From positions 1-57,055 of the forward strand of contig NZ_AZAY01000020.1 in assembly GCF_001021165.1 (NCBI RefSeq): DNA of 57,055 nucleotides, read 5' to 3'. Shown here in pieces: positions 1-57,055 of this stretch (within the stretch, counting starts at the first letter, position 1; every line of letters starts with the position of its first letter). The DNA is from Marinitoga sp. 1197 (GTDB lineage Bacteria; Thermotogota; Thermotogae; Petrotogales; Petrotogaceae). The notes beneath the pieces are model-generated. The model searched no databases and was not told the DNA's origin. It saw only the letters and a program-made list of their open reading frames with translations. The position numbers and the translations under genes were made by a program.

Positions 1-20
1 GCGCCCCTCTTTTTATTTTA

Positions 21-49
21 CCCCCTGTTAAATAATCAGGGGGTTTTTT
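21..49 (+). terminator. Rho-independent terminator of an upstream + strand gene
   Basis: A 7-bp stem (CCCCCTG / CAGGGGG) with a 9-nt loop is followed directly by TTTTTT. The gene it ends lies left of the window. Confidence 0.85.
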
Positions 50-76
50 GTTTTATTATATTCAATACCAGAGAAA

Positions 77-238
77 ATGTTATTAGAAAATTCTAATGGT
101 TTAATACAATTCTTTATAATAATAATATTAATTTCAGTTTTAATTGCTTTGATTATTTACGTTTTATTAGGAATTTTAATAATTAAACTGTTTATTAGAT
201 TGGCAGATAGTGTAAAAAATTTGGTGAAGAGGATTTAA
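77..238 (+). CDS. Small putative single-pass membrane protein (53 aa)
   Basis: A 53-codon ORF runs from ATG at 77 to TAA at 236-238. The product has a short polar N-terminus, a long Ile/Leu/Val-rich segment at about residues 11-40 and a basic C-terminus (ending KNLVKRI), as expected for a small inner-membrane protein with a cytoplasmic positive tail. It sits between the terminator at 21-49 and the terminator of mfd, so it would be its own unit. Only a weak ribosome site (GAGA, 2-6 nt before ATG) and a TATTATA-like -10 are visible. No family is recognised. In AT-rich DNA a hydrophobic reading frame of this size can arise by chance, so confidence is moderate. Confidence 0.42.
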   Translation: MLLENSNGLIQFFIIIILISVLIALIIYVLLGILIIKLFIRLADSVKNLVKRI

Positions 239-253
239 CGTAAAAAATTGTCA

Positions 254-287
254 ACTAATAAAAAAAGCTTTTGCGAAAGCAAAAGCT
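254..287 (-). terminator. Terminator downstream of mfd
   Basis: A perfect 9-bp stem (AGCTTTTGC / GCAAAAGCT) with a 4-nt loop lies at 266-287. On the - strand it is followed by a run of T residues (T7, then ATTAG). It lies about 20 nt past the mfd stop codon. Confidence 0.85.
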
Positions 288-307
288 CATAAGATATATT
301 TATAAAT

Positions 308-3214
308 TCAAATATAAAATAAATTAAATAGAGTTTTTTCCGAATTTGTTGTATATATAATAATCTTTTTTTCTTCTGGAAAATGATTGAATTTTCTCGA
401 ATGTTTTTTAAGCTTCTTGATATCAATATCAAGTGATTTTTTATATTCTATTATTAATGTATTATCATATATTTCAATATTTTTAGCTCCTTTTTGATAT
501 GCTATAATTCTTAGTTTTGTATATTTTAATAAATTTTCAAGTTCAATTGGGATTTTTCCAAATCTATCTTCTATATCTTTTTTTATATTTTCTATGTTGT
601 CTATTTTATTTTCATTGGCGATTTCTCTATATATACGCATTCTTTCAATGGGATTAGATATATATTTTTCAGGTATGATAATAGGCATTTTTATACCTTT
701 TATTTCCAGATCAATTTTCTCGGATACTTGTTGTTTTATATCTTTAGAATAGTATTCAGTTATTGTTTTGTTCAATATTTCTTTATACATATTTAATCCA
801 ATATTATTTATATGTCCCTTTTGTTCTACCCCAAGTAAATCGCCAAATCCTCTAATTTCCAAATCATGTAAAGCCAGTTTAAATCCGCTTCCCGGACCTG
901 TAATATTTTTTATTGATTCTAATCTTTTCATGGTTTCTGTTTTTAAATTATTTTTATATAGAAAATATGCAAAAGCTCTTTTATTACTTCTTCCCACGCG
1001 ACCTCTCAATTGATATAATTGAGAAATTCCATATTTTTCAGCATCATCAACAATTAATGTATTTGCATTTGGTATATCAATTCCATTTTCTACAATTGTT
1101 GTGGATATTAATACATCTATTTCACCTTCATAAAACATTTTTATTATTTTTGATAGATATCTTTTAGGCATTCTACCATGAGCAGCAATAATTTTAGCTT
1201 CTGGGACTATTTCTCTTAAGGAATTTTCTACATTTTCTATATCGTTAATTCTATTGTGTATATATAGAACTTGCCCTCCTCTGGCTTTTTCTCGCAATAT
1301 TGCTGTTCTTATAATTTTTTTGGAATATTTGAATACAAAAGTTTCTACAGGAATCCTCCCAAAAGGTGGAGTTGAAATTATTGATAAATCTCTTAACCCA
1401 GTTAGTGAGAAGTATAAGGTTCTTGGTATAGGTGTTGCACTCATTGTTAAAACATTTATTCCGTGAGATAATTCTTTTAGTTTTTCTTTTTGAAATACTC
1501 CAAATCGTTGTTCTTCATCAATCACTAAAAGTCCAAGTTTTTTAAATTGTATTTTTTTATTTAATAAAGCATGTGTTCCTATTATTACATCAATTTTTCC
1601 TGAATTTATATTATTTATAATTTTTTCCTTTTCTTTTAAGGTTTTAAAGCGATCTATTATCTCTATGTTTATACCAATTTCTTCAAATCTCTCTTTTATA
1701 TTATTATAATATTGTTGAGCCAATATTGTGGTTGGAACAAGGATAGCAGCTTGATAGCCAGAACTTACGCATCGGACAACAGCACGCAATGCAACTTCTG
1801 TTTTCCCAAAACCGGCATCACCCGCAATTAACCTATCCATAGGTTTTGTTGAAGATAAATCAGCTAATGTTTCTTCTATAGCTTTTTCCTGATCAATTGT
1901 TTCAATATATTCAAATGTTTTTTTGAATTGTTCTTCAATATCTTCATCGCCCTTTAACGATATACCGGTAGTATATTCTCTTAAAGCATACAATTTTATC
2001 AGTTCTTTTATTTTTTGCCTAATATTATCTTCGACTTTTTTCTTTCTTTTTTGCCATGAAGACGATCCAATTTTATCAATTTTAACTAAATCTTTGTCTC
2101 CTATATATTTAGTAATTTTGTCTATTCTCTCTACAGGTAAAAATACTTTTGCATTATTTGCATATTCTAATTTTATTAATTCTTTTTCTCCAGAAGTTGT
2201 TTTAACTTTTTCTAATCCTTTATATATACCTATTCCATAATTTTCATGAACTATTAAATCATTGATTTTCAAATCTTCCCAATCTAAGATAGGTAAGGAT
2301 TCGTTTTTTTTATGTGCTATTTTTTTTATAATAAAGTTATGCTTATCAATTTCTATAGACTTATATTTTAAATTTATAATGTTTTCTAAATTTTTTCCAC
2401 TGTATTCTTTATATATGGTTTTATAAAAATCTGAAGATATAAATTCTAAATTTTCTCTTTCTCTTTCATAAAAAGACTTAATACTTTCTTTTTCATTTAT
2501 AATAAATATATCAGTTTTTTTTAGATCAATATAATCAAGTACTGTATTTTTTTCTTCATATAATAAACCGGGTATAGTTTCAAATTTCTCAATTTCAATT
2601 GGAATATCTTTATGATGATATTTTTCTTTTAATTTTTCTATATTTTTATAAAAATTTTTTTCGAATTTATATATAAACTCAGTGCCAGGAATAAATATAA
2701 AGTTTTTAAGATTATTGATACTTTTCTGAGAATTAATATCAAATTGAGTTATCCTTGTAATTTCATTATCAAATAATTCTATTCTAATTGGATTGTTGTA
2801 TATAGGAATAAATATATCTTTTACAAAGCCTTTATGTGAATACTCGCCAAATTCGTATACATTCCAGACTTTATCATATCCATATAAAAAGGGATTAATA
2901 CCGAAATCATCATTGAGTGAAAAATTAAAAATATTTTCTTTAAAAATATTTTTTGGTATAGTATATCTTGATAATGCATGAAATGTTGTAAAGATTGTCA
3001 ATTCTTTTTGATTTAAAATATTATATAAAGTGTTTATCCTTGAAGCATTTATTTTTTTTGATATTTTTATAGATTCAAATGGGAAAATATCGTAATTTGG
3101 ATATAGAAAAATATTTTCTTCTAAAAAGTTTTCTAAATTCCATGTTTCTGGGAAAATTAATATTTTATATTTCTTTTTTGATTTTTTGATTATCTCGTTT
3201 ATTATTTGAACCAC
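308..3214 (-). CDS. mfd: Transcription-repair coupling factor Mfd
   Basis: Mfd is a DNA translocase that removes stalled RNA polymerase at lesions and recruits UvrA. Visible features in order: a shortened UvrB-like N-terminal region; the CarD-like RNA-polymerase-interaction domain near residues 316-380 (LIVHENYGIGIYKG); RecG-like helicase motifs with Walker A GDAGFGKT near 462 and DEEQ near 563; the QLRGRVGR motif VI; and a C-terminal TRCF domain near 850-968. At about 968 aa it is shorter than E. coli Mfd (1148 aa), as is usual in Thermotogota. The start is unclear. The first canonical codon, GTG at 3214, lies inside the Shine-Dalgarno sequence GAGGTGG, while the correctly spaced codons are ATA at 3203-3205 or 3200-3202. 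uvrA is elsewhere in the window. The gene has its own terminator. Confidence 0.97.
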   Translation of the reverse strand: MVQIINEIIKKSKKKYKILIFPETWNLENFLEENIFLYPNYDIFPFESIKISKKINASRINTLYNILNQKELTIFTTFHALSRYTIPKNIFKENIFNFSLNDDFGINPFLYGYDKVWNVYEFGEYSHKGFVKDIFIPIYNNPIRIELFDNEITRITQFDINSQKSINNLKNFIFIPGTEFIYKFEKNFYKNIEKLKEKYHHKDIPIEIEKFETIPGLLYEEKNTVLDYIDLKKTDIFIINEKESIKSFYERERENLEFISSDFYKTIYKEYSGKNLENIINLKYKSIEIDKHNFIIKKIAHKKNESLPILDWEDLKINDLIVHENYGIGIYKGLEKVKTTSGEKELIKLEYANNAKVFLPVERIDKITKYIGDKDLVKIDKIGSSSWQKRKKKVEDNIRQKIKELIKLYALREYTTGISLKGDEDIEEQFKKTFEYIETIDQEKAIEETLADLSSTKPMDRLIAGDAGFGKTEVALRAVVRCVSSGYQAAILVPTTILAQQYYNNIKERFEEIGINIEIIDRFKTLKEKEKIINNINSGKIDVIIGTHALLNKKIQFKKLGLLVIDEEQRFGVFQKEKLKELSHGINVLTMSATPIPRTLYFSLTGLRDLSIISTPPFGRIPVETFVFKYSKKIIRTAILREKARGGQVLYIHNRINDIENVENSLREIVPEAKIIAAHGRMPKRYLSKIIKMFYEGEIDVLISTTIVENGIDIPNANTLIVDDAEKYGISQLYQLRGRVGRSNKRAFAYFLYKNNLKTETMKRLESIKNITGPGSGFKLALHDLEIRGFGDLLGVEQKGHINNIGLNMYKEILNKTITEYYSKDIKQQVSEKIDLEIKGIKMPIIIPEKYISNPIERMRIYREIANENKIDNIENIKKDIEDRFGKIPIELENLLKYTKLRIIAYQKGAKNIEIYDNTLIIEYKKSLDIDIKKLKKHSRKFNHFPEEKKIIIYTTNSEKTLFNLFYI

Positions 3215-3222
3215 CTCACATA

Positions 3223-3245
3223 TAAAAAACGGACTTTCGTCCGTT
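3223..3245 (-). terminator. Terminator of the flagellar/chemotaxis operon
   Basis: The stem AACGGAC / GTCCGTT with loop TTTC (3228-3245) overlaps the TAA of the last operon gene and is followed on the - strand by a T tract. It separates the long operon from mfd, whose coding region starts about 10 nt later, so mfd depends on read-through or on a promoter inside this region. Confidence 0.85.
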
Positions 3246-3555
3246 AAATTCTTATATCCAATGAATGTCCTCTATATTCATCTACAATTAAACGCTTCTT
3301 TTCGGAATTCTCTTTTTTAGACTTCTGTCTCTGTTTATATTCTTGAGATGTGCCTTTGTTATCTGCATTAATATTTTTAGATTCTGATTTTTCATCGGTG
3401 TTTTTTACCTGAGACTTAGCTTCTTCATTCTTTTTTATGTGTTCTTCCAGATTAGTTGTACGCGCTGCTAAAAGTGCATTGTTTAAATTCTGTATATTAT
3501 TTGAAATATCAACATTAGTAATGTATGAAATGCTCAGGTTAATAGGGTCAGGCAT
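3244..3555 (-). CDS. Small unknown protein at the end of the flagellar operon (103 aa)
   Basis: I do not recognise the family. The start is ATG at 3555, preceded by GGCGGTGATTAAC. The GTG three codons upstream lies inside that ribosome site and is unlikely. The N-terminal 45 residues are mixed (start MPDPINLSISYITN), with a possible amphipathic helix. The rest is a highly charged Lys/Glu/Gln/Asn-rich low-complexity tail that looks disordered, ending SLDIRI. The gene begins one base after the fliA stop and is closed by the operon terminator, so it is co-transcribed with sigma-28. That position suggests a flagellar or motility accessory role, which is inference only. Confidence 0.75.
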   Translation of the reverse strand: MPDPINLSISYITNVDISNNIQNLNNALLAARTTNLEEHIKKNEEAKSQVKNTDEKSESKNINADNKGTSQEYKQRQKSKKENSEKKRLIVDEYRGHSLDIRI

Positions 3556-3556
3556 G

Positions 3557-4243
3557 TTAATCACCGCCTAATTTTTTCTTTAATTTGCTGATAATTGAAG
3601 TATGAATTTGGGAAACTCGAGATTCCGAAATATCTAAAACTTTACCAATTTCTTTAAAGGTCAATTCTTTTTCATAATACAAAGATAGTATAAGCTGCTC
3701 TCTTTCATTTAGACTCAATATAGCTTTTTTGAGTTCATTTTTTAAAATATCTTTATAAGCTAAAATCTCCGGGTCATTTTCATCAATATCAGATTCAACA
3801 TTTATTTCATTATTTGTTAATAAAAAAGAATCTAAACTCAATATATGGCTTCTATGCAATTCAACCTTTAATTTTTTTACATCTTTTTCTGAAATCTGAA
3901 GAATATTTGCCAGTTCATCATCACTTATATAATCGTCTATATTTTGTTTAGCTAAAATTTCCTCCATTTTTTTTATTTTATGTCTTAACTCTTTTGGAAG
4001 CCAATCAATTTTTCTTAAATAGTCGAGCATAGCTCCTCTTATTCTCTTTATAGCAAATGAATAAAAAGACACCCCTTTTTTGGGATTATACTTATCTAAT
4101 GATTGAAGCAATCCTATAATCCCTTCCTGTATTAAATCATCAAGTTCTACATTTTTTGGAAGGGTGGATAATAAATTTAAAGCTATATATTTTATTTTAG
4201 GCAAGAAATTTTTTATTATGTCATCTCTATTTATATTTTTCAT
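3557..4243 (-). CDS. fliA: RNA polymerase sigma-28 factor FliA
   Basis: This sigma factor directs transcription of late flagellar and chemotaxis genes. The 228-aa protein has region 2 (ELDDLIQEGIIGLLQSLDKYN, then FYSFAIKRIRGAMLDYLR), a short region 3, and region 4 with helix-turn-helix residues LTFKEIGKVLDISESRVSQIH. This is the FliA/WhiG pattern; region 1.1 is absent. The ATG overlaps the TAA of the preceding small membrane gene (TAATG), so translation is probably coupled; the ribosome site is weak (GGCAGTGAT). No anti-sigma factor FlgM gene lies next to it. Confidence 0.95.
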   Translation of the reverse strand: MKNINRDDIIKNFLPKIKYIALNLLSTLPKNVELDDLIQEGIIGLLQSLDKYNPKKGVSFYSFAIKRIRGAMLDYLRKIDWLPKELRHKIKKMEEILAKQNIDDYISDDELANILQISEKDVKKLKVELHRSHILSLDSFLLTNNEINVESDIDENDPEILAYKDILKNELKKAILSLNEREQLILSLYYEKELTFKEIGKVLDISESRVSQIHTSIISKLKKKLGGD

Positions 4244-4425
4244 TATTTATTAATCACTGCCTTTATAGTTGTATTTAAAATCATGATTACAGCAATGCTT
4301 ATTATAGAACGTAAAATGGAAGTTATAAAAAAATTCTTTGATATTACTAAATTTATAAATAGAAAAATAAAGAATAATATAGCATATAATTTTAACTCAG
4401 AATTTGAAAATTTCAACTTTTTCAC
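4243..4425 (-). CDS. Tiny two-helix membrane protein between cheD and fliA
   Basis: This 60-aa protein of unknown family starts best at GTG 4425, because AAAAAGGTGG lies 6 nt upstream. The longer frame back to 4455 would place that ribosome site inside the gene. After MKKLKFSNSELKLY come two hydrophobic helices, about residues 15-31 and 36-54, and a short basic tail. It overlaps the 3' end of cheD by 29 nt and its stop overlaps the fliA ATG, so translation is coupled on both sides. The conserved-looking position suggests a motility link, but no function can be assigned. Confidence 0.7.
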   Translation of the reverse strand: MKKLKFSNSELKLYAILFFIFLFINLVISKNFFITSILRSIISIAVIMILNTTIKAVINK

Positions 4426-4867
4426 CACCACCCACCTTTTTAACCATAACTTCACCAGTATCGAGGTTAAACTCTATACTTCTTGCTCTGTTTCCTCCAG
4501 TGTCTTCAGCTATAATTCTAATTCTTTCTTTTTTAAGCTGTTCTTTTACAGCAATAATATTTTTCTGTCCTACATCCATTGATGAACCTTTAAACATAGC
4601 AGCTCCACCAAATATTTTCGCAGTATAGTTAGAACCACCCAATTTTTTTAAATCTTCTAATAACAAAGGAATTCCAAGATCAGCATATTTCCCCGGTTTG
4701 TTAACATTCGAACCAGGAGACTTTGGTAACATTACATGAATTAATCCGCCAATTTTTTTATTTTTATCCCAGATACAGACACCAACGCATGAACCCAAAC
4801 CTAAAGTAACTAAAATATCTGGACTTTTTGAAGAAAAGTATTCTCCAATTCCTATTATTTTTTTCAT
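4397..4867 (-). CDS. cheD: Chemoreceptor glutamine deamidase CheD
   Basis: CheD deamidates receptor glutamines and is regulated by CheC. The 156-aa protein has its catalytic residues at Cys27 (GSCVGV), His44 (GGLIHVMLP) and Thr21 (TLGLGS), the same numbering as the T. maritima enzyme. The ATG is preceded by GGGGG. It lies 3 nt after cheC, and its 3' end overlaps the tiny membrane gene. Its C-terminus (VKKVGGGEKVEIFKF) is encoded by the GTGG-repeat stretch that also holds the next gene's ribosome site. With CheC it forms the CheC-CheD adaptation module. No cheB or cheR occurs in the window. Confidence 0.96.
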   Translation of the reverse strand: MKKIIGIGEYFSSKSPDILVTLGLGSCVGVCIWDKNKKIGGLIHVMLPKSPGSNVNKPGKYADLGIPLLLEDLKKLGGSNYTAKIFGGAAMFKGSSMDVGQKNIIAVKEQLKKERIRIIAEDTGGNRARSIEFNLDTGEVMVKKVGGGEKVEIFKF

Positions 4868-4870
4868 TTT

Positions 4871-5497
4871 TTAACCCCCATAAAACACTTTTTTTACATA
4901 ATCAAATAATTTATTTCTATTTTCTTCGTTCATAAGAAAAACAATTTTTCCTTTGATGACATTTTCCCAATCTTCAACCTGTATTTCAGTTTCTGTTAAT
5001 ATAACTTCATCTTCAAATGTAATACTCATTACAATAGATTCGGCGATTAAAGATGCAAATGTATCTACAGCAACCTGAGGGGGTGTTACCTGCAAATTTA
5101 TATTTAAAAATTGAGAAATAGCACTTACATAAGATCCAAACATTATATTGCCTAATTCTCCGATCATTGAAGATGACATTTCATCTAATTCTGTAATACT
5201 TTGTATTTCTAAACCTACACTTTCTTTGATTAATCTTTTTACAGAATCTTTTTCAATTAGAAATACCAAAGATGAATCCAAATCACCTTCCATTTTTACA
5301 TAAGAACATGCATATATTTCATCAGGCTCTTCCATATTTAAAAAAATATCTGATAATTTTATTACATCTAAGTTTGGCACTGAAATATCAACTTTTTTAT
5401 TTAACATCACTGATAAGGAGCTAACAGCATTACCCATTCCAATATTCGTTATTTCTCTAAAAGCAGACATGAAAAAATCAAAATCTTCATTGTTCAT
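4871..5497 (-). CDS. cheC: CheY-P phosphatase CheC
   Basis: CheC dephosphorylates CheY-P and binds CheD. Two ExxN active-site motifs are visible: E15/N18 in REITNIGMGNA and E114/N117 in GELGNIMFGSY, the duplicated CheC layout. The start is ATG 5497, chosen because GGAGGTG lies 7 nt upstream; the longer frame to 5545 lacks this. The product is 208 aa. The start overlaps the end of the PilZ-like gene by 11 nt, and cheD follows after 3 nt. Confidence 0.95.
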   Translation of the reverse strand: MNNEDFDFFMSAFREITNIGMGNAVSSLSVMLNKKVDISVPNLDVIKLSDIFLNMEEPDEIYACSYVKMEGDLDSSLVFLIEKDSVKRLIKESVGLEIQSITELDEMSSSMIGELGNIMFGSYVSAISQFLNINLQVTPPQVAVDTFASLIAESIVMSITFEDEVILTETEIQVEDWENVIKGKIVFLMNEENRNKLFDYVKKVFYGG

Positions 5498-6134
5498 CAG
5501 ATTGCACCTCCGAATTTTTTTTATCTTCAAAAAATTTTTTTCCACTAATGTATTCTAAATAATGACCAAATAAGCCTGTTGGATCCTGTAATATCTTTAT
5601 TTCATATATAAATTTACTTAAATTAAAGAATTCCTGCCTTATTTTAACGATAGTACCGTGAAAAATTATATTAAAATTTATTATTGATAGTTTAATGCTG
5701 AGATTTTGTTTTATTTCATTTAGATATTCATTTAATAAAACAATACCAAGAAAATTTTCATTTAAATCCCACATTAAACCTTTAAATTTATCTTCAATTA
5801 AAACAGGAATAGAGATATAATGTCTTTCAATAATACGCTTGTTTTTAATTTTAAATGTACTTGTCAAATTTAATGATAAAAGAATTTCATTATTCCCAAA
5901 ATTTACAATATCTTTTATTTGAAAATTAGCCTGATAATAAGCACCTTCAAACATAGATTCTAATATGACTTCATCACCGATTTTGAAGTTATATTTTGGA
6001 GATATTAATTTAATTTCTTTTCCTTTAAATGTTTTTATTTTTGCTTTTAAAACATCATCTTTTGCATATATTCTAATAGAATTTCCTGGAAAAAAAACAA
6101 GAAAAATCCTTTTAATAAAACTTTTTTTATCCAT
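5487..6134 (-). CDS. YcgR/PilZ-type flagellar brake-like protein
   Basis: The 215-aa protein has an N-terminal YcgR-N-like beta domain (about residues 15-95) and a C-terminal PilZ-like domain. In PilZ proteins c-di-GMP is bound by an RxxxR motif and a following [DN]xSxxG motif. Here RIIER is present (R100, R104), but the second motif reads D123-L-N-E-N-F-L-G130, without the usual Ser and spacing, so ligand binding is uncertain. The start at ATG 6134 follows AGGTG by 5 nt; the longer frame to 6158 would overlap flhG. It lies between flhG and cheC, which supports a motility role. Confidence 0.8.
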   Translation of the reverse strand: MDKKSFIKRIFLVFFPGNSIRIYAKDDVLKAKIKTFKGKEIKLISPKYNFKIGDEVILESMFEGAYYQANFQIKDIVNFGNNEILLSLNLTSTFKIKNKRIIERHYISIPVLIEDKFKGLMWDLNENFLGIVLLNEYLNEIKQNLSIKLSIINFNIIFHGTIVKIRQEFFNLSKFIYEIKILQDPTGLFGHYLEYISGKKFFEDKKNSEVQSDEQ

Positions 6135-6138
6135 AATT

Positions 6139-7002
6139 TCACCTATTATAAAAACCAAAAAGTAAAAGTAATTTTTTTAATAAATTATTATTTTTATGAT
6201 TATTAAATAATTTATCATTCTCAATTTTTTCAGCGATATTCATTAAATCGTTAGCAACATTAGAAGAGGGTTTAAAACTTGATATAGGAGTTTGAGATTT
6301 AACACTGTCATGGACAATATGATCAAAATTTATATAAAAAACATTCCTTATATCTTTAAATAGATATTCTTTTATTGTTTTTCTCAAAACCTGTTCAGCA
6401 GTATTAGCTTCCGATTTTTTTCTTATCATATTTATGACAACATCAACAATACCGTCTACTTCCAGAATAGATAAAGCCTTAACCACAGTATATGCATTAA
6501 CTATAGCTGTAGGTTCTGGAGTGGTAACTAAAAGTATATTATCTGCAGCAATATAAAAAGGTTTCAAGTTTTCATTATATCCAGCACTAACATCAATTAT
6601 TACATAATCATGTTCTTTTGCAATATTAAAAAATTCTTCAATGGCTTTTCGTGTAAAATTCTTTTGAAAAGATATCCAATCTTTAATATCCATTCCTGTA
6701 CTTAATAATTTTATGCCATAAGGTGTTTTTATTATACACTCATCAAGTGTCAACTTTTTATCAAAATAATCTTTAATACTAACAGATGGTGATACACCTA
6801 ACAATATAGAAGCATTGGCAAATCCAGCATCTGTATCAAAAATTAAGACTTTTTTATTCATTTTCGCAAGGTTTACGGCAGTGTTAACTGCAATAATAGA
6901 TTTTCCGACACCACCTTTTCCACCAGTTACCAATATTATTTTAGTTTGATTTTTAGAAAATGTTTTTCTAAGGTTTTCTGCCTGATCTTTTATAATACTC
7001 AT
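6139..7002 (-). CDS. flhG: FlhG/YlxH MinD-like ATPase
   Basis: FlhG is a MinD-family ATPase controlling flagellar number and placement together with FlhF. The 287-aa protein has the deviant Walker A GGKGGVGKS near residue 27, a switch-I-type FDTDAGFANA and switch II VIIDVSAGYN. The C-terminus (NNNLLKKLLLLFGFYNR) looks like an amphipathic membrane-targeting helix. GAGGAG precedes the ATG, which overlaps the flhF stop (ATGA). Confidence 0.94.
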   Translation of the reverse strand: MSIIKDQAENLRKTFSKNQTKIILVTGGKGGVGKSIIAVNTAVNLAKMNKKVLIFDTDAGFANASILLGVSPSVSIKDYFDKKLTLDECIIKTPYGIKLLSTGMDIKDWISFQKNFTRKAIEEFFNIAKEHDYVIIDVSAGYNENLKPFYIAADNILLVTTPEPTAIVNAYTVVKALSILEVDGIVDVVINMIRKKSEANTAEQVLRKTIKEYLFKDIRNVFYINFDHIVHDSVKSQTPISSFKPSSNVANDLMNIAEKIENDKLFNNHKNNNLLKKLLLLFGFYNR

Positions 7003-8453
7003 AATGTCAACTCCTCATAAAAGAGGTTAAATAACTTTTGAAAGTTTGGAAATTCAATATCATTTGGAACATTTTGCCCAGTTGTAATATAACTAATTGG
7101 CAAATTTGTTTCTTTAATTAAAGAAGGTATCTGTCCATATGATGAAGTTTCATCTAATTTAGTGATTATTAGATGTGTAGGTTTACAAATGGCAAATTTA
7201 TTATATACATCTATCATATCTCGTAAACGCATATTAGCTGAAATAACGAGAAATATATAATTTGGTTTTATAGAATCAATATACATTTTTAATTCACCTA
7301 TTTGAATATCATCTTTATGACTTCTTCCTGCTGTATCTATTAACAATATATCATAATTTTTTAAAGATTCAACAGTTGTCTTTAATTCAGTAGGAGTATA
7401 ACATATAGATGCTGGAATATCCATAATTTCTGCATAAGTCTTTAATTGTTCAGTTGCTGCAATTCTATATAAATCTATAGTGGCAATTGCAACACTTTTA
7501 TTACTATTCAATTTATTTAAAGCAGCAATTTTAGCTAATGTAGTAGTTTTACCTACTCCTGTAGGTCCTATAAGCATTATTGTACCATAAACATTTGGAA
7601 CATCTATTTTGAAATTGTTTTTTAATGTTTCAAATAATAAGTTTTTAAATTTTTCATCTGATTTCCAGTTTTCTTTGTTTAATTCGTTTGGGAGGTTATT
7701 TATTATATCTTCTATAAGTTTATCAGATAAATCCTGTTTTTTTAGTGATTCAATTAATTCGGATATAAAAGGATTTATACCATTCAAAATAACTCTTTTA
7801 GAAAGTTTTTCTATTAAGTTTTTTATTTCTGTTAATTCATTTTGAGAACTTTTTTGATTTTTCGATATATTATTTGATATAGTATTTTTTATATTCTCAT
7901 TTTTATCAAATATTTTTTTATTAAAAGGTTTTTGATTATAAAACTGATCAGGAATCCTATTATACGTTACTTTTCTATAATTTAAATTTTCAAATTTATC
8001 TTTTTCATAAAAATTTTTTGCATCATTGTCAATTAATTTTGAAACTTCTCTTTGCTGTTCAATTAACTTTAAAATTTCATTTTTTGCGGTTATTTCCAGT
8101 TTATCATTGCCTGGCGCATAAGAGTTTTCTTCAAATAATCCTTTCTTTTTGGTTCTATTAATTCTTTCGTCAAGTCTTTTGTTTCTTTCAACCATTTCTC
8201 TGATTTCGTTAATTTTTCCTTGAGAATTATTAGAAAAACCTGCTCCAGAGGGTTTCTGGCTATTCTTTATTATTGTTTCCACATTATCTTCTAAAACAGC
8301 AGTAACTTCTATATATTTCTTCCCACCGAGTCCAAGGAAACCACCTTTATTAATTCGTTTGGTATCTAAAATATAAGCGTTTTCACCTAATTCATTTCGG
8401 ATTTTTTCCATTGCTTCAGGAATAGTATTAACAATGTATTTTTTTATTTTCAT
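6999..8453 (-). CDS. flhF: Flagellar SRP-type GTPase FlhF
   Basis: FlhF is an SRP-family GTPase that recruits early flagellar components. The 484-aa protein has an N-terminal B domain (MKIKKYIVNTIPEAMEKI...), a variable Lys/Asn-rich linker at about residues 70-205, an N-domain helix bundle, and the G domain with G1 GPTGVGKTTT near 300, G3 DTAGRS and G4 TKLDETSSYG. The ribosome site GAGGTG is well placed. It lies 22 nt after flhA and overlaps flhG by 4 nt. Confidence 0.95.
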   Translation of the reverse strand: MKIKKYIVNTIPEAMEKIRNELGENAYILDTKRINKGGFLGLGGKKYIEVTAVLEDNVETIIKNSQKPSGAGFSNNSQGKINEIREMVERNKRLDERINRTKKKGLFEENSYAPGNDKLEITAKNEILKLIEQQREVSKLIDNDAKNFYEKDKFENLNYRKVTYNRIPDQFYNQKPFNKKIFDKNENIKNTISNNISKNQKSSQNELTEIKNLIEKLSKRVILNGINPFISELIESLKKQDLSDKLIEDIINNLPNELNKENWKSDEKFKNLLFETLKNNFKIDVPNVYGTIMLIGPTGVGKTTTLAKIAALNKLNSNKSVAIATIDLYRIAATEQLKTYAEIMDIPASICYTPTELKTTVESLKNYDILLIDTAGRSHKDDIQIGELKMYIDSIKPNYIFLVISANMRLRDMIDVYNKFAICKPTHLIITKLDETSSYGQIPSLIKETNLPISYITTGQNVPNDIEFPNFQKLFNLFYEELTL

Positions 8454-8475
8454 AAACTCACCTCTAAACGTTTAT

Positions 8476-10587
8476 CTAAATGCTTATATTACCGTCTGCG
8501 GAAATGGGGATTTCCTGAATTATTTCATTATATGAAATAACATTTACATTTGGAATGTTTGATACTAACCATCTTGCAAAATAAAATCTTAAAGGGGAAC
8601 TACATAATATAACAGGATTATACCCTTTCATCATTTGTGATTCTAACATTTGACTTATATTATCAATAAGTGTTTGAGATAATTGTGGAGATAAAGCCAA
8701 TGTATAGTTTCCTCCATACTCAATTGTGTAATTGTTTAATGTATTTTCCGTATTTTTATCAAGTATAAGAAGATGCAATACACCATCATTTGATTTTACA
8801 CTTTCACATATTTGTCGCCCCAAGGCACTTCTAACTCCTTCAACAAGCGAAACGATATCTTTAATTTCATTGCTTCCTAATTCCATTAATTTCTCAAATA
8901 TAACAGGTAAGTTTCTTATTGATATTCTTTCATATAAAAGTTCTTTTAAAACATTTCTAATTTCAAATGTTTTAAATACCATAGGTGTTAATTCTTCCAC
9001 CAATGAAGGATCTTTAATTCTTAATCCTTCTATGAGCATTTCAGTTTCTTTGGAACCAAGTATTTCATGAGCATATTTTTTGATTATTTCTGATAAATGC
9101 GTTGCAAAAACGCTTGGTGAATCAACAACTGTATATCCGAGATTAACAGCATTTTCTTTTTGATTTTCATCAATCCAGTATGCATCAAGATTAAAAGAAG
9201 GCTCTTTTGTATGTATTCCAGGTATTTCTTCAGTAGCCATTCCAGAATTAATAGCTAACAGTTTTTCTGGAAATAATTCAAACCTCCCAACTTCAACACC
9301 TTTTAATTTTATTATATATTCATTCGCGCTTAATAGTACGCTATCCCTTACTCTGATTGGACTTATTACTATACCAAGCTCATAGGCTATTTGCTTTCTA
9401 ACCATTGTAATTCTTTCAAGTAAATCTCCACCTTGGGATGGATCTGCTAATGGAATCAGTCCATAACCAATGTCTATTTCTAAAACATCACTCTGTATTA
9501 TTTCTGAAACTTCTTCGGCAGATGTTAAAGGAGGACCTGAAATAGACCTTTGAGTTTCTTCAGCTTCTCCAGCAGAAGAAGGTTCAAATCCTTCTTTTGG
9601 ACCTGCTGCAGGTACCATTTTTTGCAAATAACCTTTTGTTGATAAGTAAGCTAAAATTACCATACCTCCACCCAATAATAAGGCAGGCATTACAGGTAAT
9701 GGGGTAACAAGTCCTAAAGTTAGAATAACTCCACCAGTCATATATAATACACGTTTTTCAGAAGAAAGTTCTTTTAATAAATCTTTACCAAGATTTTCTT
9801 TTGAAGCGGCTCTTGATACAACTATACCAGTTGCAGTTGAAATTAATAAAGCAGGTATTTGAGCTACTAATCCATCACCTACAGTAAAAAGTGTATATAA
9901 TTGAGCAGCTTCCCCTATATTTAATCCCTGTTGTAAAACACCTATAATCAAACCACCTAAAATATTTATAATTGTAATTATAATGCCGGCAATAGCATCA
10001 CCTCTAACAAATTTAGAGGCACCATCCATTGCACCATAAAAGTCTGCTTCACGTCTAATATCTTCACGTTTTTTTCTTGCTTCTTCTTCAGTGATAATAC
10101 CAGCGCTTAAATCAGCATCTATACTCATTTGTTTTCCAGGTAATGCATCAAGTGTAAATCTTGCTGCAACTTCGGCGATTCTTTCTGCACCACGTGTAAT
10201 AACAACAAATTGTATAATAACTAAAATTAAGAATATAACAATACCAACTACATAATTTCCTCCAACAACAAAATCCCCAAATGCTCTTATCACTTTCCCT
10301 TGGAAATTTTTTCCCTGTAATAATATTAACCTTGTAGACGATACGTTTAAAGATAATCTGAATAATGTTGTAACTAATAATAAAGTTGGAAAAGCAGATA
10401 TTTCGAGTGCATTTTTAATATACATGGTAACAAGTAACAAAACAATGGCCAATGATATATTAGCCATTTGAAGAAAATCTAAAAGAAAAGGTGGAATTGG
10501 AATAACCATTAATATAACGACACTGACAATTAATAAAGGAACTATGATATCCAATTGTTTAAAAAATCTATTTAAAGCTTCTCCCAT
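8476..10587 (-). CDS. flhA: Flagellar type III export gate protein FlhA
   Basis: FlhA is the export-gate subunit with about eight N-terminal membrane helices (residues about 15-320) and a large cytoplasmic domain that binds chaperone-substrate complexes. The 703-aa length fits the family. The conserved FHIPEP-family loop (GKQMSIDADLSAGIITEEEA, then FYGAMDGASKFVRGDA) is present between the helices. GAGGTGATTAA precedes the ATG. flhB ends 4 nt upstream, and flhF starts 22 nt downstream. Confidence 0.97.
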   Translation of the reverse strand: MGEALNRFFKQLDIIVPLLIVSVVILMVIPIPPFLLDFLQMANISLAIVLLLVTMYIKNALEISAFPTLLLVTTLFRLSLNVSSTRLILLQGKNFQGKVIRAFGDFVVGGNYVVGIVIFLILVIIQFVVITRGAERIAEVAARFTLDALPGKQMSIDADLSAGIITEEEARKKREDIRREADFYGAMDGASKFVRGDAIAGIIITIINILGGLIIGVLQQGLNIGEAAQLYTLFTVGDGLVAQIPALLISTATGIVVSRAASKENLGKDLLKELSSEKRVLYMTGGVILTLGLVTPLPVMPALLLGGGMVILAYLSTKGYLQKMVPAAGPKEGFEPSSAGEAEETQRSISGPPLTSAEEVSEIIQSDVLEIDIGYGLIPLADPSQGGDLLERITMVRKQIAYELGIVISPIRVRDSVLLSANEYIIKLKGVEVGRFELFPEKLLAINSGMATEEIPGIHTKEPSFNLDAYWIDENQKENAVNLGYTVVDSPSVFATHLSEIIKKYAHEILGSKETEMLIEGLRIKDPSLVEELTPMVFKTFEIRNVLKELLYERISIRNLPVIFEKLMELGSNEIKDIVSLVEGVRSALGRQICESVKSNDGVLHLLILDKNTENTLNNYTIEYGGNYTLALSPQLSQTLIDNISQMLESQMMKGYNPVILCSSPLRFYFARWLVSNIPNVNVISYNEIIQEIPISADGNISI

Positions 10588-10591
10588 TTAA

Positions 10592-11698
10592 TCACCTCGT
10601 TGGTTTCAAAACAGAAGCTATTATTTTTGCAATAATCTCATACATGTCTTCTGGTATTTCATCATTTATTTCAACTCTTTCATATAATTGTCTCGCAACT
10701 GGAGGATTTCTGTGGATAGGGACATGATTTTCTCTTGCGATTTCTTTTATTCTAAGTGCCAGCTCATCATGTCCTTTTGCCACAACTATTGGAACGTTAG
10801 TTTCACTTTCTTCATATTTAATAGCAACAGCATAATGAGTTGGGTTTGTAACAACTACGGTGGCTTTTGGTACTTCTTTCATCATATTTTTATTAATAAT
10901 CTGTCTTAACATTCTTATTCTTGCGGATTTAACCATAGGATCTCCTTCTATATCTTTCATTTCCTGTTTCACTTCTTGTTTTGTCATTTTCAAATTCTTT
11001 TTATATTCTCTTTTTTGATACCAGAAATCAAATATCCCTAATAGAAACATCAATAATCCTAATTTAAAAAATATTTCTATGATTAGAGCATATAAAAAAG
11101 AAATTGTTGATTCTATGTTAGAATATGGTAAAGAAATGATATTTTCCCATTTGCCTTTTACAACACTGTAAGAAATATAACCAACTAAAAACAACTTTAT
11201 TAAAGATTTTAAGAGTTCAAACAAGGTTTTCATAGAAAAAATTCGTTGAAAACCCTTTATTGGATTTAATTTTCCCAGATCAAATTTCATAGCTTTTGGG
11301 GTAAATAAAAATTTTGTCTGTATCATTCCCAAAATAAGGCTTATAATGGCAGATGAAAATAAAAATAATGAAATAATTATAAATAAGTTTTTTTGTTGAA
11401 TTAACAAATTCATCAAGGCATTTTCATCTAAAAAACTTGTGTCAAGATTTAAATATCTATTAAAAGAACTTTTTAAATCAATAAATAAATATTTTGAAAG
11501 GACATAAAATACTGTAGCTACACCTAAAAAGGAAAAAGCTGTAAGCAGTTCCTTTGAAACAGGAACATTACCTTCTTCTCTTGCCTGTTGTAATCGCCTT
11601 GGTGTAGGTTCTTCTGTTTTGCTTGGATCAGCAAAAAGCTGAATATTTATTTTAAATTTACTTATTTTAAAATAAGTGTCATTATAGAATTTATCCAT
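10592..11698 (-). CDS. flhB: Flagellar export switch protein FlhB
   Basis: FlhB switches export specificity from rod/hook to filament substrates by self-cleavage at NPTH. The 368-aa protein has the N-terminal signature KTEEPTPRRLQQAREEGNV, four hydrophobic segments at about residues 55-240, and the NPTH autocleavage motif near residue 285 in VVTNPTHYAVAIKY. The ATG is preceded by GGAG at 8 nt. The 5' end overlaps fliR by 37 nt. Confidence 0.96.
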   Translation of the reverse strand: MDKFYNDTYFKISKFKINIQLFADPSKTEEPTPRRLQQAREEGNVPVSKELLTAFSFLGVATVFYVLSKYLFIDLKSSFNRYLNLDTSFLDENALMNLLIQQKNLFIIISLFLFSSAIISLILGMIQTKFLFTPKAMKFDLGKLNPIKGFQRIFSMKTLFELLKSLIKLFLVGYISYSVVKGKWENIISLPYSNIESTISFLYALIIEIFFKLGLLMFLLGIFDFWYQKREYKKNLKMTKQEVKQEMKDIEGDPMVKSARIRMLRQIINKNMMKEVPKATVVVTNPTHYAVAIKYEESETNVPIVVAKGHDELALRIKEIARENHVPIHRNPPVARQLYERVEINDEIPEDMYEIIAKIIASVLKPTR

Positions 11699-12435
11699 TT
11701 TATAATCTCCGACATATTAATACTGAATATTTCTGTCCACACTCCTATAATACTTAATAGAATAAGAGAACCTATTAATATATTTATAGGAAGTCCAACT
11801 ATAAAAACATTTATTTGTGGAATCATTCTTGAAACAATACCTAAACTAATATTTACACTTAACATAAATGCACTCATTGGAATTGCAAGTTGTGCTCCTA
11901 TTTCAAAAATTTTTCCAAATGTAGAAATAATTTCAGGAAAAAATTTAACATCCATAGAAAAAATTAATGGAATAGTATGAAATGAATTTATAATTACCTG
12001 AAACAGTAAAACATGCATTTTAAATGATAAAAATGCAAATACACCTATTAAAAAAGATAATTGCCCGATAATAGGAGATTCTTCTCCACTTATTGGATCA
12101 AATATCCCAGCCATTGCAAAACCCATTTGAAATGCAAAAAATTGTCCTGCGAACTGAATAGCAGCAATTGGAATGTATGATATTAAACCTATTAAAATCC
12201 CAAGAAAAAAATTAATTAGCATTATTGTAAATAAATAAAATACAGGCAAATCTGGCATAGTTAGATTTACCAGAGGTAAAGTAATCCAGGATATAAACAA
12301 TGATGAAAAAAGTCTTAAATAAAATGGAATAGCTCTTGAGCCGATTATCGGTGCTGAAACGCTTAAGCCTATGATTCTAAAAAAAATAATAGCCCAAATC
12401 CAGAATTTTGTTTCTAAAAACACTACTACATTCAT
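11662..12435 (-). CDS. fliR: Flagellar export gate protein FliR
   Basis: The 257-aa product is almost entirely hydrophobic, with about six segments, and has family residues such as RIIGLSVSAPIIGSRAIPFYLRL near the N-terminus and LLFQVIINSFHTIP in the middle. It forms the FliPQR export channel with the adjacent gene products. The upstream sequence GGAATGAT is a weak ribosome site. fliQ ends one base earlier, suggesting translational coupling. Confidence 0.94.
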   Translation of the reverse strand: MNVVVFLETKFWIWAIIFFRIIGLSVSAPIIGSRAIPFYLRLFSSLFISWITLPLVNLTMPDLPVFYLFTIMLINFFLGILIGLISYIPIAAIQFAGQFFAFQMGFAMAGIFDPISGEESPIIGQLSFLIGVFAFLSFKMHVLLFQVIINSFHTIPLIFSMDVKFFPEIISTFGKIFEIGAQLAIPMSAFMLSVNISLGIVSRMIPQINVFIVGLPINILIGSLILLSIIGVWTEIFSINMSEIIKWINSIMTLILK

Positions 12436-12436
12436 A

Positions 12437-12703
12437 TTAAATCATTCCAAAAAATGTTGTTAATATTTGATAGGTAAAATCCATTAGTTTTTGTGCAATC
12501 CATCCAAATAATAATCCTACAACCAGAAATGTAATAATAATTTTTGGAGCAAATGTTAGTGTTTGCTCATTGATTGAAGTAATAGTTTGAAAAATACTTA
12601 TAATTAATCCAACACCTAAGCTTACCAGCAGTATTGGTGAAATAATTGTTAAAAATACAGTAATTCCATCTCTAAAAACATCTATAAAAACCTCTAATGT
12701 CAA
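12437..12703 (-). CDS. fliQ: Flagellar export gate protein FliQ
   Basis: The start is TTG at 12703: AGGAGG lies 9 nt upstream, the gene then begins 2 nt after the fliP stop, and the product is 88 aa, the usual FliQ length. An upstream ATG at 12763 would add 20 residues encoded within fliP and is rejected. The protein has two membrane helices (about 15-38 and 52-73) and the family-like ending FTYQILTTFFGMI. FliQ is a subunit of the FliPQR export channel. Confidence 0.94.
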   Translation of the reverse strand: MTLEVFIDVFRDGITVFLTIISPILLVSLGVGLIISIFQTITSINEQTLTFAPKIIITFLVVGLLFGWIAQKLMDFTYQILTTFFGMI

Positions 12704-12705
12704 TT

Positions 12706-13491
12706 TTACAAACCTCCTGATGTTTGGAAGCTCCTGATTAAACCTCCTATTAATAAATCCCATCCGTTTACAAGAATAAATAAAAGTAGTTTAAAAGGAA
12801 TAGAAATCATTATTGGAGGTATCATAACCATTCCCATTGATAAAAGGATACTTGCTACAACCATATCAACAATTATGAAAGGAATATAAATTAAAACTCC
12901 CATTTTAAAAGAAATTTCTAGTTCGCTTAAAGCAAAAGCAGGGATTAATATTTCTGGTGGTGTATCATTAACATTTTTAATTTCTTTTTTTACACTTGAT
13001 GCAAGCATAAAAATATTATCCTGATTTTTATGAGAAACAATTTCGTTTATCATAAAATTTTTAATAGGATTCCATGTATTTTCAAACATTTGTGTATATG
13101 ATATTTTTTCTTCAGAATACGGTATTATAGCATTTTGATATATTTGATTAAAAACAGGTGACATTATTAAAAAAGTTAAAATTAAAGCTATACCTATTAA
13201 AACCTGATTTGGAGGGGCCTGACGGCTACCAAGGGCTGTTCGCAAAAATGATAATACAATTATAATCCTCATAAATGATGTGAACATCATTATAAAAGAT
13301 GGAGCTAAAGTTAAGATAGAAAGTAATAATAATATTTCAAGGGTCGGAATTAAAGTATTTGGTCCAGGTGTATTCCCGCCAATGTTTATGGTAATTTCAG
13401 GAATAGGTAATGGTTCTTGTGCACTACCTATAAAAAACAAAAATAAAAATAAAATTATTAAAATATATTTTTTATTTAAACATTTCTTCAT
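12706..13491 (-). CDS. fliP: Flagellar export gate protein FliP
   Basis: The 261-aa protein has a cleavable signal sequence (MKKCLNKKYILIILFLFLF... ending near GSAQ) and the FliP signature regions FIMMFTSFMRIIIVLSFLRTALGSRQ and PPNQVLIGIALILTFLIMSPVF. Further hydrophobic segments near the C-terminus complete the topology. GGGAG precedes the ATG by 10 nt. The 5' end overlaps fliO by 20 nt. Confidence 0.96.
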   Translation of the reverse strand: MKKCLNKKYILIILFLFLFFIGSAQEPLPIPEITINIGGNTPGPNTLIPTLEILLLLSILTLAPSFIMMFTSFMRIIIVLSFLRTALGSRQAPPNQVLIGIALILTFLIMSPVFNQIYQNAIIPYSEEKISYTQMFENTWNPIKNFMINEIVSHKNQDNIFMLASSVKKEIKNVNDTPPEILIPAFALSELEISFKMGVLIYIPFIIVDMVVASILLSMGMVMIPPIMISIPFKLLLFILVNGWDLLIGGLIRSFQTSGGL

Positions 13492-13888
13492 TTGTTTTTT
13501 TCTCCCTTTTTAAAGCTCCAACAAAAGTATCAAAAAATTCTTTTTTCCCTTTTAATAGTTCAGCAAGCTGTTCATATTCTAATTTATCAAGATATGAAAT
13601 AGAGTTATTGTTTGTCAGTACCAGATAATAGTTGTCTAGTACTTTTATAATATTTAAAGTCAAATTTCTATCGATATAGAATTTTTTAACTATTCTTACA
13701 GAGGGAGTATTTAATAACCCTTTATTTATTAATTTTTTTTGAATAAATAATAATAATATAATGAATAACAAAAGAAAAAAAATCAAAAAGAAAGCCCATA
13801 AAGTCCAACTACTAATAAGAGTTGTTTGAGTTGATGAAAAAGTAAGGGGCGTAAAATCACCCCCTTGAAACTTTTTGGATAGCTTCAA
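13472..13888 (-). CDS. fliO: FliO-like flagellar assembly protein
   Basis: FliO helps assemble the FliP ring. The protein has a short extracytoplasmic N-terminus, one strong membrane helix (about residues 29-50 of the 138-aa frame) and a cytoplasmic domain with VKKFYIDRNLTLNIIKVLDNYYLVLT, typical of FliO/FliZ proteins. Position directly upstream of fliP supports the call. The start is unresolved. TTG at 13888 lies 32 nt inside cheY and has no good ribosome site. The strong site AAGGGGGTGAT at the cheY stop points instead to ACG at 13850-13852, with no ATG/GTG/TTG nearby. The start coordinate given is the first canonical codon. Confidence 0.82.
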   Translation of the reverse strand: MKLSKKFQGGDFTPLTFSSTQTTLISSWTLWAFFLIFFLLLFIILLLFIQKKLINKGLLNTPSVRIVKKFYIDRNLTLNIIKVLDNYYLVLTNNNSISYLDKLEYEQLAELLKGKKEFFDTFVGALKREKKTNEEMFK

Positions 13889-14222
13889 TTACTCTATTAG
13901 CCTGAAAAGGTTTAACAATAAAATCTTTTGCACCTGCCTGTATAGCTTCGATAACCATTGCTTGCTGCCCCATAGCGCTACATACAATTACTTTTGCGGC
14001 AGGGTCTTGCTTTTTAATTTCTTTTATTGCCTGAATTCCATCCATTACAGGCATTGTAATATCCATAGTAACAACATCAGGTTTTAATTCAGTATATTTA
14101 GCTATAGCTTCCTGACCGTTAGCAGCCTCACCAACTACTTCCATCCCCGCTTTTGTAATAATATCTTTTAATAACATTCTCATAAAAGCTGCATCGTCAA
14201 CTATCAAAACTTTTAAAGCCAT
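13857..14222 (-). CDS. cheY: Chemotaxis response regulator CheY
   Basis: CheY carries the signal from CheA to the flagellar switch. The single receiver domain of 121 aa has Asp9/Asp10 (VLIVDDAAF), phospho-acceptor Asp54 (VTMDITMPVMDG), Ser82 of the Thr/Ser site (VCSAMG) and Lys104 (FIVKPF). The start ATG 14222 follows GGAGGTG by 6 nt; the longer frame to 14237 lacks a site. It lies between cheW and fliO. Confidence 0.96.
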   Translation of the reverse strand: MALKVLIVDDAAFMRMLLKDIITKAGMEVVGEAANGQEAIAKYTELKPDVVTMDITMPVMDGIQAIKEIKKQDPAAKVIVCSAMGQQAMVIEAIQAGAKDFIVKPFQANRVIEAIQKVSRG

Positions 14223-14246
14223 TAAAAGCACCTCCACATAATATTA

Positions 14247-14672
14247 TTATACTTCTATTGATTCAAATAGATTTTCAAGGTTAAGATATACAATTAACCT
14301 GTTACTTATTTTTAAAACTCCATTAACTTTCCCGATGAATTTTCCGCTCTTTGATGGGAGAATATCTAGTTTTTCATCATCAAAAGAAATTACATTATTT
14401 ACTTTGTTTACTAATATTCCCAATTCTTCTTTATTATGTTTCATTATAATTATACTATCAAATTCGAAATCTTCATCAATTTCTAAGTCTAAAATTTTTG
14501 TTAAATCAAAAACTGGTACAATTCTTCCTCTCAAATTTACAATTCCCTCAATGAATTCTCTTGCATTTGGAACAGGCGTAATATCCTCTTTTTCAATAAC
14601 CATTTCCACATATTCAACATCGATTCCAAATTCCTGATTTGAAATTTCAAAAGATAAAATTTCTTTTTGCAT
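14247..14672 (-). CDS. cheW: Chemotaxis coupling protein CheW
   Basis: CheW couples CheA to chemoreceptors. The 141-aa protein is a single CheW (SH3-like) domain with the family features FEISNQEFGIDVEYVEMVIE near the start and NLRGRIVPVFDL near residue 50. The ribosome site GAGGTG is well placed. cheA ends 12 nt upstream and cheY starts 24 nt downstream. Confidence 0.96.
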   Translation of the reverse strand: MQKEILSFEISNQEFGIDVEYVEMVIEKEDITPVPNAREFIEGIVNLRGRIVPVFDLTKILDLEIDEDFEFDSIIIMKHNKEELGILVNKVNNVISFDDEKLDILPSKSGKFIGKVNGVLKISNRLIVYLNLENLFESIEV

Positions 14673-14684
14673 AAAATCACCTCT

Positions 14685-16718
14685 TTATATTTCATTTAGG
14701 TTTGTGATGTCAAGTATTAAAGCTATTCTACCATCACCTAAAATTGCACCGCCACTGAATTCTTTTACACTATTTAAATATTTTCCCAAAGGTTTTATAA
14801 CTATGTCATCCTGTCCTAAAAGACTGTCAACGACAACACCATATTTTTTATTTGCGGTTTTTACAATAACAACCTTTTCTATATAATTATTATCATTTCT
14901 TTCCATTTTAAAGACATTTCTTAATCTTATTAAAGGAATGACCTCACCTCTTAAAACAAAAACCTCATTTCCCTGAACTATTCTAATATCACCATCTGTC
15001 ATTTTTTGTGTTGTATCAATATTGGCAATTGGTATTGCATAAACAAAATCGTCAATTGTTACTAACAAAACCTGTATTATGGATAATGTCAATGGAAGTC
15101 TTATAATTATTTTTGTTCCAATATCTTTTTTTGAAGAGATAGTAACACTACCATTTAAGGATTCAACAACGGTTTTAACAACATCCATCCCAACACCACG
15201 ACCGGATAAATCTGTTGCTTGTTTCTTAGTAGAAAATCCAGGTAGAAATATAAATGAGAAAATTTCTTCATCACTCATTGTTTGAATCATAGAAGAATCA
15301 ACAAGTCCTTTTTCTACTGCTTTGTTTGCGATTACTTCTCTATCTAATCCTTTTCCATCATCTTCAACACTAATTACAACTCCATCACCTTCATGCCATG
15401 CGGATAATTTAATAGTACCAACCTTTGATTTTCCTTTCTTTATTCTCTCATCAATAGGCTCGATTCCATGATCTATAGCATTTCTTATTAAATGAATTAA
15501 AGGATCACCTATTTCATCTACAACAGTTCTATCAAGTTCAGTATCTTCACCTTCAATTATTAAATTTACTTCTTTTTTTAATTTTTTTGCAGTATCTCTA
15601 ACAAGTCTGGGGAATCTATTGAAAACAAATGCAATAGGAATCATTCTGATTTTCATAACAATATTTTGTAAATCAAGAGTTATTCTACTTAAATTTGCAA
15701 GACTTTCATCAACATCTTTTATTTCATATTTTCTTAATGTTTCAGTTATTCTACTTCTTGAAATAACCAATTCAGCCATTAAATTCATCAATTGATCTAA
15801 TTTTTCAATATCGACCCTTACTGATTGAAGTTGTATTTTTTTCTTTGATGTGGAAGGCTTTTCCACTGAGACACTCTCTTTTTTATTGTTGTTTATTTCC
15901 TTTGGGACACTATTCTGCTTTTCAAAATCCTCACTTTCAAAAGCATTTATAGCAATGCTCTCAACTTCAGAAATTCCTAATAGACTTTCTCTTAACTCAT
16001 CAGCAGAGACATTTATTATTACGCCTAATTCAATTTCGAGGTCGAATTTTTCATCTTCTATATCCTGTGATGATGGGTTTGTATAAACAACTTCACCTCC
16101 CAAATCATCGATTTTGTGTAAAACCATAAAAGCTCTTGCGGCTTTTAACTGTACGTTTTTATCAAATTTAACATTAATCAAAAAGAAGTTAAGGTTCTTT
16201 TCTTTTGCGGCATTATATAAATTCTTTAATGATTCTCTTGTTATATCATCTAAATGAGATAATTTATCAGAAGCATTAGCAGTTTGAGATGGAACTGGAA
16301 TATTTTCATTTGGATTTTGTGATGTCTCTATATTTTCCATAATGTATTTTTCTAATATAGATATTAAATCATCTAAAGAAGTTAAATTTCCTTTTCCACC
16401 ATTTGAAATATCTGCTATACTTTCATTAAGAGCATCAAGTGTTTTAAAAAGTAAATCAATTAAATCTGAGGTAACTTTTGTTTCGCCTTTCCTTATTTTG
16501 TCCAGAATATTTTCCATTTTATGTGATACTTTTGCAATTTTGTCAAATCCCATAGTACCTGCCATACCTTTAAAGGTATGCATAACCCTGAAAATTTCAT
16601 TTACTTTTTCCATATTATCTGGATTGGATTCTAAATCTAATAATTCATCGTTTAGTTTTTGTAAATTTTCATTTGCTTCTTCGATAAAAACATTTAAATA
16701 AACATCCATTTCTCCCAT
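14685..16718 (-). CDS. cheA: Chemotaxis histidine kinase CheA
   Basis: The 677-aa kinase contains: HPt domain P1 with His47 ([14 protein letters not shown]); a P2-like CheY-binding region (about 165-260); dimerisation domain P3 (about 295-360, beginning [19 protein letters not shown]); ATPase domain P4 with the N box [14 protein letters not shown] and G boxes VEDDGKGLD and GRGVGMDVV; and a C-terminal CheW-like P5 domain. AGGAGGT lies 8 nt before the ATG at 16718. cinA ends 13 nt upstream. Confidence 0.97.
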
Positions 16719-16731
16719 AAGATCAGACCTC

Positions 16732-17940
16732 CTATAAAAACAATTTTAAAAATCTTATTAGCGAGTAAAAAGCAGCTTTTCTTTTTATTAATATACGATC
16801 TCCTGAAAATCTTTTTTTTTCGATTATTATTTTATCATATAATTTATAATAGAATCCAAAAAACACCGTCCCTACTGGTAAATTTTTTGTTCCGCCATCT
16901 GGTCCTGCAACGCCACTTATCGAAATTGAAAAATCAGAATCAAATATTTTTGCGGTATTTATTGCCATTAATTTAACAGCTTTTTCACTTACAGCACCAT
17001 AATTCTTTAGAACTTCATTATCCACATGTAATAATTTATTTTTTATATAATTATTATATGCAACAATAGAACCTTTATATACTCTGGAAGATCCAGGAAT
17101 ATTTGTTATAAAATTGCCAACCAAGCCACCTGTACACGATTCAGCAGTGCTTATGGTTTTGTTATTATTAGATAAGTTGTTTATAATATATTTTAATGGA
17201 TTATCTGGAACAACATACTCTATAAGTTGATTATTTATAAAATCAATAATGGATTTTAATTTTTCTTTATTATCTTTAAATATCAATGAAGGTCCCATTT
17301 CTAATTCGAGTTTTGTAGAATAGTTGATATTTTCTAAATGCTTTTCTAATATAGAAATTAGTTGTGATTCAGTAATATTATAAAATTGTATTTTTTTTGT
17401 ATATATTCTCTTTTTATCGAATTTACCAAAAATATGTTTAAAATATTTTTTAAACATATAAAGGGCTTCATCAGGAGGACCTGGTAGTAAAATATAATGT
17501 TTATTGTTTTTTGTTATATAAAGTCCTGGTGCACTACCAATATCATTTTTTAGAATGATTGAATTTTTTAGTATATAAGCCTGTCTTTTTATAAATTTGT
17601 TTGGAGTTTTTCCAAATCTTTTATAACGATTAATAATATCATTGTAAACATCTGTATTCAGAATTAAGTCAATATTTAAAAATTCAGCAACGGCATTTCT
17701 TGTGATATCATCAATTGTGGAACCCAAACCACCTGTAATTATAATCACATCATTTTTAGTTGAAAGAAAACTCAGTGAAGATATTATATCTTCTTTATTA
17801 TCCCGCACACAAATATGAGTAGAAATTTCAAATCCTTCATTATATAAAATATTTGAAATTTCCTTTGATGTAATATTTGAAATTTCTCCTTCAATAAGTT
17901 CATCGCCTGTACTTAGAATACCTACTCTTATATATATCAC
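16732..17940 (-). CDS. cinA: CinA-family protein (MoCF-like plus PncC nicotinamide-nucleotide amidase)
   Basis: CinA proteins salvage pyridine nucleotides: the N-terminal COG1058 domain has ADP-ribose pyrophosphatase-type activity and the C-terminal PncC domain is an NMN deamidase. The N-terminal domain shows [15 protein letters not shown] and [20 protein letters not shown]. The C-terminal domain starts near 255 with [24 protein letters not shown] and has [12 protein letters not shown]. The start is odd. GTG at 17940 is embedded in AGGAGTG, whereas ATA at 17929-17931 has ideal spacing (8 nt) and aligns with the usual family start (M-K-A-E-I-x-S-x-G-x-E-L). The gene heads the che/fli operon, with cheA 13 nt downstream. 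Confidence 0.93.
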
Positions 17941-17961
17941 TCCTATAAAATTCCTATATAT

Positions 17962-17970
17962 ATTTTACCA
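17962..17970 (-). promoter_or_regulatory. Extended -10 promoter for cinA-che-fli operon
   Basis: On the - strand TGGTAAAAT (TG-n-TAAAAT) lies 20-30 bp upstream of the cinA start, in the 40-bp gap after glgX. No good -35 is seen, as is common for extended -10 promoters. The same nonamer occurs twice at the aspS/Omp-alpha divergent promoter. Confidence 0.5.
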
Positions 17971-17980
17971 CAAAATACAA

Positions 17981-20137
17981 TTATTTAGAAATTAATACGA
18001 TTATACTTTTTGTTTTTACAATGTAGTTATTAGAAACTTTTTGAGGAAAATCAAGAAAATCATCTGGTGAATCAAAATACGTATCAATAACTCGAAACCA
18101 GCTTTTATTATTAAGGAACGGAAGTTCAAAAGACAAATCTTTTTCATAAAAATTTAGGGCAACGTATATATCATTATCTGGAGGAACATTTTGATTTACA
18201 AAGTCTATTCCACTAATCATAAAAGCCAGAGATTTAGAATAATAAGAGAAATCTGGTTGGTTTAATTTAATTCCATGCCATGTAATGTCAGGTATTCCAT
18301 CACCACTATAATCTTTTCCAGTAAAAAAGTGTTCTCTCCTTAATGTATGATGTATTTTTCTGAAATTAATTACTTTTCTTACAAATTGAAAAATATCCGA
18401 AAAGTCATCCTTTCTCTTCCAATCTACCCAATTCTTAATTGTATCCTGACAATAAGCGTTGTTATTCCCATATTGTGTTCTGCAAAATTCATCTCCCATA
18501 TATATCATAGGAGTTCCTTGAGAAATCATAAGTATAGTAAAAAAGTTTTTTATCTGTTGTTTTCTAACTTTCAATATGTCTAAATTATTGGTTTCACCTT
18601 CAATTCCATAATTAAAACTATAATTATCATTAGTTCCGTCCTGATTATTTTCACCATTTTCTTCGTTATGTTTATTATTATATGAAACAAGATCCCACAT
18701 TGTAAAACCATCGTGAGAAGTTATGAAATTAACACTTGCCATAGGAGATTTATTCCCATATAGGTCTTCACTACCGGCTATTCGACATGCGATTTCACCT
18801 GTTAATCCCATATCACCTCTAACGAACTTTCTAACAGAATCTCTGAATTTTCCATTCCATTCAGCCCAACCTTCTGGAAATGCTCCTAAAAAATAACCTC
18901 CTGCTGCATCCCATCCTTCAGCAATTAATTTAGAGCCAGAAATTATAGGATCCTCAGCAATGTCTTTTAACAATGATAAATCTCCTATCCAATTTCCATT
19001 AGAATCTCTACCAAGTATGGAAGCTAAATCAAACCTAAAACCATCAACATGCATTTCTGTTACCCAATATCTCAAACTATCAATGATTAAATTTTTAACA
19101 ACAGTATTGTTACAATTGAAAGTATTGCCACATCCAGAATAATTTTCATAGTATCTTTTATTTTTACTCAAAATATAGTAAACAGAATTATCAATTCCCC
19201 TAAAAGATAATGTAGGTCCTAATTCATTTCCTTCTCCTGTATGATTATATACAACATCTAAAATGATTTCAAAACCTTCTTTATGAAGTGCTTTCACAAA
19301 ATCTTTGAAGAGAAATACCTGCTCTCCTATTTTTAAACCATTGGAATAATTTCCAGTTACAGCAAAAAAAGCCAGAGGATTATACCCCCATACATCTTTT
19401 AGTTTTTCACCTGTAATGGGATTATTTCTTATAATGGAATTCGGATTAAATTCAAATATAGGCATCAATTCTACGGCATTAACTCCTAAATCTTTTAAGT
19501 AAGATAATTTTTCAATAATTCCGTCAAATGTTCCTCTGTTCTTGATGTTAGAATTAGGATTCATAGTAAACAGTCTTACATTCATTTCATAAATTATCAA
19601 ATCTTTTAATGGGATTCTTGGATGAACATCATCTTCCCAATCATAAACGCTATCATCTATTACTACGGATTTTGTGGGACTTTTAGCAGAATCAATAGTA
19701 GAAAATGAAAGATCTAACAAAGATGATTTTTTATCGTATCCATAAACGCTATCCTCATCCCAATTATAAGAACCAGAAATAGCTTTTGCGTATGGGTCAG
19801 ATAGTAATTTGTATTTATTAAAACGTAAACCATTAATAGGATCATAAACACCATCAACTCTCCAACCATAAAACTGCCCATGTTTGATATTATGAATATA
19901 AATATGCCATATATCCCCTGTTTTGTTTTTTATTGGATCTAATTCAAATACGTGTGAAGGTATATCATCATAAAAATTCTGGTATAACTCTAAAATTACT
20001 TTTGTGCTGTTTTTAGTAAAAATGCCAAAATTAACTCCCCCGGAGTCCACGATAGCTCCTAATTTTGGATACCCCCTACTTGATTTTAATAATACAGAAT
20101 TATCGGGATTATTATAATAAAAATTAGAATTTTTCAT
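17981..20137 (-). CDS. glgX: Glycogen debranching enzyme GlgX/isoamylase family
   Basis: GlgX/TreX is a GH13 alpha-1,6-glucosidase that debranches glycogen. The 718-aa protein has an N-terminal CBM48-like domain (about 25-130) and a GH13 barrel. Catalytic candidates are the Asp nucleophile near 369 (DGFRFDLAS), the Glu acid/base near 403 (LIAEGWDAAGGY) and Asp near 474 (FITSHDGFTMWDLVSY). DVVYNHTGEGNELGPTLSF is the usual region I. No secretion signal is seen, so it acts in the cytoplasm on storage glycogen or maltodextrin. The DUF3783 gene lies 10 nt upstream and is likely co-transcribed. It could also be annotated as pullulanase type I or TreX. Confidence 0.92.
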   Translation of the reverse strand: MKNSNFYYNNPDNSVLLKSSRGYPKLGAIVDSGGVNFGIFTKNSTKVILELYQNFYDDIPSHVFELDPIKNKTGDIWHIYIHNIKHGQFYGWRVDGVYDPINGLRFNKYKLLSDPYAKAISGSYNWDEDSVYGYDKKSSLLDLSFSTIDSAKSPTKSVVIDDSVYDWEDDVHPRIPLKDLIIYEMNVRLFTMNPNSNIKNRGTFDGIIEKLSYLKDLGVNAVELMPIFEFNPNSIIRNNPITGEKLKDVWGYNPLAFFAVTGNYSNGLKIGEQVFLFKDFVKALHKEGFEIILDVVYNHTGEGNELGPTLSFRGIDNSVYYILSKNKRYYENYSGCGNTFNCNNTVVKNLIIDSLRYWVTEMHVDGFRFDLASILGRDSNGNWIGDLSLLKDIAEDPIISGSKLIAEGWDAAGGYFLGAFPEGWAEWNGKFRDSVRKFVRGDMGLTGEIACRIAGSEDLYGNKSPMASVNFITSHDGFTMWDLVSYNNKHNEENGENNQDGTNDNYSFNYGIEGETNNLDILKVRKQQIKNFFTILMISQGTPMIYMGDEFCRTQYGNNNAYCQDTIKNWVDWKRKDDFSDIFQFVRKVINFRKIHHTLRREHFFTGKDYSGDGIPDITWHGIKLNQPDFSYYSKSLAFMISGIDFVNQNVPPDNDIYVALNFYEKDLSFELPFLNNKSWFRVIDTYFDSPDDFLDFPQKVSNNYIVKTKSIIVLISK

Positions 20138-20147
20138 ATAATCATCT

Positions 20148-20381
20148 CTATTTCCTTTCTTCTATAGCTTTTTTTAAAGCTTTTTTCACCTCTATATCTT
20201 CTTGTTTTAATTCGTTTATCAAATCTTTAATTGTCCAATTTATATTTGTTTCTGTAGTTGTTGCGAATATTATTCTTGGCAAGCCTTCAACATTTTTTAT
20301 AGCTTTCATTATCTTATTTATTTCATCGCTGGTAAATCCGTTTAATATAATTACAGGTGTCTCTTTTATTTTGTCAAACAT
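20148..20381 (-). CDS. DUF3783 domain protein (77 aa)
   Basis: This small soluble protein matches the DUF3783 pattern (VIILNGFTSDEINKIMKAI, then LPRIIFATTTETNINWTI). It is an alpha/beta domain of unknown function seen in anaerobic bacteria. The start is ATG 20381 with AAGGAG 8 nt upstream; the TTG just before it is too close. The C-terminus is a charged helix (EDIEVKKALKKAIEERK). It leads a two-gene unit with glgX. Confidence 0.8.
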   Translation of the reverse strand: MFDKIKETPVIILNGFTSDEINKIMKAIKNVEGLPRIIFATTTETNINWTIKDLINELKQEDIEVKKALKKAIEERK

Positions 20382-20432
20382 CAAAACAACTCCTTCCTTA
20401 TTTTTATGAAATATCTTATTTTTTATTATATA

Positions 20433-20441
20433 ATTATATCA
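20433..20441 (-). promoter_or_regulatory. Extended -10 promoter for DUF3783-glgX
   Basis: TGATATAAT (TG-n-TATAAT) on the - strand lies about 50 bp before the DUF3783 ATG. The -35 is weak. Confidence 0.55.
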
Positions 20442-20494
20442 TAAAAATAGGTAAAAAGTTTTTTTATTTTAATTTTTAAAATAGAAATTATCTC

Positions 20495-20523
20495 TTGACA
20501 AAACAAGAAAAAAATAGTATAAT
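20495..20523 (+). promoter_or_regulatory. Consensus sigma-70 promoter of the rubredoxin gene
   Basis: TTGACA (20495-20500) and TATAAT (20518-20523) are both perfect and separated by 17 bp. The start of transcription should fall near 20530, inside the palindrome that follows. Confidence 0.9.
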
Positions 20524-20524
20524 A

Positions 20525-20545
20525 TTTTTGTAATCATTACAAAAA
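20525..20545. promoter_or_regulatory. Palindromic operator, Fur/PerR/Zur-like
   Basis: A perfect 10-1-10 palindrome with core TTGTAATCATTACAA begins one base after the -10 and covers the expected transcription start. Its 7-1-7 core (TGTAATCATTACA) has the architecture of Fur-superfamily boxes (PerR and Zur boxes are ATTATAAT- or TCGTAATNATTACGA-like). Binding would block transcription. The regulator is not in the window. Confidence 0.65.
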
Positions 20546-20572
20546 TAATCGGATTTTATAGGAGGGAAAATT

Positions 20573-20734
20573 ATGAAAAAATATGTATGTACAGTTTGTG
20601 GTTATATTTATGATCCAGAAGAAGGAGATCCAACAGCAAATATTCCTGCAGGGACATCATTTGATGATTTACCAGAGGATTGGGTATGCCCAATGTGTGG
20701 TGTTGGAAAAGACATGTTTGAAGTTCAAGAATAA
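20573..20734 (+). CDS. rub: Rubredoxin
   Basis: This 53-aa iron-only electron carrier has Cys6-T-V-Cys9 and Cys39-P-M-Cys42, which bind one Fe. It also has the family residues [11 protein letters not shown] and [18 protein letters not shown] precedes the ATG. In anaerobes rubredoxin passes electrons to superoxide reductase, rubrerythrin or flavodiiron proteins, so it often responds to oxygen stress. Here it is a single-gene unit on the strand opposite to its neighbours, with its own consensus promoter, a palindromic operator and a terminator. Confidence 0.97.
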
Positions 20735-20741
20735 TATATTA

Positions 20742-20775
20742 TAAAAAATGGCGTGCTTAAGCATGCCATTTTTTA
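20742..20775. terminator. Bidirectional terminator between rubredoxin and uvrA
   Basis: The stem AAAAAATGGCGTGC / GCATGCCATTTTTT (one G-T pair) with loop TTAA has an A run on its left and a T run on its right, so it can end both the + strand rubredoxin transcript and the - strand uvrA transcript. Confidence 0.88.
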
Positions 20776-20784
20776 TAAAAATTT

Positions 20785-23604
20785 TTATAGAATTTTTTTT
20801 AAGTATTGACCAGTATATGTATTTGCTTTTATTATATCTTCTACAGTTCCATTTGCAAGTATATATCCCCCATTTTCTCCACCTTCAGGGCCTAAATCGA
20901 TTATATAATCAGCATTTTTTATGACATCTAAATTATGTTCTATAATAATTACAGTATTACCTTTTTCAACTAATTTGTGTAAGACCTCTATTAATTTCTT
21001 TACATCTTCAAAATGTAATCCTGTAGTTGGTTCATCGAGAAAATATAGGGTTCTTCCCGTAGCTCTTTTTCTTAATTCTGAGGTTAATTTTATTCTTTGA
21101 GCTTCTCCACCTGATAAAGTAGTTGCTGGCTGCCCAAGTTTAATATAACCAACTCCAACATCATTTAACAGTTGTAATATGTTTTTAATTCTTGGTATAT
21201 TCTGGAAAAAATCAAGTGCTTCTTCAACTGACATATCCAGAACATCTGCTATAGATTTCCCTTTATATTTAACATTCAGAGTTTCTTTGTTATATCTTTT
21301 GCCTTTACACACATCACATGTAACATAAACATCGGGAAGAAATTGCATTTCTATTTTTAAATAACCATTTCCATTACACGCTTCGCATCTACCGCCTTTT
21401 ACATTAAAACTAAAACGTCCTTTTTTAAATCCTTTCATACGAGCTTCTTTAGTTGCAGCAAACAAATCCCTGATTAAATCAAAAACACCGGTATAAGTAG
21501 CAGGATTACTTCGAGGCGTTCTTCCTATAGGAGATTGGTCAATGGCTATAACATTGTCTATATATTCAATTCCTTCTATTTTTTTATAATAACCGGGTTT
21601 GACTTTAGCCTTCCTTAATTCTTTTATTAAAGCAGGATATAATGTATCCATAATTAAAGATGATTTGCCAGAACCAGAAACACCTGTAATTACGATGAAT
21701 TTTCCTAAGGGGAACATTACATCGATATTTTTTAAATTATTATGTGATGCACCATATAATTTTAATACTTCATTCCTTTCAATTTTTTTTGTATGATATT
21801 TTATAATATCGATTCTCTTTTTTCCTGTTATATATTGTCCTGTAAGCGAATCTTTTGGGTTTTTCAATAAATTTTTTATCCAGCCACTATATACAACTTT
21901 TCCACCATTAATTCCAGCGCCAGGACCTAAATCAACTATATAGTCTGAAGATTTTATCACCTCTTCATCATGTTCAACAATTATAACAGTATTACCAAGA
22001 TTTTTTAATTTTTTCAATGTTTGAATTAATTTATCATTGTCTCTTGGATGCAGCCCAATAGTTGGTTCATCTAAAACATATGTAACTCCTGTTAAACCAG
22101 ATCCAATTTGAGTAGCGAGTCGGACTCTCTGTGATTCACCACCAGAAAGCGTATTTGCAGATCTTGAAAGGGAAATATATCCCAGACCAACATCCGTTAA
22201 AAATCCCAATCTTTTTTTTATTTCATTTAATAATTCACCAACTATTTTTTTCTCAAAATCTGTTAATGTAATATTTTCGAAAAAAGATTTTGTTTTTTCA
22301 ATAGGCATATCTGAAATTTCTTGTATATTTTTTTCATTTAGTTTGATGCTTAGAGGTTCAATTTTCAATCTTTTTCCTCCACAAGTTTGACATGTTTTCA
22401 TAGTCATGAATTCATTTTGGTAGTAGTTACGCATTTCATCCGAATCGGTAGATTTATATCTTCTTTCATACATGTTATACAAACCTTCAAATGTTTTTTT
22501 GAAAGTATACACACCATTTGGAGTAATATATTCAAAAGTGATTTTATCCTTTGTACCATATAATAAAGCGTTTTGTGTTTCAGTTTTTAATTCTCTGATT
22601 TTTTTTTCTGGATTGTCGTTATAATGCAAAATCACTTTTTCCAAAGTTTTAATTATATATGAATCTTTTCCGGCTTTCACTGCGCCATTATATATATTTT
22701 TATCAGGATCCAGAATATATGAAGGTTCAAATTCATATTTAAATCCCAAGCCATGACAATCTTTACAGGCACCATAAGGACTATTGAATGAAAATAATTT
22801 TGGAGTAATTTCTGGAAAAGTAAAACCGCATTCAGGACAAACTAATTTTTCACTATAAATTTTTGATTTAATAATATTTTCATTATTATCAAGTTCTCTA
22901 ATTTCTACAAAACCATCAGATTCTTTTAATGACAATTCTATAGCTTCATACAATCTTTCAAAATTTTCTTTTTTTAATTTCAATCTATCTATTAATAAGT
23001 TGAGTGTATGTCTGTAATTTTTTTTCAAAGAGATAATATCTTCCAGATCAAATATTTCTCCATCTATTTCAATCCTTTTATAACCATTTTTTTTCATCTG
23101 TTCAATTTCCTTTTTAAATTCACCCTTTTTTTCTTTTGCTATTGGTGAGAACACATAAATCCTTGAACTGTCATCAAACTCCTTATATACTTTATCTATA
23201 ATTTCGTCTATTGAGGATTTTTCCACTGGAATATTACATTTAGGACAGAAAGGTTTTCCAATTCTGGCAAATAAAACTCTCATGTAATCGTATATTTCTG
23301 TCACGGTTCCAACTGTAGATCTTGGGTTGTGTGAAACAGATTTTTGCTCTATAGCTATAGCCGGAGATAAACCTTCAATATATTCAACATCAGGTTTTTT
23401 TAATTCTCCCAGGAACATTCGAGCATATGAGGATACTGATTCTAAATATCTTCTCTGTCCCTCAGCGTATATTGTATCCATAGCTAATGTGGATTTCCCT
23501 GAACCAGAAAGACCGGATATTACCACCAATTTATTTTTTGGAATTTTTACATCGATATTTTTCAAATTGTGTTCTCTTGCACCTTTTACATGAATATAAT
23601 TCAT
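20785..23604 (-). CDS. uvrA: Excinuclease ABC subunit A (UvrA)
   Basis: UvrA is the DNA-damage recognition ATPase of nucleotide excision repair. The 939-aa protein has two ABC ATPase halves: Walker [15 protein letters not shown] near residue 31 and [14 protein letters not shown] near 640, and signature motifs [14 protein letters not shown] and [13 protein letters not shown]. Zinc-binding Cys pairs are [10 protein letters not shown]...CKDCHGLG and [10 protein letters not shown]...CDVCKGKRY, with an extra CPKC near 96. GAGGTG precedes the ATG. Confidence 0.98.
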
Positions 23605-23635
23605 AAGTTCACCTCAAAATATTAATTGTATAATA

Positions 23636-23644
23636 ATTATAACA
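23636..23644 (-). promoter_or_regulatory. Extended -10 promoter of uvrA
   Basis: TGTTATAAT on the - strand lies about 32 bp before the uvrA start. No strong -35 is apparent, and no LexA-like box was recognised. Confidence 0.6.
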
Positions 23645-23662
23645 CAATAATAGATATTAAAA

Positions 23663-24244
23663 TTATTGCAATTTATATATTTTATATAATGCTGGAAAAT
23701 CGATTAAAAAGTGTAATATAATCGCGCTTAATAAACCATATTTAAAATAAACATACGAGAAAAATAAACCAAAAGCAAATCTTATAGGAAAAGTTATAAA
23801 GAAATATCGTTTGTTTTCAATGCCATTGAATAAGTTAAATATATGTATTAATGCGAATAATAAAGATGAAATCATAACGGCTATATATATATTATTATAG
23901 ATAAACAGTAATTTTGTATTTAAAATACCTCTAAAAAAAACTTCTTCTGTTATTGCGGCAGATAGTGGTATTAGTAATAGTCTTTTTCTGTTAATATAAA
24001 TCCTGAATGAATCACTTTTTACCCACTTTTGTGGAAGAAAAATTATTATTATTCCATATATTATAAAAATAATGTATATATAATAGGGTAATTTTATATG
24101 TAATTTTAATTTGTATATGAATATTAAAAGTGTAAATATAACAGATTTTATGATTAAAGATTTTTCAAATGAAAAAAATTTTTCTATTGAGTATATAATA
24201 AAAAAGTAGATTAGAAATGTAATTAATAAACTTATAAAATTCAT
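23663..24244 (-). CDS. CPBP-family intramembrane metalloprotease
   Basis: This 193-aa multi-helix membrane protein has the CPBP (Abi/CAAX protease-like) motifs: EEVFFRG near residue 100, the His of FALIHIFN near 131, and HFLIDF near 178. These supply the metal ligands and catalytic Glu of the family. Substrates are unknown; relatives process prenylated proteins or bacteriocin-type peptides. Its ATG overlaps the pyrG stop (ATGA) and has AAAGGAG upstream, so it is translated with pyrG. Confidence 0.88.
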   Translation of the reverse strand: MNFISLLITFLIYFFIIYSIEKFFSFEKSLIIKSVIFTLLIFIYKLKLHIKLPYYIYIIFIIYGIIIIFLPQKWVKSDSFRIYINRKRLLLIPLSAAITEEVFFRGILNTKLLFIYNNIYIAVMISSLLFALIHIFNLFNGIENKRYFFITFPIRFAFGLFFSYVYFKYGLLSAIILHFLIDFPALYKIYKLQ

Positions 24245-25827
24245 TTTTTCTCCTTTAATTCATATAATCTTTTTATAAAAGCTTTAAAGATTGGATGTGG
24301 GGATCCAACTTTACTCTTTAGTTCAGGGTGAAATTGAACACCTATGAAGAATGGATGATTTCTTAATTCAACAGCTTCAACAAAATCAGATTTAGCAGAA
24401 ATAATTAATTTATTATCTATATTTTTTTCTTCTGAATAAACAAAAAGATTTCTGAATTTTTCTAAATTAACTTCATATCTATGTCTATGTCTTTCAAAGA
24501 CAATATCTGTTTTATATATTTCATATAATTTTGTATTTTTTAAAATCAATGTTTTTTGAGCTCCTAGTCTCATAGTTCCACCTAATTTTAATATCTTTTT
24601 TTGCTCTTCCATTATGTCAATGACAGGATATGGTGTTGTAGGATCAAACTCGTACGAATTAGCATTTTTAAGTTTTCCGATGTTTCTTGCAAATTCTATG
24701 ACCATGATTTGCATTCCCAGACATATACCAAATATAGGTATTTTATTTTCTCTTGCTATTTTAACAGCTTTTATTTTTCCTTCAATACCTCTTTTGCCAA
24801 AGCCACCTGGAATAATTATACCATCATATCTGGATAATAATTCTTTTGTTTCTTCCTCTGTTAGGTCTTCAATTTGTTGTGAATCTATTAACTCAGGCTT
24901 TTCTGCTCCACATAAAAATATACTTTCTATAATACTTTTATAAGCATCATCAGTTCCAAGATATTTTCCTACTAATGCTATTTTTATTGGTAAAAAGTTT
25001 TTAGGATAATTCCAGTTTAGTTTATTATCTATTTTTAAATTTAAATTTTCGGCAATTATATGTTGAACACCGATATTGTATAATTTTTCTGGAACTTCAT
25101 AAACATTGTCAACATCAGGTAAATTAATCACGTGTTTTCTGTTTACACCTGCAAACAAAGCGATTTTATCAAGGCTATTTGAATCAATAGATTTTTCTGT
25201 TCTAATAATTAACATATCTGGATGTATCCCGATTTTCCTGAGTTGCTGTACAGACTGTTGAGTTGGTTTTGTTTTGAATTCGTTAGTTACGCTTAAATAA
25301 GGAACAAAAGTAACGTGTATGAAAAAAAAGTTTTCTATTCCCTCTTCAAGTGACAATTCTCTTACGGCTTCCAAAAATATTTCACCTTCAATATCTCCAA
25401 CGGTACCACCAATTTCTATTATTAGTAAATCTGTGTCAATATTTTTTATTCTATTTTTGATTTCTTCAGTAACATGAGGTACCATCTGTACAGTAGCTCC
25501 TAAATATTTTCCTTCACGTTCTTTTTCTATAATACTCTTAAAAACTTGTCCAGCTGTAATATTATTATATCTTTTCATATTGATTCCTAAAAACCTTTCA
25601 TAGTGCCCAAGATCTAAATCTGCTTCATATCCATCATCGGTAACAAAAACCTCTCCATGCTGATTTGGATTCATTGTACCTGCGTCTACATTTAGATATG
25701 GATCTATTTTTAAAGAGTTAACTTTAATACCACTATCTTTTAGAATTCTTCCAATTGAAGCAGAAACAATACCTTTTCCAATACCACTTAAAACACCACC
25801 AGTTATGACAATATATTTTTTCGCCAT
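24241..25827 (-). CDS. pyrG: CTP synthase
   Basis: CTP synthase converts UTP to CTP using ATP and glutamine. The 528-aa protein begins MAKKYIVITGGVLSGIGKG at ATG 25827, with AGGAGG 7 nt upstream; the longer frame to 25860 is not needed. The synthetase domain has SLKIDPYLNVDAGTMNPNQHGEVFV. The glutaminase domain has the Cys nucleophile in GICLGMQ near 370 and the His-Glu pair in GVQFHPE. A CPBP protease gene follows with a 4-nt overlap. Confidence 0.98.
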   Translation of the reverse strand: MAKKYIVITGGVLSGIGKGIVSASIGRILKDSGIKVNSLKIDPYLNVDAGTMNPNQHGEVFVTDDGYEADLDLGHYERFLGINMKRYNNITAGQVFKSIIEKEREGKYLGATVQMVPHVTEEIKNRIKNIDTDLLIIEIGGTVGDIEGEIFLEAVRELSLEEGIENFFFIHVTFVPYLSVTNEFKTKPTQQSVQQLRKIGIHPDMLIIRTEKSIDSNSLDKIALFAGVNRKHVINLPDVDNVYEVPEKLYNIGVQHIIAENLNLKIDNKLNWNYPKNFLPIKIALVGKYLGTDDAYKSIIESIFLCGAEKPELIDSQQIEDLTEEETKELLSRYDGIIIPGGFGKRGIEGKIKAVKIARENKIPIFGICLGMQIMVIEFARNIGKLKNANSYEFDPTTPYPVIDIMEEQKKILKLGGTMRLGAQKTLILKNTKLYEIYKTDIVFERHRHRYEVNLEKFRNLFVYSEEKNIDNKLIISAKSDFVEAVELRNHPFFIGVQFHPELKSKVGSPHPIFKAFIKRLYELKEKK

Positions 25828-25930
25828 ATCTAACCCTCCTGTATTTTTCATGTTTTTCAAATAATTTATCGAAAAATTTCAAGTTATATGTCCAATGTTT
25901 GTTTGCATCGGAATATTTTTTCAAATAAAA

Positions 25931-25954
25931 TAAGGGAAGCGAAAGCTTCCCTTA
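25931..25954 (-). terminator. Terminator of acpP
   Basis: A perfect 10-bp stem (TAAGGGAAGC / GCTTCCCTTA) with a 4-nt loop is followed on the - strand by TTTTATTTG. It lies 8 nt past the acpP stop and separates acpP from pyrG. Confidence 0.85.
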
Positions 25955-25962
25955 TAAGGTTG

Positions 25963-26217
25963 TTATTCTTCTTCTATTTTTAATTTTTCAGCTAACGAAT
26001 TAATAACATCCTCTACAGTTTTGATGTTCTCTAATTCTTCATCTTCAATTGTAACACCCAATTCAGATTCAAAAGCCATTGTCAGGTCAACAAGTTCTAA
26101 AGAATCTGCATCTAAGTCATCAGTGAATGAAGCGTCTAAAGTAACGTCTTCTTCTTCAACATTTAAAGTTTCTACTATAATTTCTTTTACCTTTTCGAAA
26201 AGTTCATCTCTTGTCAT
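25963..26217 (-). CDS. acpP: Acyl carrier protein
   Basis: The 84-aa acidic four-helix protein carries the phosphopantetheine attachment Ser39 in DADSLELVDL. It shuttles acyl chains in fatty acid synthesis. The family pattern (FTDDLDADSLELVDLTMAFE) is clear. GGGAGGT precedes the ATG. It is a single-gene unit with its own promoter and terminator rather than part of a fab cluster. Confidence 0.97.
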   Translation of the reverse strand: MTRDELFEKVKEIIVETLNVEEEDVTLDASFTDDLDADSLELVDLTMAFESELGVTIEDEELENIKTVEDVINSLAEKLKIEEE

Positions 26218-26255
26218 ATTAATACCTCCCTATTAGATTTCACAAGACAGCCATT

Positions 26256-26281
26256 GCGTTAATAAAATGCATTAATAAAAT
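26256..26281. repeat. Two tandem 13-bp repeats in the acpP leader
   Basis: GCGTTAATAAAAT is followed directly by GCATTAATAAAAT (one mismatch), between the acpP -10 and its ribosome site. This is a possible operator or leader element; no regulator can be named. Confidence 0.55.
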
Positions 26282-26288
26282 CGGTATT

Positions 26289-26317
26289 ATTATATTAATA
26301 TTTTAATACCTTGTCAA
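26289..26317 (-). promoter_or_regulatory. Consensus sigma-70 promoter of acpP
   Basis: On the - strand TTGACA (26312-26317) and TATAAT (26289-26294) are separated by 17 bp. Transcription would start near 26282, giving a leader of about 65 nt that contains the tandem 13-bp repeats. Confidence 0.9.
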
Positions 26318-26360
26318 GTAAAAAAAATATGTATTTTTTGTAAAATTTAAAACATTTTCT

Positions 26361-27185
26361 TTAAAACATTTTTTTAATTTTTTCTGCATCTTCTTTTGAA
26401 AGAATATTTTTTTCGAGGAGTTTTTCAAGGATTTTTAATCGATTTTGTACATTCAATTTTGAAATTTCAGAATATAAATAACTCAAAAATTCTTCTTTTG
26501 AGTTAAAATCTTCCTGTTTAATGTTTTCAAAGGGATCAGATACATCTTGCTTAATCTCTTTTTTCATTTTTTCTAAATTTATTTCATAAGTTCCATCAGC
26601 TTTATATAAAGAATTTGTTTCTTTTAACAACGAAATTAGTAAAAACCATTCATACAAATTAAAAGTTATTAATCTAAGAAACATTATAAAATTAGCATCT
26701 CTATATTTTAAAATAGGTTCTTTAATCAAATTTTTCTGAATTTCAATATTTTGTAGGTAAAATTGATCTTTTATTATTTTATTTATTAATCTTGTATAGG
26801 TAAACCATATGAAAAATAAAAATAAAAAAAAGAGGAACGTATCAAATGTTGGTAAAACAAATTCAATATTTTTCAGTTCTTCAACAGAAGAAATATTGCT
26901 ATAAAAACGTTCTAATTGATTTGAAATTTTAATAAAAATTATAGTAAATCCAGAGAATGAAATTATGTAACCAAATAGAATTTTTAAAGAATTGTTTTGT
27001 TTAAGATTAAAAAATTCCAGATTCTCAATTTTAAATAAGATTTTAATTCTTTTTATATGTTCATCTCTATTTTTAAGTAATATATGATATACAAACATGG
27101 TAATAGCAAAACTCAAGGGCCATAAATAAGGAATAATATACATAATCATTCCAACAACAACTATTAATGGATTTAAAAGAATCAT
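26361..27185 (-). CDS. Unknown membrane protein with SHOCT-like C-terminus
   Basis: This 274-aa protein has about five hydrophobic segments: residues 5-35 (two), 68-86, 110-130 and one near 170-185. A polar region and a C-terminal short helical segment (RLKILEKLLEKNILSKEDAEKIKKMF) follow, resembling the SHOCT oligomerisation motif. The central RDANFIMFLRLITFNLYEWFLLI recalls DUF4234-type proteins, but the match is weak. GGAGTGAT precedes the ATG, which lies 4 nt after the hisS stop, so it is the last gene of the hslU-trk-hisS run. Function unknown. Confidence 0.75.
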   Translation of the reverse strand: MILLNPLIVVVGMIMYIIPYLWPLSFAITMFVYHILLKNRDEHIKRIKILFKIENLEFFNLKQNNSLKILFGYIISFSGFTIIFIKISNQLERFYSNISSVEELKNIEFVLPTFDTFLFFLFLFFIWFTYTRLINKIIKDQFYLQNIEIQKNLIKEPILKYRDANFIMFLRLITFNLYEWFLLISLLKETNSLYKADGTYEINLEKMKKEIKQDVSDPFENIKQEDFNSKEEFLSYLYSEISKLNVQNRLKILEKLLEKNILSKEDAEKIKKMF

Positions 27186-27189
27186 AACA

Positions 27190-28455
27190 TCACTCCAATG
27201 AAACTTTTTCTTTTAAAATTTGCGGAGCCCAATAATTTTCTATTTCAAATTGCTCTCCAGTATTCATATTTTTAACGGTTATTGTATCTGTTTTTATTTC
27301 ATTTTCTCCTATTATAACAACAAAATGTGCTTTTATTTTATTTGCATGTTTCATCTGATTTCTAATGCTTCTTTCGGAAATATTTAAAAATACATTTAAT
27401 CCTTCATTTTTTAAAGTTTTTGAAAGCTTTAAAGCAGCAATATCTGTATTTTCACCAGCATAAGCAATATATATATCTATTTTTTCAGGATTTTCAATCT
27501 CGATATTTTCTTTTTTTAAGGCTAAAATAATCCTTTCAATTCCCATGCCAAAACCTATCGCAGGAGTGTTTTTGCCCCCTATTTCCTCAACTAATGAATT
27601 ATACCTTCCTCCACCTAATATAACAGATTGTGCGCCAAGATCCATATGTTCAATTTCAAAAGCTGTTTTTGTATAGTAATCAAGACCACGGACTATTTTA
27701 GAATCTATTTCATAATTAATATTTAATTCATCTAAATATTTTATAACCTTATCAAAATGAGCTTTACAATCATCACATAAATGTTCTAATATTGTTGGGG
27801 CATCCTTAGAATAACTTTTATCAATTTTACAATCAAGCAGTCTCATTATATTATTTTCATATCTTTTCTGACAATCATCACATAATTTTGGTAATAATGG
27901 TTTATAATATGCTTTTAGTTTATCTCTATACACAGGACGACATTTTTCACAACCAATACTGTTTATTTTTATTTTGTAGTTTTTTAATCCGAATGATTTT
28001 AATAATTCATCTGCTAAAATAATAGTTTCGGCATCTGAAATAGGTGTATTTGTTCCAAAAATTTCAATTCCTATCTGATGAAATTGTCGTAGTCTTCCAG
28101 CCTGAGGTTTTTCATATCTGAACATAGGACCGATATAATATAATTTTATTGGGGAGCCAAGGTTAATCATAGAATTTTCAACATATGCTCTCACTACCGA
28201 AGCAGTACCTTCTGGCCTTAAAGTAACAGAACGGCCTCCTTTATCTTCAAAAGTGTACATTTCTTTTTGAACTATATCTGTATCTTCGCCAACACTTCTT
28301 TTAAATAATTCAGTAGGTTCAATTATTGGGGTTTTAATTTCTTTATAGCCATATTTTAAAAATGTTTCTCTTGCTTTTTTTTCTATAAAATACCAATATT
28401 TTGATTCTTCACCAAAGATATCCTGAGTACCTTTAAACTTCTTGTATTGAGCCAT
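27190..28455 (-). CDS. hisS: Histidyl-tRNA synthetase
   Basis: This class II synthetase charges tRNA-His. The 421-aa protein has the motif 2 region (FRYEKPQAGRLRQFHQIGIEIFG), the histidine-binding LDYYTKTAFEI and motif 3 with PAIGFGMGIERIIL. A Cys-rich insertion (CEKCRPVY, CDDCQKRY, CDDCKAHF) is typical of the Firmicute/Thermotogota type. The C-terminal anticodon-binding domain ends the protein. AAGGG precedes the ATG. trkH ends 10 nt upstream. Confidence 0.97.
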   Translation of the reverse strand: MAQYKKFKGTQDIFGEESKYWYFIEKKARETFLKYGYKEIKTPIIEPTELFKRSVGEDTDIVQKEMYTFEDKGGRSVTLRPEGTASVVRAYVENSMINLGSPIKLYYIGPMFRYEKPQAGRLRQFHQIGIEIFGTNTPISDAETIILADELLKSFGLKNYKIKINSIGCEKCRPVYRDKLKAYYKPLLPKLCDDCQKRYENNIMRLLDCKIDKSYSKDAPTILEHLCDDCKAHFDKVIKYLDELNINYEIDSKIVRGLDYYTKTAFEIEHMDLGAQSVILGGGRYNSLVEEIGGKNTPAIGFGMGIERIILALKKENIEIENPEKIDIYIAYAGENTDIAALKLSKTLKNEGLNVFLNISERSIRNQMKHANKIKAHFVVIIGENEIKTDTITVKNMNTGEQFEIENYWAPQILKEKVSLE

Positions 28456-28465
28456 ACACTACCCT

Positions 28466-29968
28466 TTAAAAGGGTCCACCTCCTCTAATTTTTGAAAATT
28501 TAATTTGAATTATATCTTTTATATCTCTAAAGATTTTAATTATGGCAAAGAATATTACAAAAAATTCGAGCCTTCCGAGATACATACCAATTGTTTCTAT
28601 CCATATAACCCCTAATGGTGAATTTGGAGTTGTTATTCCTATAGAAAGTCCTACTGCAGATAATGCCGATGCATATTCAAATAAAGAATCTTCCATGGAA
28701 TAACCATAAGATAATAATACCAATACTCCTATAGTATATATTAAAAAATACATAAATACAACTGCAATTACATCTTTTAAAGTATCATAAGAAATTTTTT
28801 TCTTTGAAATACCTTTATATACTTCTATATGAAAAATACTTCCTTCTGGTTTAAAATAATTTTTTATTTGATGAGTGATTATTTTCCATATTACAAATAT
28901 CCTGAAAAGTTTTAACCCACCAGAAGTTGAATCCATCATTCCGCCTAATATCATTAATATTGTCATAATAAGCAATCCAAAACCATTCCAGTTTTCAAAT
29001 GAAACTGTAGAAAATCCTGTTCCTGTAAGAGCGGAAATAGCCTGGAAAGCCGAATGTCTTAATCCACCCCAAAAACCATATAATAATTTTGTTGTGAAAA
29101 ATAAAATTAAGGGGATTGATATTATTAAAATAAAAAACATAGTTTTTGGTTCGGGATTTTTTCTAAATAAATCTCGGCGTCTTAAAGCTGCATAATGAAC
29201 TCCAAATCCCGTTCCACCAGCAATCATTAAAACCATAATAATTATTTCAGCATTAATATTATTAAATTCTCCTATACTATTAACTTTTGTGGAAAAACCA
29301 CCTGTGGCTAGAGCGGTCAATGTATGATTAAAAGAATCAAAAAAAGATAATCCCGCTATGAATTTTAATAAAATAATACCTATAATAGCCCATGATATAT
29401 AAATTCCAAAGATTATTTTTGCAGAATCCCGCAAGTTTGGAACGACATTATCAGTTCTTCCTTCTGCCTGATATAGTCCAACACCAAGAGCGCCTGTAGC
29501 TATAACCATAATTAATGCAAATCCAGCACCACCAAAATATTGCATAAGACTTCGCCATAATAAAAAGATTTTAGGAATTTTTGTAACGTCTACAAGAGTA
29601 AGTCCAGTAGTTGTCCAACCGCTTGTTGACTCAAAAATAGCTTGATGTATATTCAATATTCCAGAAAAAACGAATGGTAATGCAGAAAAGAATATTGCTA
29701 ATGTCCATACCAAAAATATAATAACTATAGCATCCTGAATATTTATTGCAGAATTTTTTGTATTCCAGCTCAATAATATAAAAAAAGAACCTGTGAATAT
29801 ACTTATTAAACCTGATTCCAAAAAACTATAAAAAGAATTAAAATCTTTATAAAATAGAGCTAACGATCCAAATAAAATTAATCCAATACCAAAATATACC
29901 AGCATTAAGCCGGTATTTTTAAAAACTAATTTATATCGATATTTTAAGTTAGAAAGGTATTTTGGCAT
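28466..29968 (-). CDS. trkH: Potassium uptake protein TrkH/KtrB family
   Basis: The K+-translocating subunit has 500 aa and four pore repeats with filter-like segments: STSGWTTTGLTLV, ALATGGFSTK, ALTGTGFSTV and SAVGLSIG. About ten hydrophobic helices are visible. It works with the two TrkA proteins encoded directly upstream. AAAGGATG precedes the ATG, which starts 4 nt after the trkA stop. Confidence 0.95.
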   Translation of the reverse strand: MPKYLSNLKYRYKLVFKNTGLMLVYFGIGLILFGSLALFYKDFNSFYSFLESGLISIFTGSFFILLSWNTKNSAINIQDAIVIIFLVWTLAIFFSALPFVFSGILNIHQAIFESTSGWTTTGLTLVDVTKIPKIFLLWRSLMQYFGGAGFALIMVIATGALGVGLYQAEGRTDNVVPNLRDSAKIIFGIYISWAIIGIILLKFIAGLSFFDSFNHTLTALATGGFSTKVNSIGEFNNINAEIIIMVLMIAGGTGFGVHYAALRRRDLFRKNPEPKTMFFILIISIPLILFFTTKLLYGFWGGLRHSAFQAISALTGTGFSTVSFENWNGFGLLIMTILMILGGMMDSTSGGLKLFRIFVIWKIITHQIKNYFKPEGSIFHIEVYKGISKKKISYDTLKDVIAVVFMYFLIYTIGVLVLLSYGYSMEDSLFEYASALSAVGLSIGITTPNSPLGVIWIETIGMYLGRLEFFVIFFAIIKIFRDIKDIIQIKFSKIRGGGPF

Positions 29969-29972
29969 ATTT

Positions 29973-30656
29973 TCATCCTTTCAATAGTTTCAGCTTAACT
30001 TCAGGAACTTTATCTTTTAATGAAAAAATAACCAATTTATCTCCAGTCAATATTTCAGTATTTCCCTGAGGAACAAAAATTTCATTTTCGCGTATAATCA
30101 TGCTTACAATAGAATTTTCTGGCATATATAAATCTTTTAGTTTTTTATTAGCAGCAAAATCCTGTTTTTTTATTTTTACCTCTATAATTGCTAATTTGTC
30201 AGCATAAGGATTAAAAAAACTCAAATTTGTTTGATATTCTATAGAAGCTTCTATCAATTTTTCTATCCAATTTGTAATACTAACAGTTTCAATATAATTT
30301 TGCAGAAATAATTTTTCATTTTCAGGATAATTAACAAGGGATATTACACGTATATCTTCGTAAAGTTGTTTGATTAACCATGAAACAACAAAATTTAATG
30401 CATCATCACTAGAGAGAGAAATCACACCTCCAACTCTGTTTGGTGCCATATCAAGACTTTCCAAAAAAGTTATTTCTGTTGGATCATGCAAAATTCCATC
30501 TAAATTTGAATAATATGCTTTTAAGGATAAAATTCTATTTATATTTTCCTGATTAGCCGAAATATAGTATACATTATGTCCCTGATATAATAAATTTCTC
30601 ACTATTGAATAAGCGATATTCTCTCCTTCAACAATATAAAAGATTTTATTTTTCAT
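29973..30656 (-). CDS. trkA: TrkA-type regulator with degenerate RCK-N and an RCK-C domain
   Basis: This 227-aa protein has a Rossmann-like RCK-N domain (about 1-125) and an RCK-C ligand domain (about 145-227, with MPENSIVSMIIRENEIFVPQGN). The nucleotide-binding loop reads VEGENIAYSI instead of GxGxxG, so NAD(H) or ATP binding by this subunit is doubtful. It overlaps the other trkA gene by 11 nt. The pair resembles T. maritima TM1088A and TM1088B, which makes it likely that the two form a mixed gating ring on TrkH (inference). Confidence 0.88.
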   Translation of the reverse strand: MKNKIFYIVEGENIAYSIVRNLLYQGHNVYYISANQENINRILSLKAYYSNLDGILHDPTEITFLESLDMAPNRVGGVISLSSDDALNFVVSWLIKQLYEDIRVISLVNYPENEKLFLQNYIETVSITNWIEKLIEASIEYQTNLSFFNPYADKLAIIEVKIKKQDFAANKKLKDLYMPENSIVSMIIRENEIFVPQGNTEILTGDKLVIFSLKDKVPEVKLKLLKG

Positions 30657-31083
30657 TTATTACACCCTCATTTCCTACCAATTCGTCAACTGCATGCTCA
30701 ATAGGACAAAATATAGTTAATCCAGCTTTTTCAAAAAGATTTTTTTTATGTGGGTCATTAACTCTTGCTATTATTTCCAATTTTTGGTTTTTTGTTTTAT
30801 AAAAAGTATTGCAGGCATTTGCAAGCATAAAGTTTAAATTATCATCTGGAGTGACGATATATATTAAATCGGCTTTTTCGGCTTTTACCTGATCTAAAAT
30901 AGCAATATCAGAACTGTCGACTACCATCGAAAAACCTGTAAAATTATATTTTTTAAGACGTTCGAGAGCTTCTGGCAATTTATCCACAACAATTACATTA
31001 TGATCTTTAGAAAAGCGTCGGGCTAATTCAGATCCTAGTCTACCACATCCAATAATAATAATATATTTCATTTTATTTTTCAT
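30646..31083 (-). CDS. trkA: TrkA-type RCK-N domain protein (single domain)
   Basis: This 145-aa protein is a single RCK-N domain with an intact dinucleotide-binding loop, G12-C-G14-R-L-G17, and an acidic residue at the end of strand 2 (VIVVDKLPEAL). It lacks an RCK-C domain. The start ATG 31083 follows GGAGGGG by 7 nt; the longer frame to 31122 is rejected. It overlaps the response-regulator gene upstream by 11 nt and the second trkA downstream by 11 nt. Confidence 0.9.
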   Translation of the reverse strand: MKNKMKYIIIIGCGRLGSELARRFSKDHNVIVVDKLPEALERLKKYNFTGFSMVVDSSDIAILDQVKAEKADLIYIVTPDDNLNFMLANACNTFYKTKNQKLEIIARVNDPHKKNLFEKAGLTIFCPIEHAVDELVGNEGVINEK

Positions 31084-31756
31084 TATTATGCCCCTCCAGG
31101 ATTTTAACAATAACATTTTCAAGTTCCTTGTCTTTAATATTATTTTCAGAAAGTACTAAAGCTGCATTGTAATGTTTTTTTAGAAGATTTATATTTTTTA
31201 GTTTTTTCCAGTATAAATATCCAAGTAAAAAGTGACCTTCATATCTATTAGGGTTTTCAAAAATTAAAGTGCTTATTTTATCTTCAAGCATAAAAAATTC
31301 CAGATTATTCTTTTCATCAAAATTTATTATCTCATTTCTTAACTTTCTGTATTTTCCTTCAAAAGTTTCACCCTTGAATATAGATTCTGCAAGCATAATA
31401 GCAAATTCTTCTGGAACTATCGGTTTTTCAATCCAATCTAGAGCACCAATTTTAAATATATTTTTTATTGAATTTAAGTTCATTTTATTGCTAACAATAT
31501 ATAAAGGAGTTCTGGGTTGATACGTTTTTAACACTTCTAAATAATCTACAATATTCTCACCATGCAACTCTATTTCACTAATTATAAGTGAAAATTTCTC
31601 TTTGAAATTATTTTCGTCATCTAAAAAATTTTTAAAATCATTTAGAGTGTAAATAATAGTATTAATATGATCAATATTCTGGAGATAATTATTGATCATC
31701 TTTTCATATAAAATTACAATTTCAGGGGAATCATCAATAATTAAAATTCTATGCAT
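31073..31756 (-). CDS. Response-regulator-like protein with Glu at the phosphorylation site
   Basis: The 227-aa protein has an N-terminal receiver domain (1-120) and a helical, TPR-like C-terminus (about 150-227, FLLGYLYWKKLKNINLLKKHYNAAL). Asp8/Asp9 (LIIDDSPE), Ser89 and Lys111-Pro112 are kept, but the acceptor position is Glu61 (LIISEIELHG), so it probably cannot be phosphorylated and may be locked in an active-like state. No DNA-binding domain is present. The start ATG 31756 follows AGGAGG. It lies 10 nt after hslU and overlaps trkA, so it may belong to K+ uptake control or stress response; this is inference. Confidence 0.8.
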   Translation of the reverse strand: MHRILIIDDSPEIVILYEKMINNYLQNIDHINTIIYTLNDFKNFLDDENNFKEKFSLIISEIELHGENIVDYLEVLKTYQPRTPLYIVSNKMNLNSIKNIFKIGALDWIEKPIVPEEFAIMLAESIFKGETFEGKYRKLRNEIINFDEKNNLEFFMLEDKISTLIFENPNRYEGHFLLGYLYWKKLKNINLLKKHYNAALVLSENNIKDKELENVIVKILEGHNNEK

Positions 31757-31766
31757 GAAAAACCTC

Positions 31767-33158
31767 CTAAAGGACAAATTCGCTTAAATCCTTATTTTCT
31801 GCAAGATTTCCTACTCTTTGTTTAACATATTCCTTTGTAATTTTTATATCAACTTCTGAACCTAAAGGAGCTTCAAAAGAAACCTCTTCAAGCACTCTTT
31901 CTACAACAGTATATAATCTTCTTGCACCGATATTTTCAATTCTTTCATTTAACTCAAAAGCAATTTTGGCAATTTCATTTATTCCATCATCTGTAAACAT
32001 TAGATTAACACCGTCAGTTTCCAGCAAAGCTTTATATTGTTTGGTAATAGCATTTTCTGGCTCAACTAAAATTCTGACAAAATCCTTTTCTGTTAAAGCA
32101 TCTAATTCTACTCTAATAGGGAACCTACCTTGCATTTCAGGAATTAAATCAGAAGGTTTAGAGACATGAAACGCACCAGCTGCGATAAACAGCATATAAT
32201 CAGTTTTAATTGGTCCGTGTTTAGTTATAACAGTTGTACCTTCAACAATAGGCAATAAATCTCTTTGAACACCTTCACGAGAAACATCTGGACCAGATCC
32301 TCCAGATTTAGCAGCAATTTTATCCATTTCATCTATAAAGATTATGCCCCTATTTTGTGCCCTATCTATAGCTTCTTGAATCATTTTATCTTTATCGATC
32401 AATTTCTCAGCTTCAATAGGTAATAATAATTTTCTTGCATCTTTTATTTTCAATTTTTTTCTAATAGTTTTTTTCGGCATCATATTTGAGAACATTTCTC
32501 CAATTTGTATTCCCATATCTTCAAATTCCGGGCCCAATCCAGCAAACATTGGAGTTGCAGATTCCTCGACCTCAATTTCAATTTCAATTTCTTCTAATTC
32601 TTTATTTTTCAATCTTCTTCTTAATTCTTCTCTCCTTTCATGAACATTTGAATCATGAATTGGTTCTTCCTTTTTAGGTTGATTTTGACCAAACATATTT
32701 AACAAATCCATGAAATTTCCAGCAGATGGATGTTTAGTTTTTTTTATTCCCATTAATGAATCTAAAATTTTTTCTTCAACTAATTCTTCAGCATTTTCTT
32801 CGACATCTTTCATCATTTCATTTCTTACCATATTGATAGATACATTAACCAATTCTCTTATCATTGATTCAACGTTTTTTCCAACATATCCCACTTCTGT
32901 AAATCTTGTAGCTTCAACTTTTATAAAAGGAGCATTGGCAATTTGAGCCAATCTTCTGGCTATCTCTGTTTTACCAACTCCTGTTGGACCAATCATTAAA
33001 ATATTTTTAGGCATAATTTCTTTTTTCATTTTTTCAGGTAATTTTAATCTTCTGTATCTATTTCTTAAGGCTATTGCCACAGCTTTTTTAGCATTTGTTT
33101 GACCTATAATATATTTATCTAATTCTTTTACAATTTCTTTTGGAGTTAATTCTATCAT
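31767..33158 (-). CDS. hslU: HslU ATPase of the HslUV protease
   Basis: HslU is an AAA+ unfoldase. The 463-aa protein has Walker A GPTGVGKTEIARRLA near residue 57, an I domain at about 110-245, Walker B IIFIDEMDKIA near 270, and the sensor region. The C-terminal tail DLSEFVL matches the tail that docks into and activates HslV, so an HslV partner should exist. No hslV gene is adjacent; upstream is a terminator and the SLBB gene. GAGGAGG precedes the ATG. Confidence 0.96.
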   Translation of the reverse strand: MIELTPKEIVKELDKYIIGQTNAKKAVAIALRNRYRRLKLPEKMKKEIMPKNILMIGPTGVGKTEIARRLAQIANAPFIKVEATRFTEVGYVGKNVESMIRELVNVSINMVRNEMMKDVEENAEELVEEKILDSLMGIKKTKHPSAGNFMDLLNMFGQNQPKKEEPIHDSNVHERREELRRRLKNKELEEIEIEIEVEESATPMFAGLGPEFEDMGIQIGEMFSNMMPKKTIRKKLKIKDARKLLLPIEAEKLIDKDKMIQEAIDRAQNRGIIFIDEMDKIAAKSGGSGPDVSREGVQRDLLPIVEGTTVITKHGPIKTDYMLFIAAGAFHVSKPSDLIPEMQGRFPIRVELDALTEKDFVRILVEPENAITKQYKALLETDGVNLMFTDDGINEIAKIAFELNERIENIGARRLYTVVERVLEEVSFEAPLGSEVDIKITKEYVKQRVGNLAENKDLSEFVL

Positions 33159-33237
33159 AACATATGCCTCCTCATCTATTTTTGAAGATAATAACTTTTA
33201 TTAATTAAATAGAATAAATTTTGATATATAAAGAACC

Positions 33238-33270
33238 ATAATCTAAATCCCGCTCGAGGATTTAGATTAT
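33238..33270 (-). terminator. Stem-loop at the end of the aspS-SLBB operon
   Basis: A 13-bp perfect stem (ATAATCTAAATCC / GGATTTAGATTAT) with a 7-nt loop overlaps the stop codon of the SLBB gene. The following - strand sequence (GGTTCTTTATATAT) is only weakly T-rich, so it may be a terminator or a 3' protective structure. Confidence 0.65.
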
Positions 33271-36200
33271 TGTCCTAAGATACTATTAATATTATTGTAT
33301 GTTGTATATCCTGCATTAAAGAAACTCATAAAGTTATTAACAATACTCATAACATTTACAACGTTAGTTAAAATATTTTTAGGAATATATATAATATCGC
33401 CAGGTTCTAATAATTTGTTCATATTTTCTGGAACATTTTCACCATTATAAAACTCTTTTAAGTTTAAAACAATTGGCGGTTGATCAGGACCATCGGTGAA
33501 TAAAAATACATTTGACAATTCAGCAGTTTGAGTTCTTACACCTGCTTTAAATAAAGCTTCAATAACATTTAAACCTTTAGTATAAGGTATAACTCCAGGT
33601 CTTGAAACTTCTCCAAATACATATATATATTGATTATGTGTTGATGGAACATATACAACAGTACCAGGTTCAATTAAAACTGTATTCAGATTTTTAACTT
33701 TATCCAAATCTATTTTTTCAAAATCTCCATTTGCTTTATATAAGTTTATATATTTCTGAGTTTTCCAATCAATAGATAATTGCCCTAATAATTCAGTTAA
33801 TGGTATAGGAATTTCACTTTTTATGCTTCTTGGTGTTGTGTTTCCCAATACAGTAATATAGTTTAAATTAACATCTAGAATAAAGTTTACATAAGAGCCT
33901 TCAGGTATTTTTGAAAGTGGATTATTAATTACATCTAAAGAGTTGTATTCAGCAATTTTTTCATTTTTATTATATACTACAATAGTTCCCTCATTTGATG
34001 GAGAAAAACCATTAACACTGCTAAATACGTCTATTAAAGTTACATAATTTTTATTTTTCGGTGTAACAACCTTGATAGAACCGTTTTTATAAATTAAAAC
34101 TGTATCATTTTTAACTTTTTTTACATTTACATAAGTTTCATTTGTTATTGGAGTTTTATTTAATACATTTTCTGCTTTTATACCATTATAAGTATTTATA
34201 TTATTATTACTTTTTACCGTTATTTCATATTTCTCCGATGGTACATATCCGGCTTTCAATAAAATACTCCATAATGAGTCATTTAGTTTAGCAGTATACA
34301 CACCATTTGCTATACCTTCACCTAAAATATAAACATCTCTTCTTGAACTTTTTGCCATAATCATAGTTCCCGGTTCTATTATATCATTATAAATTTTATT
34401 TTCTTCAATAGTAATCTGTTTTGAAATATCTTTATTGACTAAAAGTAATTCCCCACTAAAACTGTTATTAAAACCTCTTGCTTTTGAAATAATTGCAGAA
34501 AGCGTGATTGGTTCTGAAATATCAAAGTCTATTTTTCCTGTATAGTTAAAAGCACCAGAAGTATAAACATAATTCTTTTTAATTTTAATTGTTATGATGC
34601 TTCCAGGTTTGAGTGAATCATATTCGAAATGTTCAACTTTATTTTCAGTTAAACCTAATTTAGCTAAAATAGTTTTTTTATCAATATTTTCTTTTTTATC
34701 AAAATAGATAGTTTTTGATATATCCCCAACAACGTATACAAATTTATTAACAGGAATAAAATCGATATACATATTGTTTTTCAAAGAAATATTGGTTGTA
34801 GCGACAAAAGTGTCTTTAGTATCAGGATCAAAAACTCTAATTTCAGTTAAGTCTTTATCAACACCTAACTTGCCAACTAAAGTATCTAAATCAAAGTTTT
34901 CAGTTTTTGAGAAAGAAATTTTACCTTTATTATTAACATATACAAATTTTTCAACAGGAATAAAATCAATATACATATTGTTTTTCAAAGAAATATTGGT
35001 TGTAGCGACAAAAGTGTCTTTAGTATCAGGATCAAAAACTCTAATTTCAGTTAAGTCTTTATCAACACCTAATTTACCAACTAAAGTATCTAAATCAAAG
35101 TTTTCAGTTTTTGAGAAAGAAATTTTACCTTTATTATTAACATATACAAATTTTTCAACAGGTATAAATTTTATAATCATACCTTTGATAAGTGAAATAT
35201 TTTTTGTGGCTTCAGATGTTATTCCAGTTTTTGGATTAAATATTTCAATACTGTACTCCTTTTTATCAATACCCATTTTACCCAATAAAGTATTCAAATC
35301 AAAAGCTTCTTTTATATCAAATATGATTTTTCCTCCGCCTTTATTTGAACTAACATAAACATATTTTTCAACGGATTCAAATTCTATAATCTCTCCAATA
35401 TTTAAATTATAATCGTCATTAATATTATCCAATTTTCCATTTTCTTTACTATATATTGTATACGTAGTGTATTTTGGGTCAATTCCAAGTTTAGCCATCA
35501 AAGTTTTCATAGTAAATGGTTCATCTTTATCAAATATTATTTTCCCACTTTTATTTAGGCCAAAAACATAAACATACTTTTCTAACTTATTAAAAATAAT
35601 AGTATCCCCTTTTTTTAGAGTTATATTATTATTATTTTTTAAATCATCAAAAGAATAGTTTAACATTTCTTCATTTCTTAATACAATAATGGAATTTTCG
35701 AAATTTTCTGGATTAATATTTGAAAGAGAAATAACATCTTTTAATGTAATTCCATTAAAATATTGGATAGTTTTTATTCCGAAATTTGTGTATACATTAA
35801 TATTGGTATTAAATTCAAAAGGTATGACAACGGTTGAGTTTTCAGGTACTATAGGATCATTTTCTAATAATAATCCTTTGAATAAATTAGTAATATCAAC
35901 TTTCTTTTCTGTGCCATCAGGATATTTTACTATGGCATAAGAACTTTTCCATGGTTCCGCAAATCCACCACTTAAAGAGATAATTTTTGTTAAGGATAAT
36001 TCAGGTTTGGGCAATTGTATAATACCAGATTTTCTAACATTTCCAATGACTTGAACTTCAAATGGAGCATAATTAACAATACCCAGAGTAACATTAGGTG
36101 ATTTTATATAAGTGCTTATTTTATCTTTTATTTCTTTTTCAAGTGCTTCAATGTTTTTTCCAATTGCAGTTAATCTTCCAATCGGCGGAACAGTAATCTT

Positions 36201-36350
36201 CCCATCTGGACCAACCATAATTTTTTGGTTAGAATATTCTGGATAACCAAAAACCCATAATCCCAAAACATCACCCGTCCTAATTGTATAATTAGCAAAA
36301 AGTGAAATTCCCACAAGGACAATCAGAATAATAGACATTTTTAGTCTCAC
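33267..36350 (-). CDS. Multi-SLBB polysaccharide export-like protein (1027 aa)
   Basis: The protein has a signal peptide (MRLKMSIILIVLVGISLFA), an N-terminal Poly_export/Wza-like domain (about 20-95, YTIRTGDVLGLWVFGYPEYS), a first SLBB domain (FEVQVIGNVRKSGIIQLP), and a long run of SLBB-like repeats of about 68 aa that each begin near KFVYV or KYVYV. Two more canonical SLBB-like units follow near residues 860-985 (YIYVFGEVSRPGVIPYTKG) before a short C-terminal helix. Wza-type proteins are usually about 380 aa, so this one is much extended. Start is GTG 36350 with AGGAGGT upstream. It probably acts in periplasmic or outer-membrane polysaccharide export. Two central repeats are nearly identical at the DNA level. 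Confidence 0.87.
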   Translation of the reverse strand: MRLKMSIILIVLVGISLFANYTIRTGDVLGLWVFGYPEYSNQKIMVGPDGKITVPPIGRLTAIGKNIEALEKEIKDKISTYIKSPNVTLGIVNYAPFEVQVIGNVRKSGIIQLPKPELSLTKIISLSGGFAEPWKSSYAIVKYPDGTEKKVDITNLFKGLLLENDPIVPENSTVVIPFEFNTNINVYTNFGIKTIQYFNGITLKDVISLSNINPENFENSIIVLRNEEMLNYSFDDLKNNNNITLKKGDTIIFNKLEKYVYVFGLNKSGKIIFDKDEPFTMKTLMAKLGIDPKYTTYTIYSKENGKLDNINDDYNLNIGEIIEFESVEKYVYVSSNKGGGKIIFDIKEAFDLNTLLGKMGIDKKEYSIEIFNPKTGITSEATKNISLIKGMIIKFIPVEKFVYVNNKGKISFSKTENFDLDTLVGKLGVDKDLTEIRVFDPDTKDTFVATTNISLKNNMYIDFIPVEKFVYVNNKGKISFSKTENFDLDTLVGKLGVDKDLTEIRVFDPDTKDTFVATTNISLKNNMYIDFIPVNKFVYVVGDISKTIYFDKKENIDKKTILAKLGLTENKVEHFEYDSLKPGSIITIKIKKNYVYTSGAFNYTGKIDFDISEPITLSAIISKARGFNNSFSGELLLVNKDISKQITIEENKIYNDIIEPGTMIMAKSSRRDVYILGEGIANGVYTAKLNDSLWSILLKAGYVPSEKYEITVKSNNNINTYNGIKAENVLNKTPITNETYVNVKKVKNDTVLIYKNGSIKVVTPKNKNYVTLIDVFSSVNGFSPSNEGTIVVYNKNEKIAEYNSLDVINNPLSKIPEGSYVNFILDVNLNYITVLGNTTPRSIKSEIPIPLTELLGQLSIDWKTQKYINLYKANGDFEKIDLDKVKNLNTVLIEPGTVVYVPSTHNQYIYVFGEVSRPGVIPYTKGLNVIEALFKAGVRTQTAELSNVFLFTDGPDQPPIVLNLKEFYNGENVPENMNKLLEPGDIIYIPKNILTNVVNVMSIVNNFMSFFNAGYTTYNNINSILGQ
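34751..35158. repeat. Tandem 204-bp duplication inside the SLBB gene
   Basis: Positions 34751-34954 and 34955-35158 differ at only three bases by my reading, all at synonymous codon positions. They encode residues about 398-533 as two copies of the same 68-aa SLBB-like unit. The flanking units are clearly diverged, so this is a recent duplication or gene-conversion event. Confidence 0.93.
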
Positions 36351-36362
36351 TGCTAAAACCTC

Positions 36363-36821
36363 CTATATATTATTTTTTGAATTAATGATTTTTTCTATTA
36401 AATTTAATTCCTGACTTGAAAATCCATTCATTTTTAAAATTTCTAAAGTATTTTTTGCATATTTATAATTGTTTACTTTTAAAGCAGCTTTTATTTTTAT
36501 TAGATTCATGTCAATGAAAAATTTATCATTAGCATTAATTTTTAAGCATTCCTCATAGTTACCAGAATTAAATGAAGATTTTAAATAATAGTAATAAGTT
36601 TCTTCAGTATTTAATCCATTTTCGATAGATTTTTTAAAATTTTCGAACGCTAAACTTGATTCATTTTTTAATAAATAACATACACCTAAATTATGGTATA
36701 TTAAAGGATTTTTTGAATCTTCTTTTAAAGCTAGTAAATAGTTTTTAATGGCTAAATCGACATTGTTTAAACTTAGATATTTGTTTCCTAAATTGAGATA
36801 ATAGTTACTTTTATTCTGCAA
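36363..36821 (-). CDS. TPR-repeat protein (152 aa)
   Basis: This soluble protein has two to three tetratricopeptide repeats (NYYLNLGNKYLSLNNVDLAIKNYLLAL, then PLIYHNLGVCYLLKNESSLAFENFKKSI), followed by more helices. The start is TTG 36821, with GGAAGGTG 6 nt upstream; the longer frame to 36857 would lie inside the previous gene. It overlaps that gene by 11 nt and precedes the SLBB export gene by 12 nt. It may scaffold the envelope or polysaccharide machinery; its function is not known. Confidence 0.8.
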   Translation of the reverse strand: MQNKSNYYLNLGNKYLSLNNVDLAIKNYLLALKEDSKNPLIYHNLGVCYLLKNESSLAFENFKKSIENGLNTEETYYYYLKSSFNSGNYEECLKINANDKFFIDMNLIKIKAALKVNNYKYAKNTLEILKMNGFSSQELNLIEKIINSKNNI

Positions 36822-38556
36822 TTCCAACACCTTCCGAATAATAATACATTGTATCACTCATGATTTTACTATCTATTTGTAAATAAATCTTTACCGGTCT
36901 AATTCCAGGAGCTATGGGAGGGTAAATTTTATAGGTAATATTTTGTATTATTTTTTTGTTTATTTTTATATATTTTTCAAAGGTCATAAGATATTCTTCT
37001 GGGATAAGATAACCACCAGTTAAGTTAATAAGATATCGAAATTTTTTATCTATTATTTTATCTGAAATAATATACAAAGAAATATTTGTAAATAAAAAAG
37101 GTATAATATTCGTAATATTTATATATTTTTCATAATTTGTATTTTCTGTATCATTTAATATAATTATAGAATCGTTTTTTAAAAGAGGAGTCATTTCTAA
37201 AAATAGATATTCCATATTATCAAAATTATAAATACGAGGTTTTTCTAATTTTTTACTATAATCAAAAGCATATCGACCTTCTGAATCTGTAATATAAATT
37301 TTTCTATTAATGAAATTAATCAAATTACTTCCTGGTGAAATGGTGCTTATTTTTAAATTAATCATCATTTTAGATACATCAAAATCAATTCCATATAAAA
37401 ATACATGATAAGGAACTATATCTCCAACAAAATCAACTTGATCCAAAATCAATTTATAACTTGAATAATCAAATTTCATTAGAATTCCGTTATTATAATT
37501 TAACAAATAAGAAGAATTAAATAACTTGATAAATTTTCCATTTTGATATAAATAAGTACCATCATTCATAAAAGAAATTAAAAAAATATTATAAGGTAAT
37601 GATACAATATTTAAAGGTTTATGAGAATTTTTTAGAGGAATAATTGATTCTATTTTTTTTGAATAAGTTGAAAATACAAGAACCTGTTTATTTTTTATAT
37701 CAATTAAGTTTATATATTCTTCCGAAAAACTCCCATTTGTTATAATATAGCTATTGTCCAGAGCTATTTTTTCCAATAAATTTCCATCATAATCAAGAAT
37801 AAGAATACTATTATTTTTTGCATAATAAGTCCAGAATCTTCCGACTCTATCTAATCCAATTAATAAAAGATTATCATATTTGCTAATTTTTTCGAAATAG
37901 AACTTTTTTTGTAAAGAAAAATTTTTTATTACATAAAGACCGGTGTTTCCGGAAACATAAAAATAGTCTGTGCGCTCATCATAATATATATTTAAAGGAA
38001 TAAAATCTTTCCCTATAGCATTTTCAAATTTTATCCAGTTTTCATAAGAATTATCCAGGTTGGTATAGTAAATTAGCTTATTTTGTATATCTAATATATA
38101 TATATAAGAATTTACTATAAGAAAATCATTAGCCATAAAGTATTTTTCATTAGCATTTATAATATTTTTTATTTGTTTAAATTCTTTTATTTTTATTTCT
38201 GGTGAAATTATTTTTTCAATGTTATTCAGGGAGTTTATAAAATTTAAAAGTGATATTGCTTCAGTGTTTGAAGGAGAAAAAAACAGAATGTTATTTAAAT
38301 CTTCTTTGGCTTTTTCAATATTTCCTAATAAAAGATCCAGTTTAGCAGCAAAATACCAGAAATATGGAACGTCTCTTAAATAAATTTGATTTGACATAGC
38401 ATCTTCTAATTTCAAACGAGCTTCATATTTTTTACCAGAAAAAAAACTATTTAGACTCTCTGAAAATAACTTTCGAGCCATTTTTTCACTATCTGTTAAA
38501 TTTTGAGAAAAGGCAATTGAATAAAATAATATAAAAATAAATATTATTTTCTTCAT
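36811..38556 (-). CDS. Secreted protein with TPR-like N-terminus and beta-propeller-like body
   Basis: The 581-aa protein has a signal peptide (MKKIIFIFILFYSIAFSQ), TPR-like helices at about residues 22-105, and then a long beta-rich region (about 120-500) with repeated hydrophobic strand pairs such as FLIVNSYIYILD, LLIGLDRVGRFWTYY and SILILDYDGNLLEKI. This recalls NHL/WD-type propellers, but no family signature is certain. A C-terminal beta domain follows. It starts within the plsY stop (ATGA) and overlaps the TPR gene, so the envelope genes plsY, this gene, the TPR gene and the SLBB gene form one block. Confidence 0.75.
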   Translation of the reverse strand: MKKIIFIFILFYSIAFSQNLTDSEKMARKLFSESLNSFFSGKKYEARLKLEDAMSNQIYLRDVPYFWYFAAKLDLLLGNIEKAKEDLNNILFFSPSNTEAISLLNFINSLNNIEKIISPEIKIKEFKQIKNIINANEKYFMANDFLIVNSYIYILDIQNKLIYYTNLDNSYENWIKFENAIGKDFIPLNIYYDERTDYFYVSGNTGLYVIKNFSLQKKFYFEKISKYDNLLLIGLDRVGRFWTYYAKNNSILILDYDGNLLEKIALDNSYIITNGSFSEEYINLIDIKNKQVLVFSTYSKKIESIIPLKNSHKPLNIVSLPYNIFLISFMNDGTYLYQNGKFIKLFNSSYLLNYNNGILMKFDYSSYKLILDQVDFVGDIVPYHVFLYGIDFDVSKMMINLKISTISPGSNLINFINRKIYITDSEGRYAFDYSKKLEKPRIYNFDNMEYLFLEMTPLLKNDSIIILNDTENTNYEKYINITNIIPFLFTNISLYIISDKIIDKKFRYLINLTGGYLIPEEYLMTFEKYIKINKKIIQNITYKIYPPIAPGIRPVKIYLQIDSKIMSDTMYYYSEGVGIAE

Positions 38557-39152
38557 CTTTTAAAGGACCTTTTAAAAATTTCTATAATATCTGTTTTTCT
38601 TTCATTATGGTTTAATAACCTTTCAATATTGGATCTATGTTTATAAATACTAATTAAAGCTAAAACTATATTTAATAAAGCAAGTTTTGGTGAATAAATA
38701 AAGCTAATAATTCCAATTATACTTAAAGTAGAAATTGATGCCAAAGAAACATATTTAGTTGTTAAGGTTAAAGGTATCCATATTAGAAAAAATATTAAAG
38801 CTAAAGCTGGGTTTAAAGCAAAATAGACACCAACTGTAGAAGCAACGCCTTTTCCTCCTTTGAATCTTAACCATACAGGATATATATGACCTATAACAGA
38901 AAAGAGAGCTACAAAATATGCAATATCTTTATTAAAATTAAAAGCAACAAATGTTGGAATAAATGATTTTAAAAGATCTAAAATCATACTTAATATTCCA
39001 TAAAATGCTCCCGCATTTCTTAAAACATTTGTACCACCAACATTACCGCTACCAACTTTGGTAATATCTATTCCTTTTAAACGAGCGATTAGAAAACTAA
39101 ATGGAATTGAACCAAATAGATAACCTAACATTATCCACAAAATAGCAGTCAA
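38553..39152 (-). CDS. plsY: Acyl-phosphate glycerol-3-phosphate acyltransferase PlsY
   Basis: PlsY makes lysophosphatidic acid, the first step of phospholipid synthesis. The 199-aa integral membrane protein has the signatures GYLFGSIPFSFLIARLKGIDI, GSGNVGGTNVLRNAG, and IYPVWLRFKGGKGVASTVGVYF. The start is TTG 39152, with GAGGTG 6 nt upstream; GTG 39161 is inside that ribosome site. The gene follows der and overlaps the next gene by 4 nt. Confidence 0.95.
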   Translation of the reverse strand: MTAILWIMLGYLFGSIPFSFLIARLKGIDITKVGSGNVGGTNVLRNAGAFYGILSMILDLLKSFIPTFVAFNFNKDIAYFVALFSVIGHIYPVWLRFKGGKGVASTVGVYFALNPALALIFFLIWIPLTLTTKYVSLASISTLSIIGIISFIYSPKLALLNIVLALISIYKHRSNIERLLNHNERKTDIIEIFKRSFKR

Positions 39153-39164
39153 GATAATCACCTC

Positions 39165-39200
39165 ATTATTCGATTCTATTTTATTATTTGGTTCTATTTT
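39165..39200. repeat. 18-bp tandem duplication at the der/plsY junction
   Basis: ATTATTCGATTCTATTTT is followed directly by ATTATTTGGTTCTATTTT (two mismatches). It covers the last codons and stop of der and the short spacer before plsY. Confidence 0.7.
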
Positions 39201-40512
39201 TAAACTTTATAAAAATGGGCGAGCCAATAAAAGGATCAATATATCGTCTAATCATATTTTGAATAGCTCTTTGATAAGTTTTAGGAATTTGTTGAGGCAT
39301 ATTACTAAAAAATATGAAAACAGGAGGTTTAATATCAACCTGCGTTCCATAATAAATTTTTATTCTTTTTCCTTTTCGGATCGGTGGAGGAGATACCATC
39401 ATAAATCTTTCTAAAGCTGCATTTAACGCACTTGTAGGTATTCGTTTTGTATAAGAATTGTAGGCAGTATCTATAGCATCCATTAATTTTTCAATGCCCC
39501 AATGTTTAGCAGCTGATGTGAATATAACAGGACTATAATTTACAAAATACAATTCCTTTTCAAATAAATTTAAGTATTCTTCAATTCGTTTATCATGATA
39601 TTTTACCAGATCCCATTTATTAAAAGCAATTACAGTAGCCTTTCCTCTGTTTTCTGCTGTACCTATAACTTTTTTATCCTGTTGAGTAATCCCCTCAACC
39701 GCATCTATAAGTAAAACAACAACATCAGAATTTTCAATTGCTCGAATAGTTCTAACTGTACTATACATCTCGACACTACCGTATTTGGTCTTTGACTTTC
39801 TTTTTAAACCAGCAGTATCTATAAAAAGATACTTTTGCCCGTTTATTTCTACTAATTCATCAATGCTGTCTCTTGTTGTTCCCGGCACATCTGAAACAAT
39901 AGCTCTATTAATACCTGTAATAGCATTAAAAAGAGAAGATTTACCAGCATTTGCCCGTCCAATTAAAGCCACTTTTATGATATTTTCGTCTTTTTCTTCT
40001 TCAGTTTCATATTGAGGGATTTTTTCAAAAATATTTTCTATTAATTCATCTAAATTTTTATTATGTTCCGAAGAAACAGGTATAGGTTCTCCTAAACCTA
40101 ATTTATATAGTTCAGGTAATACATTAATTTCAAATTTTTCATAAGATTCAACCTTATTTGCCACTAATAGAACTTTATTTTTAACTTTTCTTAATACATT
40201 TGCTAAATAATAATCTTCAGCGGTTAAACCGTTTTTACCATCAACTATAAATAAGATTAGATCTGATTCTTTTAAAGATTCCATTACTTTATTTTTTGCA
40301 ATTTCTTCTAATTCATTTGCAGGTTCTTCAAATATTCCGCATGTATCAACTAAGGTGAAGGCACGCCCATCATAGCGTGCCTCACTGAATATTTGATCTC
40401 TAGTTACACCAGGATAGTCCATTACTATAGCTTTTTTTTCCTTTATCAACCTATTAAAAAGAGTTGATTTTCCAACATTTGGTTTTCCGATAATTAGCAC
40501 AACTGGTTTCAT
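39184..40512 (-). CDS. der: Ribosome-assembly GTPase Der (EngA)
   Basis: The 442-aa tandem GTPase needed for 50S assembly has two G domains, with G1 motifs GKPNVGKSTLF at residue 8 and GRANAGKSSLF near 185. G3 is DTCGIFE and DTAGLKRKSK, G4 NKVE and NKWD. A C-terminal KH-like domain ends with GSPIFIKFKNRTK. GAGGTG precedes the ATG. rpsA ends 14 nt upstream. Confidence 0.97.
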   Translation of the reverse strand: MKPVVLIIGKPNVGKSTLFNRLIKEKKAIVMDYPGVTRDQIFSEARYDGRAFTLVDTCGIFEEPANELEEIAKNKVMESLKESDLILFIVDGKNGLTAEDYYLANVLRKVKNKVLLVANKVESYEKFEINVLPELYKLGLGEPIPVSSEHNKNLDELIENIFEKIPQYETEEEKDENIIKVALIGRANAGKSSLFNAITGINRAIVSDVPGTTRDSIDELVEINGQKYLFIDTAGLKRKSKTKYGSVEMYSTVRTIRAIENSDVVVLLIDAVEGITQQDKKVIGTAENRGKATVIAFNKWDLVKYHDKRIEEYLNLFEKELYFVNYSPVIFTSAAKHWGIEKLMDAIDTAYNSYTKRIPTSALNAALERFMMVSPPPIRKGKRIKIYYGTQVDIKPPVFIFFSNMPQQIPKTYQRAIQNMIRRYIDPFIGSPIFIKFKNRTK

Positions 40513-40526
40513 TTAATTCACCTCTA

Positions 40527-42083
40527 TTATTTTAATAAACTTATAATCATGTTTCCTTTTTGTTCTTCATTTTCAAAATCTATAGATAAAATCTCACCTT
40601 CGACTTTAGTACCTATTTTTAAAACATCTTCAATGGTTTCATTTTCAGATAAGTCAATTTTTGATTTTGGAATAAATGCCTCTACTTCATAATCATCAAC
40701 AAGTACAACAGCGCCTTTCCCAACATATTTCAAGACTTTTCCGCTTATTTTGTCTCCTTTTTTTAATTCATTGGAAACTTTTTTCCAAGGATTTTCTTTT
40801 GTCTGTTTAATACTTAATTTTATTTTTCTATTATCTTTATCTATATGTAACACTTTAACTTTAATTTTATCCCCTTCTGAGAACAAATCTTCAATATTAT
40901 CAACAAAATTCCACGATAATTCGGAAACATGTGAAAAACCTGTTAAATTATTATCTAATTTTACAATAATACCATTTGGTAAAAGTTTCTCTACCTGTCC
41001 GTTAATAATATCTCCTTCTTTTAACTTATTATCAATATCTTCCCATGGATCTCCAATTACCTGCTTATAACTTAAAGTTATTTTCTTTTTATCTTTATCT
41101 ATTGAAATAACTTTAACCTTTACTAAATCACCTATTTTAACTATATCTTCAATTCTACCTTTTCCTGTCCAGAAAATTTCAGATTCATGAACAAGACCTT
41201 CCACGCCTTCATCAAGTTTAATCGCAAAACCAAATGGAAAAATTTCAACCACTTCTCCAGTAACAACAGAATCAATCTGGAATTTTTTTTCAATATTTTC
41301 CCACGGATCATCTTTTAATCTTTTTATAGAAATAGACACCTTTTTTTCCTCTTTGTCTAATTTTATAATAACACCTTTTACCTTATCTCCAATAGAATAG
41401 GATTTTGTATGATCGAACTTTTTATCCCAGGATAATTCGCTTCTTGGAGCTAAAGCGGTAACATATGGATTTAAATTAACAAATAAACCAAAATCTTTTA
41501 TGCCACTTACAATTCCTTCAACAATCATATTTAAGTGATGATTTTCAAAAAATTCATCGACATATTTTTCGATAATGCCTTTTCTTGATACGACAATATT
41601 TATTTTTCTTCTTCTTTTTTCATTTTTTAATACAAGAAAGTCCATTTCTTCTTTTGGAAAATCATGACGTGGATTAAGCATTGATAATGAGCCTGGTAAA
41701 AATGCATTTATAACATTTTCTAATTCTACAATATAACCTTTTTCGATTTTTTCAACAATTTTGCCTTTCACAATTTTACCTTCAACGATATCTTCTATTA
41801 TAGCATCTCTTTTTGCAGCTTTCTCTGACCCGAATGCCTGGCCTTCAGATTCGTTGATTTTTAATAATTTTACAGTAATTTTATCTCCTGATTTATATTC
41901 TTTAATATTGTTTAATAAATAATCTTTTCCGACATATACGTCAAATGGTTTTCCTTCTGCGCTAACAAAAAGGCCATCTGAACTAATAGAAATAATTTCA
42001 CCTTTTATAATATCCCCCTTTTTTATTTGAAATTCTGTTTCCTCGCTTAGTAATTTTTCAAATTCATTTTTATCTTCAACCAT
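40527..42083 (-). CDS. rpsA: Ribosomal protein S1-like protein with six S1 domains
   Basis: The 518-aa protein has six S1/OB RNA-binding domains, beginning near residues 20, 103, 185, 268, 352 and 437. The last four are the most typical (for example FGLFVNLNPYVTALAPRSELSW), each closed by an x-D/N-P-W linker. It should bind mRNA at the 30S subunit. The start is ATG 42083, with AAGGAGG 8 nt upstream and overlapping the ispH stop (TGATG). The order cmk-ispH-rpsA is a known conserved neighbourhood; in some bacteria IspH and S1 are fused. Confidence 0.92.
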   Translation of the reverse strand: MVEDKNEFEKLLSEETEFQIKKGDIIKGEIISISSDGLFVSAEGKPFDVYVGKDYLLNNIKEYKSGDKITVKLLKINESEGQAFGSEKAAKRDAIIEDIVEGKIVKGKIVEKIEKGYIVELENVINAFLPGSLSMLNPRHDFPKEEMDFLVLKNEKRRRKINIVVSRKGIIEKYVDEFFENHHLNMIVEGIVSGIKDFGLFVNLNPYVTALAPRSELSWDKKFDHTKSYSIGDKVKGVIIKLDKEEKKVSISIKRLKDDPWENIEKKFQIDSVVTGEVVEIFPFGFAIKLDEGVEGLVHESEIFWTGKGRIEDIVKIGDLVKVKVISIDKDKKKITLSYKQVIGDPWEDIDNKLKEGDIINGQVEKLLPNGIIVKLDNNLTGFSHVSELSWNFVDNIEDLFSEGDKIKVKVLHIDKDNRKIKLSIKQTKENPWKKVSNELKKGDKISGKVLKYVGKGAVVLVDDYEVEAFIPKSKIDLSENETIEDVLKIGTKVEGEILSIDFENEEQKGNMIISLLK

Positions 42084-42925
42084 CAAAAACCCCTCCTTAA
42101 AAATTCGATAACTTCTTTGATAGATTTATTTGGTGTAGAAGTACCTGTTAAAATACCTATTTTCTTTATTTTGGAAAAATCAATATGCAATAATTCTTTA
42201 ACCGAATCTATATGAATAGAATTGTTATTGTATTTTTTAGAAATTTCATATAGTTTTCGAGTATTTGAACTATGTTTTCCTCCTATTATTATAACAAATT
42301 CTGACCAAATTGCAATATCTTTAGCTTCTTTTTCCCGAATTTTTGTTTCATAACATATAGTATCTTTTACTACCAACTCATTATATTCTGAAAGTTTTGC
42401 AATTTGTGATGCAAAATCTTTAAAATTATTATAATCCATAGTTGTTTGAGTGATTATACATAATTTGTTATGTTTAAAAGATTTAGCATTTTTTAATATT
42501 TCTATTTTTTTCTCATCTATATTACCTTTTAATCCGATCATTTCGGCATGCTCTTTCTTTCCATATGCGACAATAAAGAACCCTTTTTTTTGCATACTGT
42601 AAGCATAATTAAAGACCTTTTCAACAATAGGACAGGTTAAATCTACAACCCTTTTAAAGTTATTTTTTAAAAAGTTCTTATCTTTTTTAGGAATACCATG
42701 AGCACGTATAATACAAATAGCTTCTTTTGAATTCTCTGGTAAATCATTTAAAGAATAGAAAAAATTAATATTTTTAGATATAAGTTCGTCTTTAACACTA
42801 TTGTTATGTACTAAATCACCATATATATATACATTTTTATTTTTTTTTGCCAGTTCCAGGGCCTTTTCATAAGCTCTTTCAACGCCATAACAAAATCCAA
42901 TTTTTGAAGCAAGGCGTATTTCCAT
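42083..42925 (-). CDS. ispH: 4-Hydroxy-3-methylbut-2-enyl diphosphate reductase IspH
   Basis: This Fe-S enzyme makes IPP and DMAPP in the last step of the MEP pathway. The 280-aa protein has the three cluster Cys: Cys12 (GFCYGV), one near 96 (DLTCPIVEKV) and one near 193 (DTICYETKIRE). HAEMIGLKG and TSTPNKSI are family motifs. GGAGTGAT precedes the ATG. The gene lies between cmk and rpsA. Confidence 0.96.
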   Translation of the reverse strand: MEIRLASKIGFCYGVERAYEKALELAKKNKNVYIYGDLVHNNSVKDELISKNINFFYSLNDLPENSKEAICIIRAHGIPKKDKNFLKNNFKRVVDLTCPIVEKVFNYAYSMQKKGFFIVAYGKKEHAEMIGLKGNIDEKKIEILKNAKSFKHNKLCIITQTTMDYNNFKDFASQIAKLSEYNELVVKDTICYETKIREKEAKDIAIWSEFVIIIGGKHSSNTRKLYEISKKYNNNSIHIDSVKELLHIDFSKIKKIGILTGTSTPNKSIKEVIEFLRRGF

Positions 42926-42930
42926 TTAAA

Positions 42931-43596
42931 TCACTCCAAATTAATCTTTTTCAAGATAATTTCTTTTATTTCATCTACCACAGTTTTTATATCTTTTCCT
43001 GTAGTATTAACTATAATTGCATCAGCAGCAGGTTTTAAAGGGGCGATTTTTCGTGTAGAGTCAGCGATATCTCTTTTTTCTATTTCTTTCATAACATCCT
43101 CTAAACTTACATCTTCACCCTTTTCTATTAATTCTTTAAATCTTCTTTTAGCCCTTTCTTCAATAGATGCAGTTAAAAATATTTTTATTTCAGCATCAGG
43201 TAATACAACAGTTCCGATATCTCTGCCATCTATAACAACGCCGTTATTTGAAGCTATATTACGTAATATTTCATTAACTTTTTTTCTGACATCTGGATTT
43301 TTTGCTACTATTGAAGCAGCTTTTCCAATTTCTGGTGTTCTTATCTGAAAATCCAGCTTTTCATCAAACAAATAATAATCTCCATCAATAATTTTAATAT
43401 CAAAAGATTTTAACGCATTTATTATATCATTTTCACTATTTAAATCAAAACCCTTTTTTTTCAGGTAATATCCAAATGCTCTATATAATGCTCCACTATC
43501 CAGATAATATAAATTAAATATATTTGCAATTTCTTTTGCAATAGTACTTTTACCTGAACCAGCAGGACCATCAATAGCTACTTTAAACTTATTCAT
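42931..43596 (-). CDS. cmk: Cytidylate kinase
   Basis: This kinase phosphorylates CMP and dCMP. The 221-aa protein has the P loop GPAGSGKSTIA near residue 11, the nucleotide-binding region LDSGALYRAFGYYL, VIDGRDIGTVVLPDA, and lid residues ASIEERAKRRFKEL. AAGGAGG precedes the ATG. It lies 11 nt after aspS and 5 nt before ispH. Confidence 0.97.
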   Translation of the reverse strand: MNKFKVAIDGPAGSGKSTIAKEIANIFNLYYLDSGALYRAFGYYLKKKGFDLNSENDIINALKSFDIKIIDGDYYLFDEKLDFQIRTPEIGKAASIVAKNPDVRKKVNEILRNIASNNGVVIDGRDIGTVVLPDAEIKIFLTASIEERAKRRFKELIEKGEDVSLEDVMKEIEKRDIADSTRKIAPLKPAADAIIVNTTGKDIKTVVDEIKEIILKKINLE

Positions 43597-43607
43597 TCTA
43601 ATCCTCC

Positions 43608-45368
43608 TTAAATATCGAGCTTTATTTTTAATTCTTTTAATTGCTTTTCTGAAACAGAAGATGGTGCTCCAGTCATTGGGTTGGAACCACTTGCAGTTTT
43701 TGGAAATGCAATAACCTCTTTAATAGAATCTTCGCCCGCCATAATTGCAATTAATCTGTCAAATCCTATAGCAGCACCCCCATGTGGTGGAGGTCCATAT
43801 TTAAATGCTTCTATTAAAAATCCAAATTTTTCGTTGATTTCTTTTTCACTTAAACCAATTAATTCGAATATTTTATTTTGTAAATCTTTTCTATGAACCC
43901 TTATACTACCGCTTGCCATTTCATATCCGTTGATAACTAAATCATAACATTGAGCTCTTATTTTTAGTGGATTTGAATCCGCAAATTTTTCAAACTCATC
44001 TAATTTTGGCATAGTAAAAGGATGATGTTCAGCAACCAGTCTATTTTCTTCTTCATCCCATGCAAACATTGGAAAATCTACAACCCACAATACGTCAAAA
44101 CCTTCTTTTTTCTCCATTTCTTCTTTAATTAATTTAACTCTAATATGTCCCAAAATTTTGTTTATTTCTTCTTTTTTTCCAACTAAAATAAACGCGATAT
44201 CATTATTTCCAATATATCCGTTTTTTACTAGTTCATTTAGTTCAGGTTCTGCAAATTTTTTAATTGATGATTTAATATTTCCATTTTCATTTTTTACCCA
44301 GATTAATCCTCCTGCACCAACTGATTTTGCAAAATCTGTATATTCATCGATTCTTTTTCTTGAAAACTTATTTGCTTTTTCTTTTAAAACAATACCTTTA
44401 ATAGTCTGATTGTTTTCTATAGCATTTTTTATAAATTCTGCATGGGTATTTTGGAATATTTCTGTAAAATCATTGATTTCAAGGCCATATCTTGTATCGG
44501 GTTTATCAGAACCATATTTATCCATAACTTCATCATATGTATATCGCTTTAATGGTAATTCTAATTCATAATTTATTAATTCTTTGAATAATTTTTTTAA
44601 TAATCCCTCAGTAAAATTTAAAATATCATCCATATCAACAAAAGACATTTCAAAATCTATTTGTGAGAATTCTGGCTGTCTATCCGCTCTAAAATCTTCA
44701 TCCCTGAAACATCTTGCAATTTGAAAGTATCTATCAAATCCAGAAACCATTAACAACTGTTTAAATAATTGTGGAGATTGTGGTAAAGCATAGAAAGTTC
44801 CTGGTTTTAGTCTTGATGGAACTAAAAAATCTCTTGCACCTTCAGGTGTGCTTTTAGTTAAATAAGGAGTTTCTATTTCCATAAAATCATTTTTCGAAAA
44901 ATATTCTCTTGTTATTTGAAGAGCCTTATGACGTAAGAATAAATTTTTCTGCATTTTTTCCTTTCTTAAGTCAAGATATCTGAACTTTAATCTTAAATTT
45001 TCTGAAATCTCTTCATCTTTGTTTATATAAATAGGTGGAGTTTCAGATTCTGATAAAATCTCAAGGTCTTCAACTAAAATCTCGACTTCTCCGGTTTTCA
45101 TATTTTTATTTATTGCATCATCTGGCCTTTTTCTAACAATACCTTTTATAGCTATAACATATTCATTGCCTATAGATTTCGCTATTTCATAAATTTTTTC
45201 ATTATCCGGATCAACAACAAACTGAACTTTTCCATAGCGATCTCTTAATAATCCAAATTTAATTCCACCTAAATCTCTGACTCTTTCTACCCAACCATTT
45301 AATATAACCTTTTCTCCAGTATTATTAATATTCAATTCACCACATTTATGAGTTCTTTTTAAACGCAT
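43608..45368 (-). CDS. aspS: Aspartyl-tRNA synthetase
   Basis: The 586-aa class IIb synthetase has an N-terminal OB anticodon-binding domain (about 15-105), motif 1 (ETPYLTKSTPEGARDFLVP), motif 2 (FRDEDFRADRQPEFSQIDFEMSF), a bacterial GAD insertion (about 285-405) and motif 3 (GGAAIGFDRLIAIMAG). The start ATG 45368 follows GGAGGTG; the 34-residue upstream extension to 45470 is rejected. It heads the aspS-cmk-ispH-rpsA-der-plsY run, with a divergent promoter region upstream. Confidence 0.97.
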   Translation of the reverse strand: MRLKRTHKCGELNINNTGEKVILNGWVERVRDLGGIKFGLLRDRYGKVQFVVDPDNEKIYEIAKSIGNEYVIAIKGIVRKRPDDAINKNMKTGEVEILVEDLEILSESETPPIYINKDEEISENLRLKFRYLDLRKEKMQKNLFLRHKALQITREYFSKNDFMEIETPYLTKSTPEGARDFLVPSRLKPGTFYALPQSPQLFKQLLMVSGFDRYFQIARCFRDEDFRADRQPEFSQIDFEMSFVDMDDILNFTEGLLKKLFKELINYELELPLKRYTYDEVMDKYGSDKPDTRYGLEINDFTEIFQNTHAEFIKNAIENNQTIKGIVLKEKANKFSRKRIDEYTDFAKSVGAGGLIWVKNENGNIKSSIKKFAEPELNELVKNGYIGNNDIAFILVGKKEEINKILGHIRVKLIKEEMEKKEGFDVLWVVDFPMFAWDEEENRLVAEHHPFTMPKLDEFEKFADSNPLKIRAQCYDLVINGYEMASGSIRVHRKDLQNKIFELIGLSEKEINEKFGFLIEAFKYGPPPHGGAAIGFDRLIAIMAGEDSIKEVIAFPKTASGSNPMTGAPSSVSEKQLKELKIKLDI

Positions 45369-45483
45369 TGAAACACCTCCGTATTTATATTTTTTAAGGA
45401 ATTTGTTATAATAATATAGAAAATAGTATTGATAAAAATCAATATTAGGGGAATCAACTTTCAATTTCAATAAAACTTATTAA

Positions 45484-45492
45484 AGTATATCA
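45484..45492 (-). promoter_or_regulatory. Possible extended -10 for aspS
   Basis: TGATATACT (TG-n-TATACT) on the - strand lies about 115 bp upstream of the aspS start. A small hairpin (TATTGAT / ATCAATA, 45428-45445) lies in the intervening leader. An alternative promoter is the left arm of the repeat at 45518. Confidence 0.4.
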
Positions 45493-45517
45493 TAAAAATA
45501 TGTCTAAAAATACTAAT

Positions 45518-45555
45518 TTATTTTACCATTTTTTTTGATTTTTGTGGTAAAATAA
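45518..45555. promoter_or_regulatory. Symmetric divergent promoter: 11-bp inverted repeat with an extended -10 in each arm
   Basis: TTATTTTACCA (45518-45528) and its exact complement TGGTAAAATAA (45545-45555) are 16 bp apart. Each arm contains TGGTAAAAT, the right arm reading toward the Omp-alpha gene (start 45600) and the left arm reading toward aspS. The two promoters would overlap and compete. Confidence 0.55.
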
Positions 45556-45599
45556 GATTGAGAGTTAGAAAATAATAAAAATTTTTTGGAGGTGTTAGG

Positions 45600-46904
45600 A
45601 TGAAAAAGATCTTAATTATTTTAGCCGTTTTATCTTTAGCTGTATTTTCATTTGCGGCAACAACGTATAAAGATGTTCCGGTTAATCATTGGGCATTTGA
45701 TTCTATTGAAAGGTTATCCTCTTTAGGCATTATTGAAGGATTTCCAGATGGAACATATCAAGGATTATCACAGGTAAATAGATATCAACTAACAGTTGCA
45801 CTTGATAGAGCTTTAAAATATGTAGAACAACAATTGTTTGCAACATTAGCAGAAAAAGTTGTAAGTCTTGATAAACAGGTTCAGGAAATTGAAAAACAAT
45901 CAAAAGGCATGTCAAAAATGGAAGTTGAAGCGATGATAAAAAAATCAATAGAAAATATAGACACAACGCAATTAAATTCAAAAATAAATGAATTAGAAGC
46001 TTCTATAAACGAGTTAAAAAGTGCTTATGATGTTATTAGCTTTTTGAGTACAAAAATTGACAACGTTGAAAAAAAGATAAATGAAATGCAATCAAATAAA
46101 ATGATTGAACAAAAAATATCAAATTTGGAAAATAATCTAAATATGTTAAAAAATTTATCAGATGACATAGCTGTTCTTAAAAAGGAAGTTGCTTCAAATA
46201 AAACAGCAGTAGAATCAATTGGAATACTGGCTAATAAAGTAGCAGATTTAGAAATGAAAGTAAATTCAGTAGATTTAGAAAACATAAAAAATGAAATATC
46301 AGATTTTGAATCAAAATTAGCTTTAAAAGCCGATATTGATATGGTAAACACCACAATTGATACAAAAGTTAGTGAATATTTGAAAGATTATGCTAAACTT
46401 GAAGATTTGAGTAAAGTTTCATTAGAAATAACTGCTTTAAATTCAAAAGTATCATCATTAGAAAATTTATATAATGGATTAAATTCAAGCTTAAAATCTG
46501 TTGAAACATCAGTGGCTGCAAATGCTGGAAAAATAAAGGAATTAACTTTAAATTTTGATAATTATGTAACAAAAGATACATTGAAAGAATATGTAACATT
46601 TGGTGATCTAAAACAATATGCAACATTAGGAGATTTAAATGCCAGATTAAAAGATTATGCGTTAAAAACAGATCTTGAAAAATATGCACTTGTTGCTGAT
46701 GTTGACTCGAAACTCGATAATTATGTAACTAAAGCAAATTTAGAAAAACAATTAGAAAAATATGCAATGTCAGATTCTGTTGTGGATAAAGCAAGAGTTG
46801 ATAAAATAGAAAAAACGGCAAATCAAGCAAATATTTTAGGTTGGTTAGGTATTGTTTTAGGCGTAGCTGGTGTAGCTATTTACTTTATAAATCCATCAAA
46901 ATAA
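45600..46904 (+). CDS. Omp-alpha-like toga anchor protein (SLH domain plus coiled coil)
   Basis: The 434-aa protein has a signal peptide (MKKILIILAVLSLAVFSFA), one SLH domain (about 22-75, with FDSIERLSSLGIIEGFPDG), a long alpha-helical coiled coil (about 80-400) and a C-terminal membrane segment (ILGWLGIVLGVAGVAIYFI). This is the layout of Thermotoga Omp-alpha, which spans the periplasm and tethers the outer sheath to the cell wall through SLH. The stalk's last third has repeated Y-x-x-x-x-D-L units (YVTFGDLKQYATLGDL). GGAGGTG precedes the ATG. Confidence 0.92.
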   Translation: MKKILIILAVLSLAVFSFAATTYKDVPVNHWAFDSIERLSSLGIIEGFPDGTYQGLSQVNRYQLTVALDRALKYVEQQLFATLAEKVVSLDKQVQEIEKQSKGMSKMEVEAMIKKSIENIDTTQLNSKINELEASINELKSAYDVISFLSTKIDNVEKKINEMQSNKMIEQKISNLENNLNMLKNLSDDIAVLKKEVASNKTAVESIGILANKVADLEMKVNSVDLENIKNEISDFESKLALKADIDMVNTTIDTKVSEYLKDYAKLEDLSKVSLEITALNSKVSSLENLYNGLNSSLKSVETSVAANAGKIKELTLNFDNYVTKDTLKEYVTFGDLKQYATLGDLNARLKDYALKTDLEKYALVADVDSKLDNYVTKANLEKQLEKYAMSDSVVDKARVDKIEKTANQANILGWLGIVLGVAGVAIYFINPSK

Positions 46905-46926
46905 ATCCATCAAACTATTAAGTTGA

Positions 46927-46967
46927 AAATAAACTTCTTCCGGATTTTTGGAAGAGGTTTATTTTTT
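46927..46967 (+). terminator. Terminator of the Omp-alpha-like gene
   Basis: The imperfect stem AAATAAACTTCTTCC / GGAAGAGGTTTATTT (one mismatch) is followed by a T run at 46962-46967. Confidence 0.8.
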
Positions 46968-46977
46968 ATGGTATAAT
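46948..46977 (+). promoter_or_regulatory. Extended -10 promoter of the Cys-rich cassette
   Basis: TGGTATAAT (46969-46977) with TTGGAA (46948-46953) as -35 at 18 bp. It overlaps the preceding terminator. Confidence 0.6.
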
Positions 46978-47018
46978 AATTAATATATAAATTTAAAATT
47001 TTTGAAAGGAGAATAAAA

Positions 47019-47222
47019 ATGAAAAATGAAAAATTTAGTTGGAAAGATAAATTCAATGAATATAAAAGCGATGAAAAAATGAAAGAAGAACTCTATAAGT
47101 TCAGAGCTGGTTATTATAGAAGAAATGATGATTGTTCCGAATGTTTACAATGTATAGGGACTATTGCTGTTGCAGATACATGTTGTGAATGTATGGGAGG
47201 AGATTTATGCCCTTGTATTTAA
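47019..47222 (+). CDS. Cys-rich miniprotein (67 aa), unknown family
   Basis: A basic/acidic helical N-terminus (residues 1-36) is followed by eight Cys in the last 29 residues: C39xxC42xxC45, C55-C56-x-C58 and C64-P-C66. This pattern suggests a metal or Fe-S site or several disulfides. No signal peptide is visible, so metal binding in the cytoplasm is more likely (inference). AAAGGAG precedes the ATG. Its 3' end overlaps the next gene by 16 nt, whose ribosome site (GGGAGGAG) encodes the MGGD residues. I do not recognise the family. Confidence 0.82.
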   Translation: MKNEKFSWKDKFNEYKSDEKMKEELYKFRAGYYRRNDDCSECLQCIGTIAVADTCCECMGGDLCPCI

Positions 47223-47701
47223 GGAACAAAAGTGTTTTAACAGCAATATATTTATCAATTGTAGTAATTCTTTATATTATTGCTAAATTTTTTCATATAG
47301 CTCCAAATATTATTCCATTATTAATACCAATATTTATCCCGCTGTTAGATAATTTATATTATTCGATAATATTTACAGTGGGATTTTTATTTATAATGTC
47401 TATTTTTGGATTTTTTATTCAAGTTTCGTCTTTAATTTTTCTCTTTTTTATTCCGATAATAGTCTTCACGTATTCTAAAAAAATAAAATATATTATAACC
47501 TCATTAACAGCTTTTATAAGCACAATGATAATGACAAAATTTTATTATTTTTTAATACCAGAATATATGAAAAATAATTTTATGCTATGTTTTTTAATAA
47601 TTTTTTATGTTCTGGGAATAAATATATATGGATTAATTATTTTAGAATTAGCCGGAAAAGTTGAAAACTATTTAAAAAAATATTATGGGGGAGATGAATG
47701 A
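47207..47701 (+). CDS. Unknown membrane protein (164 aa)
   Basis: The start is ATG 47207, with GGGAGGAG 4 nt upstream; the frame can be extended to 47189, but that lacks a site. The protein has about five hydrophobic helices (about residues 10-27, 32-47, 50-80, 85-105 and 122-148) and a short charged C-terminus (KVENYLKKYYGGDE). It is not confidently assigned, although the density of helices resembles small transporter or ECF-type S components. It is translationally coupled to the Cys-rich gene upstream and to the lytic transglycosylase downstream. Confidence 0.75.
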   Translation: MPLYLRNKSVLTAIYLSIVVILYIIAKFFHIAPNIIPLLIPIFIPLLDNLYYSIIFTVGFLFIMSIFGFFIQVSSLIFLFFIPIIVFTYSKKIKYIITSLTAFISTMIMTKFYYFLIPEYMKNNFMLCFLIIFYVLGINIYGLIILELAGKVENYLKKYYGGDE

Positions 47702-48876
47702 TGAAAAAATTTTTATTATTATTATTATTTTTTATGCTATATTTTTTAATAATTTTTTCTGAAGATGACCCATTTAAAATACCTGATATGGATATGGATA
47801 TTAATATGAATTTCAATTCTGATATAGAAAATTTGTTTTCTGAAGAATTTAATAAATATTTTGATGAAATGAATAAAGAATGGGAGGGCCATTTAAAAAT
47901 AATGAATGAACAATGGCAAGAATTATATAAAGAGAGCCAGAAAGAATGGGATAAATACTATAAAGAATATCTGATAAAAGAAAAGAAATTTTTAGAAAAT
48001 TTTGAGAAAATCTGGGGAAAACCATTTGAATATTCATCGCAAAAATGGTTTGAATTTTCTGAAGATTTGAAAACATTTAGTGAAGTGAGTTTTAAAAGTG
48101 ATGAGAAAAATAAAAATGGATATCTGGAAGTAAAAACAATTATAGAAAAAAATGAGAGTCCAGAAAAAGCTATGGAAAAAATAAAAGAACAATTGAAAAG
48201 AACTATCAGCAAAAAAGATGAATTCACCAAAAAGCCAGTTCTTGAGAATCTTATTGACAAAAAACAAATTGAAAATCCGAAAATAAAAAAAGAAAAAGAA
48301 ACTGTTGATGGTAAAATCATATATAAAACAAAGATTCCAATTATAAAAAATCCTTTTCTGGAAAAGGCAAAGCAATATATTCCAATAGTTAATAAAATAT
48401 CAAAAAAATATGGATTACCAAAGCCATTTATTCTTTCCATAATACAAAAAGAGTCGTCATTTTTACCATACGCAAGATCAAGAAGTGGAGCTATGGGATT
48501 GATGCAATTAATTCCCAGATATGGTGCAACGGAAGCATATATTTTTCTTTATAAACGAAAACCAAATCCTAGAATATTGGTGAATGAACTATATAATCCA
48601 GAAAAAAATATTTTATATGGGTCAGCTTATATATATTTATTACATACAAAATATTTCAAGTTCGAAAAAGAATATTCAAAACGAAAATATATGGTTATTG
48701 CAGGATATAATATGGGACCAGTAGCAATTTCAAAAAGAGTTAGAGGGTTAAACTTAGAAAAGATGAATTTAAGTGGATTATATAATTATCTTTTATCCAA
48801 TACAAGAAAAGAAACTTCCGATTATTTAAAAAAAGTTTTGGAATATGAACGTAATTGGGTAAAAATTTACCCGTAG
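47698..48876 (+). CDS. MltC-like lytic transglycosylase
   Basis: Lytic transglycosylases cleave peptidoglycan to give 1,6-anhydro-muropeptides. The 392-aa protein has a signal sequence or anchor (MMKKFLLLLLFFMLYFLIIFS), an N-terminal region resembling DUF3393 of MltC (about 85-170), preceded by a Trp/Glu-rich helical stretch (NKEWEGHLKIMNEQW), and a C-terminal SLT domain (about 222-392). The catalytic Glu lies in SIIQKESSFLPYARS, followed by SGAMGLMQLIP and AGYNMGPVAI. No lipobox Cys is seen, unlike E. coli MltC. The ATG overlaps the preceding stop. Confidence 0.9.
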   Translation: MMKKFLLLLLFFMLYFLIIFSEDDPFKIPDMDMDINMNFNSDIENLFSEEFNKYFDEMNKEWEGHLKIMNEQWQELYKESQKEWDKYYKEYLIKEKKFLENFEKIWGKPFEYSSQKWFEFSEDLKTFSEVSFKSDEKNKNGYLEVKTIIEKNESPEKAMEKIKEQLKRTISKKDEFTKKPVLENLIDKKQIENPKIKKEKETVDGKIIYKTKIPIIKNPFLEKAKQYIPIVNKISKKYGLPKPFILSIIQKESSFLPYARSRSGAMGLMQLIPRYGATEAYIFLYKRKPNPRILVNELYNPEKNILYGSAYIYLLHTKYFKFEKEYSKRKYMVIAGYNMGPVAISKRVRGLNLEKMNLSGLYNYLLSNTRKETSDYLKKVLEYERNWVKIYP

Positions 48877-48912
48877 AAAAATGAACGCTTCATGCAGAAG
48901 CATTCATTTTTT
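48877..48912. terminator. Bidirectional terminator between the transglycosylase and MFS genes
   Basis: The imperfect stem AAAATGAACGCTTC / GAAGCATTCATTTT has an A run on the left and a T run on the right. It contains the stop codon of the MFS gene, so both converging transcripts end here. Confidence 0.8.
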
Positions 48913-50074
48913 CTTTTAGCTTTTTTTGTTTTTTTCTTAATAAAATTAATTCTATAGTACCGGTAAGTGAAATAATCCCGACCAGAATATATGTAAAAAT
49001 AGTCCCTTTATAATCAAGTGCCATACCAATAAACGGTGATAATATCGCAAAACTTAAATTAGCTGCAAGACTTACCATTGAAATTACAGTTGCTCTATAT
49101 TTATCTTCTACTTGGTGATTAATATAAAAATTCATTGTTGGTCTATAAAGACTTCTAACTATTTGTTGCAAAGCCAGAAAAGCTATTGCCAATTTTGATA
49201 TAAAAATTACTGGTAAAATAAAACTTAAAGTCATCAGCATTATTAAACTTAATAATACTTTTCTTGGGCGAGTATCTTTAATTTTAGGTGATAAATATTT
49301 TGAAGCCCATGCAGCAATTATATTGAATCCAAAAAATATTACTCCGTACCATTTAACATCAATATTTATTGTGGAAAAATATGGTTGATATAACCAAAAG
49401 CCTACTCTATATATAAAGCCATAGAAACTAGCATATAGTAAAGCCCATACAATGCGAGGGGTGTTTATAGCTATTTTGAAACTTTTAAAAATATGTATAG
49501 TATAATTATGTTTGCTTTTTTCTCTATCTGTTTCTATAAAAAAGAATGCAGCAATAGAACCAATTAATACACTCAATGTGCTAAGCCAAAACGGAAGAAA
49601 CTTATTATATGAGTATAAAAAACTACTGAGGATGGAACCAAAAGCATGACCTAAAAACAAATAATAGTTACTTTTTCCTTCTATGACCTGAAAATCTTTT
49701 TTTCGATTTAATTTGATTAAACTTTCATAAAGTAGAGCAGAATCTGCACCACTTGATAATGTTAAACCAATTCCAAAAAGTATTTCAGCTAAAACAAATA
49801 TCAAAAATGAATTAAAAATTATATATAAGGTTAGACCCAATGCGGCAAATATTCCGGATAAAAAAAGAGAAAATTTTCTTGAAACTTTATCGGCTAAACT
49901 TCCGGTTGGGACTTCAAATAAAAAGATAGAAACGGAATAAATACTTTGTAATAACATAATTTGAGAATAATTTAAACCTTTGAAGAGTAGATAAGGAATG
50001 AGTATGGGTCCAATAATGCGGAAGTTTATAAAAAATCTGTAAATTGGGTAAATAATGACGTTTTTGTTATACAT
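48890..50074 (-). CDS. Major facilitator superfamily transporter
   Basis: This 394-aa protein has about 11-12 hydrophobic helices and the MFS motif A-like loop EVPTGSLADKVSRKFSLFLSG between helices 2 and 3. The start ATG 50074 follows GGGGGG at 5 nt; the extra 19 residues to 50131 are rejected. The substrate cannot be told from the sequence; multidrug-like MFS_1 is the nearest description. It is a single-gene unit convergent with the transglycosylase. Its mRNA leader has a short hairpin (CTGAAA / TTTCAG) right before the ribosome site. Confidence 0.88.
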   Translation of the reverse strand: MYNKNVIIYPIYRFFINFRIIGPILIPYLLFKGLNYSQIMLLQSIYSVSIFLFEVPTGSLADKVSRKFSLFLSGIFAALGLTLYIIFNSFLIFVLAEILFGIGLTLSSGADSALLYESLIKLNRKKDFQVIEGKSNYYLFLGHAFGSILSSFLYSYNKFLPFWLSTLSVLIGSIAAFFFIETDREKSKHNYTIHIFKSFKIAINTPRIVWALLYASFYGFIYRVGFWLYQPYFSTINIDVKWYGVIFFGFNIIAAWASKYLSPKIKDTRPRKVLLSLIMLMTLSFILPVIFISKLAIAFLALQQIVRSLYRPTMNFYINHQVEDKYRATVISMVSLAANLSFAILSPFIGMALDYKGTIFTYILVGIISLTGTIELILLRKKQKKLKEKMNASA

Positions 50075-50102
50075 TACATCCCCCCTGAAAAATATTTCAG
50101 CA

Positions 50103-50108
50103 ATTATA
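50103..50108 (-). promoter_or_regulatory. -10 element of the MFS gene
   Basis: TATAAT on the - strand lies about 30 bp before the start codon. The -35 is weak. Confidence 0.4.
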
Positions 50109-50151
50109 CAGGAGGAATATAACAGATACATTTCATCAAATTTACAAAATA

Positions 50152-50180
50152 TAAAAAGCTGGATCTATACAGATCCAGCT
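50152..50180 (-). terminator. Terminator of dnaK
   Basis: A perfect 10-bp stem (AGCTGGATCT / AGATCCAGCT) with a 4-nt loop is followed on the - strand by TTTTTAT. Confidence 0.88.
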
Positions 50181-50193
50181 AAATAATTGTTAA

Positions 50194-52002
50194 TTAACTA
50201 TTTTGATTTTGTGTATCTTCGGGGTTTTGATTTGCACTACCCTGTGCTGCTTGAGCTTGCTGATATATATATTGTCCTAATTTCATTGATTCGTTTTTCA
50301 AATCTTCCATAACTATTTTCAACTTAGCTATATCATTATTGTTTATAGCGTCTCTAACATCTTTGATCAATGTTTCTAATCTTGTTTTTTGATCTTCAGG
50401 AACTTTATCTTTATTTTCGTTAATTAATTTCTCTACCTGATATGCTAAATCATCAGCCTGGTTTTTAAGCTCAATTTCTTCTCTTTTTCTCTTATCTTGT
50501 TCTTCATACTCTTGAGCTTCTCTAATCATTCTTTCAATATCTTCTGAAGATAATTTATTTCTACCTGTAACAACCATTGATTGTTGTTTTCCGGTTCCTA
50601 AATCCTTAGCTGAAACGTTAACTATACCATTAGCATCTATATCAAATGAAACTTCAATTTGTGGAACTCCTCTTGGTGCTGGTGGTATACCGGTTAATTT
50701 AAAACTTCCAAGGAAGAAATTATCTCTTGCTAAAGGTCTTTCTCCCTGGAAAACTCCAATTTCAACTTCACTCTGGAAATCAGCAGCGGTTGTAAATACT
50801 TTGCTTTTTCTAATTGGGATTTTGCTGTTTTTAGGAATAATAACTTCCATTAAACCACCTTTAACCTCAACACCTAATGATAAAGGTGTAACATCAACTA
50901 AAACTAAGTCTTGTTCCGTATTTCCAGTCATAATCGCTGCTTGCACAGCAGCACCAACAGCAACTGCTTCGTCTGGGTTAACGCCTTTACTTGGCTCTTT
51001 TTGGAAAATTGATTTTACTAAATCCTGAACAGCGGGAATCCTTGTTGAACCTCCAACTAATAGGACGTCATCTATTTCCTGTGAAGATAAACCTGCATCT
51101 TTTAAAGCAGTTTCAATAGGACCTCTTGTTGATTCGATTAAGTCTCTTACCAATTCTTCGAATTTCTTTCTTGTTAATGTTTTTTGTAAATGTACAGGTT
51201 GTCCATTTACTACCGTTATAAATGGTAAATTTATTTCTGTTTCTAATTTTGTAGAAAGTTCTATTTTTGCAGCTTCAGCAGCCTCTTTTAAACGTTGCAT
51301 AGCCTGCCTGTCATTTGATATATCTGAAGCATGTTCTTTCTTAAATTCTTCCACTAACCAGTTTATTATTCTCTGGTCAAAATCGTCTCCACCAAGATGA
51401 TTATTACCAGAAGTAGATACAACTTCAATAACACCTTCACCGACATCTAAAATAGAAACATCAAAAGTTCCTCCACCAAGATCATACACAACAATTTTTT
51501 TATCTTCATGAACCTTATTTAATCCAAAAGCAATTGAAGCAGCTGTTGGCTCGTTGATAATTCTCAAAACCTCCAAACCTGCTATTTCTCCAGCTTCCTT
51601 AGTTGCCTGCCTTTGAGCGTCGTTGAAATAAGCAGGTACTGTAATAACAGCTTTTTTGATCTTTCCGCCTAAGTATGCTTCAGCATCTCTTACTAATTTT
51701 TGTAAAACAAATGCACTTATTTGTTGAGGAGTAAAGCTTTTATTATCTATACTTACTTTATAGTCAGACCCCATTTTTCTTTTTATTGATCTAATAGTCC
51801 TTTCAGGGTGTAAAACAACCTGTCTTTTTGCTGGTTCCCCTGCGATAACTGTTCCATCTTTAGAGAAATGAACAATTGAAGGAGTTGTTCTTTTTCCTTC
51901 TGCATTTGGAATAACTTCAACATTTCCGTCTGGTTTCATCCAGGCAATAGCTGAATTAGTAGTACCCAAATCAATACCAACAACATATTCTTTTTCAGCC
52001 AT
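50194..52002 (-). CDS. dnaK: Hsp70 chaperone DnaK
   Basis: The 602-aa chaperone has the ATPase domain ([13 protein letters not shown] at residue 9, [14 protein letters not shown] near 172, [14 protein letters not shown] near 314), the interdomain linker [14 protein letters not shown], the substrate-binding domain and a helical lid, ending in a Gln/Asn-rich tail ([12 protein letters not shown]). AGGAGG precedes the ATG. No grpE, dnaJ or hrcA gene is adjacent, so it is a single-gene unit here. No CIRCE-type repeat was seen upstream. Confidence 0.98.
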
Positions 52003-52044
52003 ATTATCAACCTCCTTGATTAATCTTTTTTAACTTCCGTATAT

Positions 52045-52075
52045 ATTATACTCCAAAAATATAAAAAATGTTCAA
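52045..52075 (-). promoter_or_regulatory. Probable dnaK promoter
   Basis: On the - strand TTGAAC (52070-52075) and TATAAT (52045-52050) are 19 bp apart. The spacing is longer than ideal. Confidence 0.5.
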
Positions 52076-52080
52076 TTGAA

Positions 52081-52250
52081 AAGAAAAATTAACCAAAGCA
52101 TAAAATCATTTATATTACATATTTATATATTAAAATAATATATATTTTACGAAAATTTATAGCAATCTTAACTATTAACTGCTATATAAATATGAATAAA
52201 AAAATAAAAAACTAAGAAATCCATAAATTAATTTATACTTTTTTTAACAA
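52081..52250. other. AT-rich divergent intergenic region between dnaK and argS
   Basis: The 302-bp gap 52003-52304 holds no gene. Besides the dnaK and argS promoters it contains an inverted repeat TATAGCA / TGCTATA (52158-52186, 15-nt spacer) and several TATA-rich tracts. No known binding site is recognised. Confidence 0.6.
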
Positions 52251-52256
52251 AATCTA

Positions 52257-52265
52257 TGTTATAAT
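52257..52265 (+). promoter_or_regulatory. Extended -10 promoter of argS
   Basis: TGTTATAAT lies 40 bp before the argS ATG. The upstream TTAACA is too close to serve as its -35; it could pair instead with TACAAT (52266-52271) at 16 bp. Confidence 0.55.
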
Positions 52266-52304
52266 TACAATATAAATTAGTAAAAATGAAAGGAGTGTTT
52301 GTTT

Positions 52305-54014
52305 ATGAAGTTGATTGAAAAAATGTTAGAAGAACTGTTAATAGAGTCAGTAAAAAAAGTATATCCAGAAATAGAAATAAAAAGTCCAGTTGTTCAAAAA
52401 ACAGCGAACGAAAACTTTGGTGATTTTCAAACGAATTATGCGATGATAAATGCAAAAACTTTGAAGAAATCACCGAGAAGTATTGCGCAGGAAATTGTAG
52501 ATAATATTCCAGAAAATAATATAATAGAAAAAGTGGAAATAGCTGGACCAGGATTTATAAATTTTTATATAAGAAATGAATTTTTAACAGGTTATTTATT
52601 GAAAATAGAAAATGAAAAACCTGATTTTTCCTTTATAAAAGATAAAGGAACTGTAGTAATAGATTATTCCTCACCCAATATTGCAAAGCCAATGCATATA
52701 GGCCATTTAAGAAGTACTGTAATAGGAGATTCAATAAAAAGAATATATAAATATTTGGGATATAATGTGGTTGGAGACAATCACCTGGGTGATTGGGGGA
52801 CGCAGTTTGGAAAATTGATAGTCGGTTATAGATTATGGTTAGATAAAGAGAATTACGAAAAAGATCCTATTGGCGAGATGGAAAGGATTTACGTAAAGTT
52901 TGAAAAAGAATCAGAAAAAAACCCAGAATTGCTTGAAGAAGCAAGATTAGAATTAAAAAAATTACAGGATGGTGAGCCTGAGAACAGAAAATTGTGGCAG
53001 GAATTTATAGATTTATCATTAAAAGAGTACAATAAAATATACAAAAGAATGGATATAGAATTTGATACATATTATGGTGAATCTCATTATCATGAAATTA
53101 TGCCAGAAATAGTTAAGATGCTTCTTGAAAAAGGTATAGCAACATATAGCGAGGGTGCTGTTGTTGTATTTTTTGATGAAAAAGAAAATCTTCCACCTGC
53201 AATAATACAAAAGAAAGATGGAGCATTTTTATATGCAACATCGGATTTAGCCTGTATAAAATTTAGAAGAGAAACGTATAAACCAAATAGAATACTATAT
53301 GTTACCGATGAAAGGCAACAAACACATTTTAAACAGGTATTTAATATCGCAAAAAAATTGGGATGGGATGATAATTATCAACATATATGGTTTGGATTAA
53401 TGAGATTTGCAGATGGGGTATTTTCTACAAGAAAAGGTAATGTTATAAAATTGCAAGAATTGCTTGATAAAGCAGTGGAAAAAGCAAAAAAAATAGTTGA
53501 AGAAAAAAATCCAAATTTAACAGATGAAGAAAAAAATGAAATAGCAGAGGCAATAGGTATAGGAGCTGTAAAGTATTCAGATTTAAGTCAGAACAGAATA
53601 AGTCATATAATATTTGACTGGGATAAAATGTTATCTTTTGAGGGAAATACAGCACCATATTTATTATATACATATGCAAGAATACAGTCATTAAAAAGAA
53701 AAGCAAGCGAAAAAGGATATAAAATTGAAAACTCTAAATTGATTATAAATGAAAAAATAGAGAGAAAATTAGGTCTATTATTAACTCAATTACCTGTAAT
53801 AACAATGAGAGCAGCAGAAGATTACAAGCCAAATTTAATAGCTGATTACTTATTTGAATTAGCGCAAACGTATAATTCTTTCTATAATAATTTACCTGTT
53901 TTAAAAGAAAAAGAGGATATATTAAAATCAAGATTGTTGTTATCTCATCTGGCCGGAGAAGTATTGAAAAAAGGATTGGATTTATTGGGGATAAGAGTTG
54001 TAGACAAGATGTGA
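52305..54014 (+). CDS. argS: Arginyl-tRNA synthetase
   Basis: The 569-aa class I synthetase has an N-terminal Add-1 domain (about 1-90), the HIGH motif (KPMHIGHLRSTVIGDS), a KMSKS-equivalent region (VFSTRKGNVIKL) and a C-terminal DALR anticodon-binding domain (NTAPYLLYTYARIQSL, then ALR-type helices). The start is ATG 52305, with AAAGGAG upstream; TTG 52299 is too close to the ribosome site. It leads a + strand run with a membrane protein and a radical SAM gene. Confidence 0.97.
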   Translation: MKLIEKMLEELLIESVKKVYPEIEIKSPVVQKTANENFGDFQTNYAMINAKTLKKSPRSIAQEIVDNIPENNIIEKVEIAGPGFINFYIRNEFLTGYLLKIENEKPDFSFIKDKGTVVIDYSSPNIAKPMHIGHLRSTVIGDSIKRIYKYLGYNVVGDNHLGDWGTQFGKLIVGYRLWLDKENYEKDPIGEMERIYVKFEKESEKNPELLEEARLELKKLQDGEPENRKLWQEFIDLSLKEYNKIYKRMDIEFDTYYGESHYHEIMPEIVKMLLEKGIATYSEGAVVVFFDEKENLPPAIIQKKDGAFLYATSDLACIKFRRETYKPNRILYVTDERQQTHFKQVFNIAKKLGWDDNYQHIWFGLMRFADGVFSTRKGNVIKLQELLDKAVEKAKKIVEEKNPNLTDEEKNEIAEAIGIGAVKYSDLSQNRISHIIFDWDKMLSFEGNTAPYLLYTYARIQSLKRKASEKGYKIENSKLIINEKIERKLGLLLTQLPVITMRAAEDYKPNLIADYLFELAQTYNSFYNNLPVLKEKEDILKSRLLLSHLAGEVLKKGLDLLGIRVVDKM

Positions 54015-54023
54015 GGTGAAAGA

Positions 54024-54479
54024 ATGATTTATTCTGTTGCATTTTCTTTATTATTATCAGGATTAGCAGCATATTATCTTAAAACAAATATATTTTTGAT
54101 GATTTTAGCGATAATTTTTGGATTAATTACAGCATTTTTCTCTTTTAAGTCAAAAAAGTACGATAAACTCACAATAACCTTTTTATTTATAGGCGTTTTG
54201 TTATCAGTGTTTGGCTTTATAAAAAAATTAGACATTAATTTGTTTGTTGTCATGGTCTTATTATCTACAATGTTTTCATCCTTATATAATTATAAAAAAA
54301 ATAGATTATATATAACTTTGTCCTGGATATTAAATGCAATTGCAATTGGAACATATATCTATATAAATGTTTCAGCTACTTCTGCAATAATTGTAGGAAT
54401 TTTAATTTTTCTATCAGGTTTAAGAGATATAATACCTAAAAAACATGAGGTTGATGAAATTGAAAAGGATAATATTTAG
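54024..54479 (+). CDS. Unknown membrane protein (151 aa)
   Basis: Five hydrophobic helices (about residues 3-20, 24-42, 48-66, 71-86 and 97-135) are followed by a short charged tail (PKKHEVDEIEKDNI). GAGGTG precedes the ATG, which lies 9 nt after the argS stop. The 3' end overlaps the radical SAM gene by about 20 nt. No family is recognised. Confidence 0.75.
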   Translation: MIYSVAFSLLLSGLAAYYLKTNIFLMILAIIFGLITAFFSFKSKKYDKLTITFLFIGVLLSVFGFIKKLDINLFVVMVLLSTMFSSLYNYKKNRLYITLSWILNAIAIGTYIYINVSATSAIIVGILIFLSGLRDIIPKKHEVDEIEKDNI

Positions 54480-55635
54480 ATTATTTAAATCCAATAGATA
54501 TTCAATTGTTTCTTTAATAGGCGCTATTGAAAAGGAAAATATAGATATAGAAATAATGTTAGAGAAAAATTTTAGTAGAATACTTGAATATTCACCAGAG
54601 GAAACTTTAATTGCATATTCATTTATGAGTTTTGACATATTTGATGTTGAGAAAGAAATACCGATACTAAAAGAAAAAGGATATAAAGTAATTGCAGGTG
54701 GTCCACACCCAAGTGCAATGCCAGAACAAACATTAAAAATAGGATTTGATCATGTTTTTGTAGGTGAAGGTGAAAAAACCTTCACTAATTTTTTGAAAAT
54801 TGGGACAGACAAAAAAATAATCGTATCAGATGAATTTGTGGACTTAAATTATTATCCTCCATTTGCCATAAAAAATAAACATTTTATGCCTATTGAAATA
54901 ACTCGTGGATGTCCGTTTTTATGTGGTTATTGTCAAACACCTAATTTATTTGGAAGAAAAGTAAGACATAGAGATATAGAAATAATAATTGAATATACCA
55001 AAGAAGCCATAAAAAATAATAGAAAAATTGCAAGGTTTATAACTCCTAATTCATTTGGCTATGGCTCAAAAAATGGTGTTATACCAAATGTGAATAAAAT
55101 CGAAGAATTGCTATATAGCTTGAAAAAAGTGGGGATTGAAGAAATATATTTAGGTTCCTTTCCCTCGGATGTAAGACCAGAATCAGTTACACCGGAAATT
55201 TTGAAAGTGATAAAAAAATATGTAAATAATAAAATGATTATAGTTGGAGCACAAAGCGGAAGTGAAAAAATATTAGATAGAATAAAACGAGGGCATAATT
55301 TGGAAAAAGTTGAAAAAGCGATTTCTCTTATTTATGAAAATGGATTTATTCCATATGTTGATTTTATTTTTGGATTTCCGTTTGAAACTGATGAAGATAT
55401 AAAAATAACCTTTGAGTTTATGGATAAAATAATTAGAAAATATAATGCAGTTATCCATTCACATACATTTATGCCATTGCCTGGAACTCCTTTATTCAGT
55501 GCTGGCCCTGGAGAATTGAATAAAAAATATTATAAAAAATTGGGTGATTTATCAAGAAATGAAAAATTGGCTGGATACTGGCATAAGCAAGAATATTTAT
55601 CTAAAAAATTATATAATCATTTTTTTGGAGGTTGA
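54460..55635 (+). CDS. B12-binding-domain radical SAM protein (MJ_1487-like)
   Basis: The protein (about 391 aa) has an N-terminal cobalamin-binding-like domain (about 40-125, IAGGPHPSAMPEQ, FVGEGEKTF) and a radical SAM domain with the cluster motif RGCPFLCGYC near residue 150 (Cys-x3-Cys-x2-Cys). ESVTPEILKVIKKY, GAQSGSEKILDRIKRGH and VDFIFGFPFETDEDI are typical of B12-dependent radical SAM enzymes of the TIGR04013/MJ_1487 type. The classical B12-ligand His motif DxHxxG is not seen. TTG 54460 fits the ribosome site GAGGT (8 nt) better than ATG 54445. The substrate is unknown. Confidence 0.88.
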   Translation: MKRIIFRLFKSNRYSIVSLIGAIEKENIDIEIMLEKNFSRILEYSPEETLIAYSFMSFDIFDVEKEIPILKEKGYKVIAGGPHPSAMPEQTLKIGFDHVFVGEGEKTFTNFLKIGTDKKIIVSDEFVDLNYYPPFAIKNKHFMPIEITRGCPFLCGYCQTPNLFGRKVRHRDIEIIIEYTKEAIKNNRKIARFITPNSFGYGSKNGVIPNVNKIEELLYSLKKVGIEEIYLGSFPSDVRPESVTPEILKVIKKYVNNKMIIVGAQSGSEKILDRIKRGHNLEKVEKAISLIYENGFIPYVDFIFGFPFETDEDIKITFEFMDKIIRKYNAVIHSHTFMPLPGTPLFSAGPGELNKKYYKKLGDLSRNEKLAGYWHKQEYLSKKLYNHFFGG

Positions 55636-55639
55636 TATA

Positions 55640-56344
55640 ATGAGAAAAATAATTGTTATTTTATTGATGTTGTTTCCTTTATTTGTTTTTTCTGATATTA
55701 TTGAACAAAAAGAAATAGATTTAAATGGAGATTCAATTAATGAAAAGATTGTTTTAGAAGGAATTCACGTGAGTTCAGTATATATAGATAATTTAAAATT
55801 ATCTATAATTGGAAAAGAATCAACAACAGTAAATTTAGATTTTGGAGTATATGAGCCTGATATATCGTTTTATGATTTTGATGGAGATGGAAAATTAGAT
55901 GTTTTTTTAAAAGGATATTCAGGAGGAAGTGGAAATTATATATACTATTATATATATTCTTATGAAAAAGGGGAATTATTAAGTTCAAAACAAAGTTTAA
56001 TAGATTTACAGGCAGAATTTATGGATAATTTCAAAGCTTTAATAAAATATAAAAATTATTATACGTATATAGATCTATCAGACAGAAAAAAACAGTATAT
56101 AAAAATGAAAGCGTATAATGAATATGGTCAATTTATTGGGGATTACAAAAGTTTATTTTTGGGTGGAATTGCCGAATTAAAACCTGTTGATTTTGAACAT
56201 GATGGTATATATGAACTTAAAGGAACTATAAGTTTGTCAGGATTGTTTCATGCAGATAGGATAGGGTATATCTATTTTATTTATTCCATAAGGGAAAAAC
56301 AAATGAAGTGGTTAGAAATATCAAAAGTTATTTATGTAAAATAA
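55640..56344 (+). CDS. Secreted protein with VCBS/dockerin-like Ca-binding loops
   Basis: The 234-aa protein has a signal peptide (MRKIIVILLMLFPLFVFS) and a beta-rich body. Two acidic loops, DLNGDSINEKI (about 28-38) and DFDGDGKLDVFLKG (about 84-97), have the DxDxDG pattern of FG-GAP/VCBS calcium sites; a third weaker one is FEHDGIYELKG. The start ATG 55640 follows GGAGG; the longer frame to 55544 lies inside the radical SAM gene. It is 4 nt after that gene and probably co-transcribed. Its function in the envelope is unknown. Confidence 0.8.
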   Translation: MRKIIVILLMLFPLFVFSDIIEQKEIDLNGDSINEKIVLEGIHVSSVYIDNLKLSIIGKESTTVNLDFGVYEPDISFYDFDGDGKLDVFLKGYSGGSGNYIYYYIYSYEKGELLSSKQSLIDLQAEFMDNFKALIKYKNYYTYIDLSDRKKQYIKMKAYNEYGQFIGDYKSLFLGGIAELKPVDFEHDGIYELKGTISLSGLFHADRIGYIYFIYSIREKQMKWLEISKVIYVK

Positions 56345-56377
56345 AACATATTTTAATATTTGTAGCAAAAAATTTTC

Positions 56378-56406
56378 TTGATTTATAATATCTCTTATGT
56401 TATAAT
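56378..56406 (+). promoter_or_regulatory. Promoter of tRNA-Asn
   Basis: TTGATT (56378-56383) and TATAAT (56401-56406) are separated by 17 bp. The -10 is also extended (TGTTATAAT). The start would fall about 10 bp before the tRNA. Confidence 0.88.
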
Positions 56407-56422
56407 ATGTTTCAGAGTTCGT

Positions 56423-56497
56423 TCCGGCGTAGCTCAACGGTAGAGCGGGTGGCTGTTAACCACTAGGCTGGGGGTTCGAATCCCTCCGCCGGAGCCA
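56423..56497 (+). tRNA. tRNA-Asn (anticodon GTT), CCA encoded
   Basis: The acceptor stem TCCGGCG pairs with CGCCGGA, followed by discriminator G and encoded CCA. The D arm is GCTC...GAGC. The anticodon arm GGTGG-CTGTTAA-CCACT carries GTT. The T arm is GGGGG-TTCGAAT-CCCTC, with a G-T closing pair. All expected conserved bases are present. Confidence 0.97.
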
Positions 56498-56504
56498 TCA
56501 TTAA

Positions 56505-56556
56505 AAACCCTTTAGGGGTTAGCAGAACGTCCAGTTATTATACTGGACGTTTTTTC
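56505..56556 (+). terminator. Terminator hairpins after tRNA-Asn
   Basis: A short hairpin (AACCC / GGGGTT, 56505-56520) is followed by a strong 10-bp stem (AACGTCCAGT / ACTGGACGTT, 56526-56551) and a T run. Confidence 0.85.
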
Positions 56557-56611
56557 TTTAGTAAAAACCGTATTAATTCTATAAAAAAGAAGAGGAATCT
56601 ATATAAATTTA

Positions 56612-56620
56612 TGTTATAAT
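56612..56620 (+). promoter_or_regulatory. Extended -10 before a 24-codon ORF
   Basis: TGTTATAAT lies 33 bp before the ATG at 56653. No clear -35 is seen. Confidence 0.45.
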
Positions 56621-56652
56621 AAGAATGAAAAATAAATCTGGAGATGATTACA

Positions 56653-56727
56653 ATGAAAAAACTACAAATAGATGCACAAGATTATAAAAAACTAATAATA
56701 GAAAATTATATAATAGAAAAGATTTAA
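56653..56727 (+). CDS. 24-codon ORF, possible gene remnant or leader peptide
   Basis: An ATG with GGAG 9 nt upstream opens a frame of only 24 codons (MKKLQIDAQDYKKLIIENY, ending IEKI). It has a proper extended -10 and ribosome site, and its start resembles the N-terminus of a normal cytoplasmic protein, but the frame ends just where the palindromic repeat array begins. It may be a gene cut off by the repeats or a short leader peptide. No family is recognised. Confidence 0.35.
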   Translation: MKKLQIDAQDYKKLIIENYIIEKI

Positions 56728-56738
56728 AATAAAAAAGT

Positions 56739-57013
56739 TTTAATCCAATACTTGCGTAAGCGTGAATATTTGCGTAAGCGTGAATATTTGCGAAGCAAAT
56801 ATTAAAATGTTTTTTTAATATAAAAATCCAATTTTAATCCTAAAACCCGCCGTAGGCGAAAATATTTGCTTTGCAAATATTTTAAGAATTTATTTTTTAA
56901 AATAAAATGATTTTATCCTAATATTTACCGGAAGTATGAATATTTTCTTTGAAAATATTGAAAAGGTTTAATTTTAAAATCTTAAATCTTTATCCTAAAA
57001 CCCGCTGTAGGCG
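56739..57013. repeat. Array of four degenerate palindromic modules
   Basis: Four modules begin near 56739, 56833, 56910 and 56988 (periods 94, 77 and 78). Each starts T-T-T-(A)-ATCC-(T)-AA, followed by a short hairpin (GCGTAAGCG, CGCCGTAGGCG, TACCGGAAGTA, CGCTGTAGGCG). In the first three this is followed by a palindrome AATATTT-x-C / G-x-AAATATT: 56783-56803 (9-bp stem), 56859-56883 (11-bp stem) and 56939-56959 (9-bp stem). The first module also has an 18-bp tandem repeat (56752-56769, 56770-56787). The array may continue past the window end. Confidence 0.8.
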
Positions 57014-57028
57014 TGTAACACCGGAGGA

Positions 57029-57051
57029 GAGCGACAGCTCAGAATTTTTTT
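57029..57051 (+). other. Short hairpin with T run at the window end
   Basis: GAGC-GACA-GCTC (57029-57040) is followed by T7 at 57045-57051. With only a 4-bp stem it is a weak terminator candidate or the start of another repeat module. Confidence 0.35.
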
Positions 57052-57055
57052 GTTT

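Follow-up and report, generated by a model that had tools for sequence, protein, structure and literature searches.

At the end of a contig of Marinitoga sp. 1197, a run of nested palindromes follows a tRNA-Asn gene and a short open reading frame. Which kind of element do these palindromes make up, and are they repeats or parts of an RNA? The original prediction had wavered among REP/BIME-like elements, MITE-like elements and a structured non-coding RNA. The window, i.e. the whole stretch of DNA analysed (57,055 nucleotides), is the entire contig C20 of a draft genome (2.27 Mb, 51 contigs, 99.98% complete), and the array breaks off where the contig ends, at 57055.

Organization of the array

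The array is made by units of about 78 nt each, arranged head-to-tail (Table 1). All follow one plan, in which a conserved frame forming a short hairpin (ATCC..ACCCGCCGTAGGCG) is followed by a second, swappable hairpin, and this by an AT-rich tail. The frame consensus, TTTTAATCC..A.ACCCGCCGTAGGCGTG, folds into a 4-bp hairpin. Some units bear an SD-like GGAGG, and hairpins are followed by T-rich runs. The four modules with nested hairpins originally described correspond well to these tandem units. The AT-rich palindrome attributed to each module was found as a perfect hairpin in three, but the fourth unit features a short, GC-rich hairpin, different in type from those of units 1 to 3. The statement that no conserved direct repeat is present was wrong, as three copies occur at a 78-bp spacing, copies 2 and 3 being 73% identical to copy 1. 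The distinction from CRISPRs was correct: a CRISPR array is rejected, as the repeats (73% identity) are not near-identical sequences with unique spacers, and carry conserved hairpins inside.

Table 1. Features of the array and of its surroundings in the window.
Feature	Position	Strand	Description
Tandem array, 4 units	56739-57055		317 nt, downstream of tRNA-Asn
Unit 1	56739-56832	+	frame; 18-bp tandem duplication 56747-56782; hairpin AATATTTGCGAAGCAAATATT 56783-56803; T-rich tail
Unit 2	56833-56910	+	frame hairpin CGCC-GTA-GGCG 56848-56858; hairpin 56859-56883 (11 bp); AT-rich tail
Unit 3	56911-56986	+	frame hairpin 56926-56936; hairpin AATATTTTCTTTGAAAATATT 56939-56959; AT-rich tail
Unit 4	56987-57055	+	frame hairpin 57003-57013; SD-like GGAGG 57023-57027; hairpin GAGCGACAGCTC 57029-57040; T-run; ends at contig end
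tRNA-Asn(GTT)	56423-56497	+	neighbour, probably outside the system
Terminator-like hairpin	56524-56553	+	behind tRNA-Asn, upstream of the array
Family-C AAA-ATPase/PDDEXK_9 gene remnant	56603-56727	+	promoter region and 24-aa ORF 56653-56727

The ORF upstream of the array had been viewed as truncated, and it is. The segment 56603-56712 resembles the beginning of family-C ATPase genes (84% match), whose last codons correspond to the bases that come next. At the junction (56705-56712) an 8-bp sequence, ATTATATA, is common to both ends, and about 1.4 kb have been lost between the two 8-bp repeats. These matches identify the short ORF as an AAA-ATPase/PD-(D/E)XK gene that has undergone an internal deletion, rather than as a novel small gene. 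Its family is related to the families whose leaders are occupied by units.

The location beside a tRNA gene is confirmed, but the link looks incidental, because the same upstream gene and tRNA-Asn are conserved in relatives, with no array beside them; tRNA-linked integration is rejected on this ground. The region directly 3' of tRNA-Asn varies among most congeners, the upstream gene being conserved (L122-L126), and is possibly a variable spot.

Secondary structure and covariation

The perfect hairpins of units 1 to 3 have stems of 9, 11 and 9 bp, respectively. Perfect stems of at least 9 bp averaged 0.043 in 1000 dinucleotide shuffles of the array, none of which reached the three observed. The fold z-score of the array is -3.96 with RNA parameters and -3.98 with DNA parameters; with values this close, folding speaks no more for an RNA role than for a DNA role.

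Covariation was analyzed in AT-type units alone (16 units of the same genome, picked by hand), with the structure specified by hand. In the two-helix structure 92.4% of the cells are paired, and 6 of the 13 base pairs are changed on both sides. The covariation score was reached by 0 of 500 shuffles, and pairing falls to 33–47% when the structure is slid along the alignment. RNAalifold returned no structure for the set of all 21 units, the short hairpins of the GC type being misaligned with those of the AT type. One compensated pair was found in the orthologous arrays of contig C42 and of the congener G005, GAAAAAGT-AAA-ACTTTTTC in the former versus GAAAAAGC-AAC-GCTTTTTC in the latter. Stems thus vary while remaining paired (TTTGC/GCAAA versus TTTTC/GAAAA), as originally noticed, but need not reflect the selection for structure deduced from it: the units are paralogous copies, and show that pairing is kept, not the reason for keeping it. 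Covariation among paralogues of one genome could stem from palindrome-correcting mutation instead of selection.

Distribution of the units

Units are dispersed repeats, confined to two genomes among those searched. Matches to the array were located by blastn at 26 places in the genome of origin. The genome-wide model search proposed at the outset did reveal further copies, since a sequence-only model (E<=0.01) identified 43 matches in this genome and 6 in G005; five further congeners gave none. With a stricter, structured model, units were found in 2 of 61 related genomes, that of origin counted, the other being again G005. The array has no match in plasmid and phage records, and the 26-nt frame no exact match in viral contigs. 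Searched against Rfam at the gathering threshold, the array matched no family, tRNA being the sole match; a relaxed cut-off gave chance-level matches only. No paper on repeats of this kind in Marinitoga was found in the literature searched.

Units in gene leaders

Outside MITEs, units predominate in front of genes. Among the 19 arrays of the genome which lie outside MITEs and have a visible downstream gene (coordinates partly copied by hand from printed sequences), 18 are in sense orientation, roughly 6–40 nt before the start codon. Thirteen leader arrays precede AAA-ATPase genes, sorted by domain match into family A (PF09820, 26 matches in the genome) and family B (best match PF14516, AAA_35). 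The other genes, named from reading translations and not by family search, are rnr, an ERCC4-type nuclease gene, two small ORFs of C42 and one ORF of C10. Outside ATPase genes the sense placement, observed in 5 of 6 arrays, is not significant alone (p about 0.11); leader copies may have duplicated along with the ATPase genes, and the 18 sense placements are therefore not 18 independent events. The unit G000:C12:71565-71594 (G000 being the genome of origin) is the only one outside MITEs to face away from the adjacent ATPase gene.

Contigs C7, C22, C25, C29, C31 and C49 end inside ATPase-B genes. With many contigs interrupted in this way, the assembly does not show how many such genes and leaders really exist, nor in which order. 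The last unit of the window recurs at C25 (94% identity, 88 bases), where it runs into an ATPase-B gene. As a near-identical unit precedes such a gene there, the array of the window very probably leads an ATPase-B gene located past the contig end, a gene not seen in the assembly.

Filled and empty sites

Comparison with relatives revealed filled and empty sites. The dnaB-rnr junction carries no insert in six congeners, and holds a MITE left end plus two units in the genome of origin. The C10 intergenic region measures about 390 bp here versus 70–90 bp in relatives; the insert is made by a MITE of a second type (see below) and by separate units, located after the -10 box and ahead of the SD. 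The C23 leader includes a unit absent in M. lauensis; synteny with this species was observed at one locus of the genome, along 2.9 kb of DNA that is 73–78% identical. In five congeners, the ATPase-B leaders that were read feature a plain -10 box/promoter and SD, and no units. Empty sites at several loci denote units as secondary insertions between promoter and Shine-Dalgarno. The C42 array, in the leader of a DUF1659 gene, is common to the genome of origin and G005. By eye, no clear TSD was seen at unit insertions matched by empty sites in relatives, TSDs having been found for the MITE only. The ERCC4-type nuclease gene of C23 (L077:1605-2600, assigned by reading) has its best matches, among the sequences searched, in Thermodesulfovibrio and Thermodesulfobacterium (~60–64%); the match in M. 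lauensis is 54%.

A 190-bp MITE hosting units

Some units reside within a separate element of 190 bp, marked at its ends by the 13-bp TIR TGTCTAAAAAGTC (89 matches versus 16 for the control). The base form (184–191 bp), which has no units, accounts for 22 of the 30 recovered copies. The remaining 8 are longer (265–402 bp), units being added at one internal position. TSDs mostly measure 9–11 bp, with a mean score of 7.2 versus 3.05 for mispaired flanks (maximum 4.17). TIR, TSD, lack of coding capacity and the many copies identify the element as a MITE. No TIR pair enclosing an IS-sized span, as an autonomous parent would feature, was noticed by eye. The base form is present also in congeners without units; units are thus probably a later addition to the MITE. 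Base elements carry two alternative sets of inner hairpins in one frame, with 11 copies each, and this swap is the same kind of stem exchange as observed in the units. The MITE-like nature originally suggested is half correct: a true MITE contains units in some of its copies, and units occur also away from it.

MITEs of a second type, which have nested hairpins and the ends GTCCAAAAAGTAAAGTCGCTC...TAATTGGACA, were found at L023 (C10), L138 (C49) and L009 (C22). At C10 the element has similar AT-rich flanks (TTTTAAATTT) on both sides.

Origin and role of the units

The reading favoured here, with a probability of about 0.72, is that of a lineage-specific, non-autonomous modular palindromic repeat, inserted in leaders and leading, in the window, an ATPase-B gene past the contig end. 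Between the conserved frame hairpin and the AT-rich tail, each unit bears one hairpin out of about six that are interchangeable. Units have entered 5' leaders in sense, in the stretch from the -10 box to the Shine-Dalgarno, as empty sites at several loci show, and also the interior of the 190-bp MITE. The size ladder of the MITE copies suggests that arrays grow and shrink by whole units, and recombination between the 28-nt frames may drive such gains and losses. In the window, the putative ATPase-B leader would lie beside a decayed family-C ATPase gene. Units probably add hairpins to the mRNA leaders they occupy: as predicted from sequence, each would fold into two hairpins beside the ribosome-binding site, and these could tune expression or stability.

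Other readings were weighed against this one. That the array reflects chance self-complementarity, for which the AT-richness of the region might speak, has a virtually null probability and is refuted by the three stems against 0.043 in shuffles, by fold z-score and covariation, and by copies dispersed through the genome at about 43 matches. REP/BIME elements moved by a RAYT (Y1 transposase) are scarcely tenable. Units are small palindromes set in arrays, and GTAG, which tags one REP superfamily (PMC3733652), occurs in their frame, but it falls in hairpin loop and stem rather than at one end, and units are head-to-tail modules of about 78 nt, not alternating palindromes of 20–40 nt. The search for a REP-associated transposase, put forward with the REP hypothesis, yielded 0 Y1_Tnp matches in G005 and in the 99.98% complete draft of the genome of origin, the sole carriers of units. 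REP/BIME elements are rejected for the absence of the transposase from the carriers and the wrong form of the units. Very unlikely is also that units are an internal part of the 190-bp MITE, spread by its transposition. The 265–402 bp copies do contain units, and leaders at C1 and C45 bear the MITE left end fused to units; against this stand the unit-less form of 22 of the 30 copies, the same form in congeners devoid of units, and the C10 units (beside the SD) and C42 units, to which no MITE end is joined.

A selected non-coding RNA is a possible reading of the units. In a specific version, the ATPase genes would have a selected leader RNA regulating them in cis, as an attenuator or stability element, which was then copied to other genes. 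This would account for the sense orientation close to start codons, for base pairing kept with covariation, for the SD-like GGAGG of some units and the T-rich runs after hairpins. We deem it unlikely, as five congeners have homologous ATPase-B genes lacking units, the number of copies per leader varies freely, copies are found also in MITEs, the array includes no canonical terminator and matches no Rfam family beyond chance level, and the fold z-score is the same with DNA parameters. Quite doubtful is the view of units as mobile leader cassettes, which would insert in sense beside the ribosome-binding site and whose interchangeable hairpins would give the multicopy ATPase/nuclease family and several other genes a shared post-transcriptional control.

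As a non-autonomous repeat inserted in leaders, with empty sites in congeners, the units provide a compact system to measure cost and benefit of bacterial leader hairpins. The constant frame and the wholesale exchange of inner stems, seen in units and MITE, make a clean case to set covariation arising from RNA selection against that arising from palindrome-correcting mutation.

Comparison with known repeats

GTAG-tagged REPs and BIMEs (PMC3733652, PMC2817692) are similarly dispersed palindromes found in arrays, and GTAG is present within the frame of the units. In contrast to them, units have no RAYT, are larger, run head-to-tail, and lie in sense in 5' leaders. As bacterial MITEs (reviewed in PMC10969869), units are non-autonomous, AT-rich and structured, and the 190-bp host is a typical MITE; TSDs are demonstrated here for the host, not for the units. 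The DUF1703 family (AAA-ATPase_like + PDDEXK_9) expands and recombines in Cardinium cCpun (PMC6387759), and the same kind of multicopy family adjoins the repeats described here; a text search of that paper for "palindrom" gave no match.

Likened by description rather than by direct comparison of sequences, the units appear most like the BOX elements of Streptococcus pneumoniae, which are organized as boxA-boxB(n)-boxC (PMC3049150). Both are small modular intergenic repeats with variable tandem internal modules, strong hairpins and no transposase of their own; the ability to affect co-transcribed genes would be shared by analogy. Unit number is variable as in BOX, but outside the MITE there are no constant end modules comparable to boxA and boxC, and one frame hosts interchangeable hairpins. 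Units differ from BOX also in being concentrated in the leaders of one gene family, and in being nested in a MITE.
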